Assembly (NCBI RefSeq): GCF_000002865.3
Contig: NW_001865074.1
Location: 269,123 to 333,122, forward strand
Direction of reading: 5' to 3'
Source: Monosiga brevicollis MX1
Taxonomy: Eukaryota > Opisthokonta > Choanoflagellata > Craspedida > Salpingoecidae
Length of the DNA stretch: 64,000 bases
The position numbers and the translations under genes were made by a program. Under the pieces are notes generated by a model that did no database searches, was not told the DNA's origin, and saw only the letters and a program-made list of their open reading frames with translations. Positions 1 to 64,000 of the stretch are shown here, piece by piece; the stretch's first letter is position 1; each line of letters starts with the position of its first letter.

Positions 1-85
1 CAACGGATTGCGCGACCGTTTCGCTGTCCGAGTCTGACTCGGGCTCCTCGCCCACAACCACATCAGCCACAACCTCATCGGCCAT
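1..85 (-). CDS. 5' end of an acidic protein, partial at window edge
   Basis: Reading the minus strand from the ATG at 85, an open frame runs off the left edge of the window without a stop. The 28 or so visible residues begin MADEVVADVVVGEE and are rich in Glu, Asp and Val, with a Ser-Asp run (ESDSE) typical of CK2-type acidic tails. No domain is visible and I do not recognise the gene. It is divergent from cyclin Y, with about 0.9 kb between the two start codons. The start is chosen as the first ATG after stops in the same frame. The frame could also be a chance ORF, since only about 28 codons are seen. Confidence 0.4.
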   Translation of the reverse strand, partial: MADEVVADVVVGEEPESDSDSETVAQSV

Positions 86-994
86 CTATGGCAGATGATA
101 AACGCACGGTTGGTGAGCAATACCGAAGAGGCTTCCTCCCGACACCAAGACGCTAGCAAGCTCGACAAACACCCCTTTCAAAACACCAACGCCGCCACCG
201 ACACCGCGATCATCCCCGAGCTCGCTCACGTACCGCGTTCGGTCAGTGGCTGCACGATTTGTTCAAATGAGAGAGAGAGGGAGAGGGAGGGAGGTACCAG
301 GTGCAGAGAGAGCCAAGCGAGGCGGAGCGCGAACCAACGAATTATAGAGGAATTTAAGAGGGATTCAGAGATTAGGCTGAAAAGGGTGATCGCTTCAGAG
401 AATTAAATCTCCAAATCATCGCACATATTGTCAGATAATGTTTTATAAGTTTGATTAGTATCACACTTTACCTGAGGAATGTCAGACGATTGTGGTGGTG
501 ATGTTACCAAGTGGAAGGAACAATCTGCCTTGAATTGGCCATACAACTTGTTTTGAGGTTCGTGTCGTAGAAAAAGGAGTTGTTGTCGATCCTCAATAGT
601 GTTTCTATATCTTAAAGGTGACTTTATGTCGTCATTAATATGGATATTGTAGCACTCCTTTCCTTGGCCAAGCTCTCTCATCTCATCTCTCTCTCTGCTC
701 TCTCGCTCTCTCTCTCTCTGGCGCTCTGGCTCACGCCCAATGAGACGGCAGCCCGGTGGTCTGGCGGGAGATCTAACAGGTGTGGTTGAAGTCAAAGGTA
801 TGTTGGTTCTTGGTCCAGGGCGTGCATGGCTCTTTCCCAGGCCCCTCCATGGCATGATAGGATTTGGCGGGCGTCCCGACACGCTCTCACGCGCTCTCTT
901 TTTTTTTTTTGGCACAGCTGGCAAGTGGGGCCTTGCCCCTGCCGTACACTCTTGAGGGGGGGCTCGACCCCGAGAGCAGCCTACCAGCATCGCC
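86..994. other. Divergent spacer with pyrimidine tract upstream of cyclin Y
   Basis: No convincing gene. It holds a GA-rich run at about 268-300, an AT-richer stretch at 390-660 with two TGTCAGA heptamers (near 429 and 480), a CT-rich tract at about 673-722, and a T homopolymer at about 899-910. The CT tract lies 270-320 bp upstream of the cyclin Y start on its sense strand and may belong to promoter or 5' UTR. The ORFs in this stretch are low-complexity and not conserved. Confidence 0.5.
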
Positions 995-2722
995 ATGTTT
1001 CGTTCGAGATCCAAGGCCAAGGCTGCCGCGGCAGCTAGCGCCGATTCTCGTACAACCTCAACCTCCTCTTCATCTTCCGCCGCCAGCCGGCCGCCCGTGG
1101 CCAACTCCGCCGCCGCCCGTACCAACGGCATGCCGTCTCAAGCTGCATCCATTCCGGAAGAAAGCCTGGAGCACATCTCCGACCGTCAAGGTACGGGTCC
1201 AAGAGCACCGTGATGTCTGCGTCCCCCGGCCGTTTCCCGCGTACCCTGACTTGCGCGCGCGTTGGCTTCATTTCTCACCCGCGGCCCTCGTATTTCCCGT
1301 GTAGATCATGGCGAACATGAGGTGCAGATTCTGCACAATCTCATGCCCCTGTCCGCAGGTGTGACCCCTGTTTGTTCGAGGCGGCCACGCTCAATCCGTG
1401 CGAACCCTTGCCGTTCCTCATGTTCATCTTGTCCCCCACCCCCCGATCACAGCTTCGCCCTCGCTGCCGCGCTCCTCCAAGCCCCGCCGGCGCATGTCGG
1501 TGCACGAGGATGAGGAGGTGGCTGGAACCATGAATCTTGCCAACTCGCAAAAATTCAATTCCACGTCCACCATCTTTGTCGACTCCACCGTGAGCTCTCC
1601 CAACCTCGAGGAAACACTTCGTTGGTAAGTTGGACCGCCGAAACTTCTGATCACCCTTCACACACGCGCGCGCACAGCCAGGGGGGCCGGAAGGCTCAAG
1701 CTCACTGCCCGCCTCATCACTCTGGCGTGTACCATGCAGCGTTGCCCTTGCACTGCAGTACATCCTTCAGGACGGTCATCGTCAAGAAGCACCCAAGCTC
1801 TTTAGCGAACGCTTTGATGAAAAGCGTTTTCCACTCTCGGTGTGTTCTTTCGACCTCCTCCATTCCGCGCTCCTCATCCCTGGCTCCCTCTCCCCTCTCT
1901 CCCGCCTCTGCGTACCCGTAACCTCGGATCGCCTACCCCTGCCTGCAGGAAGCCCAAGTCCGTCGTGACTATGCCACCCGCATTCCGTCTGAAGATCGAA
2001 TCTACCAGTTTTTGGCCAAGCTCTTTACCACCGCCTCCCTCACCGCAGAGTGCGGCATCATCACCCTGGTGTACATCAATCGCGTCATCACCTACACCGG
2101 CCTCGCCCTACACGCCAGCAACTGGAAGCGTGTTGCGCTCGGTGCTGTCCTCATCGCCTCCAAGTGCTGGGATGATCAAGCCGGTGCGTCTCCTGACCAA
2201 GCACCGCTCCCGACCCAACGTCGCTGCGGTGTCCAAGTGGACGCTGCCTCCATTGACTTTTGACATGACTCACTGTTGCTTGATTGTGGCCGCCAATGTG
2301 GCTTGCATTTCCATTGACAGTGTGGAATGTGGACTTTTGCAGCTTCCTTCCCCGAATCAGCATCGAAGACATGTAAGTCTGGATAACTGTCCTGAATTTG
2401 CCCGTAAGCCTCGAACGATGGTCCCTCTGATTGACCTCGTATGTGCTCGGCCTGGCATAGGAATGAGCTGGAGCGTACCTACCTCGAGATGCTGGATTTC
2501 AACATCGGTGTCGAATCGAGTGTTTACGCCAAGTACTACTTTGAGCTGCGGGACTTGGCCGAACGCTTTGACAAGGCTTTCCCGTTGGACCCGTTAGACA
2601 AGGCGACTGCCAGCCGTCTGGATGCCATGAGTACTCGCCGAGATATTGTCAAGGCCCATGCCCTTCGTGCTGCCCGCAGTCTCGACCACGACACGTTTAA
2701 AGCCCGTGCCATTCTCTCATAG
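995..2722 (+). CDS. CCNY: Cyclin Y (CCNY family)
   Basis: Seven exons fit: 995-1190, 1305-1358, 1453-1624, 1740-1839, 1949-2183, 2321-2372 and 2461-2722. They sum to 1071 nt, a 356-residue protein close to the usual size of about 340. The first 100 residues are Ser/Ala-rich and low complexity. The cyclin box follows, with the family signatures [57 protein letters not shown] and [12 protein letters not shown]. Cyclin Y proteins activate CDK14/CDK16-type kinases at the plasma membrane and act in Wnt-linked signalling and growth control (family knowledge). No N-myristoylation glycine follows the chosen Met, unlike vertebrate cyclin Y, so membrane anchoring may differ. An alternative upstream exon cannot be excluded. 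All introns are GT-AG and about 80-140 bp. Confidence 0.93.
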
Positions 2723-3380
2723 CTATACGCCAACCTTCTTGAAAGCACCTCTCTGTCCCTCTTGACATTTCTGATCCACCTTCTCGAACCCTTTTTTTTT
2801 TTTTTTTTTCTGTTGCCCTGATTTTTTTTTTCTTCCTTCTTCTTTTCCCTTCTCCTCGTGTGCATTGCCACGCGCCCGTTTCGACGTGTCGGGTTGGTTC
2901 CTGTGTTTTGTTCTCCCTTTCGGCCCGGTTTGTTAATATCTGTAGTTGTCCTCTTTCAGTTCTAGTTTCGCTCGTCCACGCCCTCGATGAGGGTCCTTCG
3001 TGTCTGCAACAAGTTTGCATGACTGAATGAAACCGCATCCGTTTTGTTCTGTTTTGTTTTTCTTTCCCGAAGCTCGTTCTTGACGTCGAATCTGTTCGGT
3101 TCTTTTTCTTTTTTTTCTTTTTTTTTTCTTTTTCTTGGTTTTATTTCCCTTCTTCCTTTTGGCTTTCCGTGCTCACTGTCGCTTGCTGAATCGATGAGCA
3201 AACATTATGGGGCGTTTGGGTCAGTGCTGGTTCTGAGGGTATAAGCCCTCATGTACACACGCGTCAAGGTCAATTATCGTCGTTTAAGGATGGCCGTAAA
3301 CTTGCTTCCACATGTAAAATCAAAAAGCATGAGTCCAAAGCGTACTGATCTGCCTTGTCATGAGCTTGTTGGCAATTTGA
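2723..3380. other. Convergent 3' spacer, T-rich
   Basis: This lies between the 3' ends of cyclin Y and PRKRIP1. It contains T homopolymer and TTTC-rich stretches at about 2788-2845 and 3095-3150, probably 3' UTR. I see no gene in it. Confidence 0.5.
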
Positions 3381-4277
3381 CTACTTGGTGGTTTTGGCCT
3401 TTTTGATAATGGCCGCGGCCAAGCGGCCATCATCTCCCTCTTCCTTTTCGCCGGCACGAGCCTGGAGTTTGCGCAGCTTGGCCTTTTGGCGCTTGGCGCG
3501 ATTTTTGGACGTCTTTCGATCAGCCTCGGCCTTGAGAGCGGCCTCCTTGACGGAAAAGGCCAGCTCGGCCGCGCGCTGTTGTGTCCCAAGAACAGGCATT
3601 GGTTGCAAGGTGACATGAGCTCGAGGTTGAGGCAAAGACTTGGGTGGAAAGACTGGAGATCGACAGCTGGAATGCCAAGCCATGGTACACACCTCCTTTT
3701 CCTTGCTATCAATGTACTCTTGACGCCGTTCCTCGCGACGACGCTCGGCGCGATACACGTGAAATTCACCACTGCCGGCACCGGCCGTTGATCCTGCAAA
3801 GGCAACAAGGTGTGACGTCGACATGAGAGTAGGCACCACAACTGACATGAAAGCAAGCTCCGCTCCTGTACTTCTGTTGCGCTGTGGCATGGCAAAGTAG
3901 CTGTACCGTGGATGTTGGGATTAAACTCGAGGATCTTTGGCGCCCGGGCATCGCGCGGCGGCTCGGGAAGCTCGTACTCCCGCTCCTGATCAACCCAAAA
4001 GGAGGAGATGGAGAGCAAGGTCAAGCAGGTGCCGGCCAACCTCCAATGTAGGACTGGCTGCCAGCCACATCATCCTCAGCCTCGTCAACAAAAGAAAAAT
4101 TCCCATTCCACCAAATGGGCTGTCCTCGCAGACGGCATGCGTACGTACCGGGTGCTCCATGAGCTTGTTGACCTGCCATCGCAGACGTTCTTTCTCGTTG
4201 GCAAACTGGACAAACTCCTTCTTGGGTCGCTCGACCTGCTTCTTTGGGTTTAAATGCTTTTCCAAATTGAGACTCAT
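3381..4277 (-). CDS. PRKRIP1: PRKR-interacting protein 1 (PRKRIP1/C114) homologue
   Basis: Four exons on the minus strand (4277-4149, 3985-3907, 3793-3693, 3575-3381) sum to 504 nt, giving 167 residues; the human protein has 184. The diagnostic core is TAGAGSGEFHVYR followed by an RRREERRQEYID helix, matching the family signature SAGAGSGEFHVYR. The C-terminus is a long Lys/Arg-rich helix (KNRAKRQKAKLRKLQ) ending in KKAKTTK. In human spliceosomes PRKRIP1 is a component of the catalytic (C*) complex in which a long helix bridges the U2 snRNP and the core. The protein is therefore expected to be nuclear and RNA-bound. The ATG used opens the only frame that splices into the core. The gene is convergent with cyclin Y and divergent from WDR24. 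Confidence 0.9.
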
Positions 4278-4428
4278 CTCACCGATTCAGCCCCGCTCAA
4301 CGCGACACGGCTACTTGCTCTCTAAACCACCGACTTGAAACAACAGACAAGCGCTTCAGCACACTGACGGGGGCAACACTGGCCGGTCCCGGGTCCCCCA
4401 CGAATCAGCAAGAAATGAAAAAAAATAT

Positions 4429-4472
<44 letters not shown>

Positions 4473-4791
4473 TACACAAGGTGCAAAGGAATCTGTGACC
4501 AAATCTACACTTACAGGTTTCTGATGCTTTTTCATATGTAAAATACTTCCCCCCCTCTCTCTCTCTTTGTGACATTTTGTCTGACAAAAGTGCTGCTGGT
4601 GCTGCTTGCCTCAAGACGGTGGTGGCGGAGAAGGAGCGTACTGATCGTGCCGGGGAGGGGAAGGGGGATCTCCCGGTGTTTTTTTTTTTTTTTTTTTTGT
4701 GATTGCTGTGGATCTGGCGGGATTGGAGGGGCGGGGGCGGGGGCGGGGGGTTGCTTAGTGGTGGTCACACGGTGATTGGGAGTGGGGCAGC
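4278..4791. repeat. Divergent spacer with (CA)n microsatellite
   Basis: This is the shared 5' region of PRKRIP1 (-) and WDR24 (+). It holds a (CA)n run at about 4431-4468, a CT run at 4553-4566, a TCTGACA heptamer near 4580, a T homopolymer at about 4680-4698 and a G-rich block (GGGGCGGGGGCGGG-like) at 4727-4751. The G-rich block lies 40-65 bp upstream of the WDR24 ATG and resembles a GC-box-like promoter element. No gene is seen. Confidence 0.6.
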
Positions 4792-7700
4792 ATGGCTTTT
4801 AAAGACTTGATCAATCACTCGTGGCAGGCTGAACCGCAAAAGCTGCTTCGCGATGCGCCCAACACCACCCGTTCTTCGGCTCAGCTCTGGCTGGCCAAGA
4901 GCCTCAACGCCGTTTGTGCCAACAAAGACGGCACTTACGCCATCGTGGGTGGCCGCGAAAGTGCGTAGCAAGGCTTGATTCAAGCTACATCATGGCCACA
5001 TGAGCACATGAACCTACACGCTTCCTCGCTTGCCCAGTGTCCGATCTTGGTCTGCATGAGCGCTTGCGCTTGCTGTCCTCAACCCCCCTTATCTGCCTCC
5101 GCAGTTTTGCAGTTGATCACCTATGATGCCAACGCCAATGAGCTCCTGGTGAAGAACAACCTGCGCCGTGGTCGCTCCAACTTGGACCATAGCTGTAACG
5201 ACATTGCCTGGCAGACCATTGGCAGTACGTGGGCCTGCTTGGCTCGCACTCACGGCACCGCTCGGGCAGATTGTGCCAAAATGTCATCTCAGCCTGCTTT
5301 CCGCCCCTGCCATAGGCGAACATGTTGCCACCGGTGCCGCCAGTGGCTCTGTCGTCCTCTGGGATGTAAACATAGCCGAGAAAGGCCCAATCAACGTCAG
5401 TCATGCCTCTTTCTCTGGGCATGTTTGCTGCCTAGGCATCCAGCTTACAAAACCTCCCCGCGCACACACACACACACACTTGACCAACCATGTATCGGAA
5501 CGCTGCTTTCATGGCACCCTTAGCGAACGGTACTTGAGGCGCAAGGCCGTGCCATCAACACGGTTACTTTTTCGCCGACGCGAGCCACAGAGCTGCTGGC
5601 GGGTGGTCAGGGCGGCATTTGCACGCTCTGGGACATTCGTGGCCCCAGCGCCAGCGCGGCTTTCAAAACCAGAGATCCCATTCGCAAGGTATGGCCCTCC
5701 TGTGCTGTGATGCACCATCTCCCATGCATTCTGTTGTCAACGATCTCTCAACATACCAATCCACTTTCAATCGTCTTTGACAACGTCGAATTAACCATGT
5801 CTGCGCTCTTGACAAACGGCGGCCTGAATCATTGCGCCTATCCTGTCACTTGCCTCTGGTATCCTTCACCTACCTCTGGCTAGCTTGCTTACTCGCCCAG
5901 CACGGACGGTGTGCATTTTGCGGCTGCTCTCGAGTCGGGTGAGGTACACATATTTGATGTGCGTCAAGAACGGCCGCTCCACCGCTTCAAGTCACATCAA
6001 GGCCCCTGCTACGCCGTGGCCTGGCATCCTACTACCAAGGGTCGCCTAGCAAGCGGTGGTCGTGACCAAAGCATTCGCATCCTGTCCGTATCTACTGCCC
6101 CCGCCTTCTTCTCTCAGAGCTCTGCTTGTCGTGCCGCCCCACACTACAGCCTCTCGCTCATTTTTGATTGCTTGCGGCGTCTTTTGACGTGATGAGCAGG
6201 GACGTGGAAAACCCAACCTCGTATGATCGGCGCCTCTTCAGCATCGCATCGGTCCAGCAGGTTCTGTGGCGCCCCCTTTTCAAGGATCATCTAGCCAGGT
6301 GCGCCGCCTGCTCGTCCGTCTGGCTGCGACAACCGTTCCAAGCCAGCAAATGCAACGGTCTGACCGGCATGTTGCCGCTGTAGTTGTGCCTTCATCAATG
6401 ACCCGATCATCAATGTCTGGAACCTGAGTCGCCCCTACTTTCCCACTCTACAACTCCATCGGCCACGAGACATGCGGCCCACCCCAAGCACCCCAGCCGC
6501 TGCGGCCTCGATTGGCGAGCCCGTGTCTGGTTTCCTCTGGGGTCAAGATGGACGTGATGTCATGCTGGCATGCTACAAGGCAAGTGCAAGAGCATTCCCT
6601 CTTTTCGCCGCAGACTTGCGCCCTCTTACCCTCAGGCCTTTCGCCGCTCCCTGTTCACTCATCATGCTTGTTGGAATGCTAGGATGGCTTGGTCGTTCGC
6701 CATTCCATTTCCAGCGGCTACGAACCTCGCCATGAGCTGGAAGCGCAGTGCGCTGGCTTTGCCTGGGGCGCAGATCTAGCCTTTGCTACCTTCAAGTACG
6801 GTCCTTCCTGCGAGCTAATAATAGCCCAAATACCCGTGCCAGAATATCAGAGCCAATAAAGACAAACGATTCGATCGCAGGCTCACGTTTATCTGCCATC
6901 ATTATCTCTGGTTCTGTGCACTTTGGGCCGTGCAGAGGTAATCAACCGGCTGCGGCCGCCGCAGCCAAGTCCACGGTGAAGCGACGCTCCCTCTTGCGTG
7001 ACCGCGTGACTGTTGCCGACACCACCCCTAAACAAATGGCGGAAAGCATGATTGAGGTCACAGTCCCCGTTCCACCCGAGACGGCCCCGCCCCCGGCAAC
7101 CATGCGCCCATCAGCAACATCGTCATCGCATGCCGTTCCCGCCAATGCCAAAGCGGCCAGCAGTCAGCGCCACGCTCACAGCCAAAACAAAAATGGCTCT
7201 CAGTCTTCGCTACACCCAACCTCGGACAAGCCTAACAGACTGGGCTGCTTGGAAATGTCGCAAGCTGCCCAGAAACTCCTGTTGTCTGAGCAGGAGCGCT
7301 TGGCTGCCCTACGCTACCTCGCGTGCAACTACGTGCTGAAGGGCTACGAGCGCCGGGAACTTTGCAAACGAAACGCTGCCGTGGCGCGTGCGGTGGAGCG
7401 CGAGGATCTCGCTTTGGTAGGTTTTTGATCTGAAGCCAATAACCAACGTTTGACCAGACCGGGATAATCTCCATCTTCTTGAAAAGTGCCGCTTACAATG
7501 TCGTCTACCGTTGCAACAGACGTGGGAGGCCTTGGCTGCTTGCTTGCTCGTAACAGCTGTATCACCTCCGCGTCAATCCTCGATGGCCAATTTGAATTCC
7601 ACCAGGTACACTGGTATCGGCAGTTCTCTTCATGGCGCGTTGGCACTGTACCGAGCTTGTCATCGCGCCTCACGCCTGCTCCGCTGGCGCCTCACTGTTC

Positions 7701-9140
7701 TCAACCAACATCTAGCGCTGCCCCAACAGCTCCCACAGAGCAACCTCGCGAGCCCGAGCAAGCAAATCCAACGATGCTCCACGAGGCTGAGTCATCGCGA
7801 GACATTGTTGTGTCTGACCTGAAAGAGGAGGTTTGTTTTTAGCGATGACCACGTGCTCCTGTCGCTGCACGCGACTGTGTTTGCCTTGTCTTGGCTCTAT
7901 GCGTAACAGGATTCTCCATTTAGGCGTTTGGAAGGAGGCAATATCTGGCAGCAGAAGATGAGTCTTCGGGTGGAGAAGAGGAATCACTCCCTCAAGCGGC
8001 ACACGAATTTTTCTGTACGTCTGTTGCCTTCAATCCTCTCCGGCGCATGCCCAATCACTATCACATCCTCAAGCCTTGGTGACATCTCGTTCGTAGCGGG
8101 TTCCGAGGGCTTTTTTGTGCCAGAAATTCTAGCGCGCAACACGGGATCGCGCATTGTCAACCACAACGAAGTGCAGCAAGACTTTCCTGTTGGGTCCATT
8201 TTATCCGCGACGTTATGCTTCTATGCGGACCAGGGTGACGTGCAAATGTGCGTTTGAGCCGAGATTCCGAGGCAGCTGCGTTGAAGTGAAGCTCGTGCGA
8301 TCAAAACAAAAGCCCCCAGAGTCATTTCTTTTCTTTTCTTTTTTTTTTTTTCTTTTTTTGTTTTTTTGGTCCTTGTACTACTAGGTGCTCCCACCTGTTG
8401 GTTGTTTTTGGCAACCAGGTGGATGAAGGCTTTGAACCAGCTTTGCAACGACAATGCATCATGGCTTATGGTGAACAGTTGATGCAGTTGGGCATGTCTC
8501 TTCAGAGGTCAGTATCTGGCACAACTGGAATCGCATCCATTATCAGACCGGATGCACATCTGGTCATCAGCTTGCATATACCTGACTGAGGCATGCAATG
8601 GGTGGCACGCGAGATAGGACGGCGATCCTCAAGGCCAGCACGCTAGAGGAGCTACGCGATCTCAATCCCCCCGCCATGGGCCAGGAGTGCTTGACCTGCG
8701 TCGGCCCCAAGGGCGCCACTACCATCCCAGCTGGCGGTGTCTGTCCGCTCTGTCGGCTTCCTTGTACGGTGATGCTTCCTTGAACTCGATTCCGAAGCGG
8801 GCAACGCAGGCATGCTCGAGTCATGGTCTTGATTGCCACTTTGCTCATTGCATGCATGCTTCTTGCAGCCATCTGTGCCATTTGCCACCAGGTCGTCCGA
8901 GGCATTGCCAGCTGGTGCCAAGTAAGTTTTGATCAGCAACTACTCGTGGCGCAGATTGCAGCAAGAATATCAAACGCTGGCTCACGCACACCCAACTGGT
9001 CGTGCTTTCTGCAGGCCTGTGCCCACGGTGGCCATCAAGAGTGCATGCGAGAATGGTTTGCGAAGGAAAATTTTTGTCCAACGGGCTGCAATCATTGCTG
9101 CCGGCCTGACCTCATCAACGATCGGGTGGCTATGGCCTGA
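4792..9140 (+). CDS. WDR24: WDR24, GATOR2 complex subunit
   Basis: The multi-exon gene starts at MAFKDLINHSW and ends at the stop at 9138-9140. The N-terminal half is a WD40 propeller: NNLRRGRSNLDHSCNDIAW matches the WDR24 first-blade signature, followed by blades with VVLWDV, GGICTLWDI, EVHIFDVRQ, CYAVAWHPTTKGRLASGGRDQ and IINVWNLSRPYF. A low-complexity linker is encoded at about 6940-7420. An alpha-solenoid-like part carries FYADQGDVQM (about 8210-8250), diagnostic of WDR24. The C-terminus is a zinc RING-like module: CLTC..CPLC (about 8690-8760), CAICHQVV (8877-8900) and HGGHQECMREWF..CPTGC (9013-9095). GATOR2 controls amino-acid signalling to TORC1 at the lysosome, and the RING of WDR24 is structural or ligase-like. 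Some internal exon borders, notably 6560-6900 and 7430-8450, are not resolved. Confidence 0.88.
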
Positions 9141-9792
9141 GAGCCGTGTTTGTCTGCTGCGGGCGGGAGGAAGGACCTTAGATGTCGAGGCCCAGTTGCC
9201 AGTTGTCAATGTATGCGTTCGAATTCAAGATCACATGGTAGTTTTCACTGTCGACCAAACGGAATGACAAGCATGTTGGTAAAACAAAGCAAGATGGTTC
9301 ATTCGTCGGCTAATATACATTAAGACTGGGCGTTTTCGACACTGCACGCAGAATACCGCTGCATTTCTGAGTCAATTTCAATTTCGTATCCTTTTCAAGC
9401 AGCAACAAAATGGAATGTCAAAGCCAGATACGAAATCCCCAGTGACATACCCAAGCGTCCCGTTTATGAAATTGACATGTGAATAATTTTTTCATATTGA
9501 TGCCTTGCTTGTGGCCGACGATGGCGCATGGATGTACATGACGCGTGCGCTCGCTCCCTCTGGTCACGGCACCTGGCGGATGCATCCAATTTTCAAAGGT
9601 CAAAAGTGAATTCAGATTAAATTTGAAAATTTGGTTGTTTAAATTGGATGTGCACTCTTGTCATTTGCACCTTGCACGAAATGTCCACGCGAGAGAAGGC
9701 TTAATGGGCTGATGGGTAATAATATCACTCGGACGCGCCCGAACGCGATGGTGGTTGCAAGTACGATGAATCGAGGATGCTAGTTGCTCGAA
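9141..9792. other. Convergent spacer between WDR24 and the ANTH gene
   Basis: AT-richer DNA, especially 9280-9660, with several AATTT-type words. It presumably holds the two 3' UTRs. I found no ORF with family resemblance, no tRNA and no repeat array. Confidence 0.45.
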
Positions 9793-11608
9793 TTATGCCT
9801 CAGTTTCTTCTTCAGACATCTCTATCCGGACGCGAGAATCCATGTGACTCATGGTTGTGGAGTGGGCGGTCATCTCTCCGTGTGCTGCCTGGGTCATGGC
9901 CTGGCGTTCGGAAGCCGTCTTTGTGCCGTACTGCTCAACAAATTGTCGCAGTGCTGGGAGGAGCGAGGTTGGCGCCTAACATTGATGTGCAAACGAAAAC
10001 AAGAAAATTATCTCAAAATTCCAGAAAAAAAGAAAAGAAAAGAAAGAAAGTAAAACACAACACAACAACAACCGAGAAAGGATCGACAAAGGAGAGAGCG
10101 CATGACACCAAGCACTTGGCACGGCGACCAAGAACCGGCGAAACAGGAGGATGACCGGCCTTACCTCGGCCAGGGCAGGAATGTCACGCTGGTCTTGAAG
10201 TCCAGATTGGTGACACAAATAGGCCAGCTGGTCAATGTCGATGCATTGCTGAGCAAAACGTTCGTAGAGGGCCAGATGGGCGGCAGCCTCGGTTTTGCTC
10301 ATTTTGAAGAAGCGCTCTAAACGGAAAAGTGGTATTGACACCATGAGAATGACTATCACGGGCTGACAAGGAGACGGCTAAAGACGCGTGAGGCTATGCG
10401 AGCATTCGTACCAAGAACATTGAGCATGGCGTCATTTTGGCAGACGAACAGTCGCATGCTGTCGTTAAAGCACAGGCGAAAAACTTCTTGCAGAATAACA
10501 TCCTGAAGGAGCTGGGATTGCGGCACGGGAGCAGGGATGGGTGTCCGACCCTCAATGCCTCGAGAAGCTCGAAGAATGTCGAGTAGAGCCTCGGTTAGTG
10601 TTTGTAGGGTTTGCACCGTCCCGGGGAGCTATACATGGTAGGGGGTTGATGATGGTGGCAGCAATGAGCGAGTCAACGGGCATGGTCTCGATCAGCGGGC
10701 CAGGTGCAGATGGAGGTGGAGGAGTCGGGGAAACCCGTGACACTGTGGTGTGTGATCGGCACCTGACATACCGCATCCGTTTTGTCAGTGTGATAGAAGG
10801 ATGTCTTGTTTCTGTAAGTGAATGCATGAGCCCACGTGATAAGCATGGCAGGATAGGGCTTGGAGAGCCAGACGGAGAAGCCAGCTGGTCGGCAGTTTTG
10901 CACGAGCACGCCCCTCAGGCTATGGGCTGCAGTGCTCTGGGGCTGGGGGCGGGGCCAAGCGAAACGAGATCTCACCCAGTGCGTGCATGGCAAACGTCGT
11001 AGCCCATCTTTTGCTGAGCTTGCAGCTTAGCACGTATGTACTTGGCATAAAAGCGCACCATTAGGCTGAAAGCCTCGCCGAATGGGGCCTTGGTGTCGTG
11101 AAAATCATCCAGCTCGAGATGAGTCGCGCGCGTCACAAAGCAATTTGAGGTACGCTGCGAGCAAGTTGGAACCCGACACAGGAGATGCATGAGCTTGCTT
11201 CAAGACGCCAATTGTTGAGGACAGTCTTGGGTCGGGAGGGGGGCTGGTGACGGGCGAGGCAAGGGGGCGGGGCTGACCTCATGACCATCACGAAGGAGGT
11301 GGTGGATGACAAGCAGGGTTTTGGCCACGACGATCCAGTTGGTGGTAGAACTGGCACGCTTGATGAGGGCGTCAACAATGTCGTTGGGTGGTACGTCGCT
11401 GCGGAACGACAGCAGCAGCAGTGCTGCCACCACAAGGTCGTGTGACACAGAGCGCACCATCGAGTGAGTGTGGGCGCGCGAGCGGATCTCGGTCAGTCAA
11501 CATCGATCACTGACCCTTGACGTGCTTGATCTTTGGAGCCGCGTAGGTAGAGTCTGTTGCCTTGATAACGGCGCGATCCCATGCATTATCCGTCACAGCG
11601 GCTGCCAT
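9793..11608 (-). CDS. ANTH-domain clathrin adaptor, AP180/CALM-like, short form
   Basis: Seven exons fit (11608-11515, 11423-11278, 11154-10976, 10811-10772, 10628-10412, 10316-10165, 9975-9793), 1011 nt and 336 residues. The 40-nt exon is needed to keep frame. Family features in order are AVIKAT near residue 12, KHVK, VDALIKRASSTTNWIVVAKTLLVIHHLLRDG (ANTH helices 2-4), LDDFHD, FYAKYIRAKL, LLQDVILQEVFRLCFNDSMRLF and a Leu-rich C-terminal helix. AP180/CALM proteins bind PtdIns(4,5)P2 through the ANTH domain and recruit clathrin and SNARE cargo at the plasma membrane. This protein stops soon after the ANTH domain, with only about 50 further residues ending EMSEEETEA. It lacks the long NPF/clathrin-box tail of animal PICALM, so it may act as a lipid or cargo adaptor without direct clathrin binding. 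Confidence 0.87.
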
Positions 11609-11843
11609 CTTCTCCCGAAAGGAGCGGCCCCTCGCCCCAGTCGACTGTCGTCGCGCCGCCATTTTGCTCACAGGAGAGAGAGAGAGAAGAGAGAGAAGAG
11701 AGAGAAGAGAGAGCAAATGCGCGTCACTTGAATAAAAAGGGGTTAATTAGAAATATCGTCACAGGCTTCGCTACATCAAAATACTTGTCTGACAATTTGG
11801 ACTGACGCAGTTAAATCAGCACAGGTAGCTCATGATCACTGAG

Positions 11844-11901
<58 letters not shown>

Positions 11902-12313
11902 CGTTACGTGAGCGTGAATGAAAGGGCAGCGGGGAGTAACAGCGGATGGCAGCGGGACGGGAGGGCAGCGGGGCGCGACGGACAGGGTGAATTAGATGAG
12001 CATTGGACGGAGAGGCAACGTGCTGCATATATCCCTGCTCTCATATGATGTCTTGGCGCTGGGTGACTTGCCAGCCAAGGCGAGGCGACGACGTCAGGGA
12101 GACGAGAGCAGGCAAGCCATTTTTTTTCCGTTTCGACGAGGTGACGTGAGCCAGGACCTCTCAGATTCGCGGCGACCACACGTATTACGGCGCTCGTTGC
12201 CCACCGAAAGAGCTCCCATTCTCTTTTTGCAGTCTCTTTCTGGTGTGGTCGTGTTTGTCTTTGCTTTGAGTGCGTCTGCCGGTTGAGAAGTGTGGACGCC
12301 ATCGAACAGCATC
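11609..12313. repeat. Divergent spacer with GA repeat and (TG)n microsatellite
   Basis: The 5' regions of the ANTH gene (-) and CHMP1 (+). It contains (GAGAGAGAA)n at about 11673-11712, which is CT-rich on the sense strand of the ANTH gene, a TCTGACA heptamer near 11788, a (TG)n run at about 11845-11899, and GC-rich GGCAGCGGG-type words at 11925-11985. No gene is seen. Confidence 0.6.
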
Positions 12314-13624
12314 ATGGATAAGCAAATGTTTAATCTAAAGGTCAGCTGTCTTGCGCGGCGCCTTCTGTGACCCGATGTTCCACCAGTGGCCAAGGATCTC
12401 ATCATCGTTCCTCCTGGTCTCGCCTCTCTTACGTTTCTCTGATTTTGGTTCCGTTAGCTGGCGGTCAAGCAGCTAGAGCGCATGGCCAAGAAGGCGGAGA
12501 AGGATGAAAAGTCGGAGCGCACCAAGATCAAAAAGGCAAGCGAGCAGATGTCATCCGGCTTGCTGGGCGTATGCTTTGTACATTGGCGCTTCAGGGATCG
12601 TGTGCCTCATGGACTCGGCGCGGGCTGGCATCAACCCCTATAGGCCATGGAGAAGGGCAATCAAGAGAATGCCCGCATTCATGCCGAAAACGCGATTCGC
12701 AACCACAATCAGCACACCCAGTTTCTGCGCATGTCCGCGCGTGTTGATGCCGTGGTGCAGCGCGTACAGACAGCCATCACCATGCAAAAAGTGTCCGTTT
12801 CCATGAAGGGCGTCGTTAAGAGCATGGACCGTGCCATGAGCGCCATGAATCTCACGCAGGTTTGTCGAGTCGCCCCACCCACCTTTGCGCGCGTTGCAAG
12901 CACACAACTGCGCCCTCCAGAGGGTCACGTTGCAAGTCGTGGGCATCGTGGCTGTGCATGGACATATCCACACTGAAACTCACCCATCTGCGGCTGGGGT
13001 CTGGTTGGGTGAATGTAGCTGAGTCAACTGATGGAGAAGTTTGAACAGGTGCGTGTGCTCGTGTGCCAACTCGGCTGTGTTCGTGCCATTGGTCCGGTGC
13101 CCTCTCCCTCACCACATGGGCGTCACTCTGCGTAGCAATTCGAGGACCTTGATGTTCAAACGGCCGTTATGGACGGTGCCATGTCCTCCACCACTGCACA
13201 ATCCATGCCTCCGGTAAGCATTTGTTTGCCCGTGCCGTTTGTGTGAGGAGTTATGGTGGGGCATGCCCGAACCGAGTGTGGTAGAAACTTGGTATCTGAC
13301 GTCTCTTGAACGCGTCTGTCCCGCTTTGACCTTTTTGCTGGAAAACAGGATCAAGTGGATGCGCTGATCAATCAAGTCGCCGATGAGCATGGGCTCGAGC
13401 TTGGAGAAGCATTGGGGTCAGCGCCCACCGCTGCCCAGCAAGCTGCCGCCGAACAGGTTCGCATGACATTGCCATTTTGCCGACTCGTGCTCGCACCCAC
13501 CATTTGAGTCTTGCTTGGATGCGTCTTTTGTGCGCACACGTCCTCAACGCACATACACGCTCGCCTGCTGTGTTTTTAATAGGACGACCTCTCCCAGCGA
13601 CTGGCGCGCTTGCGCGAACAGTGA
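12314..13624 (+). CDS. CHMP1: CHMP1, ESCRT-III subunit (Did2)
   Basis: Seven exons (12314-12340, 12458-12535, 12644-12859, 13019-13048, 13136-13213, 13349-13456, 13583-13624) sum to 579 nt, giving 192 residues; human CHMP1A has 196. The N-terminus MDKQMFNLK, the basic helix KQLERMAKKAEKDEKSE, ARIHAENAIRNHNQ and FLRMSARVDAV match CHMP1A/B closely. The C-terminus QRLARLREQ is the MIT-interacting motif (MIM1) that recruits VPS4, spastin and LIP5. ESCRT-III filaments constrict membranes in multivesicular body formation, cytokinetic abscission and membrane repair. The second intron begins with GC (AAG|gcaagc at 12536), a GC-AG intron; all others are GT-AG. The gene shares its upstream spacer with the ANTH gene. 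Confidence 0.95.
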
Positions 13625-14569
13625 TTGCATGCTGGCTCTCCTGTTCTTCATCCATGGTCAAATGTCTTTCCCACCTTTGTTCTGTTACCGGTGCATCCCG
13701 GCTTGTGTGCCGTGTGCTATCAAGGGTTGCTCGGATCACACCGACCAGCCCAGTGCCTGCCCCTTAAGCTCCTCCTAATCCATCCAAGATGGCTCCACCA
13801 GCTTGTCAGCCTTTTCATCCAGCTTACAAGCAAAACCCCATCTCATCCAATTACCGTGTTACATGTGGACACTGCTCAGCCGTTACGCATCCATCGTTAC
13901 CAAATGTCAGATTTAGTTCGAACCGAAAACAGGTGTCAACACATGTTGTGTTTAACCTTGTGGTGGCACTTCTGGTTGAGAGCCGGCGCTGAGTCTCTCT
14001 CTCTCTCTCGGTGCGGCGCACACTGACTGACCTTGACCTGACTGGTGATGGGGGGGGAGACGGGTGGGCTGGGGAGGGGTCAGGGGGAGGTGTGTGTGCG
14101 CGTGTGCGCGTGTGCGCGTGTGTGAGATTGGGGCGGGGAATGGAAGGGGAGGGGGAAAATGCAGCACGGATCGTGCAGATAAAGTGAATGGCTTGCTTGA
14201 TGCCATCTGATGGCTCACCCTCGTGTCTCATCTCATGGCCCTCTTCTTCTTTTTTTTTTCTCGTGTGCAGCAAGTGTAGGCTTGTGCTTGGTTGAGGGTG
14301 GGCGTTGTGACACGCTTGCTAAGCTGCGCACTCTTTTATTGCTCCAACACTTTCTCCAGCTCACGCCACGGCGATCAGTTCCGTGGAGGGTTTCATCAAG
14401 ATAGCCGCATTTCGACCGAACGTACGTCAACGTTCTTGTCCCGTACACGCGCGCCGAGGCGCCCCCTAGCCAGGACCAGAGTGTGGCGCGCCTTGTTGCT
14501 TGTGCTCAAGGCTCGTTTGCTTGTGCTTCATGCCTCGTCTGCTCTAGTCGCTGGCCTGAAATCGCCACC
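13625..14569. other. Spacer between CHMP1 3' end and EFTUD2 5' end
   Basis: No coding sequence recognised. It includes a CT run at 13993-14009, a G-rich and (GTGTGCGC)-type stretch at about 14048-14122, a TGTCAGA heptamer near 13905 and a T homopolymer near 14250. The EFTUD2 ATG follows a strong Kozak-like GCCACC at 14564-14569. Confidence 0.45.
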
Positions 14570-17500
14570 ATGGACAACGACCTGTATGATGAGTTTGGCA
14601 ACTACATCGGTCCCGATCTGGACTCGGACGATGAGGTCGAGGAACTTCCCGATGAGGAGCACTTCCAAGAGGCTCGCACCCACGCCATGATGGTTCGTAC
14701 TCACACAAGCGCAGTCCTGACAGGCCAATCACACTTGTCTTTCGTGGTTGGTGTGTGTCGATGCGAGTGGCGCGAGTGTGTCAGCCTTACGATCTCGCTC
14801 TGTCCACGGCAGGATGACGATGAGGACGATGAGGCCAGCGCGCAGATCCCCGAGGCGACTGGCATGGATCAAGAGCCAGATGTGTCAGCCAGTCAAGCCA
14901 TCGTGCTGCATGAGGACAAAAAGTATTATCCAACCGCCGAAGAGGTTTACGGCCCTGATGTGGAAACCGTCGTTCAGACCGAGGATGCACAAATGCTCTC
15001 AGAGCCCATTGTGGCACCCGTGCGCAAGGTCGCTCACACACAGCTCGAAGATGAGCTTCCAGCTACCGTCTATGAGAAGGAGTGCGTTTCGACTTTTGCT
15101 TTGCAGCGTTTTTTCCCCCTTGCCCTCCCCTATTCTTTTGAGTTTGCGGCCAGCGCGCATCCTCATGGCTTCCCCGCCATGGTCTCCGGTCTGCTGTATC
15201 GTCACCTGACTTTGGACTTCTTGCCATTCCTTCCCGCGTAACCATCCCATCCAAAAAAAAAGGTTTTTGGCCCGCATGATGGAAACACCAGAACTGACGC
15301 GCAACGTCGCCTTTGTTGGACATCTCCACTCTGGTAAATCGACCCTCCTGGATATGCTCATTGAGGAGACCCACGAGGTGGAATGGGGTCCGGAAGCCAC
15401 CACCAAGCCCATTCGCTACGGCGGTACGTGCTTGACTATGCTCTTGTGCCACAAGGAGCTATTTTTCTTTTGTTTTCGTCCTATACCGCGCTAAGACCGC
15501 TGCCCGGTGCTTGTGCTCACAACACGCGGCCGTGTAGACATGCTGTTCACCGAGCAGGAGCGTGGTTTGTCCATCAAAAGCACGCCCATGACGTTTGTAC
15601 TGCCAGATACACGTGGCAAATCACATCTGGTCAACGTCATGGACACGCCAGGCCACGTGGATTTTATCGATGAGGTGACCGCTGCGGTGCGCCTGGCCGA
15701 TGGCGTCGTGGTCGTTGTTGATGCCGTCGAAGGCGTCATGCTCAACACGCATCGGGTCATCAAACAAGCCGCACTGGCCCGAGTGCCCATCACCCTCATC
15801 ATCAACAAGGTCGATCGCCTCATCCTTGAGCTCAAGCTGCCCCCTGCCGACGCCTACCACAAGCTCAAGCACACCCTTGACGAGGTCAACAGCATCGTCA
15901 TGACGTATAGCGAGGGTCTCGAAGACGTTGCCTTATCCCCTCTCAAGGTCCGAGTCCTTTTCAGACCCCGTACACCCCCGGATTTCTTTCGAGCCTTCAA
16001 TCTTGCATTGGCGCCACGGCATCGGTCCATGGCCCACACAGCCTTGACCTCCCTTCTGACTCGCTTTTCCAGCTCACGGGGTGATTTGATTTTGCGCCTG
16101 TCCTACGTTGTCCGGGCTTGTTGCATGCTGGGCCTTGCGATAGGGTAACGTGTGTTTTGCCAGTGGTCTGTATGGATTCTGTTTCAACTTGTTCTCCTTT
16201 AGCAAGCTCTACCAGGAGCACTATGCCGCCGATTTCAATCCCATTGCTCTGGCGCAACGGTTATGGGGTGACCTGTGGTTCAACGAGGAAACTCGTTCCT
16301 TCGTCCGCAAGCCACCCAACAGCAAATCCAACCGCTCCTTTGTACAATTTATCCTCGAGCCCATGTACAAGCTCATGGGACAGGTGTGTTTTTGTTTGCC
16401 ACGAGCTCGCCGCCGTTGCGCCGTGCAGAACACGTCTTTTTCTCATTCGCATCGTACCATGCTTCAAAATTAAACTCCATTTTTTTTGGTTTTGAATAGG
16501 TTGTCGGAGACGTTGATGGTTCTCTGGAATCCACCCTGCGGGATGTTGGCATCTCACTTAGCCACGAGGAGCGCAAACTCAACATCCGCCCTTTGCTCAA
16601 GGTCGTTTGCCGCCGCTTTTATGGCGAGTCTCTGGGCTTTACTGACATGCTCCGTGACTTTGTCCCTTCGCCCGTGGCCAATGCTCCACGCAAGGTGCGT
16701 GATCGATGCCCTGCTTGCAAATACAGAAGACTGGTCTCGTCACACGCTCCTGTCGTCGGGTCCTCGGAGATTCCCAATCAATGGCTGTCGTTGGCCAAGC
16801 ACCCAGACAAGCTTGTCTAAGAGCTTGTTCCTCATACCGGCCTGCATTCGTACATCAACTTTCTGTGCTCCCCGTTGCAGGTGGAGCTCAACTACTCAGG
16901 GCCTTTGAGCGAGGACGATGAGCTGGCTCGTGCTATGATGACGTGCGACCCCAAGGGCCCGCTCATGGTCAACATCACCAAGTTGCTGGTTTCGCAGGAC
17001 GGCTCACGTTTCGATGCCTTTGGTCGGGTCATGAGTGGTACCCTCGAGGCACACACAGATGTCAAGGTGGGCCAGCGCCTGTGCTCGATTTGTTTATGGT
17101 CACTACCCCTGTGTTCTGGTCTTTCGCTTTGAGGGCGGCAGGAGCTGTTTGTATGCGCCTCTGCACCTCAAGGTTCCAGCAGGGCAGCTCATGGATCATG
17201 TGCCCATGTCACTGTCTAGGTGTTGGGAGAGAACTACACGGTCGACGACCCGGAGGATTCTTGCATCGAGCGCATTTCCCACTTGTATGTGTCAGAGGCT
17301 CGCTACCGCATCGAGGTCAACCGGGTGCCTGCCGGCAACTGGGTGCTGATCCAAGGCATCGACGCACCCATCAACAAGACGGCCACCTTGACTGATGCAA
17401 AGAGCGACGATGATGTACATATCTTCCGCCCACTCAGTTTTGATACCACCGCACCGATCAAGATTGCCGTGGAACCCGTCAACCCATCAGAGCTGCCCAA

Positions 17501-18722
17501 GATGACGGATGGCCTGCGTAAAATCAACAAGAGCTATCCGCTCGTTACCACTCGGGTCGAAGAGTCGGGTGAGCACGTGATTATGGGTACTGGCGAGCTC
17601 TACCTGGACTGCATCATGCATGATCTTCGCAAGATGTACGCAGAGATTGACATCAAGGTCGCTGACCCCAGCGTGGGTTTCTGCGAGACGGTTGTGGAGA
17701 CCTCCACTCTCAAGTGCTTCGCCGAGACTCCCAACCAGCGCAACAAGCTGACCATGGTTGCCGAGCCGCTTGATCGCGGCCTGGCCGAAGACATTGAGAA
17801 CAAAATTGTTTCCCTTGACTGGCCCAAGAAGAAAGTCAGTGAATTTTTCAAGACCAAGTACGAGTGGGACGTTCTGGCAGCCCGCTCCATCTGGTCGTTT
17901 GGTCCCACGAGCAACGGCCCCAACGTACTCCAAGACGACACGCTGCCGGCTGAAGTGGACAAAAAGCTTCTGTTTTCCGTTCGCAGTTCCATTGTCCAGG
18001 GCTTTCAATGGGCTTCGCGTGAGGGCCCACTTTGCGATGAGCCCATGCGCAACTGCAAGTTCAAACTCTTGGACGCACAAATTGCTGAGACGCCCATCCA
18101 GCGCAGTGGTGGTCAAATTATCCCCACTGCGCGCCGCGTCGCTTACTCGGCCTTTTTGATGGCCACCCCCCGCTTGATGGAACCTTACAACTTTGTTGAA
18201 ATTCAAGCCCCCGCCGATTGCGTGGCTGCCATTTACAACGTCCTGCCCCGTCGTCGTGGTCATGTCACTGAGGAGAGCCCCAAGCCTGGCAGCCCTCTCT
18301 ACACCATCAAGGTATGGATCAATCGGTTCCTTATTCGGCATGCCTTCACACTTGTTCGGTCGCTTGTCAATGTCATGTTCCTTGCTTATTTATTTCATGT
18401 TGATCGTGTTCTCGCGCAGGCCTTGATTCCTACCATTGATTCATTTGGGTTTGAGACGGACTTGCGCATGCACACCCAAGGTCAAGCCTTTGCTTTGTCT
18501 GTCTTTGATCACTGGCAGATTGTTTCCGGGGATCCCTTGGACAAGTCGGTTGTGATTCAGCCCTTGCAGCCCTCGCCTGCCCCGCATCTGGCGCGCGATT
18601 TTATGATCAAGACGCGTCGTCGCAAGGGTCTTTCCGAGGACGTCAGCATCAACAAGTTTTTCGACGACCCCATGCTCCTCGAGCTGGCCCGAGAAAATGT
18701 TGTGCTCGGAGACAGCTATTAA
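14570..18722 (+). CDS. EFTUD2: EFTUD2/Snu114, U5 snRNP GTPase
   Basis: A multi-exon EF-2-like GTPase, roughly human size (about 970 residues). The acidic N-terminus [21 protein letters not shown] is the EFTUD2 signature. G-domain motifs are G1 GHLHSGKS (about 15318), G3 DTPGH (15642) and G4 NKVD (15806). EF-2-like domains II-V follow, with [54 protein letters not shown] and a C-terminus with [20 protein letters not shown] and [22 protein letters not shown]. The protein contacts PRP8 and BRR2 in U5 snRNP and regulates spliceosome activation and disassembly. Visible exon starts include 14813, 15263, 16501, 16881 and 17220; the last intron is about 18313-18420. The acceptor at 15262 follows an A-run instead of a pyrimidine tract. 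Start chosen at a GCCACCATGG context. Confidence 0.95.
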
Positions 18723-19068
18723 TCAACTGGGCTTGCCGTCCCGCAAACACGAGTACAGAGAAGCCAACCACCAAACATAAGAGGGCTTCCAACCGCTGCT
18801 GCAAGTAGCCGACAGCAGGCGGACGGATCCAACGACGAGCTGGCTCGCATTGTGGTTTTTCAACACGACCTCGTGGGGAGTATCAGCCCGCCGAGGCGTG
18901 AAGAGGTGATGATGAGGGAAACGAGAAGAAAAAAATTTAAATAAAAAATTGAACAAAAGTGAAACAACCCGTTTTATTGATCACGCGAAGAATGTTGGGC
19001 CACTACGCGTCTTTCGGCAAAATTCACGTCAGAGCATACATTGGACTTTGTGGGTCGTGTCTTTCCGA
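18723..19068. other. Convergent spacer between EFTUD2 and acyl-CoA oxidase
   Basis: A short 3'-3' spacer with an A-rich stretch at 18920-18960 (AAAAAAATTTAAATAAAAAAT), probably the polyadenylation region of one or both genes. No gene is seen. Confidence 0.45.
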
Positions 19069-22000
19069 TTATAGTTTGGGCATGCCAAGCATGGCCCGCG
19101 AAAACTTCATCAGGGGTTGCAGATGCTCTTGTACCGCGCGAGTGACCTGTACCGCAAGAGGCAAGCGAAATGAGTACTTGCAACCCTTCTTTGAGAGATC
19201 TTCTCTTTGAGGGGGTTTTTTTTTCTCTTGTTTGTATGTTCCAGGCAGCATACCGGCGTAGCATTGAGAGTGCTCTTTTGAGCGGCAGCGTAAAGAGCTT
19301 CGTACACTTGTCCTGGCACACGAGTCATCGCATCAGAAACCAAGTTAGAAAAAAAATAAAAAAGCAAACAGACAACCAAAGGCAACACCACCATCGATGG
19401 CTCGACGCCAAAGCACGTGACCAACCATCATAGCGCCCCAGGGCACTGTTCAGGAAGTGATCCGACAGGTCAAAGGCATCCACAAGGGCTACAGCGTCGC
19501 GCCGTACCACTGCCAACAGCTTTGTGACCTAAAGGATGACGGTTTCATCGTCAGAGGCACGTTGTGTCGCCTGCTGATGGTGGCATCAACATTGCAGTTG
19601 GCCGTCACACGTACAGCCGTGCTCAAGTGCTGAACATCCATGGCAGACAAAAGGTTTGCCAGCTGCAGTGCTGGGGCCTGTGCCTGGATCAACTTGAGGG
19701 CCAGCAGGGAGCGCAAGCTTTCCAGCGCACGCCGAGCGGTGTCGGCGATACTAGGTGTTGCAATGCCACCCTCCAGGAGTCGAAGCATCACAACCTATCG
19801 ACCATCCGCCACGCATGATATTGTCAGCATGCTTGCATGCTCAAGCTTGGCACCTTGGGCGGTGGCAGGGGTGTCAGGGTGGCTGACCTGACTGTGCTCG
19901 AGCGCAGCCGCGGAAAGTGGCTCGGCCGCGTTATTCCAAGCCTTGCCTTTGGAGGTACTGCCCAACTGCCGGTCAAGTTCACGCACGGCGGCCGCCAATG
20001 ACCTACAGAGGCAGTCGCAGACACAAACACTTGAGATGCCGAGCCGCTCTCATGACGAGGCCCACAAATTCGTTTGACGCACAGGCAAGCCTTGGCCTCC
20101 AAGACGCGGCTTTGAATCTTCCAGTGCAACCAGGCATCCTATAGGAAATGAGAGCATCCGAATGTGAGTTCCCACACGTGGTGGCGATCATGGTCGGTCA
20201 GTCCCACAAGCAAAAAATGGCTCACGCACCGGGCCATCCAGGTTGAGTGGTTTAGAAGTGTGACTCGGCTTTGTAGCTTGGCCAATGTAGGACATCTCCG
20301 GAGCCAAGTTGCGGCCTTTGGCGGCTTGGCGAAAACATTTGACCAGGTAGCGCGCACACTGCAGCTTCATCACATTGTTCTCCCCTTCATAAGTGCAAGC
20401 AGGCACGTAATCCTGATAAAAGTCAGGCAAGCCTGAAAAGCGCGAATAGCCGTGTCCACCGCAGGCTTTTCGGCATGTCTAGGCCACAGACCGCGAGGAA
20501 AAAGAAGGATATGAGAGGGGCTATGAACGTTCTTGATGCGCGCAGATGATCTCTGTCATCTGCAAGCCAAACGATTGTCTCACCTCGAGTCCCTCAGAGG
20601 CAATGGTGGTCACCAGGGCCTTCAACCCCGTGGTGGTGCCGTGGACGTACTCAAGCATGGAAAGATCAGCGCGGTTGAGCGACGCCTGCATATTCAACGT
20701 CATCCACGCATGAGAGCGGCACTCATGCTTCGTGTTATGACTGATGAACCCGGCTCACCTGAAGGTCTTGGTACATCTTGATCAAGTGTTGGCCAGCGAA
20801 ATGGCAGGCGTACGCCCAACCGAGGAGGGGAAATAGCTGTTGCTGCGAGCTATTGTAATCCAACACTTGCGTCTCTTTCGAAGCCGTTTCCTCAAGCAGC
20901 GATTGACGTCGCACAACTCCATAGCGAATGGCAATCTATTGTGGGATGCAAAGTCATTCGCACAGGTTTGATGTCTGTCACACACCTTTCCAGGAAGGAT
21001 GCGCTCGCGATACAAACCGTCGTGGCAGCCTGGAGATGGCGCGCGGCATCTGAGATCATGACACTATATGACGATCAGGGACACACAGTGCCGTCCCACA
21101 TGAGATCATGCCGCGGTGTCACAAGCTCTACAGCACACGGTCCATCATGGCCTGGCTGACCTGCGCACGTAAATCATCGTCCCGTAGCTTAGCTTGGTGT
21201 TTGGGGGCCGAGTGTATGCACCGCTTTCGGACACCTGTGCAAAATCGTCCGGGCGTTCGGGCGACCACACGTGAATCCAGACTGGGGATGGCTTGGGGTC
21301 CTGAGAGCGACGTGGTCGCGCGATCGTGACGGAGGTAGCAAGAGGCGCAGACCTGAGCAAACTTCATCAGCATCTGATCGCGAGGGATGCGGACGTGGTC
21401 CAACTTCAAAAAGCCGTTGTCCATCGAGTCATATCCCAGCTTGGGACCAATGTCCCCCACGGAGACGCCCGGTAGCGGCTAGTGCAGGCGTGCCCGAAAC
21501 ACATTTTGTTGAGTCATCTACGTGGACAAAACCTTCTGCCGGAGGAGAAGAGGGTGTACCTTGTGCGAATCAAGGTCTCGAATCTGTACGATAAAGGCAT
21601 GGGGTCCATGATCCTGGCCTTGCGTGAGAAGACGAGCCATGACGACGCAATGTGTGGCCGATGTGCCCAGGGTACCCGGCCACCACTTTGTCGCCGTCAA
21701 CGTGGGCCTGTGCTTGTTGACGAGTTTGCAGCAACAAGAGTACAGACAGAAGAGAGTAGAGATTAGCCTGCCCATGAGCAGGTGACGACAACAGCGCGCA
21801 GCAAGCAAACACAGCGGGATACCGACATGTGAAGCACAAACTGCTTTGTGGCCGGGTCATAGGTAGCCGTTGTCTCCAAACCGCGCAGAAAGGTACCGTG
21901 CCCCATTTCCGTCTGGTGTCAGATGCCATGGCGAGCGATGAGCGCAGCGGTGTTGGTGCACCCGCACCACGCAGAGTCGCGCCGTACAGGTATATCGGCA

Positions 22001-22697
22001 AGCAAGCCTACCTGCGCGTAAGTTCCAACGATGCGCAGTGACTGTGCCAAGGGAAGCCACTTTTTCTGTTGCTCGGGAGTGCCTTGACCCTTGATGGCAG
22101 GTATAAACATCACCTAGGGCGTAGGAGAATCTGGTACTGAGCACTAGGGGAACCCAGCCGAGCGCTGGGCGCAGCCAGTACATACCCAATGCAGCCCCAA
22201 AGGCAGTTGCTCGCGAATGCACAGACGCATGACGATCGATTCCTCCTCGGATAGGTTGTGCTGTTTGACGAGCTGCACCAATCGCGATGTCTTTTCCATG
22301 GCTCTCGTGTACCTGTGGGGTGTGGTGAGTTTGCGAGGCGCGGTGAACGACTCGCTCATCACCGAGGTCAAGCTGCTGGGCCGAGGTCCCAAAGACGCAT
22401 TTCATGTCAGTACAACGCTATCTTCTCATACCGTTCCTCGCGGGACGCAAAGTAGTAGTCATCCACCCGAAAGACGGGGTCCTCTTCAATGAGCCGCCGC
22501 ACGGCATTAAAGCGCTCCAGTCGAGCCTGAGGAGCAGTTCTCAGCAGCATCATCAAGCCAAGAGACGATCCTGAATGCTGCAAGGAGAGCAAGTGTAAAA
22601 GGTACAGTCGTCTCACCTGGCCGCCGTAGAGGTGTGGGGTCAAGGCCTTGGGATCAAAGCTAGCGCCAGCGCGCTCAGCTTTCAGATCTGGATTCAT
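19069..22697 (-). CDS. ACOX1: Peroxisomal acyl-CoA oxidase (ACOX1-like)
   Basis: Starts [16 protein letters not shown], almost the human ACOX1 N-terminus, and extends over at least 12 exons. Recognised blocks in order are [26 protein letters not shown] + [20 protein letters not shown] (FAD/substrate site), [85 protein letters not shown] and [19 protein letters not shown] near the C-terminus. The enzyme performs the first, H2O2-producing, step of peroxisomal beta-oxidation. The last exon (about 19143-19069) ends GMPKL, a variant of the SKL-type peroxisomal targeting signal. The (GA)n tract immediately upstream of the ATG on the plus strand is (CT)n on the sense strand. Some middle exons (19400-21100) are only partly resolved. 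ACOX1 versus ACOX2/3 is inferred from the N-terminus. Confidence 0.9.
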
Positions 22698-22699
22698 GA

Positions 22700-22775
<76 letters not shown>

Positions 22776-23135
22776 TTGGTCGGTTTGAGAAAGAAGTAAA
22801 GAGCAGCAGCAGAGCAGCAGCAGCAAAGAAAAGTAGAGAGAGAGAGAAACTGTGTTCGCCTTCATGCAAGGGTTTGCTGACATTTCGGGCTGTTGTTTAT
22901 GCTCTGATCTCTCCCTCTCTCTAACCACTTGCTCTTGATGCCTTTCTCTCTCTTTCTCCAATTCAGCTCTCTCTCTCTCTCATCTCTCTCTGCTCAGTGG
23001 ATATTTATGATTTTGTTTAGGGGTCCATAGAAAGCACTCAATTTTTCACACGCATGTGGCTTGCGTTTTGACCGAAGCACTGCAGGGGTGAGCACTGCAG
23101 GGGTGAGCCATGACGGTGGTTCAGACAGTAAACAA
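22698..23135. repeat. (GA)n microsatellite upstream of acyl-CoA oxidase and RTK A 3' region
   Basis: A perfect (GA)n run at about 22703-22772 directly adjoins the acyl-CoA oxidase ATG, followed by GGTTTGGTCGGTTTGAGA, AGCAGCAGC-type words and further GA (22834-22850) and CT runs (22910-22996). The GGTTTGGTCGGTTTGAGA word recurs near 32895 upstream of RTK A. A 13-bp direct repeat (CACTGCAGGGGTG type) lies at 23078-23105. No gene is seen. Confidence 0.7.
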
Positions 23136-26100
23136 TTACTCCATCTGTGACTCTTCTTCAAAGCCAAAGCCGCGCTGTAGAAATCAAGGAAGGGATGCAT
23201 GCGTGAGGCAAAGGGCGTCGCACAAGTTTGACAGGAGCTCTCCCCCACCCTACAATTTGCCCAATTGACATGCGAACAATGAAAACATACCTCCATGGAG
23301 TCGGTTCCAGTGGCTTCGGCACCCATATCGTAGAGGCCAAAGGCGTCACTTGATTGGGCTTCTGCACGCCCCATGTCGTAAAGCAGCTCGTTATCCGAGG
23401 CTGGACTCGTGGCAGCATTTCCTGCATTGCCCATGTCGTACAAAAGCTCGTTCGTCGAAGCAGTGCTTGTGTTTGTCTCGCCAACATTGCCCATATCATA
23501 CAATTGCTGCGCCTCGCTGTCAGCTTCCTGCGCTTTCCCCGTGTCCGCGGCTCCCATGTCGTAGAGGTCCGCACCAGCCTAGGATAGCAAATCGACCCTT
23601 GGTCAGCGCTCAAAGGCAAAGCACGCAACAGTCAAAGGACGGGGACTGACCCGAGCAGCTGAGGCTTCCACTACCACGAAGACCTGCAAGACAGGCCATT
23701 TGACTCAAGCATGAGATGACAATTCCAAGAAAAAGAAAGGGAAAGAGAAAAAGAAAGAGAAACGAAACAAAGGCGGCTGCGAATGCACCTGCAGCGCCTA
23801 GCTCATGCCACCGCTCACCTTGCCAGGAATCACCAAAACACCATGTTGGTCAGCGCAATCAAAGTACTCATGCTCTCCCACAGTGCCATTGTTGTTGCCC
23901 ACGGCGTCATCAAGCTCCACCCCGCACCGAGGCGAACGCTTGACTTTGTGCGGGCCAAAGTAGCGTAGCGTGCCCATGCCATAGCCCACGACATCGACGC
24001 GGCTGCCCACGTCACTCGCCGTAGCCACTAGCGCATTATTCCCGAAAAAACAACATCAAGATGAGGTTGAATATTGTGTTGAAGCAAACGACTCAGCGAG
24101 TGCGAAAACCACCTACGTCGGCGTGTGAGAACAGGTGCCGACACATTTCCCTCGTTGCCATAAACTTCGTCCGTTTCGGGCTCGGAGGCGTCATCCACTT
24201 CAATGTCTAAGAAAGAAAAGACAGGGTGCATCGTCATGTCCAGGCAGAGACATGTTTGCCCACGCCTGCATGGGCGACAACGCCACATTGCCAGGGCAGA
24301 TCACCGATATCAACGCACAGTTGCTTTGGAAGAGGCTGGACATGTCCGAATCAGTCTCCAGCGCCGCTAGAGCCTTGACCAGCGTCTCAAAGCTTGGGCG
24401 CTCGTGACGATCATGCAACCAACACATGGACATGATCTTGAAGACCGGCAGGGGGCAATCCGCTGGGCAAGGAAGCCGAAAACCTATAGCATGCCCGTGG
24501 CACACACGTCTCAGCTTTACGAGCGCACGAGGAGCAGCGAAAGATACGTGTTTCGCGTTCAAAGCCCAGCAGCTTTTGCATGTGCACTCACCGTTGGTCA
24601 CCTCGATCCACACGCGTTGGTTGTTCCAACCGGTGTATGGCATAGCCGCCTTGGTATACACCTCATACATCAGCACACCAAAGGCCCACACATCGCTCTT
24701 CTCGCTGAAAATGTTATCTTCCAGCGCCTCGGGGGCGGTCCAGCGCACAGGTACATTGCCACCCCGCGAGCGATAGTAGGCATCATCCGTGCTCTCACGG
24801 GCCAAACCAAAATCGGCCACCTTGGCCGTCAGCGATGCCGACAACAGCACGTTGCGCGCCTAGCCCACAATCAAATCCCCAGTAGGTACCCGCCCATTAG
24901 CATGTAAGCGATTGAGCGATGGAATGAACCATGGAACGAACGAAGGATGGTCAAGACACAGCCGGGGGACGAGTCAACGAAAACAAAACAAACAAAAAAA
25001 AAAAAAAAATAAAAATAAAAATACAACTTACAGCCAGATCGCGGTGAATAAAACCGAGCGAGTGGATGTGGGCCATGCCGCTGGCCACCTGGCGGCTCCA
25101 GGTCACTTGCTGGGCCGGTGTACACGTCTTGTTCATCACGTAGTCCTTCAGAGACCCGTTGCGCATGTGCTCCAGGACCACGTAGATGGGGCGGCCCTTG
25201 GTGATGACACCAATGAGGCCCACCACATTGGCATGCTCCATCTGTGCCATGACCAAGGCCTCCTCAAGCAGTTCCTCCCGCTCGTTGTCCATAGCGTCTT
25301 TGCGGAGGGATTTGGCGGCAACCTGGATTTCTGGGGCCTTGGGCTCACTGAGAGAGGCCTCATAGACGATGCCAAAGGCGCCTTGACCCAGCTCGCTGAG
25401 GACGATGAGCCACTCGCGATTAAGCTCGCGCGGCTCCTTGGAAAGCTGCAGGTTTGAATCCTGCTCAAGACGTGCCTTGAGTACTAGAAGTTGGAACCAC
25501 ACAACACAATGAGATCACATACGACTTTTACACCACTCTGCAGCACAGTAGACCCCTTTTCGTGGAACGTACCGGCAAAATCAGCTGCACGATTGGCTCG
25601 CGCGCGCATAACGACCACAAGAATGACGGCAGCGATGATGATAATAAAGACAATGGCACCTGGCACAGAACATCAGGTTGAGAGACGGCACAGACAAAGA
25701 CATTGAAATTGGTTCGCAAAGGCCTATTTTTGAGTTTGAGGTAGACCAATCGAGCTAACCTGCAATGCCACCCACGAGAGCGGTGTTGGCAGCGCTGTTG
25801 TCCCCCGACGCCGCTCGTTTCCAGCAGCATCGGTGGCCGTTGCAAGAACGTAGACCGGTTCTGATAAAAGTGTGTTTCCATGCGGTGAGTGGCGGGTATG
25901 ACCAAACGTAGCTGACGCGCCAGTGAACCATCGTGAAGCATGCGGATAGGAGAGAGCGCACCGTTGTTGGCCACGAACGTCGATGAACTGAAGTTGAACA
26001 CCGGCACAACCGTCGTGCCCGAATTGTCGGTCACAGAGACTTCGCGGTGCAGATCGACTTCGGCGGAGTCTGCCTCCACGAGTAGATCCACGGATGAGTC

Positions 26101-29100
26101 GGGGCAGACGACAACTGGAGGGGTGATGTCTCTCACATCGACGGTGATGTTGCACATGGCCGAATTGCCAGCGGCGTCCTCAATCGTTGTCTAACAGCGA
26201 CAGACCAGATGTATGTGAAAGAGCACCCGAATGAAGCGTTGGGCCACTATGCGCACACCCGCACTGTACGCATGACCTGTCTCCCTCCCACCCATCAAGC
26301 AACCCACCGTCACCATGGCGCCGGTGTCTGACAGTCGATATCGGTTTTGAAGACCCTGGACGGTGCGAGTCACAACTCCGGCATTGTCCCAGGTCGATGA
26401 CAACGGGGGCGCCAGCTCATCAGGATTGTGAACCTCGACTTGGCCGTCGGACGCATTGGGTGGGACTTGCAACACCACGGTCCTTGGGCATGGTTCCAAG
26501 AACATGGGGGTTTGCGGATCATACACCGCTAGCTGAAAGGTTTCCGTGGCCAGATTTAGGTCATCATCCATGGCCGTCACCGTCACCGTGAAAGGGCTTG
26601 CCGACAGGTTGAGCGCAGCACCATTGCCCGGAGAGAAGGCCACATCCACGATAGGGGAATCATCCTGGAAAGCAAAGAGCACACCATTGACAAAGAATCG
26701 AGCTAAAATTCCGTCTTGAGCAATGTTGAGCACGGCATAGCTTGCGTTGGGCAGAGTGGCGATAGTCGTGAGGCCGTTATTCAGCAGTTGACTCTCCATA
26801 GTTGGAGGGTCGGGATCGTACTCAGTTAGCTCGGCAAGCGCTGCGTTGTTGGGGTCGCTGGTGTGAAGCGTGTAGCGAAGCTTGAACTGCAGCGCGGCAG
26901 AAGCGGTGGGCATGATGGCCGTTCGGGTTTGTGGAAACTGTACACGAATGATCATGGCCTCAAACACGAAATCGTGGTCCATTTTAGGACTGTAGCCAGA
27001 GATCACCTCACGACCATTCTGATACGCGATGGACGCGCTCTCAAGCTTGTACCAGCGATCGGCCAAAAAGTCAGATTCTGCTCCATCTGGACGTGTAACG
27101 CCTGCAAAGGCAATCTCTACCACGGCCGGAACTGGGAAGGTTGACATCCATGGACAATGAGAGCCAAGCTTCAACGCAGAACTGGAAAAACCACGCAGCA
27201 AGGAGCGGCAGCAAGGACACACCGCTGGCGCTACGCCGACGATAGTCTGGGGCCTCATCTTGCTCGGGAGCCAATTCCAGCGAAGTGGCCGAATCTATTC
27301 AAAGAACGTTAATTTGTTTTCGTGACGCAACGCAGACTGGGGTCAGGATAAGCACAGCTATATTGCAAAGTCGGAGGGCAAACTGTACGTACACTCGTCA
27401 ACAGCCAACTGCAGGTAAAACTGCATGGAAAGCGCATCACTGCGTCGACGGACATGGACACCATGTTCGCCGTTGGCGATCTGTACCCGCCATGACATTT
27501 TGTTTGTTGTGCTGCCGACGGACACGCCCGCGGCCGTCGTATCGAGCAGAGTAAAAGTTTTGATCTTCAGGTGTTCAAAGCTTGGCGTGACTGTTTGCAC
27601 AAACATTGCTGGCTGAAGTGTTCGAGTTGGAAAGGTCACGGTTGTGGCTGTGCTCTCATACTGTTGGATTGGCAGCTGATGCAAGTGCAAGTCAGACGAT
27701 AGGCAAAGGTGAGTAACAGGACTGATGCGAAGAGATATTGGATGGACAAGCCACGGTGAGTGCAGAATGATCTGTCTTCACGATGCGGCCAACCTCAAAG
27801 GAGCAAGGCTGAAGAGCGATGTTGCCGGCCGAATCCTGCGCGCTATATCCAAAAAAATAAGGCGAGCCATAGACAGAGAAGCTCGAGTTGGGCAACGGCT
27901 GACTCGCATCCGCGATTGGCTGCAAGTTGAGATCCACGTTATCAGACACAGAGGGCAAAGTCCAGTCGACGCGGACTTGGTCCACGCCCAGCGGGAGGCG
28001 AGCAGCATCCGTGCTGGCTAGCCCAAAGGCAGCACGAATTGCGGACAAAAGTTCGCTGGATTGGGGGCAGTTGAAGAGCTATCGGAGTACCACAGTGTTT
28101 TGAACACGGTGAGCTGGTGTGACGTCAAGAACCTCAGGTACCAAGGTTTTAGGGCCTCTGTTCCGAACCTTCGGGGCGACGTTATCCACGTTGGAGAGCC
28201 GACTGGCTTGAGATGGGTCGTTGAACACCAGCATCAGGCGATCCTGACCACGTGTGGCAAAAGAAAAACCTTGCACGGCGCCTGGCAGCCTAAGTGCAAT
28301 CATGTCGATTCAGGGCAGAAATGGGGTAGGGTTAAGTTCAGTGTGGATGTGGCAACTCGGTGGCCACTCAAGAGTAGCAAGAGCAATGTCAAACATTTGC
28401 ACGTACGACGCAGGTTCAAAGCGAAAGTTGATGGCGGAGAGCGCGTAGCTGGAAACGTTCAGGCCAGCCGCCAGGTCAGCTGCTTCAAGGCCAAGAGTAA
28501 AAGGTAGCGTGCCCGTTGAATACAGGCACTCTCCCCCAGTAGAGAGCCACATGCTAGCCACACCCAGTGTGGACACGCCATCGATCATGCTCAACGTGAC
28601 CTGTCGTCACATCAAATTGCCAGAGGCCATTGAGTGAGGTCAACCACAACCATAACCAAGAAAAAAAAGAAAAAAAATTATCGAAAAAAAAAAAAAAAAA
28701 AAAAAAAACGAAAGTAGGCTGCCGTCCCCAGGTTTCGGGCTAACCGTCACGTTGCCAGGAATGGTGTAGGTCGGTTCGCCCATAAAGGTGCTGGCACACT
28801 GCGAACCAGTGACAAGCAGAACAGGAAGATGAATCAGTAAAGCGACAAAATTAGTCGGCAAACCAAAGTGTGTGCAAGTGACACCATTCACTCAGCATGA
28901 CAAAGAGAGAAGGAGGGATTGTCCATACCCAGGTCATGGACCAGGTCAAGTTGGCACTGGTTGCAAATTTCGAAAGATCCAGCGTGAAGGGGACATTTTG
29001 CCCTCCGTGAGCGTTCACGATACCAAAGTTGAGTGCATCATTCTCAAACAGATCGCCAGTGAAGGAAGGTAGGTCTGGTGTCGCGGCTGCATAAACGAGA

Positions 29101-30659
29101 AGTGGACAAGCGTGAGATGGATTGGACATCAAAGCCTTTCTTTTGATCATGACGCCATGCCGTCAATCCCAGATGGACGCACAGCTGAGTTCATCTGGCG
29201 CAACCAAAATGTCGTATTGGGCATGCGCTGACGCCAATCGATCAATGACGGTAGAGGCCAGAGCAAAACCTTGGCGGACCGTTATCTATCCACGGCGAGG
29301 CGGGTAAGGCAGGTAAGGGCACGCGGCAAGTTGGGTCGCCGATTCGCCAACAAGGGTCGAGGTCGGTAGGGGTGCGTTCAAGGCGCTACACGTACTGCAC
29401 GTTCACAAGAGAGGCTGCCACGCAGTCGTGGATGCGTGTAAACAAATTCAAAGATGTAAGGTTCTTGGCGAGCATCGAGCTCCACGATGCCACCCGTCAC
29501 CATCGCAACTGACAATAGCAACATGAGCAGTGGAAAGCATAAGAATGCGACAACAAAAAGTGGCAATAGGTATGGCGTGCAAAGAATAGAGATGCTTTGA
29601 GATGTGCAAGGAGCAGCGTACAGATGGGGTCGCTCGAGGCCGATAGGCGGGCCGTGGCATTCATGCTAGGTGGTAGGCCAAGAACAGAGACTTGATCTGC
29701 GACACCGTCACCATTGACGTCGGGGAAGGCGACGGCAAGAGCCTGGCCAGGGTTGGTATACGCGGAGCTTGAGGCAGGACATTGAAGAGAGGGTACGCGT
29801 AGCTGTGGACACGGCGGATTAGTCGCACAAAACGGATGAGATTGACTGTCAGAATGATGGGAGATCACGCGGGCGGTGTGTTGAGGCGGGCATACCGTCA
29901 AAACCTGCGATGCAGTGCACCCCGCAGTTGAAATGACACCGGCTGACACGCAAGATGTCTCGGCATCCGTCACTAGAGAGAACACCACTGTTTAAGGCGA
30001 GATGCTTGACAAGAGCAAAGTCTCCGGTCTTCGACAGGCTTGGCCGATTGCGTGGTGCATTGTGACCTACCACTCAAGACGATCTCAACGGTGCGACCTG
30101 CATAATACTTGTCAATTGCCCGAGCGCGAAGTGCAGTCCCGAGGCTGGGCAAAGAAGCCTGAAATAGAAAGCGACCCTCCACTGCTGTGGGCGTGAGGGT
30201 GGTCACCAACGGCGCTGTTGTTTCATCCTCAGAGTGCTGCAGCGTCAGCTGAGGCAGACCCAGGCCCGAGGCGCGCTGTCGAGTGGTGGGCGAGACAGCA
30301 GAAAGAGTGAGGGTGCAGTCTTCAGAAGATCATGAGAAGAGGTAAGGAAACATACAACTTGTATGTAGCTGGTAAAGAGGGTCATGTTGTCAGTGGCTTG
30401 CTGAACAAATCCTTCCGTAACGATCTAGGACAGTCGGGATTGAGCCGACAGTCATTACAAAGCCGAGGCACTCAAGCTGGGGATGCATTTGATGCACGGG
30501 TCGTACGGCTTCGACCACTTGATCAGTGGTTGCAAGAAAGGTGGGTGGGATGCTGTCATCTAAAATGTGACGATTCAGCCAACAGGTGCTTGTCAGGACC
30601 AGTGTCAGAGGATAGAAGCGCAATCAGAAAACAAGAACTCAGAAGTCTTATCCCCCGAA

Positions 30660-30696
<37 letters not shown>

Positions 30697-32598
30697 AAGT
30701 TTGACCAAGAGGTTCGACAACTTCTGAACAGGGGCCTACATTCGCAAGATCCAGAATAGGGGTCGAAGACTGTTCCAGGGGCGCACAGACGGCAGGATGG
30801 GCGTAGATACATGCCAAAGGTATCGCCTGCCTCAATGACGCTGCTCCAGCAATTAAATGCAAATCATCAGCGCATGGTGGCGACAAGTCGATTATGACGG
30901 ATGCTGCAGGCTGACCTGGCGTCATCGAGCGAAGGCAGATAGCCAACGTAATAGTTGCAAACGTCCTCGGATGGGTCATAGTCGTAGCCAAAGCACTTGC
31001 CGAGGGCGGTGAAGCGGCACAGGTTCTCACACTCGGTACGAGTGTTCTGGCCTGCCATGGTTTGTGGTCACTGCATCAACGGCGGCTATGGTTTTCCTCA
31101 CAGTTGGAACCTTGCGTTTTAAGGATGCAGAGTTCGTACCGCGGCTGTTCAAGGTATAGACGGGATTGTAGAAGCGACGACCGTAGGCAACCCAACGAAA
31201 GTCGTCTTCGCCCGAGAGCTCGCAGCTCAGACAGTTTGCAGGGCATCTGCCAGCACAACTGCTGGGCTCCTCGGTAACGGTGCGATCAGCAACGCATAGG
31301 TGCGTTTCTGCGGGACAGAATGGAAAATCATGAAGAAAAAAAAAAGGGATCAAGTTCATGAGAAGCCGCTCCAAGGGAGCCTGGTGTGCCGACTGCACCG
31401 ACTCGGAGAATACATACTTTCACTCAGAGACAGGGAGACGGATTGGTGCTGTAAGCAAGAACAGATAACGCATGGCGCAAGTCACCGTGAGCTGATACTA
31501 TAATCAACGTAGGCCAGGGGTGGGAGCGATCTTGTGCTGTAGGCGCATGCTTGACCCGCGTACCAGTTGAAGTCGAACGCCGGGGCCAAGCGTAAGGCTC
31601 ATAGCCTCGAGCCTGGTGTCCACTTGAATGACGTAGGCTGCGGCAACGGCAAGAACAAACCAAAAAAACAAGAACAAAAAAAAAAAAAAACCAGTGAGAG
31701 ATTGAAGAAATTCGAGTTGGCTGTATCAGACTGCTCCCTAGGAAGCTGCAAAGCAGCAAGCGACGGCGGGGCATACATACACTCTGCCGAGGGTGGGGCG
31801 GGAAAGTACAGCAGGTCATCGTGGGTCGCGTTGCCCATGGTTGAGTTTGTTTGTTCGTTGATAAAGTGGTCTGATGTGAGCCTAGCATCTGAGGCAGAGC
31901 CCTGAAACACCAAGTTCAAGGGTTGTTCGGCTACTTGCTCTGACGCTGTGGCCAGCGCGTGGGGAAGGGCTTTGTTTTGACATGCTGGAACAATCTGGTC
32001 GGCATCCAGGTTGGAGCAGAGCTGGCAAAAGGAGGTATTGGCGGCCAGGGCGGGGTTGCCGTTGCCGCATACCCCTTGAAAGCACTCAGTAGCGCAGTAC
32101 ATGCCGTCGGCGCATTCGCTAGCGTCTGTGCAAGCGTGAAAAAGGGCGTGGTGGTGGTCAAAGGGCACGATGGCGCTGGTGCAGACGTGATCGGGCAATA
32201 GCGTCAAAGAGTTGGCGACGTTGCAGCCTGGCCTGGAGTTTGGAAACAGGCGGGCAAAGGCTGGTTGAGTCGGGATTGCTGGGGCGAGAGCTGTGGGGAG
32301 AGGTTTGCTTACAGTTCGTAGACGGCCAAATCAGCGTGACACAGCTTGATCCCGGCACCTAAATCCAGGTGAGGTGAGCAGACACAAATGAGATAGGACA
32401 AAGCGGGAAGGCGGGATGCGGACCAAACATTCATGGTCATGATGCCATGTACACACCGGGTTCACAAAGGCCGGTCAAACCCGATGCGCCATCACTGGCG
32501 GCCCAGGTGAGGCTGTGCCCCTGAGCCCTGACGCCCAACGTCGAGGTCAAGAGCAGGGCCACCAGGGCGATTGCCGCCCCTTGGCTCGAAGCCGGCAT
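23136..32598 (-). CDS. Receptor tyrosine kinase A with HYR-like ectodomain, CAP-Gly tail and YDMG repeats
   Basis: The first of two tandem RTKs, with at least 15 exons. It begins MPASSQGAAIALVALLLTST (signal peptide, ATG at 32598). Early exons are 32598-32457, 32358-32313, 32232-31781, 31637-31564 and a 31-nt exon 31448-31418. The ectodomain has a Cys-rich start, a PAN-like segment (ENLCRF..CFGYDYDPSEDVC, about 30950-31045), a Ca-binding-like DVNGDGVADQ, and HYR-like segments with ITPPVVVCPDSS. A transmembrane helix (AIVFIIIIAAVILVVVM) is at about 25620-25665. The kinase has GQGAFG, VAAKSL, HRDLAARN (split by an intron), DFGLA and PVRWTAPEAL. After the C-lobe, a CAP-Gly domain is encoded at about 23817-24028, then five LYDMG motifs (about 23320-23566). 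I place the end at MERGFGFEEESQME (stop 23136-23138) after a last intron. Likely a plasma-membrane receptor; the ligand is unknown. Exon borders between 26200 and 31300 are uncertain. Confidence 0.83.
23817..24028 (-). other. CAP-Gly domain of RTK A
   Basis: About 70 residues: SDVGSRVDVVGYGMGTLRYFG, then CGVELDDAVGNNNGTVGEHEYFDC and HGVLVIPGKV. The glycine positions, the GVELD core and GNNNG in place of the canonical GKNDG identify a CAP-Gly fold. CAP-Gly domains bind the EEY/F C-termini of alpha-tubulin, EB and CLIP proteins. The Lys-Asn-Asp motif needed for tubulin-tail binding is altered to Asn-Asn-Asn, so the partner may differ. Confidence 0.85.
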
Positions 32599-33585
32599 TG
32601 CAAAACGCAAAACGCAGCGCTCAGCAACGCTTCACGAGGCGGGAACAGGCACACAATAGGCAAGGGATCGGGAAAGCAAGTGCATGCAGGGAAGAAGCCA
32701 AGGATCCTTCGGCTGTTCGAGCAATCAATACGCCCTCTGCCGAAAAAAAAAAAATACGAGAGAGACGTTTGAGAGAGAGAGAGAGACGTTTGAGAGAGTT
32801 TGAGAGAGTTTGAGAGAGAGCAGAGTTTGAGAGAGTTTGAGAGAGTTTGAGAGAGTTTGAGAGAGAGCAGACTTTGAGAGAGAGTTTGAATTGGTTTGGT
32901 CGGTTTGAGAGAGAGAGAGAGAATCATCATCAAGGGGTGTGAGAAAAGCAAGATGACGACGACGCTCTTGACTCTTTCTGTCGATGCACTCATGCAAATG
33001 CTGAGGGTGGGACGGCTGTGGTTGGATGGGGTTTGATTCTTTGCACTATGTATCGACAGACGGACGGGAGATCAAGCCCTCCCTGCTCGAACGTCCATTG
33101 GTTTGGGCTGAGTGGAGCTTGGACCCTTTTCTCGTTTCGCCGCCTCCCACTCTACGATGGCGTTTATTCATTCGTAGTTGCTGCTTGGACCAACACGCTT
33201 GTTCAATGCAAGCCATCACCGCACCGACTAGCGTCGCTCAGTCACCAATGACTTGGCTCTATCAGGCTATGCGATCGTGACGACGACGACGACGCGACGA
33301 CGCCAACGCCCACGGCGATCAAGGGCGTGTGACTGGAACCCGTCGTCATCATCATCCGCGTTTCCCATCAAGCGAAAAGAGGGTGTGTGGGTGGGTAGGA
33401 CAAAATCCTCTCAAGCCCAAAACCACACACAAGAAAATAAAAGGAAATTAAGGGAAACAAAAGGAAACAAGACACGCCTTTGTTCTTCAATGCGTGTGTG
33501 TGTGTGTTGGGCCTAGCAGAGAATGTCAGCACTTTTGACGGGATTTGGGACACATATAGGAAAGAGGAAACCAAAAGGAGGGGGG
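32599..33585. repeat. Spacer between the two RTK genes with TTTGAGAGAG repeat array
   Basis: The RTK A promoter side holds (GAGAGAGACGTTT) and (GAGAGTTTGAGA)n repeats at about 32759-32925, CT/CAAA-rich on the RTK A sense strand. The GGTTTGGTCGGTTTGAGA word sits at about 32892-32910. A run of GACGACGACGACG is at 33279-33301 and (GT)n at about 33491-33506. The RTK B stop is at 33586. No independent gene is recognised. Confidence 0.65.
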
Positions 33586-35269
33586 TTACAGGGCGGTGTG
33601 GCTGAAGCCTTCAAAGACTTCGGAGGGTCGCTTGTGCAGGGTCGACGGCGCTTCTGAATATTCATATTCCGTCTCCGTGGTCGCGTTCAGGTTCGGGGCG
33701 CTCGAATATTCATAGGCGTTGTCGGACACATTCAAGTTGCTGCCAGCCGAGTACTCGTACTCACTTTGATTCAGCTGTGGATACACCCACCAAAGCGACA
33801 CGAGGGTGCATGGTGAGTCGAGGCATCCTCTATTCTGAAAAACAAAAACAAAAACAAAAAACAAAAAAAAAACCGCTCCTTTTCTCCATTGCCCCTGAGT
33901 TCCTCATAACAACAATTCAAGAGCACAATCTGGGTCGACAAACCTTGGGGCTGGCCTGCGCACTGATGGGCACAGGCTGCTCGTACATGTTCTTGGGATC
34001 CTGGTCCACAAGCTCATAAGCACTGGTGCCAGCAGTGCGACTGCCCTGCACAACCTGCTGGCCTTGACCTGGAACATCATAGGCGACGCCATTGACGGGC
34101 ACGGGCTCCTCGTAGACGCCGTCGGCGGGCGCGGGTGGCGCCAGCGAGGGCCGCCCATTGGTACTCACGGACATTGAGTACTCGTACGCGTTGTCACCTT
34201 CCTCGGTTAGAAGCACAAACACCTTGGACGGCACCACCAAAACACCATGCTTATCGGGGCAGTTGAAATAGGTATGACCACCCACGACACCATTGTTGTT
34301 GCCCAGGGGCTGATCGAGGTGTACACCACAACGCAAGTGACGCTTCACGTGATGGGGCCCATAGAATCGCAACATGCCCGTGCCGTAGCCCGTCACAGTG
34401 ACCCGGGCTCCCACGTCGCTCGACGTGGCCACACGTGTCGAGCTGGCGCCATCCAATACATCCTCATACTGGTTGGGCATTTCTGCTGAATTTTGCACTT
34501 CCAGATAGTCGTTGGCAGGATTGCTGCTACCTCCCTTCTCCTGGTTCTTGTCAAATCGTACGTCCACATAGGAGTTGGCCACCGCCGTCTTGGTAGCGGA
34601 CGCAGCCGGGGATGCAGCCGAAGCTGCACCAGCGCCTCCCTCTTCCGCGACGTCAATCTCCCCGAGGCGCTGTTCCAACTCGCTAAACGTTGGCCGATCT
34701 TCGCGCGTGAGCGCCCAGCACGCGTACATGACTTTGTACACATCGCTGGGACAATCAGGCGGACACTCGAGTCGATAACCTGAACGCAGCCACAATCACA
34801 ATCGCCCATGAGTACTCGATGTCACGCATCAAGATGTGAAGTGGCAACGCAATCAAAACATTTTGCCAGATGACAAAAGACACGCACCGTTGGTCACCTC
34901 GATCCACACGCGTTGGTTGTTCCAACCGGTATATGGCATAGCCGCCTTGGTATACACCTCATACATCAGCACACCAAAGGCCCACACATCGCTCTTCTCG
35001 CTGAACAGATTTTGATTGAGCGACTCGGGGGCGGTCCAGCGCACAGGTACATTGCCACCCCGCGAGCGATAGTAGGCATCATCCGTGCTCTCACGGGCCA
35101 AACCAAAATCGGCCACCTTGGCCGTCAGCGATGCCGACAACAGCACGTTGCGCGCCTAGCCCACAATCAAATCCCCAGTATGTACCCGACCATCCAATGA
35201 TGAAATGAGCGATGAACGAACGAAGGATGGCCAAAACACAGCCGAGTCAACGAAAACAAACAAACGAAC

Positions 35270-35330
<61 letters not shown>

Positions 35331-38300
35331 AACAATAACAACCACAACCACAACAACACTTACGGCCAGATCGCGGTGAATAAAACCGAGCGAGTGGATG
35401 TGGGCCATGCCGCTGGCCACCTGGCGGCTCCAAGCCACTTGCTGGGCCGGTGTACACGTCTTGTTCTTCACGTAGTCCTTCAGAGACCCGTTACGCATGT
35501 GCTCCAGGACCACGTAGATGGGGCGGCCCTTGGTGATGACGCCAATGAGGCCCACCACATTGGCATGCTCCATCTGTGCCATGACCAAGGCCTCCTCAAG
35601 CAGTTCCTCCCGCTCGTTGTCCAGAGCGTCTTTGCGGAGGGATTTGGCGGCAACCTGGATTTCTGGGGCCTTGGGCTCACTGAGAGAGGCCTCATAGACG
35701 ATGCCAAAGGCGCCTTGACCCAGCTCACTGAGGACAATGAGCCACTCGCGATTAAGCTCGCGCGGCTCCTTGGAAAGCTGCATGTTTGAATCCTGCTCGA
35801 GGCGCGCTTTGAGGGCGTGAAAGTCGGCCGCCTGGTTGGCACGAGATCGCATGGCGTACAGAACGATGATGGCTAAAATGATAATGAGAGCACCCGCACC
35901 GGAAGCAGCGCCCACAATCACCGACGACGTGCCCGAAGCAGCTGATTGCGCCGCGTTGGCGCCCGCACCGGCCACTCCCTCCACCAATACCACCAACACG
36001 CAAGGGGTGGCAGCATTGCCTGAGCTATCAGTGCCAGAAACCTGAACCCAGGTCTCAGTATCGGCGGCAAACTCAAAGCTAGTCACGTTGAAAACGAGCT
36101 CGATGCTCTCACCCGAGTTATCGGAGACTGTAACCTCTCTCTCCAAATCCACTGTGACAGATGCATCAGTGGTAAGCTGCGAGATGGTCGCTGTGGGACA
36201 CGTGATCTGTGGCGGGGTTTCATCTGTCACGTAGATGAAGACCACGCATGTGGCCTGATTGTCATGATCATCCATGGCAATGGTGGTCACGTTCGCGCCT
36301 GACTCGAGGTACGAGTAGGACTGGCTGTAATACAAAACAGTGACATCCTCGACCTCATCGTTGTCGAAGATTTCACTCTCCAAAGGAGACACCTCGTTCT
36401 CGGCAAATTCTGCTTCACCATTTGTTGCCGTGGCCGGCACGACCTTGCTCACACTGCGGGGGCAACCAGGTACAAAGCGAGGCGGCTCAATGTCCACCAC
36501 GTTGAAAATATACGAGGCCGTGGCAAAGTTGAGGTCATCATCTGTGGCAGTGACTGTGATGGTGTGGCCGTCGTCATCGATTTCAAGTTCTGTGCCATTT
36601 TCAGGGCTAATCACAATATTGCTCAAGGCTGAAGCGTCCACAACCTCGACGCGCTTGCCGTTCAACAGGATTGTCGTTTTGTCGTTGGTCGTGGTCGTGA
36701 TATGGTATGTAAAGGTAGCGTACGGCTTTTCTGGATCTGTCACGAGTATCGCTTCTCCGGATGCAAGGTCGGTGCTGGAAATGACCGGGGGATTCGGGTC
36801 AAAGTCGACGATTTCTAAGAGCTCGGCGTTGTCGTTGTCGTCCGCGTGGAGCGTGTAAATGAATTCAAGCTTGAAATGCGCATCAATCGTGGCGAGAGTC
36901 ACCTCGCGGGTCTTAGGATAGCGTACGCGCAGCGAGACGGACGAGAAGACAAAGTCGACATCGAAGCTGGGGCTGTAGCCGCTGAAGACTTCTGTATTGT
37001 CGATGGCGTTGTAGCTCACCACGGCGCTCTCAAGCTTATACCAGCGATCCTCCAGATAGGGGGCTTCGTCACCATTGGTGGGCTCCTGGATACCGGAGAA
37101 CATGATTTCCACGACGGCAGGAATGTCCGTGTCTCGCAGGTAACGGTTTCCCTCGTCCTGTGCATCATCCAAATAGACACGCTTGTTGGCATACTCGTCA
37201 ATGGCGAGCTCGACGTAGAACTGCATTTTGTAGGCATCCTCCCGCGAACGAATGTGGATGCCATGGATGAGCGCAGACTTGAGAGCTGTCAAGGTGAGGA
37301 GATTGGTCATCTGATTGACAGAGGCGGTCAACGGGTCGATGGGCGTGTCCAGGAGGGTGAAGGTCTTTGTCTTCAGGTCGAGCAGCCCCGATGAAAGGCT
37401 CACGGGCAAATTGGTGGTGTGCAGCACCTGTTGCTCCAGCGCAACGGTCGTCTGTGGCGAATCAAACTGGTCAATGGGAATCTAGACAAGCATGGGTCAG
37501 CGCAAGAGCGCGCCGCATGGTCAGTGAGATGGGCGGAGGGAATGGGCCAAGGTGCCAACGCGTTAAACAGAGCACACTTGGATTGTGGTTGAAGCGCATA
37601 CCTCAAAGACACATGCCGCCTCGGCTTCATTACCGCTTGCGTCCGTGGCCGTGTAGCGCACAAAGTATGGTGACCCATAGACGGTGAGGGTAGAGTTGGG
37701 CTCGGGCTGATTCTCATCGGGAATGGCCTCGGTATCCAGGTCGACATTGTCGACGGCAATGGGTACTTCCCAGGTCACAAACACACTGTCGGTGCCGAGC
37801 GGAAGGGTGGCGTCCTGGTTGCTCTCCAGGTTGAATGTTTCGCGAATATATTGGAGAATTTCGCTGGTTTGCGGGCAATCGATGATGCGTGGTGCCGTGC
37901 TATCGACGTTGGTCATTCGCGATGCAAAAGTGGGGTCATTAAAGACGAAGATGAGTCGGTTGTCAGCACCGGCCTTGTAAGTCGTGGCGCCATCATCAAG
38001 CAGGTCTACGCTGGACTGGATAAAAAAGTTGATGGCCGTGACGCCAACAGAGTAGAGGGTAACGCCGTCATCGAAAATGTCGTCCGGCAGCTGAATGGGT
38101 AATTCACCCGCGCTGTGGATGCAAGCACCATCGGCCGTGCTCCAGAGAGTGCCGTTGCCAACGTTCATGACCCCGTCAATGAGGTTGAGGGTGAGCGTGG
38201 TAATGCCAGCGTCAATGTACGTCGGATTGGCAGCAGCCGACTCGGTGCACCATTCCAATTGCCATGTGACGGTGATTTCAGTGTTGTTGGGCGAAACCTC

Positions 38301-40669
38301 GAGGGAGAAGGGAATGTTGCCAATGTCCGTGTTGAGATCGTTGACGACGCCAAAGTTGAGGGTAGAGTTTTGAATCAGGGTGGCATTAAACTCAGGGAGA
38401 TCTGGCGTGATTGAGCTTAGGGTGGCAGGGGCCAGGAAGATGTCGTATTGGGCACGAGCGCGCTCGAGGTGATCGATGACTGAGGAACCCATGGAGAAGC
38501 CCTGTAGGACGGTAAAAGAACGCTCACAGCGGAGCTCGCCGCGGAGGGCAGCGTGGGTCCACATATAGGCAAAGGTGTATGGTTCTTGACGGGGTTCAAG
38601 GCTGACAACGCCAGTGCTGACACCGAAGAAGGCGTCGTCGGTGTATTCTGCGTCAAGCGCGGCGTCAACATCATCGTCAAGTCCTTGCACGGTGACAGTA
38701 TCGGCGATACCGTCGCCATCAGTGTCAGGAAAGGCAAACTCGACGGCCTCACGGGGGTTGCTGTATTCGAGGGCCGAGGCTGGGCAATCGAGCGAGGGCA
38801 CGAAAAGAAGAAGGTCGATCTGTGTCGTGCAGCCACCGACAAGGGGGCTGCCGTCCACAACACACGAGGCAAATCCATCATCGACTGCGAGAACGAGGGC
38901 GTAGTTGCTACCAGGCAGGTAGGTGGTGACCGCCGTGGCGCGTTCGGTGGTCGATTTGGCCGGAAGAAGGACATCAATGCGAACAATGCCGACGGCGTCG
39001 GCGACGGGGCTAGTGAGGATGGTGAGCGGCGAGGGACTACCCACCTGGCCTTGTGGGTAGACGGAGAAGACCGCTACATCAGGGTCGCGCACTTGGACAT
39101 AGTTGGTAAAGAGGATGCGCTCGGCGGTGGTGGTGGCAGTGGAGACGAGGTACTCTTCGGTAATGTAGGCTTCGTCGTTGGCGTCTGAGACGTGGATGGG
39201 GGTTGGGGGCACCGAGTTGTATTCGCAGGCGTTGGCATACTTGTTCCAGACGGTACCGGGGTTGCAGGTGCGGCAACCCTGGCGAAGGTACACCTCAGTT
39301 GTGTCGGCGACATTGGTCGCCTCGGTGTCGAGGTCTGGGGCGTAAGACGTGAAGATGCGGCAGCTGAGGGTGCTGGTGTCAAACTGAAACCCAAAGCAGC
39401 CATGGGCAGTGCCGGGGGCAGCGTTAATGTCGGCGCACTTGGCAAAGCAACCTTGTTTGTTGCTGACAGGGGCGGTGACGGGGGCGATGGTGCTACTGGC
39501 GATTCCTCGGCCACGGGCAGCAAAGTAGAAAGGTGCAAAGTCGCTGTTCTCGGACATGGCGCAGGAGAGGCAGCGGTCGGGGCAGTTTCGGAAGCAACTG
39601 GCCTGGCCCTGTTCGTCGGTATAGCCGACCATTTCTCCGGCGACGCAGAGGCGCTGTGTGTCGGCGGGCCAAATGTACAGAGGGTTGTTCAACGTCAGGC
39701 TAACGCCTAGGCCGATATACAAGGCCCGGGTGTTGAAGGCTTGATCGACCTGCACTGCGTAGCTGTTGATGTAGGTACTGCCCTGGTACACCTCGGAGAG
39801 TGAATCAATGTACAGTACATCATTACGCTGCGGGGAGACTAGTTCATCCGTATCGACGGCTTGGTGCAGGCGGGCGGGATTGGTGAGGTTGACGCCAGTT
39901 TCACCGTCATTTTCGACGGGGGTAAAGACGACATCGACCGGGCGACCGGTGGCGGATTCAATGCTGCCCGCAAACAAGGGGGAGACGGGGTTGAGGTGGC
40001 AGTTGGCGAAGCGGTCGTCAAAGGGTAGGAGGGCACAGGGCTGGCAGTAACCAGAAACACCGCTGGCAGTGTCGGGGGTCGTGCCCTCGGGTACGCCGTA
40101 ACCGCAGAGGCCCAATTGACAGGTATCGCTACAGTACAGGCCGGCGCTGCATTCGCGATCGCCGGTGCAACCCGGGAAGGGGGTGTCACCAGGGGAGTAG
40201 TCGATGGCGCCGCCGGTGCACATGAAGTTGCTGGAGGCTCGAGTAGCTTGACTGAGGCTACTTGCATCGCAGCTGTGCAGCGCAGCACGGTCAGGCCCGG
40301 CCGGGTCCGTGGATATGAGCTGTGGCAAGAAATGGGCGAGGGACCGGCCAAGTCAGAGACGCAGCACGTACCTGGTGGTGTAAACGGTGTTTTGATCGAA
40401 GCAAAAGTAGAGGTTTGATTCTAAGGGTCGGTTGACATTGGGATCGACACGCCTCCTGAGTGAGACAAGTTTGTTGCGTATAGGTTGCTGCTCGCGAGCG
40501 AGGCGGGCCGTGAACCGTGGTGAGGCAACGTACCGTCATCACAAGTACCCGAAATGGACTCGGGATCTTCAAGGTAAGAATAGGCAAGTGGATCGGCATC
40601 GTTGCTGGCCTGGCACCCCGCCATCCAGGCGCAGGCGATCAAAAACAAGAGGCCTGTGGACCACCGCAT
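33586..40669 (-). CDS. Receptor tyrosine kinase B with HYR-like ectodomain, CAP-Gly domain and Tyr-rich tail
   Basis: Seven exons (40669-40534, 40420-40372, 40272-37602, 37481-35364, 35155-34888, 34779-33944, 33774-33586) sum to 6267 nt, 2088 residues. There is a signal peptide (MRWSTGLLFLIACAWMAGC). The Cys-rich region has CTGDRECSAGLYC and CFRNCPDRCLSC, then a PAN-like segment (GCFAKC..CFGFQFD), DTDGDGIADTV, and HYR-like modules (CPQTSEIL..TDASGNEAEAACVFEV; CPRSVSKV; ETPPQITCPTATIS..GTDSSGNAATPC). The transmembrane helix is at about residues 1473-1496. The tyrosine kinase spans about 1530-1790 with GQGAFG, VAAKSL, HRDLAARN, DFGLA, PVRWTAPESL and Tyr-Tyr in the activation loop. A CAP-Gly domain (about 1864-1934) is followed by a tail with YEYS x4, VYEEPVPV, MYEQPVPI, YVDV, YLEV and QYEDV, typical SH2/PTB docking motifs. 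An upstream in-frame Met at 40708 is possible but would bury the signal peptide. Confidence 0.9.
34220..34432 (-). other. CAP-Gly domain of RTK B
   Basis: SDVGARVTVTGYGTGMLRFYG, CGVHLDQPLGNNNGVVGGHTYFNC and HGVLVVPSKV reproduce the CAP-Gly pattern (GTLRFVG, GVELD, GKNDG, YF-C, G-FV). It lies wholly inside the 836-nt sixth exon, C-terminal to the kinase and between two clusters of tyrosine motifs. The same module and order occur in RTK A, so the arrangement is not an annotation join across genes. Confidence 0.88.
35272..35346 (+). repeat. (AAC)n microsatellite in RTK B kinase intron
   Basis: About 22 AAC units, partly AAT, inside the intron that interrupts HRDLA|ARN. Read as RTK B sense it is (GTT)n. 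The homologous intron of RTK A (about 24860-25035) instead contains an A/T-rich run (A15-type with TAAAAA units), so the two paralogous introns carry different simple repeats at the same place. Confidence 0.9.
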
Positions 40670-41852
40670 CCTGACAATGTGCAGCAAGGATCCTGGATCG
40701 AGCGCCACCCGAGGGCTTGGGCCTTGTCAACGAGTCCCAATCAAAGGTCAGAAAAAAAGAACGACAGAAAGTAGAGGAGAAAATGCAGCACGAAGAACGG
40801 AGCGAGCCCCAAACACGACACTGCACAGTGCAGCGAGGGCCGATCACGAGGAGGGGAGGGGAGGGGAAGGGAAGGGAAGGGCGTTCAAGCCCTCGCGGTA
40901 AGGGAAGATCTCAACAGAAAAATACAATGTCATTAAAACCTTACGCCCCCTTACTTACAGTTACCAATACACTCGTACACCCAGCTCCTTACCGCTAATG
41001 CGAGGACTGCTTGTGACAGAGAGAACAAAGGAATGAGAGAGAGAGAGAGAGAGGAGAGTTTGAGAGAGTTTGAGAGAGAGAGAGTTTGAGAAAGAGAGAG
41101 TTTTTGACGATAACACGAAAGAGTCAGCAAACAAAGAGGCTGGACAAAAAGGCTGTTCCTCCCATGGACACACACATGGTCATGTGCCAAACCAGTCTCA
41201 ACGAAACGGTGCAGCGTCGAGGGCCGAGGGCCGAGGCGAGGGCGTCGTGGTGGTAGTCGCATGAGGCCCAGCCAGCTTTGCAGATCCCGGCCGTCCGTAA
41301 GCTTGTTCAGTCAGTCAGTCAATCACAGTCAGTCAGTCAGTCAGTCAGTCAGTCAGTCACAGTCGCTTCGGGGAGAACGCCTTCTCGTCTCTAGGGCTCA
41401 AGCGCGCCATCGGATGACGTGCCGTCAAAACCTGTAGGACCTCGCTGTTTTGTTTTGTGTGACAACAACACGCAAGCAAAAAGCGCAAGGAAGACTCTTT
41501 GAGTCATTCAGTCGGTCATCCTTTACGAGTCAACACAACAACACGGCCTTTTATTGTCAGATTTTTATTGTCAGATATTAATGTCAGATGGTCACTGGGG
41601 CGCCATTTGTCAGCAAAACTATGGGGGGTCAAAACGTACCGTTCGTTGGGTTAGAAGCGCATGGCAGACGTTGCAAAAGAACAATTGGTCAAAACCATAT
41701 TTTTAGCTGTGAAACTATACAGATTTGCACCCGCGTTGGTACCATTGGGCGAGCCTCTCTTGTCGGTCACGGTGACTGGCAAGTGGCACTTTTCCATTTG
41801 CGATCGCTGTGTTGAAGTTGCGCTGCCAATTTCTCAACTCAGCACCGCCATC
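40670..41852. repeat. Divergent spacer of RTK B and eL22 with GA and (CAGT)n repeats
   Basis: Contains an AGGGGAGGGGAAGGG block (40851-40880), GA-rich TTTGAGAGAG units at 41034-41105 (upstream of RTK B), an imperfect (GTCA)n/(CAGT)n tetranucleotide run at about 41307-41360, and three TGTCAGA words within 41554-41590 in a TTTTATTGTCAGAT direct repeat, about 270-300 bp upstream of the eL22 ATG. No gene is recognised. Confidence 0.65.
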
Positions 41853-42666
41853 ATGCCTGCCACCAAGAAATCCGTAAGTGTTTGGTGCACACGGGACTGT
41901 CCCGTCGTGTCGCCGAACACGGGCGGGCAGTGAATGCAAGGGCTCGAATGGTAGGCCGTTCTTTACGATGGCTTTGCCGTTCAGCTCATGGCAACTTTTT
42001 TTTCCCATCTCTTGCATCGTTTTTTTTCCTTCCCGCCCTTCCCTCTTTGTGCTGTGGCGGTGGCTCGTCGTGGATCCATCACGCGACCTCTCCAACACAT
42101 ACGCACGCATACCATTGCAAACGTGGTGGGCGGGACTGTAGGTCAAGAACCAGAAGAAGCAGTTCACCATTGACTGCGAGGTCGCCACCGAGGAGGGCAT
42201 CATCGATCTGGCTGCTTTCGTACGTCTTGCCGCTTTTGCCATTGCCTTAAGGTTCACGCACGCAAAACTCACGGGGGGACTTGAACCATATCGCAGGAGA
42301 AGTTCTTGCAGGACCGCATCAAGGTCAACGGCAAGACTGGTGGTCTTCAGGGTGTTGTCGACCTGACCCGCACCGCTTCCGCCATCACCGTCACCACTGA
42401 GGCTCCCTTCCCCAAGCGGTAGGTTTTCTCTCATGGAAGCCTGTTCTGACCATCAATGCATTTGTGCCATCGCACCGTGCTCTCATCGGTCTCATGGTTG
42501 CAACTGACTATAATACGATAGTTACCTCAAGTACCTGACGAAGAAGTTCTTGAAGAAGATGCAGCTCCGTGATGCTTTCCGTGTGGTCGCCGTCAACGCC
42601 TCCACCTACAAGCTCAGCTGGTTCAACATCTCCGACGAGGCTGAGGAGGAGGAGGCTGACGAGTAA
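41853..42666 (+). CDS. RPL22: 60S ribosomal protein eL22 (RPL22)
   Basis: Four exons (41853-41873, 42142-42219, 42297-42418, 42522-42666), 366 nt and 121 residues, similar to the human 128. The first exon encodes only MPATKKS. Family motifs are [62 protein letters not shown] and the acidic tail EEEEADE. eL22 is a structural protein of the large ribosomal subunit near the exit tunnel. The short first exon followed by a roughly 270-bp intron is the layout often seen in ribosomal-protein genes. Confidence 0.97.
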
Positions 42667-43304
42667 ATCGTCCCTTGCCGCTTTTCTCAAAAGTCTGGCT
42701 CGTCCGATACCCCGCATGCTTTGCACGGCTGGGATTGGCGCCTGGAGCGTGAACAATTGGGTCTCCCGATGTTGTTGAATTGACCGTCGGTTGGCCATTT
42801 ATTCCGTGTCTTTTTTTTTCTTTCTTTTGCCTTTTTTTTTCGATAGCTTTTGTTTGTGTGCATGTGTGCCGGTTGCTCGATGGTGGTCGTATCGCCACAT
42901 GGCTGTGCCATTTGTGTGCGATGCCTCCCCTTGAGCCTCTTACGAGTTGATAAACGCAACTCGTTGGGGAAGAGAGACAATAATTTACCGGCTCTTGTCA
43001 CATGCTTCTGCCCTCGTCCTTGCTGAAGGCTGCATCATGATTGGGGAACCATGGGAACGACCAAAACCTGCTTCAAAGAGAGAGAGGATACAGGTCTTCT
43101 CTTCATCATCATCCAAAGAAGAAGAAAAGCTCATCGAAAGAAAGAACGAACGAAAGCAATCTTCATCCCTTCACCACATGGTCGCTTGTCAGACTTTTTC
43201 GACCTCCTCTCTCTCTCTCCCTCTTCGCGTCTTTGGCCTCCAGAGCACGCACACACACGCCAGATCAGCGAGACAGCATCGCTTCTTGTGACCGGTCCGC
43301 GACC
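42667..43304. other. Spacer between eL22 and TSR2
   Basis: T-rich eL22 3' region at 42810-42850, then a spacer with GAAAGAAAG-type runs (43118-43160), a TGTCAGA heptamer near 43188 and a CT run at 43206-43225 about 80-100 bp before the TSR2 ATG. No gene is seen. Confidence 0.45.
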
Positions 43305-44075
43305 ATGAGTGCAGCCGAGGCGCCGGCTGAGCTGGTTCAGGCTTGGCAGAATGCGGTCAAGCGTACCCTGTTGAGCTGGCAAACGCTCAAAGTGCTCGTT
43401 GATAACGAGGCTGGTGGCGAGGAAACCAGGGATAAGGCTGAATGGCTCTGCACGGTCACCGCTGATTGGATCTGCGAAATCCCCGACGGTGCGTGCTTCA
43501 ATGCCTCCGTGTGTCCCCCACTTGCAACGCTTACGACCCCTGTGCCACGTCTTGAGATGTCCCGCTTTGATCCCTGCTCATCGGTGCGTCTCGTTGTGAT
43601 GACGCCTCGCGCTGGCTCGTTCAGACCCCCCCACGGCCGAGGAAGTTGACGAGTATATTTGCGAGATTTTGCGTAACGAGTTCTCAGTTGTGTGCAGTGA
43701 TGGTGTAGCTGTCGAGGTTCGTCTTGCTCGTCTCTCGCCCTGGCCGCTTAGCCTCTCGTCACAGGCTCATCTCCTTGATGCACTGTTGTTCCTTAGATTG
43801 CCAACGTGCTGTGCACCCTTTTCCGCGCTTTTCAGGCGGGTGACCAAAATGTGCTGGAGAGCCACCGTCCCGCGCCCGAGCTGAACCGTAACCAAGTCTC
43901 TATGATGCAAGGCACCACGGACCTGGATGATGATGAGGATCAAGGCCCCGCGCCGTCGCTGGTGCCTGCCAACCCCGCACCCACCAGCGCCCGGGCGGAG
44001 CGCATGGACGAGGATGGCACCTCGAGCGGCAATGAAGATTCTGATGGCTGGACCACCGTAACCCGCAAGCATTAG
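43305..44075 (+). CDS. TSR2: TSR2, pre-rRNA processing factor / eS26 escortin
   Basis: Three exons (43305-43488, 43625-43716, 43797-44075) sum to 555 nt, 184 residues; the human protein has 191. The N-terminal helical domain has WQNAVKRTLLSWQTLKVLVDNEAGG and KAEWLCTVTADWI, then EEVDEYICEILRNEFSVVCSDG and VLCTLFRAFQAGD, which match the WGG/TSR2 family. The tail is acidic (DLDDDEDQG) and ends GWTTVTRKH, as in human GWTIVRRKK. TSR2 chaperones eS26 to nuclear pre-40S particles. It lies in the same orientation 639 bp after eL22, so two ribosome-production genes are neighbours, though co-regulation is only an inference. Confidence 0.93.
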
Positions 44076-44854
44076 TGTCGTCAACCGTCTATGCCTCAGC
44101 TCATCTCGCCGGGCGCGGCTGCACAAGGTGCTACAGAGGCACCCAGGGATTGCCCGTGCTATGGCGTCGAAACCTGTTTATGCCCATGTTTGTGTGAATC
44201 GGCATGCCCCGCTCACTGGTCTCCAGCAAGCAACAAGTCAAAGGTCCTATGCTGGCAAAGCCTCCATAACGGACTTTGCATTCCCGGTGAACGGAAATTT
44301 TCGCGGAACGAGCGAGTAAACTGGACTGCTCCTGTGCCAAGCACTGAGATTGCCGGTCCTTGCCTTCATTTTACAATCGAATCATGTGTCCCCCTGTCCA
44401 GCCCTTGCGTTGGCTTCTTGGCCCAATGTCCCGTGCCATCACCTCTTCCATCTTCCACCACCAACGACAAACAGAACGAGAGCGAGAGAGAGTGAGAGAG
44501 TGAGACAGAGAGTGACAGTGAGACACAGAGAGTCAGAGAGAGTCAGAGAGCGAGACTGACAGAGAGAGTGTCAAGCATCATCACAAGAACGAAAGCAACT
44601 CTGTGTGACATTTTCCATTTTCTCTCTCTCGCTCTTTTTTGTTGCGCGCTCATTGCTTTCAAAAAACTCCGTTTGCGGTTCAGTGTGTGTTTGTTGCTGA
44701 AAGTGGCAGTGGCGACGTTTTAACCTGCCTGCCTGCCTGCCTCTGCTTTGGGTTGAATGCATTCATGACGCGGTTGGATCGCATGTGATAGGCCTCTTGA
44801 TCGTCTTTGCTCTCGTGGTCTTTCTTTGCCTCTGCCCTTCAGCCTCCCGCCACC
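44076..44854. other. Spacer between TSR2 and the M1 aminopeptidase
   Basis: Contains a GAGAGAGTGAGA-type tract at about 44478-44570, a CT run at 44622-44637 and (CCTG)n at 44725-44743. The aminopeptidase ATG lies in a CCACCATGG context. Small ORFs here have no family resemblance. Confidence 0.45.
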
Positions 44855-47040
44855 ATGGTGGTCCACGAGAATCGCGTGCTGTTGCCACAGCAGCTCACCC
44901 CGGTCCGCTACAACGTGGAGCTCTCCCCGGACCTCGTCAACTTTACTTTTGGAGGCAAGGTAATGTGAACGCTGGCCCTGTACCGTGGCGCGCTCGGTCT
45001 TTCCTCTTGCATCGCCCGCAGTCTTTTGGCACCCTGTCGGTCCAGTCGTTCTTGGCGTTGGGTTTGAAGAAGCTTGATGTTTCGTTCTTACACGCCATTC
45101 TGCTCTGGGATGGCTGGTGGGGTATGTATGCAGGTTGTGCTCCACACGACCGTCAATGAGGCCGCCTCCTCTGTTCAGCTCCACGCGCGCGAGCTCAGCA
45201 TCAAGACAGCTCATGTGGTGCAAGGGGGCAAGAAGATTGAGGTGCCCGAGTTCTCCATCAACCTGGCCAAGGAGATCCTGACCCTCCAGTTTGCCGAGAC
45301 GCTGTCCCCGGGTGAAGCCGAGATCCACATTGCCTTTGACGGCATCCTCAATGACCAAATGGCAGGATTCTACCGCTCCAGCTACAAGGACATCAATGGA
45401 AACTCGAAGATCATGGCCACCACTCAATTCGAGGTTTGCAAGGCGGGGCGGGGCGGGGCGGGGGAAGGGTGGGGTTGACACTTGAACGCACCCGCTGCGG
45501 CTGGCTCGAGAAGGGCACGGCACTTGACCATGCATGGACGAGCCGAGCCTTCGACACAGCCATGGCTCACTTGGGCTGTGTTTGCGTGTCTCCTGCGTAT
45601 AGAGCATTGACGCACGCCGTGCCTTCCCCTGCTGGGACGAGCCCGCCGCCAAGGCCATCTTTGAAATTACCTTGGTGGTCGACCAGCACCTCACTGCCAT
45701 CAGCAACATGCCTGAAGCCTCCAACATTACTCTTTCCAACGGCAAGCGCCGCGTGGTCTTTATGCCCACCGTCAAGATGAGCACGTATCTCATCGCGTTT
45801 GTTGTTGGCGAGCTGGACTGTGTTGCCGTATGTCTCAATGTGGCCCCCCCCCTAATACGAAAGCCCCTCGCTTCCATTTGCCTCGGCTCATTGAGGCCGA
45901 GGAGGTCCTCTTAACTTTCAAGCCGTGCACCACACTGACCAGCCTTTTAATCGCTTGGCACTTCTTAGGGCGTTACAAAGCATGGCGTGCCGATTCGCTG
46001 CTTTGCCACGCCAGGACAAGCTGGGCGCCTTGACTTTGCTTTGGACACGGCGTGCCGCACGCTGGACATTTATGACGATTACTTTGGCCAGCCCTACCCT
46101 CTTCCCAAGCTGGACATGATTGCCATTCCTGGTGCGCATGCTCTGTACCAGGCATCTGCTGGCCATCCGTGGTGTTTGTACTCACCGTGTGCCGACTATG
46201 CTCCGCTCCATTTTTGTGTCAAGACTTTGCGGCCGGTGCCATGGAAAACTGGGGCCTGGTTACCTATCGTGAAGTGGACTTGCTCATTGACCCTCCCACG
46301 GCGACCATTGGCCAGCTCATCCGCGTCTGCACAGTCGTGACCCACGAGCTGGCGCACCAGTGGTTCGGAAATCTGGTGACCATGGCCTGGTGGTCTGGCC
46401 TCTGGCTCAATGAGTCCTTTGCCTGCTTCATGCAGGTAAGATTGGCAGAGCACACACGTCCCGCATTCATCTTGACGAGACTGTCAGCCATTATCTTGCC
46501 ATGACGCAGATCAACCATGACCGTGTGCTTGGGGCAGCTCATTGCCACCGACCGTTTTGTTCTGTCTCGTGTCCGCAGACCTGGGCCGCACACCAGCTGC
46601 ACCCCGAGTGGAAGCTCTGGGAGCACTTTATCAGCCACGACATGGGTGCTGCCTTGCGCCTCGATTCCCTGCGTTCCAGCCATCCTATCCAGGTGCCCAT
46701 TCAAGAGGCCAAGGAGGTCGAAGAGGTTTGTGACCGGATACATGTGTTTTTCCCGACCAACCTCTCTGGGGCGTTGCAGGTGCTAATTGGACGAACGTGG
46801 GGCACGTCGCAACAGGTGTTTGATGCCATTTCATATTGCAAGGGTGCCACCGTGGTGCGCATGATTGCGGCCGTCATTGGAGAGGAGGCCTTCCAAAAGG
46901 GACTGCAAATCTACTTCAAACGCCATCAGTACGGCAACACGGAAGGCTCGGACCTTTGGGCAGCCTGGAGCGAAGCTTGTGGCAAGGACATCAAGTGCGT
47001 AGCTGCCGACACTGATGCAACGTTTCATGAGTATACTTTC

Positions 47041-47101
<61 letters not shown>

Positions 47102-48777
47102 CATTGGTGATTCTTTCACCAATGCCACCGCCTTTGCTTTGCTTACCCAACTCACACATGCCCCTTCTTATCGTTGGTCCACTTATTTGCCTTCTTTCTT
47201 ACCCGGTTTGGGCAGTGCACTGGCTGCATCATGGACCGAGCAGATGGGCTTCCCATTGTTGCGCGTGGCGCGAAGCGAGGAGGGTGGCAAGGTCAAGCTC
47301 ACTCTTCGTCAGACTTGGTTCCTGGCTGATGGCTCCGAGGTCAAGCCTGAGGAGCAAAAGACTTGGCAATTGCCGGTGTTTGTACGCAGTGCATCACGCG
47401 AAGAGCCCACGCTACTCATGATGACTTCGGCCGAAGAGTCATTTATCATCGAGGGTGCTGCCGTTACCGACTGGGTCAAGGTGAATGCCAATCACACCAC
47501 CCCTATGCGTGTCTTGTACGACGATACTTCTTTCAAGGGCCTGCTCGAGGCCGTCAGCAGCAAGGCGCTCAACGTGGCCGATCGTGTCGGTCTTCTGCTG
47601 GACTATCACAGCCTGGTGCAGAGCAACTACGCCGCTATCCCCAGCATTTTCCGCCTGCTCAAGGCCTACTCCAACGAGGACGATGCCGTCGTTTGGGACG
47701 CCCTCTCCACCGTCCTCATGGCCATGCACAAGGTGCTGCGTGACCACGAGATGATGGAGCAAAAGATGCGCGCCATGGCATCGGACATGGTTGATCGTGC
47801 TTTTGCCACCGTGGGTTGGGACACGACCCCTGGCGAGTCGGCGCTGACGCGCGCCAAGCGCACGCGTCTGGTAGAGCTGCTGGCCAAGTTTTCGCGTTCT
47901 GAGGACATCTTGGCAACGGCACGCCGCAAATTTGAGGCTGTTTTGGAGGACCTTGGTACCTCCGAGTGCCCTCCCGATTACCGCGTGTCGCTGTACTCCA
48001 TGGTGCTCAAGAATGGTGACGCTACTACGTACGACCAGCTCATGAGTCTGTACGAACGCAGCGAGACCAACGCGCAGCGCGTCCAAGTATTGCACGCCAT
48101 TGGCTTTGCACCAACCCAGGCACTCAAGCGTCGCACTCTCGACTGGACCACAACAAAGGTCAAGCTGCAGGACTTTTTCTACCCCATCAACAGCGGTACG
48201 TCCAGGAATTCATGTTTGCTTTCTCCCACTTGGACTGCTTTTTGTTGGTTGTGTTTGTGTCTGTGTTTGTGTTTGTTTGTGCAGGTTGCGTCCCAGTCGC
48301 GCCTCTGGCATGGTTCTGGGGCTCTTCGACCGCTCGACGCTCGACGCTGATTTTTGGTTTGGATGCATTGGCTTGATAGTGGCGAGTTCATCGCACGAAG
48401 GCCAGGTCTTGGCCTGGACTTACTTTCAAGAGAATTTTGAGCGTCTGCGGGAGAAGCTGGCCCAGGCCAACCAATCATTGATGCATGCGGTCATTGTCTA
48501 CAGTTGCCGTGGCTTCAACTCGCGTGGTACGTTTGGCTGCCTGCCCCAAAGTCCCATTTGCGTCGGCCCCATGTCGAACCACGGCCTCGCTCACTGCTAT
48601 CACCAACCTATTGTAGAGCGCGTCGAGGAGGTGGCCAACTTTTTTGGCGCCCACCCCGTGCGCGGCGTGGAGCGTGGTATCCAGCAAATGCTCGAAGGCA
48701 TGCGCGTCAATGTCGCTTTTGTCGAGCGCCTTTTGGCATCGGAGGTGGCGACCGAAGAATTCTGGACCTCGCTGTAA
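44855..48777 (+). CDS. NPEPPS: Puromycin-sensitive-type aminopeptidase (M1 family)
   Basis: Multi-exon zinc metallopeptidase. The start is [27 protein letters not shown]-terminal beta domain: [25 protein letters not shown] and [19 protein letters not shown]. The substrate motif [13 protein letters not shown] is at about 46235, the zinc site [17 protein letters not shown] (HEXXH) at about 46343 and the third ligand NESFA at about 46409. The C-terminal ERAP1-like helical domain runs to [10 protein letters not shown]. It releases N-terminal residues from peptides in cytosolic turnover. The intron before the helical domain holds a (TG)n microsatellite. Near the end I infer that G|gtacgt at about 48195 joins at about 48382 to give [17 protein letters not shown], in register with the family. 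There is no signal peptide or transmembrane segment, so it is cytosolic rather than an ERAP or aminopeptidase N. Confidence 0.93.
47045..47100 (+). repeat. (TG)n microsatellite in aminopeptidase intron
   Basis: About 28 uninterrupted TG units in the intron between the ACGKDIK exon and the [10 protein letters not shown] exon. It gives an artefactual open frame of alternating Val-Cys. Confidence 0.95.
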
Positions 48778-49010
48778 GCGCAGCGATGCCCTGACCATCT
48801 TTGTGTGCGGGCACGCGGGTCCGTTTGGCCGTGTGCCATGATTGCTGTGCATGGGCTATGGCAGTTTGCTAGCCGGAAAGCCCAATTGAGCACGTTTTGT
48901 GAAGCTGCACGGAATGTGGCTGAGACCGATGAAGCGTACGCATGGGCAAGTTGAGCAATTCAAAAAGGTGAACAAGTCAGGTTCGATTACAAGTTGATCA
49001 GGGCCCGCCT

Positions 49011-50593
49011 TCAACCGGCGTACAGAAAGTGTGCCACCACACCCAGGGTTACAAGGTAGCCATAAATGACCGCCTGTGCGGTTGGGTCGGTGTAGGATTG
49101 CGGCTGGCTGAACATGTTGACGGCCCCAGTCGCAAGATTGGCTACCAGAAAAATTGGCAAAAGGGCACGACCGAGAATGTGCAGCGTGTGCGAGATCCAC
49201 CCGCGCGACTGGAAGGGAGGCCGAGTGACAGGATATGAGGCACTACACGGATTGCTGTAAGCAGGTAAGCAGGTCGGACCGTACGGACATACCTGGAGCC
49301 AGATGAGAACCAGCATCATGCTCAAGCCTAGAGCAAGGCTGCACAGGGTGTAGGCGGCATTGCCCTGACCACGATTAAGCGACAGGTGATGCGTTGGAGG
49401 TGAGATTGAGAACAAGCAAATGCACGGGCGAGGGATGGGGCATGGGCTGCTACAACAGAGATGGCGTGCGCGCGGCAGCGCGTACCAGTCGTCGCGAGGG
49501 CACAAATGACAAGGTGCTGGCGCAGGAGGCTGCAAAGATGAGAAGAAATGAGAGTGCCGCGCCGCGGGCCAAGCCAGAAACCCCGTGACGATGCAGAAAG
49601 GCCACGATGGTATAGAGGGCCCACATGGGGATGATGCTGGCCAGGCCTTCGCGGTTGGCTAGCAGCCAGCCCTCGCGCGAGGCGTGTAGCATGAGGTCAC
49701 GGCCTTGCATGCATTGCAGCCACCATTCGTAGACACCGACAAGAAACATAGCAGCGAGGGCTTCGAGCGGGGTACCACGCAGGGATCGGGTGAGGAGGAG
49801 GACGGCGGCGATGGTGAGGAAAAAGTTCCAGTGCAGGCCGTATTCATCGACCGGGTGCTGGTAGCCGAGGAGGGCAACGGAGAGGGTACGTCCGAGACCC
49901 AGAACAAGGCAGAGAAGGGCCTTGGGGGCCACGCGTGCAAAAGGACGGGGCCGATGGGTCAAGGCCGAGGCCATGATGATGCCAGCGGTTCCGAGGTCCA
50001 TGAGGGAGAGGTGTTCGACGGCGGTCTTGGCATACATCCGAGGCATGGCCGGGGTATCAATGGCCAGGATGGCAGCCACCGTCATCAGAATGACGAGGCC
50101 ACGATATTGTCCGAGCCATGTGGCCGTAGCCAGGGTTGCTCGGTCTTTTAGGTTGGGGCGCGAGAGCTGACCCAGGACGGCAACGAGGAGGAAGCCCAGC
50201 GCGATTAGATTGAGGGGCCAGCTCGTCTCGTTGGTGGTCAATAGAAGGGTGGGCACTGCAGCAACGGCCAGGATCTTGCCAAAGCGGACGGGGCTGACTA
50301 CTTCCACCAGGCTGGGCAAGATCTGTGGCATGTGGATTGGAAGCATGCCGAACGAAAGGGGAGGGAGGCAAAGGGGGGCGTGGGCGGAGGACAGTGGGAC
50401 GTCAGTGGCAGCTGCAGTTGCCCATGGCTGCGTGGGAAGGGGTGGGAGAGTTGATGGAGACGAGCTGGGGAGGCGGGCCGGGTGCGAGCTGTACCGTGAG
50501 GGTCAGGAGAAGGGTCACGAGTAGAAAGGGGGGAGTCCCATCGGGGTTGGCCACAAAGGCGACACGCGGGTCGTCGCCGACCATGTCGCCCAT
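49011..50593 (-). CDS. PIGW: PIGW/GWT1, GPI-anchor inositol acyltransferase
   Basis: A polytopic membrane protein on the minus strand. The first exon gives MGDMVGDDPRVAFVANPDGTPPF and a hydrophobic helix. After an intron (likely about 50494-50330, acceptor CCACAG) come ILPSLVEVVSPVRFGKILAV and the family blocks YRGLVILMTVAAILAIDTPAMPRMYAKT, LSLMDLGTAGIIMASA, DEYGLHWNFFLTIAAV, YEWWL, NREGLASIIPMWALYT and a C-terminal NLATGAVNM helix; the stop is at 49011-49013. These match yeast Gwt1 (YRGGMLIL, SLMDLG, TEYGVHWNFF, SANREG, NVSTGLVNM). The enzyme acylates the inositol of GlcN-PI in the ER early in GPI synthesis. Splices at 49460 and 49280-49400 are approximate. The start codon and first intron are less certain than the core. 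Confidence 0.9.
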
Positions 50594-51574
50594 TGTGCTG
50601 TTGGGCAGAAGGCAAATGCAAGGACTCGTGCTCAAGCAAGAGGCACCCAGTCACGACTGCAGCGATCCAACAGGTCCAAGACAGAGCAAGTGGGACAGGT
50701 CTGCGCGTTGAAGAAATGAGCGCCCAAATCGGAGGAGAGAGAGAGAGAGCAGAGAGAGAGGAGAGAGTGGAGAGAGAGGAGAGAGAGAGAGCGGATTGAA
50801 GAGCGGGGCGCGCCGTTTGAGAGGAGGAGGAGTAGCGCCCAGATCGAGAGAGGTGTCAGTGTCTCGCTCCTTTTCTGAGAGACAGAGAGACGGAGTGAGA
50901 CAGAGAGACAGAGAGACAGAGAAACAGACAGACGGAGAAACAGAGAGACGGAGAAACAGAGAGACAGAGAGAGAGACAGAGAGACAGAGAGACAGAGACC
51001 GAGACGGAGAGGGAGACGAAGAGGGAGGGAGAGCACAAGAGCAGATCGAAGAGAGGAGTAGCGCGCAGAGAGATATATAGAGAGAGAGAGGTGTCGCACG
51101 GGCCAGTTGGGCCCCCTTTGGGCTGGATCAAGTAGCAGTGAAGACTGTGGGATACTAGGAGACTGGGGGGGCGATGAGAAGAGATAGGGATGTGTTGGCA
51201 TGCGGATTGAGAGATGGAATCGTGTCTGTGGTTATAGTCTGTGGGAATGTAAAGCAAAAGCAGAGATGTGGGGGTTAATGGACCGAGATTGAGAGAGACA
51301 AAAGGTCATGTGGGGGGGAGGGGGGAAGAAGGATTAAATAGCATAATATGGCAGCGGGTGGCCTGTGGCAGCAGCCCACGTCGACCCCGATGCACGGGCA
51401 GACGCGTCATCATCATTATCACCATCATCATCCCACGATCGTAAGACCCTCCGTGCCTGCCAGCCTTCCACAACAATGTCGACCCCACTGCTCCTTGTCC
51501 TCGATCCGGTCGATCCCGCAACGATGACTCAGCACACACACACCCTCACACCACATCACACTGCAAAATTTCAT

Positions 51575-51644
<70 letters not shown>

Positions 51645-51663
51645 GTGTCTCTCTCTCTGTCTC

Positions 51664-51742
<79 letters not shown>

Positions 51743-52527
51743 TCTCTCTCTTCCTTTACTTCATTTCAAGAGAGGGTGAGCGGGGTTGAAAGGGCAGCCG
51801 GCGCAAGATTTGCACCAGCTCTTGGTCTTCTTTCAGTCCCGTCTTGTTCTTGTTGCCGTTTCCTCCTCTTGATTGCACCGCCCGTCTCCTCCCCCATTGA
51901 GCACCGTGATCGAGTGCGCGACGTGGTACGTTGGCGTGCGTGCTATCTACGTGTGTGTTCCGCCCCCAAGCGCGCAGTTGCGCGCCCGCCGCTGCTCTTG
52001 ACCTCTTGAATGGATTGACACGCGCCGTCGGTGTGCATAGCATATATTTGTTCGGAACTTGACGCCGGCGAGTTGGACCAGTTTCCTTCTCCCACTTCTC
52101 TCCCGCTTTCCCCAAAGTCTGGTTGCCATTGGCCAGAGCCTTGGCGCACCCCGTTGCTTTCCTTCCTTGTCGCCCTCTTGTCGCCCTCGTCTCTCCTCGA
52201 AACGTCAAGCGCTACTCGCCAGAGATCAGGTGTCACCACCTCTCCTTCTCCTTCTCCTTCTTCTTGTTGGACACGGTACCCGCGACTCTGGTCGTGCCTT
52301 TTGTGCGGGCGCGTCGCACGCTTGGTCTTGGTCGATTTTGGAATCGGGCAGACCAGCGCCCGACACATTTGTTCAAAGCGGCACGTTCCATGTCACTCGC
52401 GTGGGTCGGCGCCTGGTCTCGCGCGTTTGCTCCCATTGCCTCGCGCCACTTGCGACAGCCTCGCCCTCGGTTGGCCCCCACCCTCTCGCTTCCGCTTCAC
52501 CGGGCGGGCGCCGCCGCCGTCGCCGAC
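50594..52527. repeat. Long divergent spacer with GA/GACA tracts and a (CT)n microsatellite
   Basis: The 5' side of PIGW (-) and of the small phosphatase (+). GA/GACAGAGA-rich blocks occupy about 50730-51085 (CT on the PIGW sense strand), and a long (CT)n tract with CTGTCT interruptions lies at about 51570-51745 on the plus strand. An open frame with Arg/Ser/Ala bias continues into the phosphatase frame from 52123 and could be 5' UTR or an N-terminal extension. No independent gene is recognised. Confidence 0.6.
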
Positions 52528-53992
52528 ATGTCCACCAGGGGCATCATCACCCAGGTCGACGAGAGCGGAAGCTACGTGTCTGGTGCGTCCCCCAATCCAA
52601 CACACATGTTGGCTCGCCTTGTTGATATGAGTTGATCCTTGGGTTTGCCGCTTGGCTATCTGCATGCCCTCATCACCGCCCGCTCACGTCCTTCCACCCG
52701 ACAAAACGAACAAAAACCTTGCTTCTTGCTACAGATGAACCTGCACAGTCCTGGTGGCAGCGGAGTCTTTGCTGTTGTACGGGTCGCAAGCCCGAGCAAG
52801 TCGTCACTCACACACGCCAAACTCAGGCCCAAGCTGCCAACCCCACCCCTCTCTATGGCCCGGTCAGTTTCATACCTGCGCCCGCCTTGCAAGCTCGTGC
52901 CAATTTGGGAATCGGTCTCATACCAGCAACACCATACCGGCGACTTGACTCTCGATGGCGGCTCCCTCTCACCCGCCTGTCCTCTGCCATTGCCTACTTT
53001 TTTCACCGCGTGCCGTGTAGCAACCCGATCCAGGCTTTAACCTCCTCCCTGCACCCCTGTCTTCCATGAAAGGCCGCAAGTGCTTGGTCCTTGATCTCGA
53101 TGAAACTCTTGTGCACTCGTCCTTCAAAGTTGGTTCACACCCTGCCCGTGCTAGCCGAAAAAAGACGGCGCGCTTAATCGTTCACACCCCCCCCCCCCCC
53201 TTTTTGATGTTCGCCTCCTCATCCATCATCCATCCTGTACACACGCTTGGCCGAGCTTAGCCCGTTCCCAATGCCGACTTTATCCTGCCCATCGAGATTG
53301 ACGGCACCACGCACAATGTCTACGTGCTGAAGCGCCCCTTTGTCGATGAGTTTCTCGAGGCCACGGGCAAACTTTTTGAAGTTGTGCTCTTCACCGCCAG
53401 TCTGCCCAAGGTGCAACTTGAATCCTCAGTCGTCTGGCCTTGCGCTTTGAGATGACATCTTTCCCACGTCTTGCCGGCTCAATCATGTGTGTTTTGCTGT
53501 TTGGTCTTCTTGATGCTGCCCCCAGTATGCAAGCCCCGTCTCAGATCGTCTGGATCCGCAAGGATTTATTCAGCATCGACTCTTCCGTCAGCACTGCGTC
53601 TTCCATGAAAATTCCTACATCAAGGTTCGCTTCATGCTTCCTCCCCGCCAACCCACCCCTTGACACGTTCACGCAACACAAACGCAGATTCTTGGCTCCT
53701 CTTGGCCCATGGCCTCTCATCTTCTCCATTGTGCACTACCTCTGCATCTACGTGTGATTGTGCCCGTGGTTATTGGGTCGTGCTCTAGGATTTGAGTCGG
53801 TTAGGGCGCAATGTGGACCAATGCATCATTGTGGACAACGCGCCCAGTTCCTATTTATTCCACCCGCAGAACGCCGTGCCCATTGAATCCTGGTTCGACA
53901 ATCCGGAAGACACGGCACTCAGGGATTTGATTCCTTTTTTCACCCGCCTGGCCGAACTCAACAACATCTACCCAGCCCTGGAAATGGCCTAG
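52528..53992 (+). CDS. CTDSP1: CTD small phosphatase (SCP/CTDSP family)
   Basis: Six exons, including 52528-52582, 52735-52862 and 53021-53128. The start [13 protein letters not shown] parallels the vertebrate SCP N-terminus. Exon 2 has [12 protein letters not shown], a cysteine cluster like the palmitoylated motif of CTDSPs. The HAD/FCP catalytic block is [15 protein letters not shown] (nucleophile and acid/base in DLDET), followed by [75 protein letters not shown] and [18 protein letters not shown]. These phosphatases remove Ser5-phosphate from the RNA polymerase II CTD and act on SMAD-like substrates. The in-frame Met at 52390 would add about 46 Arg/Ala/Leu-rich residues resembling a mitochondrial presequence; I prefer 52528 by family alignment. 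CTDSP1, 2 and L cannot be separated here. Confidence 0.92.
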
Positions 53993-56331
53993 CATTCCTG
54001 CAAGCCGCCATAGCGGTTGTGATGTTGTCGACGTGGTATTCTCTGCTTGCCAGAAGATGGTTCATGGAACGCGGTGCCCTTTACACTCGTGCGCCGGGTG
54101 CTTCTGCGCCCTCGTCTGTCATCATTTGTGCTTTTTTTTTGCGCACCCCTGATCTTCCCCTTACAACTTTGTGTGCTGCCACACGTACTTTCGACGCGCC
54201 TAGCGTCTAGCTTCTTGCGATCTGTCGTGACATGCCACTTGTCTTTTCTACTAGTGTCCTTGTTATTTCTTTTTTTTTCTTTTTTTTTTTCTTTTTTTTG
54301 TGATTTGCTTGAAGGTATTCATTACGAGTTTGTTCAACAGATGCTTGCGCGCGGTTCTTCTCGCCTAACAGTCGCTTGGTCGCTATTGGTACTTCTGTCT
54401 ACCTCCCTTTGCCAACCTGTCTGGCGTGCACCTGTCCGTGTGGTCTTGCCCCGTGTGTCTGTGTGTTGCTGTGCGTGTATGGGTGTTGGTGCTATCAGAC
54501 GGTTGAGCCCGGTAGGCAATTGATTTAATAGAAACTGGGGTCACACCTGACAAATGTGCTCGGCCAAGAAATTCGGACGCTCCCTTGCAATTGTCCGTGC
54601 GCCTTCCTGATAATAGGCCCAGCTGCCAGCCCTGCATTCCCAACCCCGCGGCGCCCGAGGCTTGCGTGCTTTCTGCTGATTCCCAAAAGCGACGAGTAGA
54701 GACACTCCCCGAGCAGCACACCCCAGAGACGGTCAGCGCCCGGAGCACGTATGGGTGAGGTCGGATTTCCATAACATTATGGCTTTGATCGTTGCGTCCT
54801 CTATCTTTGTTCATGTGTGACCCGCTTGCCCGTCGTCCCATCAGATGCAGCCATGGCCCTTGACCAAGAAATGAACCTGATCTTGCTTCACTCATCGCAA
54901 GGCAAGGCACGATATAACCCAACACCGTGTTGTTGCTCCCAACGCGCCCCTTTGGCAAATTGCAGTGAGCATCCCCAACCCCCTCTCCGATTCGTTGCTG
55001 CACTAGCACTGGCGATGACAACAGCCATTCGGGCGACACCACCATCCCCGAGCAAAAACCAGAACCGTGCAGCACCAATTGCCGTGCTTGATTCACCCGA
55101 CCGCACAACCATGCCCACATCGTCCTTGACGACCAACTCCTAACACCTTTGATGTTAATTTTCTTTCTCCGCAGTTGATCAAACGGCAGCCCGAGCCTGA
55201 CTGAAGTCGACTCTTTGGAAACCAGTCCTGACTGGTTCCGCAGGATTCGTATCAAGCCAGGCGTCGTGCGGCACACCGACACACCCTCACTCAGACACGA
55301 ACACTGACCCCAACCCTCTACCCCCGCCCGTTTGGTAGGGGAGTCAATGTTACAACATTTCTCCTTCCTTGCGTTACCCATCGTTGGTTTCTTCCGAACT
55401 CGCCTCACTTCTGATGACCCGTTGACTTCCCAAGTCTCCTTGATCATCTTATCCTTGTGGTGAGTGAGCCTTGTTCGTTTGCCTTTTCCCCCTCCCCCAA
55501 CACCAGGCCCCGCAACACCCAAACTTGGTCAGGGTCATCGTCCCCCTACCGGCGATGAAGGGACACTGCGAGAGAAGAGAGACAGAGAAGAAGAGAGACA
55601 GAGAGAAGAGAGACAGAGAGAAGAGAGACAGAGAAGAAGAGAAGAGAGACAGAGAAGAAGAGAAGAGAGACAGAGAAGAAGAGAGACAGAGAGAAGAGAG
55701 ACAGAGAAGAAGAGAAGAGAGACAGAGAAGAAGAGAGACAGAGAGACAAAGAGAAGAGAGAAGAGAGACAGAGAGAAGAGAGACAGAGAGAAGAGAGACA
55801 GAGAGAAGAGAGACAGAGAGAAGAGAGACAGAGAGAAGAGAGACAGAGAGAAGAGAGACAGAGAGAAGAGAGACAGAGAGAAGAGAGACAGAGAGAAGAG
55901 AGACAGAGAGAGACAGAGAGACGTACCAAAGAGAGATGGGGGGACAGATATTGTGTAATTGTGCATGACAACCAAAGAGAGAGAGAGAGAGAGGGACCAT
56001 CGTCTTGGCTTCCACGCGCCTGTTGGGCACACACGGCATTCCTCCCTCCTCTCCCCCTCCTCCTCCTGCTCCTGCTGTTCCCTTGTTCCTCTCTCGTTCT
56101 CGCTCTGTGTTGGGTTCTGCTGCTGGGTGAGAGGTGGTATATGGCGGGTGGGCGGCTGTCGGGTGGTGCATTTTTCTTTGACACGCACAAAGACAACAAC
56201 CCCTCTGACAGAGAAAGGATCGTCGCTACGTGGACACAGCCTCGCTTCCAACCTTGACGACCGTTGACACTGCGCTGTGCTGTGCTACTGGGCTGCCGTT
56301 GGACGCTTGAAACCCGGACGAACCTGCCATC
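53993..56331. other. Long spacer without recognised gene, with a 15-bp minisatellite
   Basis: From 53993 to about 55550 I see T-rich 3' UTR-like DNA (54240-54300) and GC-rich sequence whose ORFs, including a 379-codon minus-strand frame at 54383-55522, match nothing I know and have irregular composition. The minisatellite at about 55565-55930 is listed separately. From 55975 to 56120 there are (GA)n then CT-rich runs, and a TCTGACA heptamer near 56205, 127 bp before the next ATG. A ncRNA or weakly expressed gene in 54300-55450 cannot be excluded. Confidence 0.4.
55565..55930 (+). repeat. GACAGAGAGAAGAGA minisatellite
   Basis: Tandem 15-bp units (GACAGAGAGAAGAGA) with variants of 12-20 bp in the first half; about nine consecutive units between 55760 and 55905 are nearly perfect. 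Because 15 is a multiple of 3, every frame stays open, producing spurious RE/RD or LS-rich ORFs. Confidence 0.9.
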
Positions 56332-58141
56332 ATGGGTGCCGCTTGTAGCAACTCGAACACTGTCTTGACCCGCAACACTCATCCCCCGGAGCCACTCGCT
56401 GCCGTACGTTTATCATAGCCTACTGCCCTGGCCCCACCGCCCTCGGATCGACCTGATGCGCTTTGCCTGTTCCACAGAAGGCACCCTTGGCTGCTCAGCT
56501 GCCCAGCCATGTCATCCCCGTCTCCAGCAAACCAGTGCAAGCCACCACCGTCCCCGTTGTTGGTGAGTGACTTTGCCTGACCCTGCTCCCCGTTAAATCA
56601 ACGAAGCTCACGGTGGTCTCAACGCGAAAATATACAATGCTGCAGATTCGCAACAGTCATCAACAACCGCACCTGTCGAGTTAGATGCCGAACCCAGCGA
56701 GCAAGCAGCTGTTGAATCCACGCCCATTGCCGAAGAAGCCGCGGCACCCGCAACAGAGTCGGCTCAGGCTCCAGCTGATGAGCCTTCCGCTCCTGCTGAA
56801 CATCAATCTGCTCCTGCTGAGGAGGTCGCTCCAGTTGAGGAGACTGCTGAGGAGTCTGCTCCCGCTGAGGAGTCTGCACCCGCTGAAGAAGCCGCTGCAC
56901 CCACTGAGGAAGCCGCTGCTCCTGTTGAGGAGTCTGCACCCGCTGAAGAAGCCGCTGCACCCACTGAGGAAGCCGCTGCTCCTGCTGAGGAGTCTGCACC
57001 CACTGAGGAAGCCGCTGCTCCCACTGAGGAAGCCGCTGCTCCCGCTGAGGAGGCTGCTCCTGCTGAGGAGGAGGAGGCCGCTGAGGAAGCCGCTGAGGAA
57101 GCTGCTGCTCCCGCTGAGGAGACTGCTGAGGAGGCCGCTGCTCCCACTGAGGAGTCTGCACCCGTTGAGGAAGCCGCTGCTCCCACTGAGGAGCCTGCTC
57201 CTGCTGAGGAGTCTGCACCCGCTGAGGAAGCCGCCGCTCCCGCTGAGGAGGCCGCTGCTCCTGCTGAGGAGACTGCTGAGGAGGCCGCTCCCGCTGAGGA
57301 GGCCGCTGCTCCTGCTGAGGAGTCTGCACCCACTGAGGAAGCCGCTGCTCCCGCTGAGGAAGCCGCTCCCGCTGAGGAGGCCGCTGAGGAAGCCGCTGAG
57401 GAAGCTGCTGCTCCCGCTGAGGAGACTGCTGAGGAGGCCGCTGCTCCCACTGAGGAGTCTGCACCCGTTGAGGAAGCCGCTGCTCCCACTGAGGAGCCTG
57501 CTCCTGCTGAGGAGTCTGCACCCGCTGAGGAAGCCGCCGCTCCCGCTGAGGAGGCCGCTGCTCCTGCTGAGGAGACTGCTGAGGAGGCCGCTGCTCCCAC
57601 TGAGGAGTCTGGTTCTGCTGAGGAGTCTGCACCCGCTGAGGAAGCCGCTGCTCCCACTGAGGAGTCTGCACCCGTTGAGGAAGCCGCTGTTCCCGCTGAG
57701 GAGGCTGCACCCGTTGAGGAAGCCGCTGCTCCCGCTGAGGAAGCCGCTCCCGCTGAGGAGGCCGCACAAGCCGCTGAGGAAGCCGCTGCTCCTGCTGAGG
57801 AGACTGCTGAGGAGGCCGCTGCTCCCACTGAGGAGTCTGCACCCGTTGAGGAAGCCGCTGCTCCCACTGAGGTGCCTGGTTCTGCTGAGGAGGCCGCACC
57901 CGCTGAGGAAGCCGCTGCTCCCACTGAGGAGTCTGCACCCGTTGAGGAAGCCGCTGTTCCCGCTGAGGAGGCTGCTCCTGCTGAGGAGGCCGCTGAGGAG
58001 TCTGCACCCGCTGAGGAGACTGCTGCTCCTGCTGACGAGACGGCGGAAGATGCTACCGCTGCCGAGGGTGATTCAACTCAAGAAGAACCTGCTGCTCCTG
58101 CTGAGGACAGCACGACAGAAGCTCAGGAAGCAACAGCCTAG
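56332..58141 (+). CDS. Putative N-myristoylated Ala/Glu/Pro-repeat protein
   Basis: Three exons (56332-56403, 56478-56562, 56646-58141) sum to 1653 nt, giving 550 residues. The N-terminus MGAACSNS fits the N-myristoylation pattern (Gly2, Ser6) with Cys5 available for palmitoylation. After about 70 ordinary residues the last exon encodes some 450 residues built from short units such as PAEEAA, APTEESA, APVEEAA and PAEETAEE, all strongly acidic, and ends TTEAQEATA. It has no hydrophobic segment and is predicted to be disordered. Composition and the lipid-anchored N-terminus recall BASP1/MARCKS-type membrane-associated proteins, but there is no basic effector region, so this is an analogy and not a family assignment. 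DNA units are phased in multiples of three, leaving other frames open on both strands; the splice-consistent frame is the one reported. Confidence 0.75.
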
Positions 58142-58427
58142 TTTTGCACTCTCAGATATTGCACCATTGGCGTGTCGCGTATTTGACATGGCTTTAGCCT
58201 TCGACCGTGTAACAGGGAGCCTGACGGCTTTTTAGTCTCTTAGTAAACGAGTGTATGCGAACTTTGCCTCTTAATGCTCATCATATAAATTGACCTATTA
58301 TGAAATAAAACGAGACTTGGGCTATCATGATGGACAGTCGCTGCATTCAAAGAAGGGAATCGAACACGCTCAGCGTGGCAACAACCAGGCCTTGTCGGGC
58401 CATTCATAGAGAAAGCCCTGCAGCCGA

Positions 58428-59488
58428 TCACGAGCGCTCATCGCGATGGTAAGATTTGTGTTTGTGTTTGTGTTTATGTTTGTGCTTGTGCTTGTGGTCG
58501 CCCTTGTCCTTGTGCTTTTTGTGATGTTGATGCTTGTGCTTGTGTTGGCGTTGCTCGTCATCCGATTGCTCTTGTGAGGGGCTGACAGGGCTCCGCACAC
58601 GAGCGGAGCTCGGTTTGGCGCTTGCCGGACTTGGTGGAGATGGCTTGCCAAGCTCTATACGCCCAAAAAATGTATCGAGCAGAGAGTGAGGAAGAGGTGA
58701 ATCGAAAAGTCCCATGGAGCACAAGCTATGTACAGTGGCCAAGACCTGAGTCAGGATGCAGCTTGTGGAAATTGTCGTGGCCCCATCGATCGGTGCTGGC
58801 GGCCTGGAGTCGGTCAAGCCGATGCCACAACTCGCTATGCTTCTGAGTTCTGGGCTTGCTGGGTTCTCGGTCTCGGCTGCGGTCTCGGTCCCGGTCACGG
58901 CTGCGGTCTCGGTCTCGGTCTTGGTCTCGGTCTAGGTCTTGGTCCCAGTCTTGGTCCCAGTCTCGGTCCCGGTCTCGGTCCCGGTCTCGGTCCCGGTCTC
59001 GGTCCCGGTCTCGGCTGTGGTCTCGTCTGTGTTCTCGGTCTTGGCCATGTTCTCGGCTACGGCTGCGGTCCATGTCTCGGTTTCGACTGCGGTCCCAGAC
59101 TCGTTCTCGCTCTCGCTCTTGTTCCTGGTTGCAGTGTTGGCCTCTGACAACCAGGTCGCTTCGGGCTGGCTCAGCCGCACCTTCATCCTGGCGGCGTTTT
59201 GCTTGCATTAAACGCTGACGGAGACGCGTTTCGTCAGCCGTCTTTTGACGCTCATATTCCTGCCAGGCCTCCTCAACCTCCCAATGCTACCCGCATGCAC
59301 GGAGAATCATGTGAGCTCCATTCCCAACGAAACCGAAGCAAGTATACAAACAAAAGGGCAAGAGCGCAACCAACCTTGTTGTGTGAATCCACCTGCCGTA
59401 CCACACCGTTGAGAAGGCGGGTATCCACGCGGCGGACGACGCGCCGCCCGCCCGACGCGCGCGCTTCCCGGAACAGGCGACCAGCCAT
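58428..59488 (-). CDS. NKAPD1: NKAPD1-like (C11orf57) RD/HK-rich protein
   Basis: Three exons (59488-59375, 59277-58746, 58654-58428) sum to 873 nt, 290 residues. The N-terminal block TRLLNGVVRQVDSHNKVEEAWQEYERQK resembles human NKAPD1 (LLRNVIRHTDAHNK..EE..MW). The second conserved block TDRWGHDNFHKLHPDS matches DRWGHSGYKELYPEE, in the same order. Between them is a long Arg/Asp alternating region (DRDRDRDR-type, about 58880-59090), and the C-terminus is His/Lys-alternating (KHKHKHKH, about 58440-58520) ending DERS. Such RD/RS and basic tails are typical of nuclear-speckle proteins; function is otherwise unknown. The low-complexity regions replace the Lys/Ser-rich tail of the human protein. 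The assignment rests on two short blocks. Confidence 0.7.
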
Positions 59489-60146
59489 CTGGCAACTCTT
59501 CTCTTATCTGTAAAACGTTTAAAAATAGAGAGTGTGCAAGTTGTGTCAGCCGATCCGCGTTTGAGTATTCGCGGGAAAAGAACACTATTGATGAAAAGAG
59601 AAAAGCTCCGTTTTACTAATATAAAAAATGAATCGAAATTTTCGAATGTCATGCTGTGTGTACACACACGTAAACGTGTGCTGGAACGCTGACAACAACG
59701 CTTGGCAGACGTCCACGCTTACTCCCTCTCTGAATGTTCCATGTGACGCTCGTCCTCTCTTTACGTCGTCACTTTTACTCATATCTCTGACGAGACGCTG
59801 CTCCTCGCTCCCACCTCTTATTGCCGCTTTGGTCTTGCTCTCACACTTCTACCTCTCTGCTCCTTCCTCTCCGTCTCAACACACAGACCGTATCCCTCTC
59901 TTTCATCCGCTGCTTCACTCTCTCCCTCTCTATCTATTTCGCTCCGCTTCGCTCTTCCCTCTGCGTTGCTTGCTCGCTCGCTTGCGGCACTTTTTTTTTT
60001 TTAGTGTTGTGGACTGCTGTTGTTGCCGCGGCTCCCTTTTGGCCCCGAAAAGCGCGCTCGCGCCGCTGCCGCGCTGACATTGAGACGGAGCGTCGTCGTC
60101 GCGTGTCGGGTGTCGAGAGTGCCGAGTGCCGAGAGCAGCTGCCAGG
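59489..60146. other. Divergent spacer of NKAPD1-like and F-box genes
   Basis: Contains an AT-rich part (59515-59650), then pyrimidine-rich DNA from about 59750 to 60000 (CTCTCTCCCTCTC words) upstream of the F-box gene, and a T12-type run at 59992-60003. No gene is seen. Confidence 0.45.
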
Positions 60147-61102
60147 ATGGCAGGGGGTGTGACACAACCACCTTTTTACATTGATGTGAAAGCTTGTTTG
60201 GACAATGTGGAGTTTTTGTTATCCAATGCGCCAGCTGCGCAGGTGCAGCCGTCTCCGCATCGGCGATGGTCCATCACACATGGTTCAGGGTTTGGGCTCG
60301 AGGAGTCCGACTCCATTTTAATGGAGCATAACAAGTCTGCAGCCCAGACCCGGTCGGTGCGTCGAGCCCTGAGTGCGCAGTGGGGCTGCGAAGCTGATGA
60401 CAACAAGGGTGCTGTCGTGCCTGCCAAAAGCGCGGCTCGAGAAAATCCGTCCACCCATGGCGAGAACGACATTGACCCAAATGACTTGAGCCTCATTCTG
60501 CCGGACGAAATCTTGCTCAAAATTTTTCGCCACCTGGATGGCCGGTCACTGGCTCGGGCGTCCTGCGTCAACAAGCGGTTCGTGACCGCGATCCTTGGCT
60601 GACTGCCTCGATGTTTGAAAGACAAACCCACTCTTGTTTGTGAGTGCGTTTTATGCTCGAGCTCACTCGGCTTGCTCATCGCTCGTTCCCTCTTCTCAGA
60701 TGGTTTTACTTTGTTCGCGCATACGAGCAACACCTATTCCGGCCACTGTGCAAGGCCTCTGACTGGCTCGATGTCGTGGCTTCGCCCCGGCATCGTGGCC
60801 TCGCGGAGCATTTTACGGTGCACAGCCCTACGCGCGTGGTCCACAACAGCAGCCACTATGAAGCAGCAAACAAGGAGAATATCATCGTGACCCCGCCACG
60901 CCATTCCGATACTTCAAAGGAACCCAACTGGCGGCTGGTGTTTGCCAAAAACACGCTGCTCAGGAACGTCTGGACCAACGCCGACCAAGCCGAACTGGAA
61001 CGTCGCCGCACTGCTCAGCGGTCCCTCATCGTCCCCATGGACACTGAAGCTTGGGGTGCCTCCCTCGACGCCTTTGATGGGCATAGCAGTCGCGCGTCTT
61101 GA
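60147..61102 (+). CDS. F-box protein, otherwise uncharacterised
   Basis: Two exons (60147-60577 and 60700-61102) sum to 834 nt, 277 residues. An F-box at about residues 113-150 shows LPDEILLKIFRHLDGRSLARASCVNKRW, with the canonical LP, IF, LD-SL and VNKRW positions; the intron falls inside the Arg codon. F-box proteins link substrates to SKP1-CUL1 ubiquitin ligases. No WD40, LRR or Kelch repeats are visible. The C-terminal 120 residues (YFVRAYEQHLFRPLC, DWLDVVASPRH, NWRLVFAKNTLLRNVW) are mostly helical and not assigned. The N-terminal 100 residues are low complexity with many Ser, His and Asn. An in-frame Met at 60126 would add seven residues. FBXO-type by exclusion. Confidence 0.8.
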
Positions 61103-61966
61103 CACGGTCATAACCCCCCCATCTTTGGGCGCGTTCTTCAGTGATGCATGATTCCATTTTGATGCCGTTTCTCGCTCCGTGTTTGTGTGTGCGTATACCC
61201 ATGTAACAGAAAGATTTTCGATATGAGTGAGCCGCCGTGTGTCGTGTGAGGGCTTACCCCCATGCCCAACCCGGTCCCGTATTCTTATTCGCATGTTAAC
61301 CAACCAAACCCGCCACCGCCGCCTCTTCCAATTAACCCTTGAACTTCCCCAAGAACCTGGCTTTCCTTCAATTCAAACAACAACAAGGCATGGGCTCCAT
61401 CCCCCAAAAGACAGTGTGTGTGATTGGTTGTCAGGTAACTTTGTCTGACAATACAAATGTCATCATTTTACCAACGCCACACACTTTTCCTCTCTCTCTC
61501 TCTCTCTCTCTCAGTCTCTTCAGTCTCCCTGCAGTCTCTCTCTAGACAAGCTGCTGCTGCTGCTGCTGGTGTTACTGTTACTGTTGGTGTGGCGGATTTT
61601 CGTTCAGCAGGCATCTGCGTGTGGCTGCTGGTCCTTGAGCAGGGCGTTTGGGACGTGGAGGGCACGCGTCTTCTGGCTCGTATGAGACACAACAACAACA
61701 GCCTGTCGAACCCCTTTTTTTTGGTCGCCGGGGGTGGTTTTTTTTTTTATTCGTCTGGTGCGGTCCGAAGACCGTCTCACCTCCCTCCAAATTGGAGGGA
61801 CAGCCGTCAGTCGTCGCCGTCACCGTCGCCGGCCTTGACATCGACAGGTGTTGTCGGTGAGACTTGGCCCTTGGATCGGCATTGCCATTCATTGCCTTTG
61901 CCTTTTCCCCTGCCTCTTTGTCTCTCTTGGCTCTGACCACCGTGGGCTGCCGGGAAACAGGCGGCC
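61103..61966. other. Spacer between F-box gene and OCA2-like gene
   Basis: Includes GTTGTCAGG and TCTGACA words at 61427-61449, a (CT)n run at about 61491-61513, and (CTG)n at about 61551-61568. T/G-rich sequence runs at 61711-61750. No gene is recognised. Confidence 0.45.
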
Positions 61967-63895
61967 ATGGCCCCACCGGGTGAGGCCATCGTCCTCGTGA
62001 ACCAAGACACCGAGGACATGGCGGGCGAAGTTGCCGCCCTTCCTCCCCCCTCCCCCTCTCCCCTCATCCTTGCTGAGACGGATCTGGGTGGCGAATCCAG
62101 CACCGATGCCTATGATGAGAGCACGGGACTCCTTTCCCACAACGACACGGGAAAATCCGAACACGGCATGAGGTACAGATTTCCTGGTCTGCACGGCGCT
62201 TGGGGCCAGTACATCACAAGCACAAGCATCAGCTTCACAAGCACAAGTGGTTTTCTTCTCTTTTTTTTTCGTTTTTAAGCGTTCCTAAGATTCTCAGCAT
62301 CTCCCTCCCCCCCCTATCGTCTGCTGAGCTCATGATCTGTATGTCTCGGTGCCTTCCAATAGAAAACACTGGGGCACTTGGATCAAAACCTTGCTGCTGG
62401 TCGCCCTTTTGATTCTAGCCGCCGTGCGTTTGCCGCTCCCTCTTGCTCCGACTCGTCAATCAAACAAACAAGAAATTCCGCCTCCACGCGCTCCCTCAGG
62501 CGGCCGCTGTCCCTCATTTCTCCATACGTTTTACTGATCATTCTGACAGGTCGCCTTTGCCATGAATGAGGAAGAAGATCTCATTGGCCAACTCATCGTC
62601 ATTGCCGATGGCGCGGGCACCGAGGTCCCCATCACCACACGACAAACAGTCCTTGACATCAGTTTGAGAGGTTCGATGTTGCCCTTCTGCCCCTTTCCTT
62701 GGTGTGTACCCCACCAACAGATTTTGACTCACCTGGTCGCCACGCCCCATCCTAGCGTCCGACTCCTCCAACAGCACCGTCACAAGCACCATCGCCCTTT
62801 CAAATGGCAATATAGTCGTAAGAACAGCTCGCACATGCGCTGGGCTTTGCTCATCCGTGTCCCTGTGCCCCACCTCGGCTGTGCTGCCTCGTGAGGCTTG
62901 ATCTCCTCTGTTTGCATGCCGACTATTTGGCGATCTTTAGGCTGGCCCAACCTTTGACTTGGAACCCCACGCCTCAACCAGCGAAGCTGATTACATCACA
63001 CAGCGTGTCGAGCTTCCAAGCCGTGCCGACTCTATCACACTGGGCACCGCAGAGGACATCAACCTGGCGCTGCTCGTGCGCATTGAGGGCCTTTCTTCCT
63101 TGGTGAAATACGAGGTGTGAAATAGACCTGGACAAGCCCTTGACTCCTTAGCGCAGTACTCAAGCCCCACCCAGGCGACATGACATATTGTCAATTCAAC
63201 TGACCACGCACGACTCTGGGCACCCCCGCTTGTTTTGCAGGTTATCTTTGCCGCTCTGATCCTGGTCTTGGTCTACGTCCTCATCATTTTTGAGCTGATC
63301 CACCGTGCCTTGGCCGCCATGCTGGGCGCGTTCATGACACTCGGTGTCCTATCCGTCCTGGGCAAACAACCCTCTTTGGCCACCATCGTTGGCTGGATTG
63401 ACTACGAAACGGTCATGCTGCTCTTTGGCATGATGATCATTGTTAGCATTCTCTCCGAGACTGGCATCTTCGAGTGGGCTGCTGTCAAAGCTTACAAGCT
63501 CTCCAACGGATCCATTTGGAAGCTCCTCATCATGCTCTGCAGCTTCAGGTCTGTCGCTCCGCCCAGCTCGACTCATCGTCCGCCCCTCCCATCTGCTTGC
63601 CCGCATAAGACCAAACTCAAATTTTCAAACGTGCCGTGCCGTGCCATCATAGTGCCATTGTCTCTGCCTTCTTGGACAACGTGACGACCATTCTCCTCCT
63701 GACCCCCGTCACCATCCGCATGTGCAATGTCATCGGCCTGGACCCCACCCCGGTTCTCTTGGCCGAAGTCATCTTTTCAAACATTGGTGGCACGGCAACA
63801 GCCGTGGGCGACCCGCCCAACGTCATTATCGTTAGCAGCGACTGGAGTGTGAATGGGGAAAAGGACATTCAGTTCACCGAATTTACGGTTCGTCC
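61967..63895 (+). CDS. OCA2: OCA2/P-protein-type transporter, 5' part (continues past window)
   Basis: The first exon starts [18 protein letters not shown] and encodes an acidic cytosolic N-terminus. The next exons give [20 protein letters not shown] (first transmembrane helix) and a lumenal loop ([17 protein letters not shown]; Ser/Thr- and Asn-rich). From about 63235 the IT-superfamily core begins: [72 protein letters not shown], then [25 protein letters not shown] and [24 protein letters not shown]. The last blocks are nearly identical to human OCA2, an anion channel/transporter of melanosomes and lysosome-related organelles related to bacterial ArsB/NhaD. The last visible exon ends at 63895 before GTGAGC, about midway through the expected helices. 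In a unicell without melanosomes it presumably works in an acidic vesicle. Confidence 0.9.
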
Positions 63896-63976
63896 GTGAG
63901 CTAAACACCCAAACACATCGACTCACTCTTGGATGAACCTGCTGGCGAGCTCATCGCGAGCTCTTTCTCTTTTTGG

Positions 63977-63999
63977 GATGGGGGGGGGGGGGGGGGGGG
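63977..63999 (+). repeat. Poly-G run at window end
   Basis: A G-homopolymer of about 20 bases after GGGAT, within the OCA2-like intron. It could be a true poly-G tract or an assembly/sequencing stop at a contig edge. Confidence 0.8.
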
Positions 64000-64000
64000 T

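Follow-up and report, generated by a model that had tools for sequence, protein, structure and literature searches.

In the available text of PMC10263333 (Bajaj 2023), the RTKC family of receptor tyrosine kinases (RTKs) of the choanoflagellate Monosiga brevicollis has 10 members, most of which combine a cysteine-rich/HYR ectodomain, a transmembrane (TM) segment, a kinase and a tail with a CAP-Gly domain, so that the layout of a receptor kinase with a CAP-Gly is already known. The kinase of one member, RTKC8, was cloned from a cDNA library, is active and phosphorylates peptides of its own tail in vitro; the fastest substrate is the Y1990 peptide, and the Y1897 substrate peptide comes from inside the CAP-Gly. 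The same text prints the RTKC8 cloning primers and three tail peptides, and it raises a possible link of RTKC receptors to the cytoskeleton, there attributed to Manning 2008. Full-text searches that paired CAP-Gly with choanoflagellates brought up PMC10263333 and a second paper on cofactor E-like; in a broader full-text literature search, CAP-Gly was found in PMC10263333 alone among the matches listed. For the CAP-Gly of CLIP-170, the accessible part of PMC9062740 reports that K224A, K252A, K277A and a double mutant of the GKNDG motif weaken microtubule binding.

A tandem pair of RTKC receptors

We analysed a window of 64,000 nucleotides of the M. brevicollis MX1 assembly (contig NW_001865074.1, positions 269,123 to 333,122, here C21). 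It contains two tandem RTK genes on the minus strand, RTK B and RTK A, with the following features (window positions):

37602..40352, minus: RTK B ectodomain ORF with an HYR match (PF02494, spliced model; bounded upstream by the ORF edge)
35364..37481, minus: RTK B exon with HYR repeats, TM segment, juxtamembrane region and kinase N-lobe to HRDLA (PF02494, PF07714)
34888..35155, minus: RTK B kinase exon 2 (ARNVL...DFG...APE; spliced model, tblastn)
33944..34779, minus: RTK B exon in which the kinase C-lobe ends, followed by tail tyrosines and CAP-Gly (GT/AG model, PF07714, PF01302)
34220..34414, minus: RTK B CAP-Gly (PF01302; C21:303342-303536 in the genome profile search)
33586..33774, minus: final exon of RTK B, carrying three YEYS motifs and ending in the stop codon (spliced model)
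23136..32598, minus: RTK A (RTKC8) gene (putative start ATG 32598-32596, stop 23138-23136, by eye)
24585..25481, minus: RTK A kinase tract resembling RTK B 34881-35813 (blastn)
23816..24010, minus: RTK A (RTKC8) CAP-Gly (PF01302, 69.4 bits; C21:292938-293132)

Outside this pair, ORFs at 15495-18722 (plus strand) resemble an EF2-like spliceosomal GTPase of the U5-116K/Snu114 type.

By exact sequence matches, RTK A is RTKC8 of M. brevicollis. The gene part of the RTKC8 reverse primer has a single, exact match in the window, at 24323-24355, that of the forward primer matches both paralogues exactly, and RTK A encodes all three published RTKC8 tail peptides exactly; the RTKC8 peptide GTVGEHEYFDCADQH is encoded at 23843-23887, within the RTK A CAP-Gly. 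The RTKC8 tail also contains five YDMG repeats (23320-23563, minus strand).

When the five exons of RTK B are joined at GT/AG sites (40352-37602, 37481-35364, 35155-34888, 34779-33944 and 33774-33586), the frame stays open for 2053 residues between the ORF edge (40352) and the stop (33586). The ectodomain ORF is cysteine-rich as judged by eye, and the model has a single TM segment predicted from hydropathy (VIVGAASGAGALIIILAII, in exon 35364..37481), followed by the kinase and a tail of 298 residues. The tail has 18 tyrosines, 3 of them inside the CAP-Gly, and in addition to the YEYS motifs of the last exon it carries YEEP, YDVP, YELV and YEQP motifs in exon 33944..34779. The HYR ectodomain, single TM segment and C-terminal CAP-Gly are the layout of the RTKC family, and the kinase is of RTKC type, both by its exon identity to RTKC8 and by its place in the best-scoring cluster of 8 kinase loci in this genome (see below). 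On these sequence features, RTK B is a choanoflagellate RTKC member and a tandem paralogue of RTKC8. The initial annotation of this DNA, which set the two genes against animal receptors and regarded an RTK with a CAP-Gly as a distinct layout, is thus superseded on both points, since both genes are choanoflagellate RTKC receptors, one of them an exact match to RTKC8, and the combination is already in print for the M. brevicollis family in the available text of PMC10263333.

The annotation had also placed a CAP-Gly just after the kinase in both genes, in RTK B inside one unspliced exon, and had proposed a profile search as a check. Here it holds up well. PF01302 matches the RTK B ORF 33917-34795 (minus strand) over its full length (profile positions 1-65 of 65) at 67.9 bits, above the cut-off of 26.5 (E 7.4e-19), and RTK A at 69.4 bits; the RTK B ORF carries the end of the kinase C-lobe as well (PF07714 positions 217-258), placing kinase end and CAP-Gly on one open exon. 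The range first annotated, 34220-34432, is the CAP-Gly plus six residues upstream. The two domains are 66% identical, with dN 0.28 and dS 1.28; their conservation at the protein level is in keeping with purifying selection, although this dS is near saturation. In the RTK B domain, GNNNG replaces GKNDG and an arginine replaces the groove tryptophan. AlphaFold2, run on the two window domains as a 2-sequence alignment, gave a mean pLDDT of 38 and was uninformative on the pocket, and the predicted CAP-Gly fold of RTK B rests on sequence homology.

The kinases of the pair are far more alike than the rest. By blastn, the 0.9-kb tract is 87% identical overall with the intron included and 96-98% in the exons (97.8% and 96.3% at the DNA level for the first two kinase exons of RTK B versus RTKC8), and the kinase exons have a dS of about 0.06, compared with 1.28 for the CAP-Gly. 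The edges of the tract are sharp and its flanks are without comparable identity; beyond it, the CAP-Gly is the sole part of the tails that blastn matches between the genes. Gene conversion between RTK A and RTK B, covering the larger part of the kinase, is therefore probable, and the tandem pair is, judged from these identities, one of largely homogenised kinases with diverged ectodomains and tails.

A class of receptor CAP-Gly domains in the genome

An exon-by-exon PF01302 search of the whole assembly gave 31 matches, of which 11 are of the receptor class. Nine of these lie in RTKs and the others in loci L037 and L038, and the same 11 places were the best ones with the RTK B CAP-Gly as query. 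As counted from the kinase matches listed and from tblastn on the fetched loci, at least 8 RTK genes have a CAP-Gly after the kinase, namely RTK A, RTK B and the genes in L031-L036, which argues that the layout is not due to chance; the L035 gene has two such domains. HYR and TK matches are present in all 6 RTK ORFs of L031-L036, and CAP_GLY lies in the same ORF as the kinase in 5 of them, L031 having it in later exons. Three further features of the class are as follows (positions in each locus):

L037, 4677-9998, minus: ORF of 1774 residues with a TNFR-type cysteine-rich match, a TM segment and a CAP-Gly in the tail
L038, 5020-6501, plus: ORF holding the first part of a receptor-class CAP-Gly, spliced on
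L035, 3789-4680, plus: tandem pair of receptor-class CAP-Gly domains in an RTKC-like receptor, only one of the two split by an intron

With the RTK B kinase as tblastn query, no kinase was found in L037 (10 kb, about 2.3 kb of it masked) or in L038. The L038 ORF with the first CAP-Gly part gave no Pfam match and no predicted TM segment; its end resembles PHACTR proteins.

When the RTK B kinase was searched against the genome, the 8 best loci among the matches listed were RTK B and 7 other CAP-Gly RTKs, at 51-94% identity and E 5.6e-84 or better, the next match standing at 38% and E 2e-52. This search was scored exon by exon on 142 of 408 candidates, which would push down the rank of any RTKC kinase split by introns. 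Short kinase pieces of 49-63% identity, on C35, C22, C50 and C26, have no CAP-Gly match nearby, and split RTKC kinases without a CAP-Gly may therefore exist in this genome.

Of the 11 class domains, 6 (L031, L032, L033, L034, which reads GTIE at this site, L035a and L036) have a phase-0 intron immediately behind GxN[ND]GTVx; RTK A, RTK B, L035b, L037 and L038 have none at that place. The TM segment AISGGTFLVVLVIVLAILI is identical in the RTK ORFs of L033 and L036, which suggests a recent duplication or conversion. A search of viral contigs for relatives of the class returned 28 pattern matches, 0 of which were confirmed.

The peptide pocket is replaced alike throughout the class

To compare pocket residues, we set the 11 class domains against 16 canonical ones, made up of 7 near-complete M. 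brevicollis domains (L001-L006 and L012) and 9 from PDB alignments, which we take to be human or mouse. The 7 come from 20 non-class matches, of which 1 was without a locus and 12 were intron-split pieces that were left out. In a tree of these 27 domains, a branch with 100/99 support separates the class from all the canonical domains.

Counted by column in CLIP-170 numbering, the W241 position is Arg in 11/11 class domains versus Trp in 14/16 canonical ones, the F272 position is Leu in 11/11 versus Phe in 14/16, and the F236 position is aromatic in 0/11 versus Phe in 13/16. The aromatic groove for EEY/F binding is thus absent, with 0/11 class domains aromatic at all three positions; the canonical exceptions are 2/16 without the Trp and 3/16 without the F236 Phe. 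In addition, the T234 position is His in 11/11 class domains and in 0/16 canonical ones. The GKNDG motif reads GNNNG in RTK B and RTKC8 and G[NRLK]N[ND]G across the class: K252 becomes N, R, L or K (K/R in 5/11), while N253, the asparagine of GxN, is kept in 11/11. A basic residue is missing at the K224 position in 10/11 class domains (K/R in 11/16 canonical ones), whereas 10/11 have K/R at the K277 position, and the glycine skeleton is kept across the class. Among the pieces left out, the Trp position is W in L009, L018, L022, L023 and L030, Y in L028, F in L029 and L in L014. L027 reads R at the exon edge of this position and its upstream piece ends GMW, so that Arg occurs there once outside the class, and ambiguously.

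A structural reference is provided by Trypanosoma brucei TBC-B, for which the available text of PMC3806363 places Leu180, Trp185, Val201, Phe207 and Phe216 in the core under the groove floor and has the terminal aromatic of the ligand held by Leu180, Val201 and Phe216. In the register to CLIP-170 that we counted from residue spacing, the TBC-B counterparts of the changed positions line the groove; TBC-B has Leu at the F236 position, yet an EVF end is bound in the crystal (PMC3806363). In the passages of the literature covered here, we found no description of the rewritten RTKC pocket.

What the receptor CAP-Gly may bind

The account that we favour, and consider rather probable, is that RTK B is an RTKC member in which the CAP-Gly would act as a second docking site, with a ligand other than, or beyond, EEY/F. 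By extension from RTKC8, the activated RTK B kinase would phosphorylate tail tyrosines, which in turn would recruit SH2/PTB proteins, and the CAP-Gly would offer a separate site for a short peptide needing no phosphotyrosine of its own. With the Phe/Trp/Phe pocket changed to non-aromatic/Arg/Leu and an invariant His alongside, the ligand of the class most likely differs from the canonical EEY/F tail or goes beyond it, because the replacement is the same in 11/11 domains; retention of the GxN asparagine suggests that a peptide is still bound in the same groove. More tentatively, the class may have been re-specified as a receptor CAP-Gly with a His/Arg/Leu groove that is no longer a microtubule module. 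Acidic or phosphorylated peptides would be examples of such a ligand, and the tails of the receptors themselves might contain them; the module would have been shuffled among receptor kinases, a TM receptor in which the search found no kinase and a protein that lacks a predicted TM segment.

The initial annotation had pointed instead to microtubules or to EEY/F tails, and a CAP-Gly that ties the receptor to the cytoskeleton through microtubules or the tails of EB and alpha-tubulin was also suggested by Bajaj 2023, in the available text of PMC10263333. This link is weakened by our data and we regard it as unlikely. The domain does match the CAP-Gly fold family (PF01302), it keeps the Asn of GKNDG in 11/11 and a K/R at the K277 position in 10/11, for which reason some microtubule affinity may remain, and candidate ligands are at hand in the genome, where EB1 ends PEEAY and alpha-tubulin ends GAEEY. 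However, the residues that grip the aromatic end are replaced in all 11 domains, which makes canonical microtubule or EB binding doubtful, and two lysine positions at which substitution weakens microtubule binding by CLIP-170 (K224A and K252A, in the accessible part of PMC9062740) are affected as well, the first not basic in 10/11 and the second not K/R in 6/11. Since the pocket has changed, we rate re-specified binding as likelier than canonical binding to microtubules.

A structural or self-association module, which packs on the kinase or dimerises the receptor with no external peptide, would explain why glycine and core positions are invariant and why the tails of RTK A and RTK B match by blastn at the CAP-Gly alone; it is nonetheless improbable, given that L037 and L038, in which tblastn finds no kinase, contain class members too, and that the peptide-contact Asn is invariant. 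Least probable by far is an artefact, in which the gene model would be fused, the gene would be a pseudogene or the exon would go unexpressed. We rejected a splice or gene-model artefact on account of the one open exon that spans kinase end and CAP-Gly and of the layout common to at least 8 genes; in addition, dN is below dS between the two window domains, and the RTKC8 kinase came from a cDNA library with tail peptides that are substrates in vitro (PMC10263333, available text).

Comparison with known systems

What these comparisons appear to add to the published layout is a pocket rewritten alike in every class member found. The published reasoning from a CAP-Gly to a possible cytoskeletal role rests on a domain in which the usual pocket is altered in every member found. 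If the ligand is indeed a different one, receptors in the closest unicellular relatives of animals would have taken up a cytoskeletal module and given it a new specificity.

The class shares with CLIP-170, CLIP-115 and p150Glued the Pfam family, a full-length alignment and the Asn of GKNDG. It differs in that the pocket Phe, Trp and Phe and, mostly, the Lys of GKNDG are replaced, and in its setting in a membrane receptor, whereas those three are plus-end proteins. The CAP-Gly of CEP350 (CAP350; PDB 2coz), the second-best PDB match, also reads GNNNG but, unlike the class, keeps the groove Trp and Phe. The GNNNG change alone is therefore not telling, and we rejected the idea that it would by itself mean loss of microtubule binding.

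Among receptors, M. brevicollis RTKB2 is likewise a choanoflagellate RTK with an HYR ectodomain and a phospho-tyrosine tail, but has RM2 repeats in that tail, and CAP-Gly is not mentioned in the available text of PMC3584944. The closest system is RTKC8 itself, which has the same order of HYR ectodomain, TM segment, kinase and CAP-Gly-bearing tail as RTK B and first two kinase exons that are 96-98% identical at the DNA level. RTK B differs in its own ectodomain sequence, in the end of the C-lobe (43% identical over 42 residues) and in a tail with YEYS, YDVP and YEEP motifs where RTKC8 has YDMG repeats, so that near-identical kinases would serve different tails.
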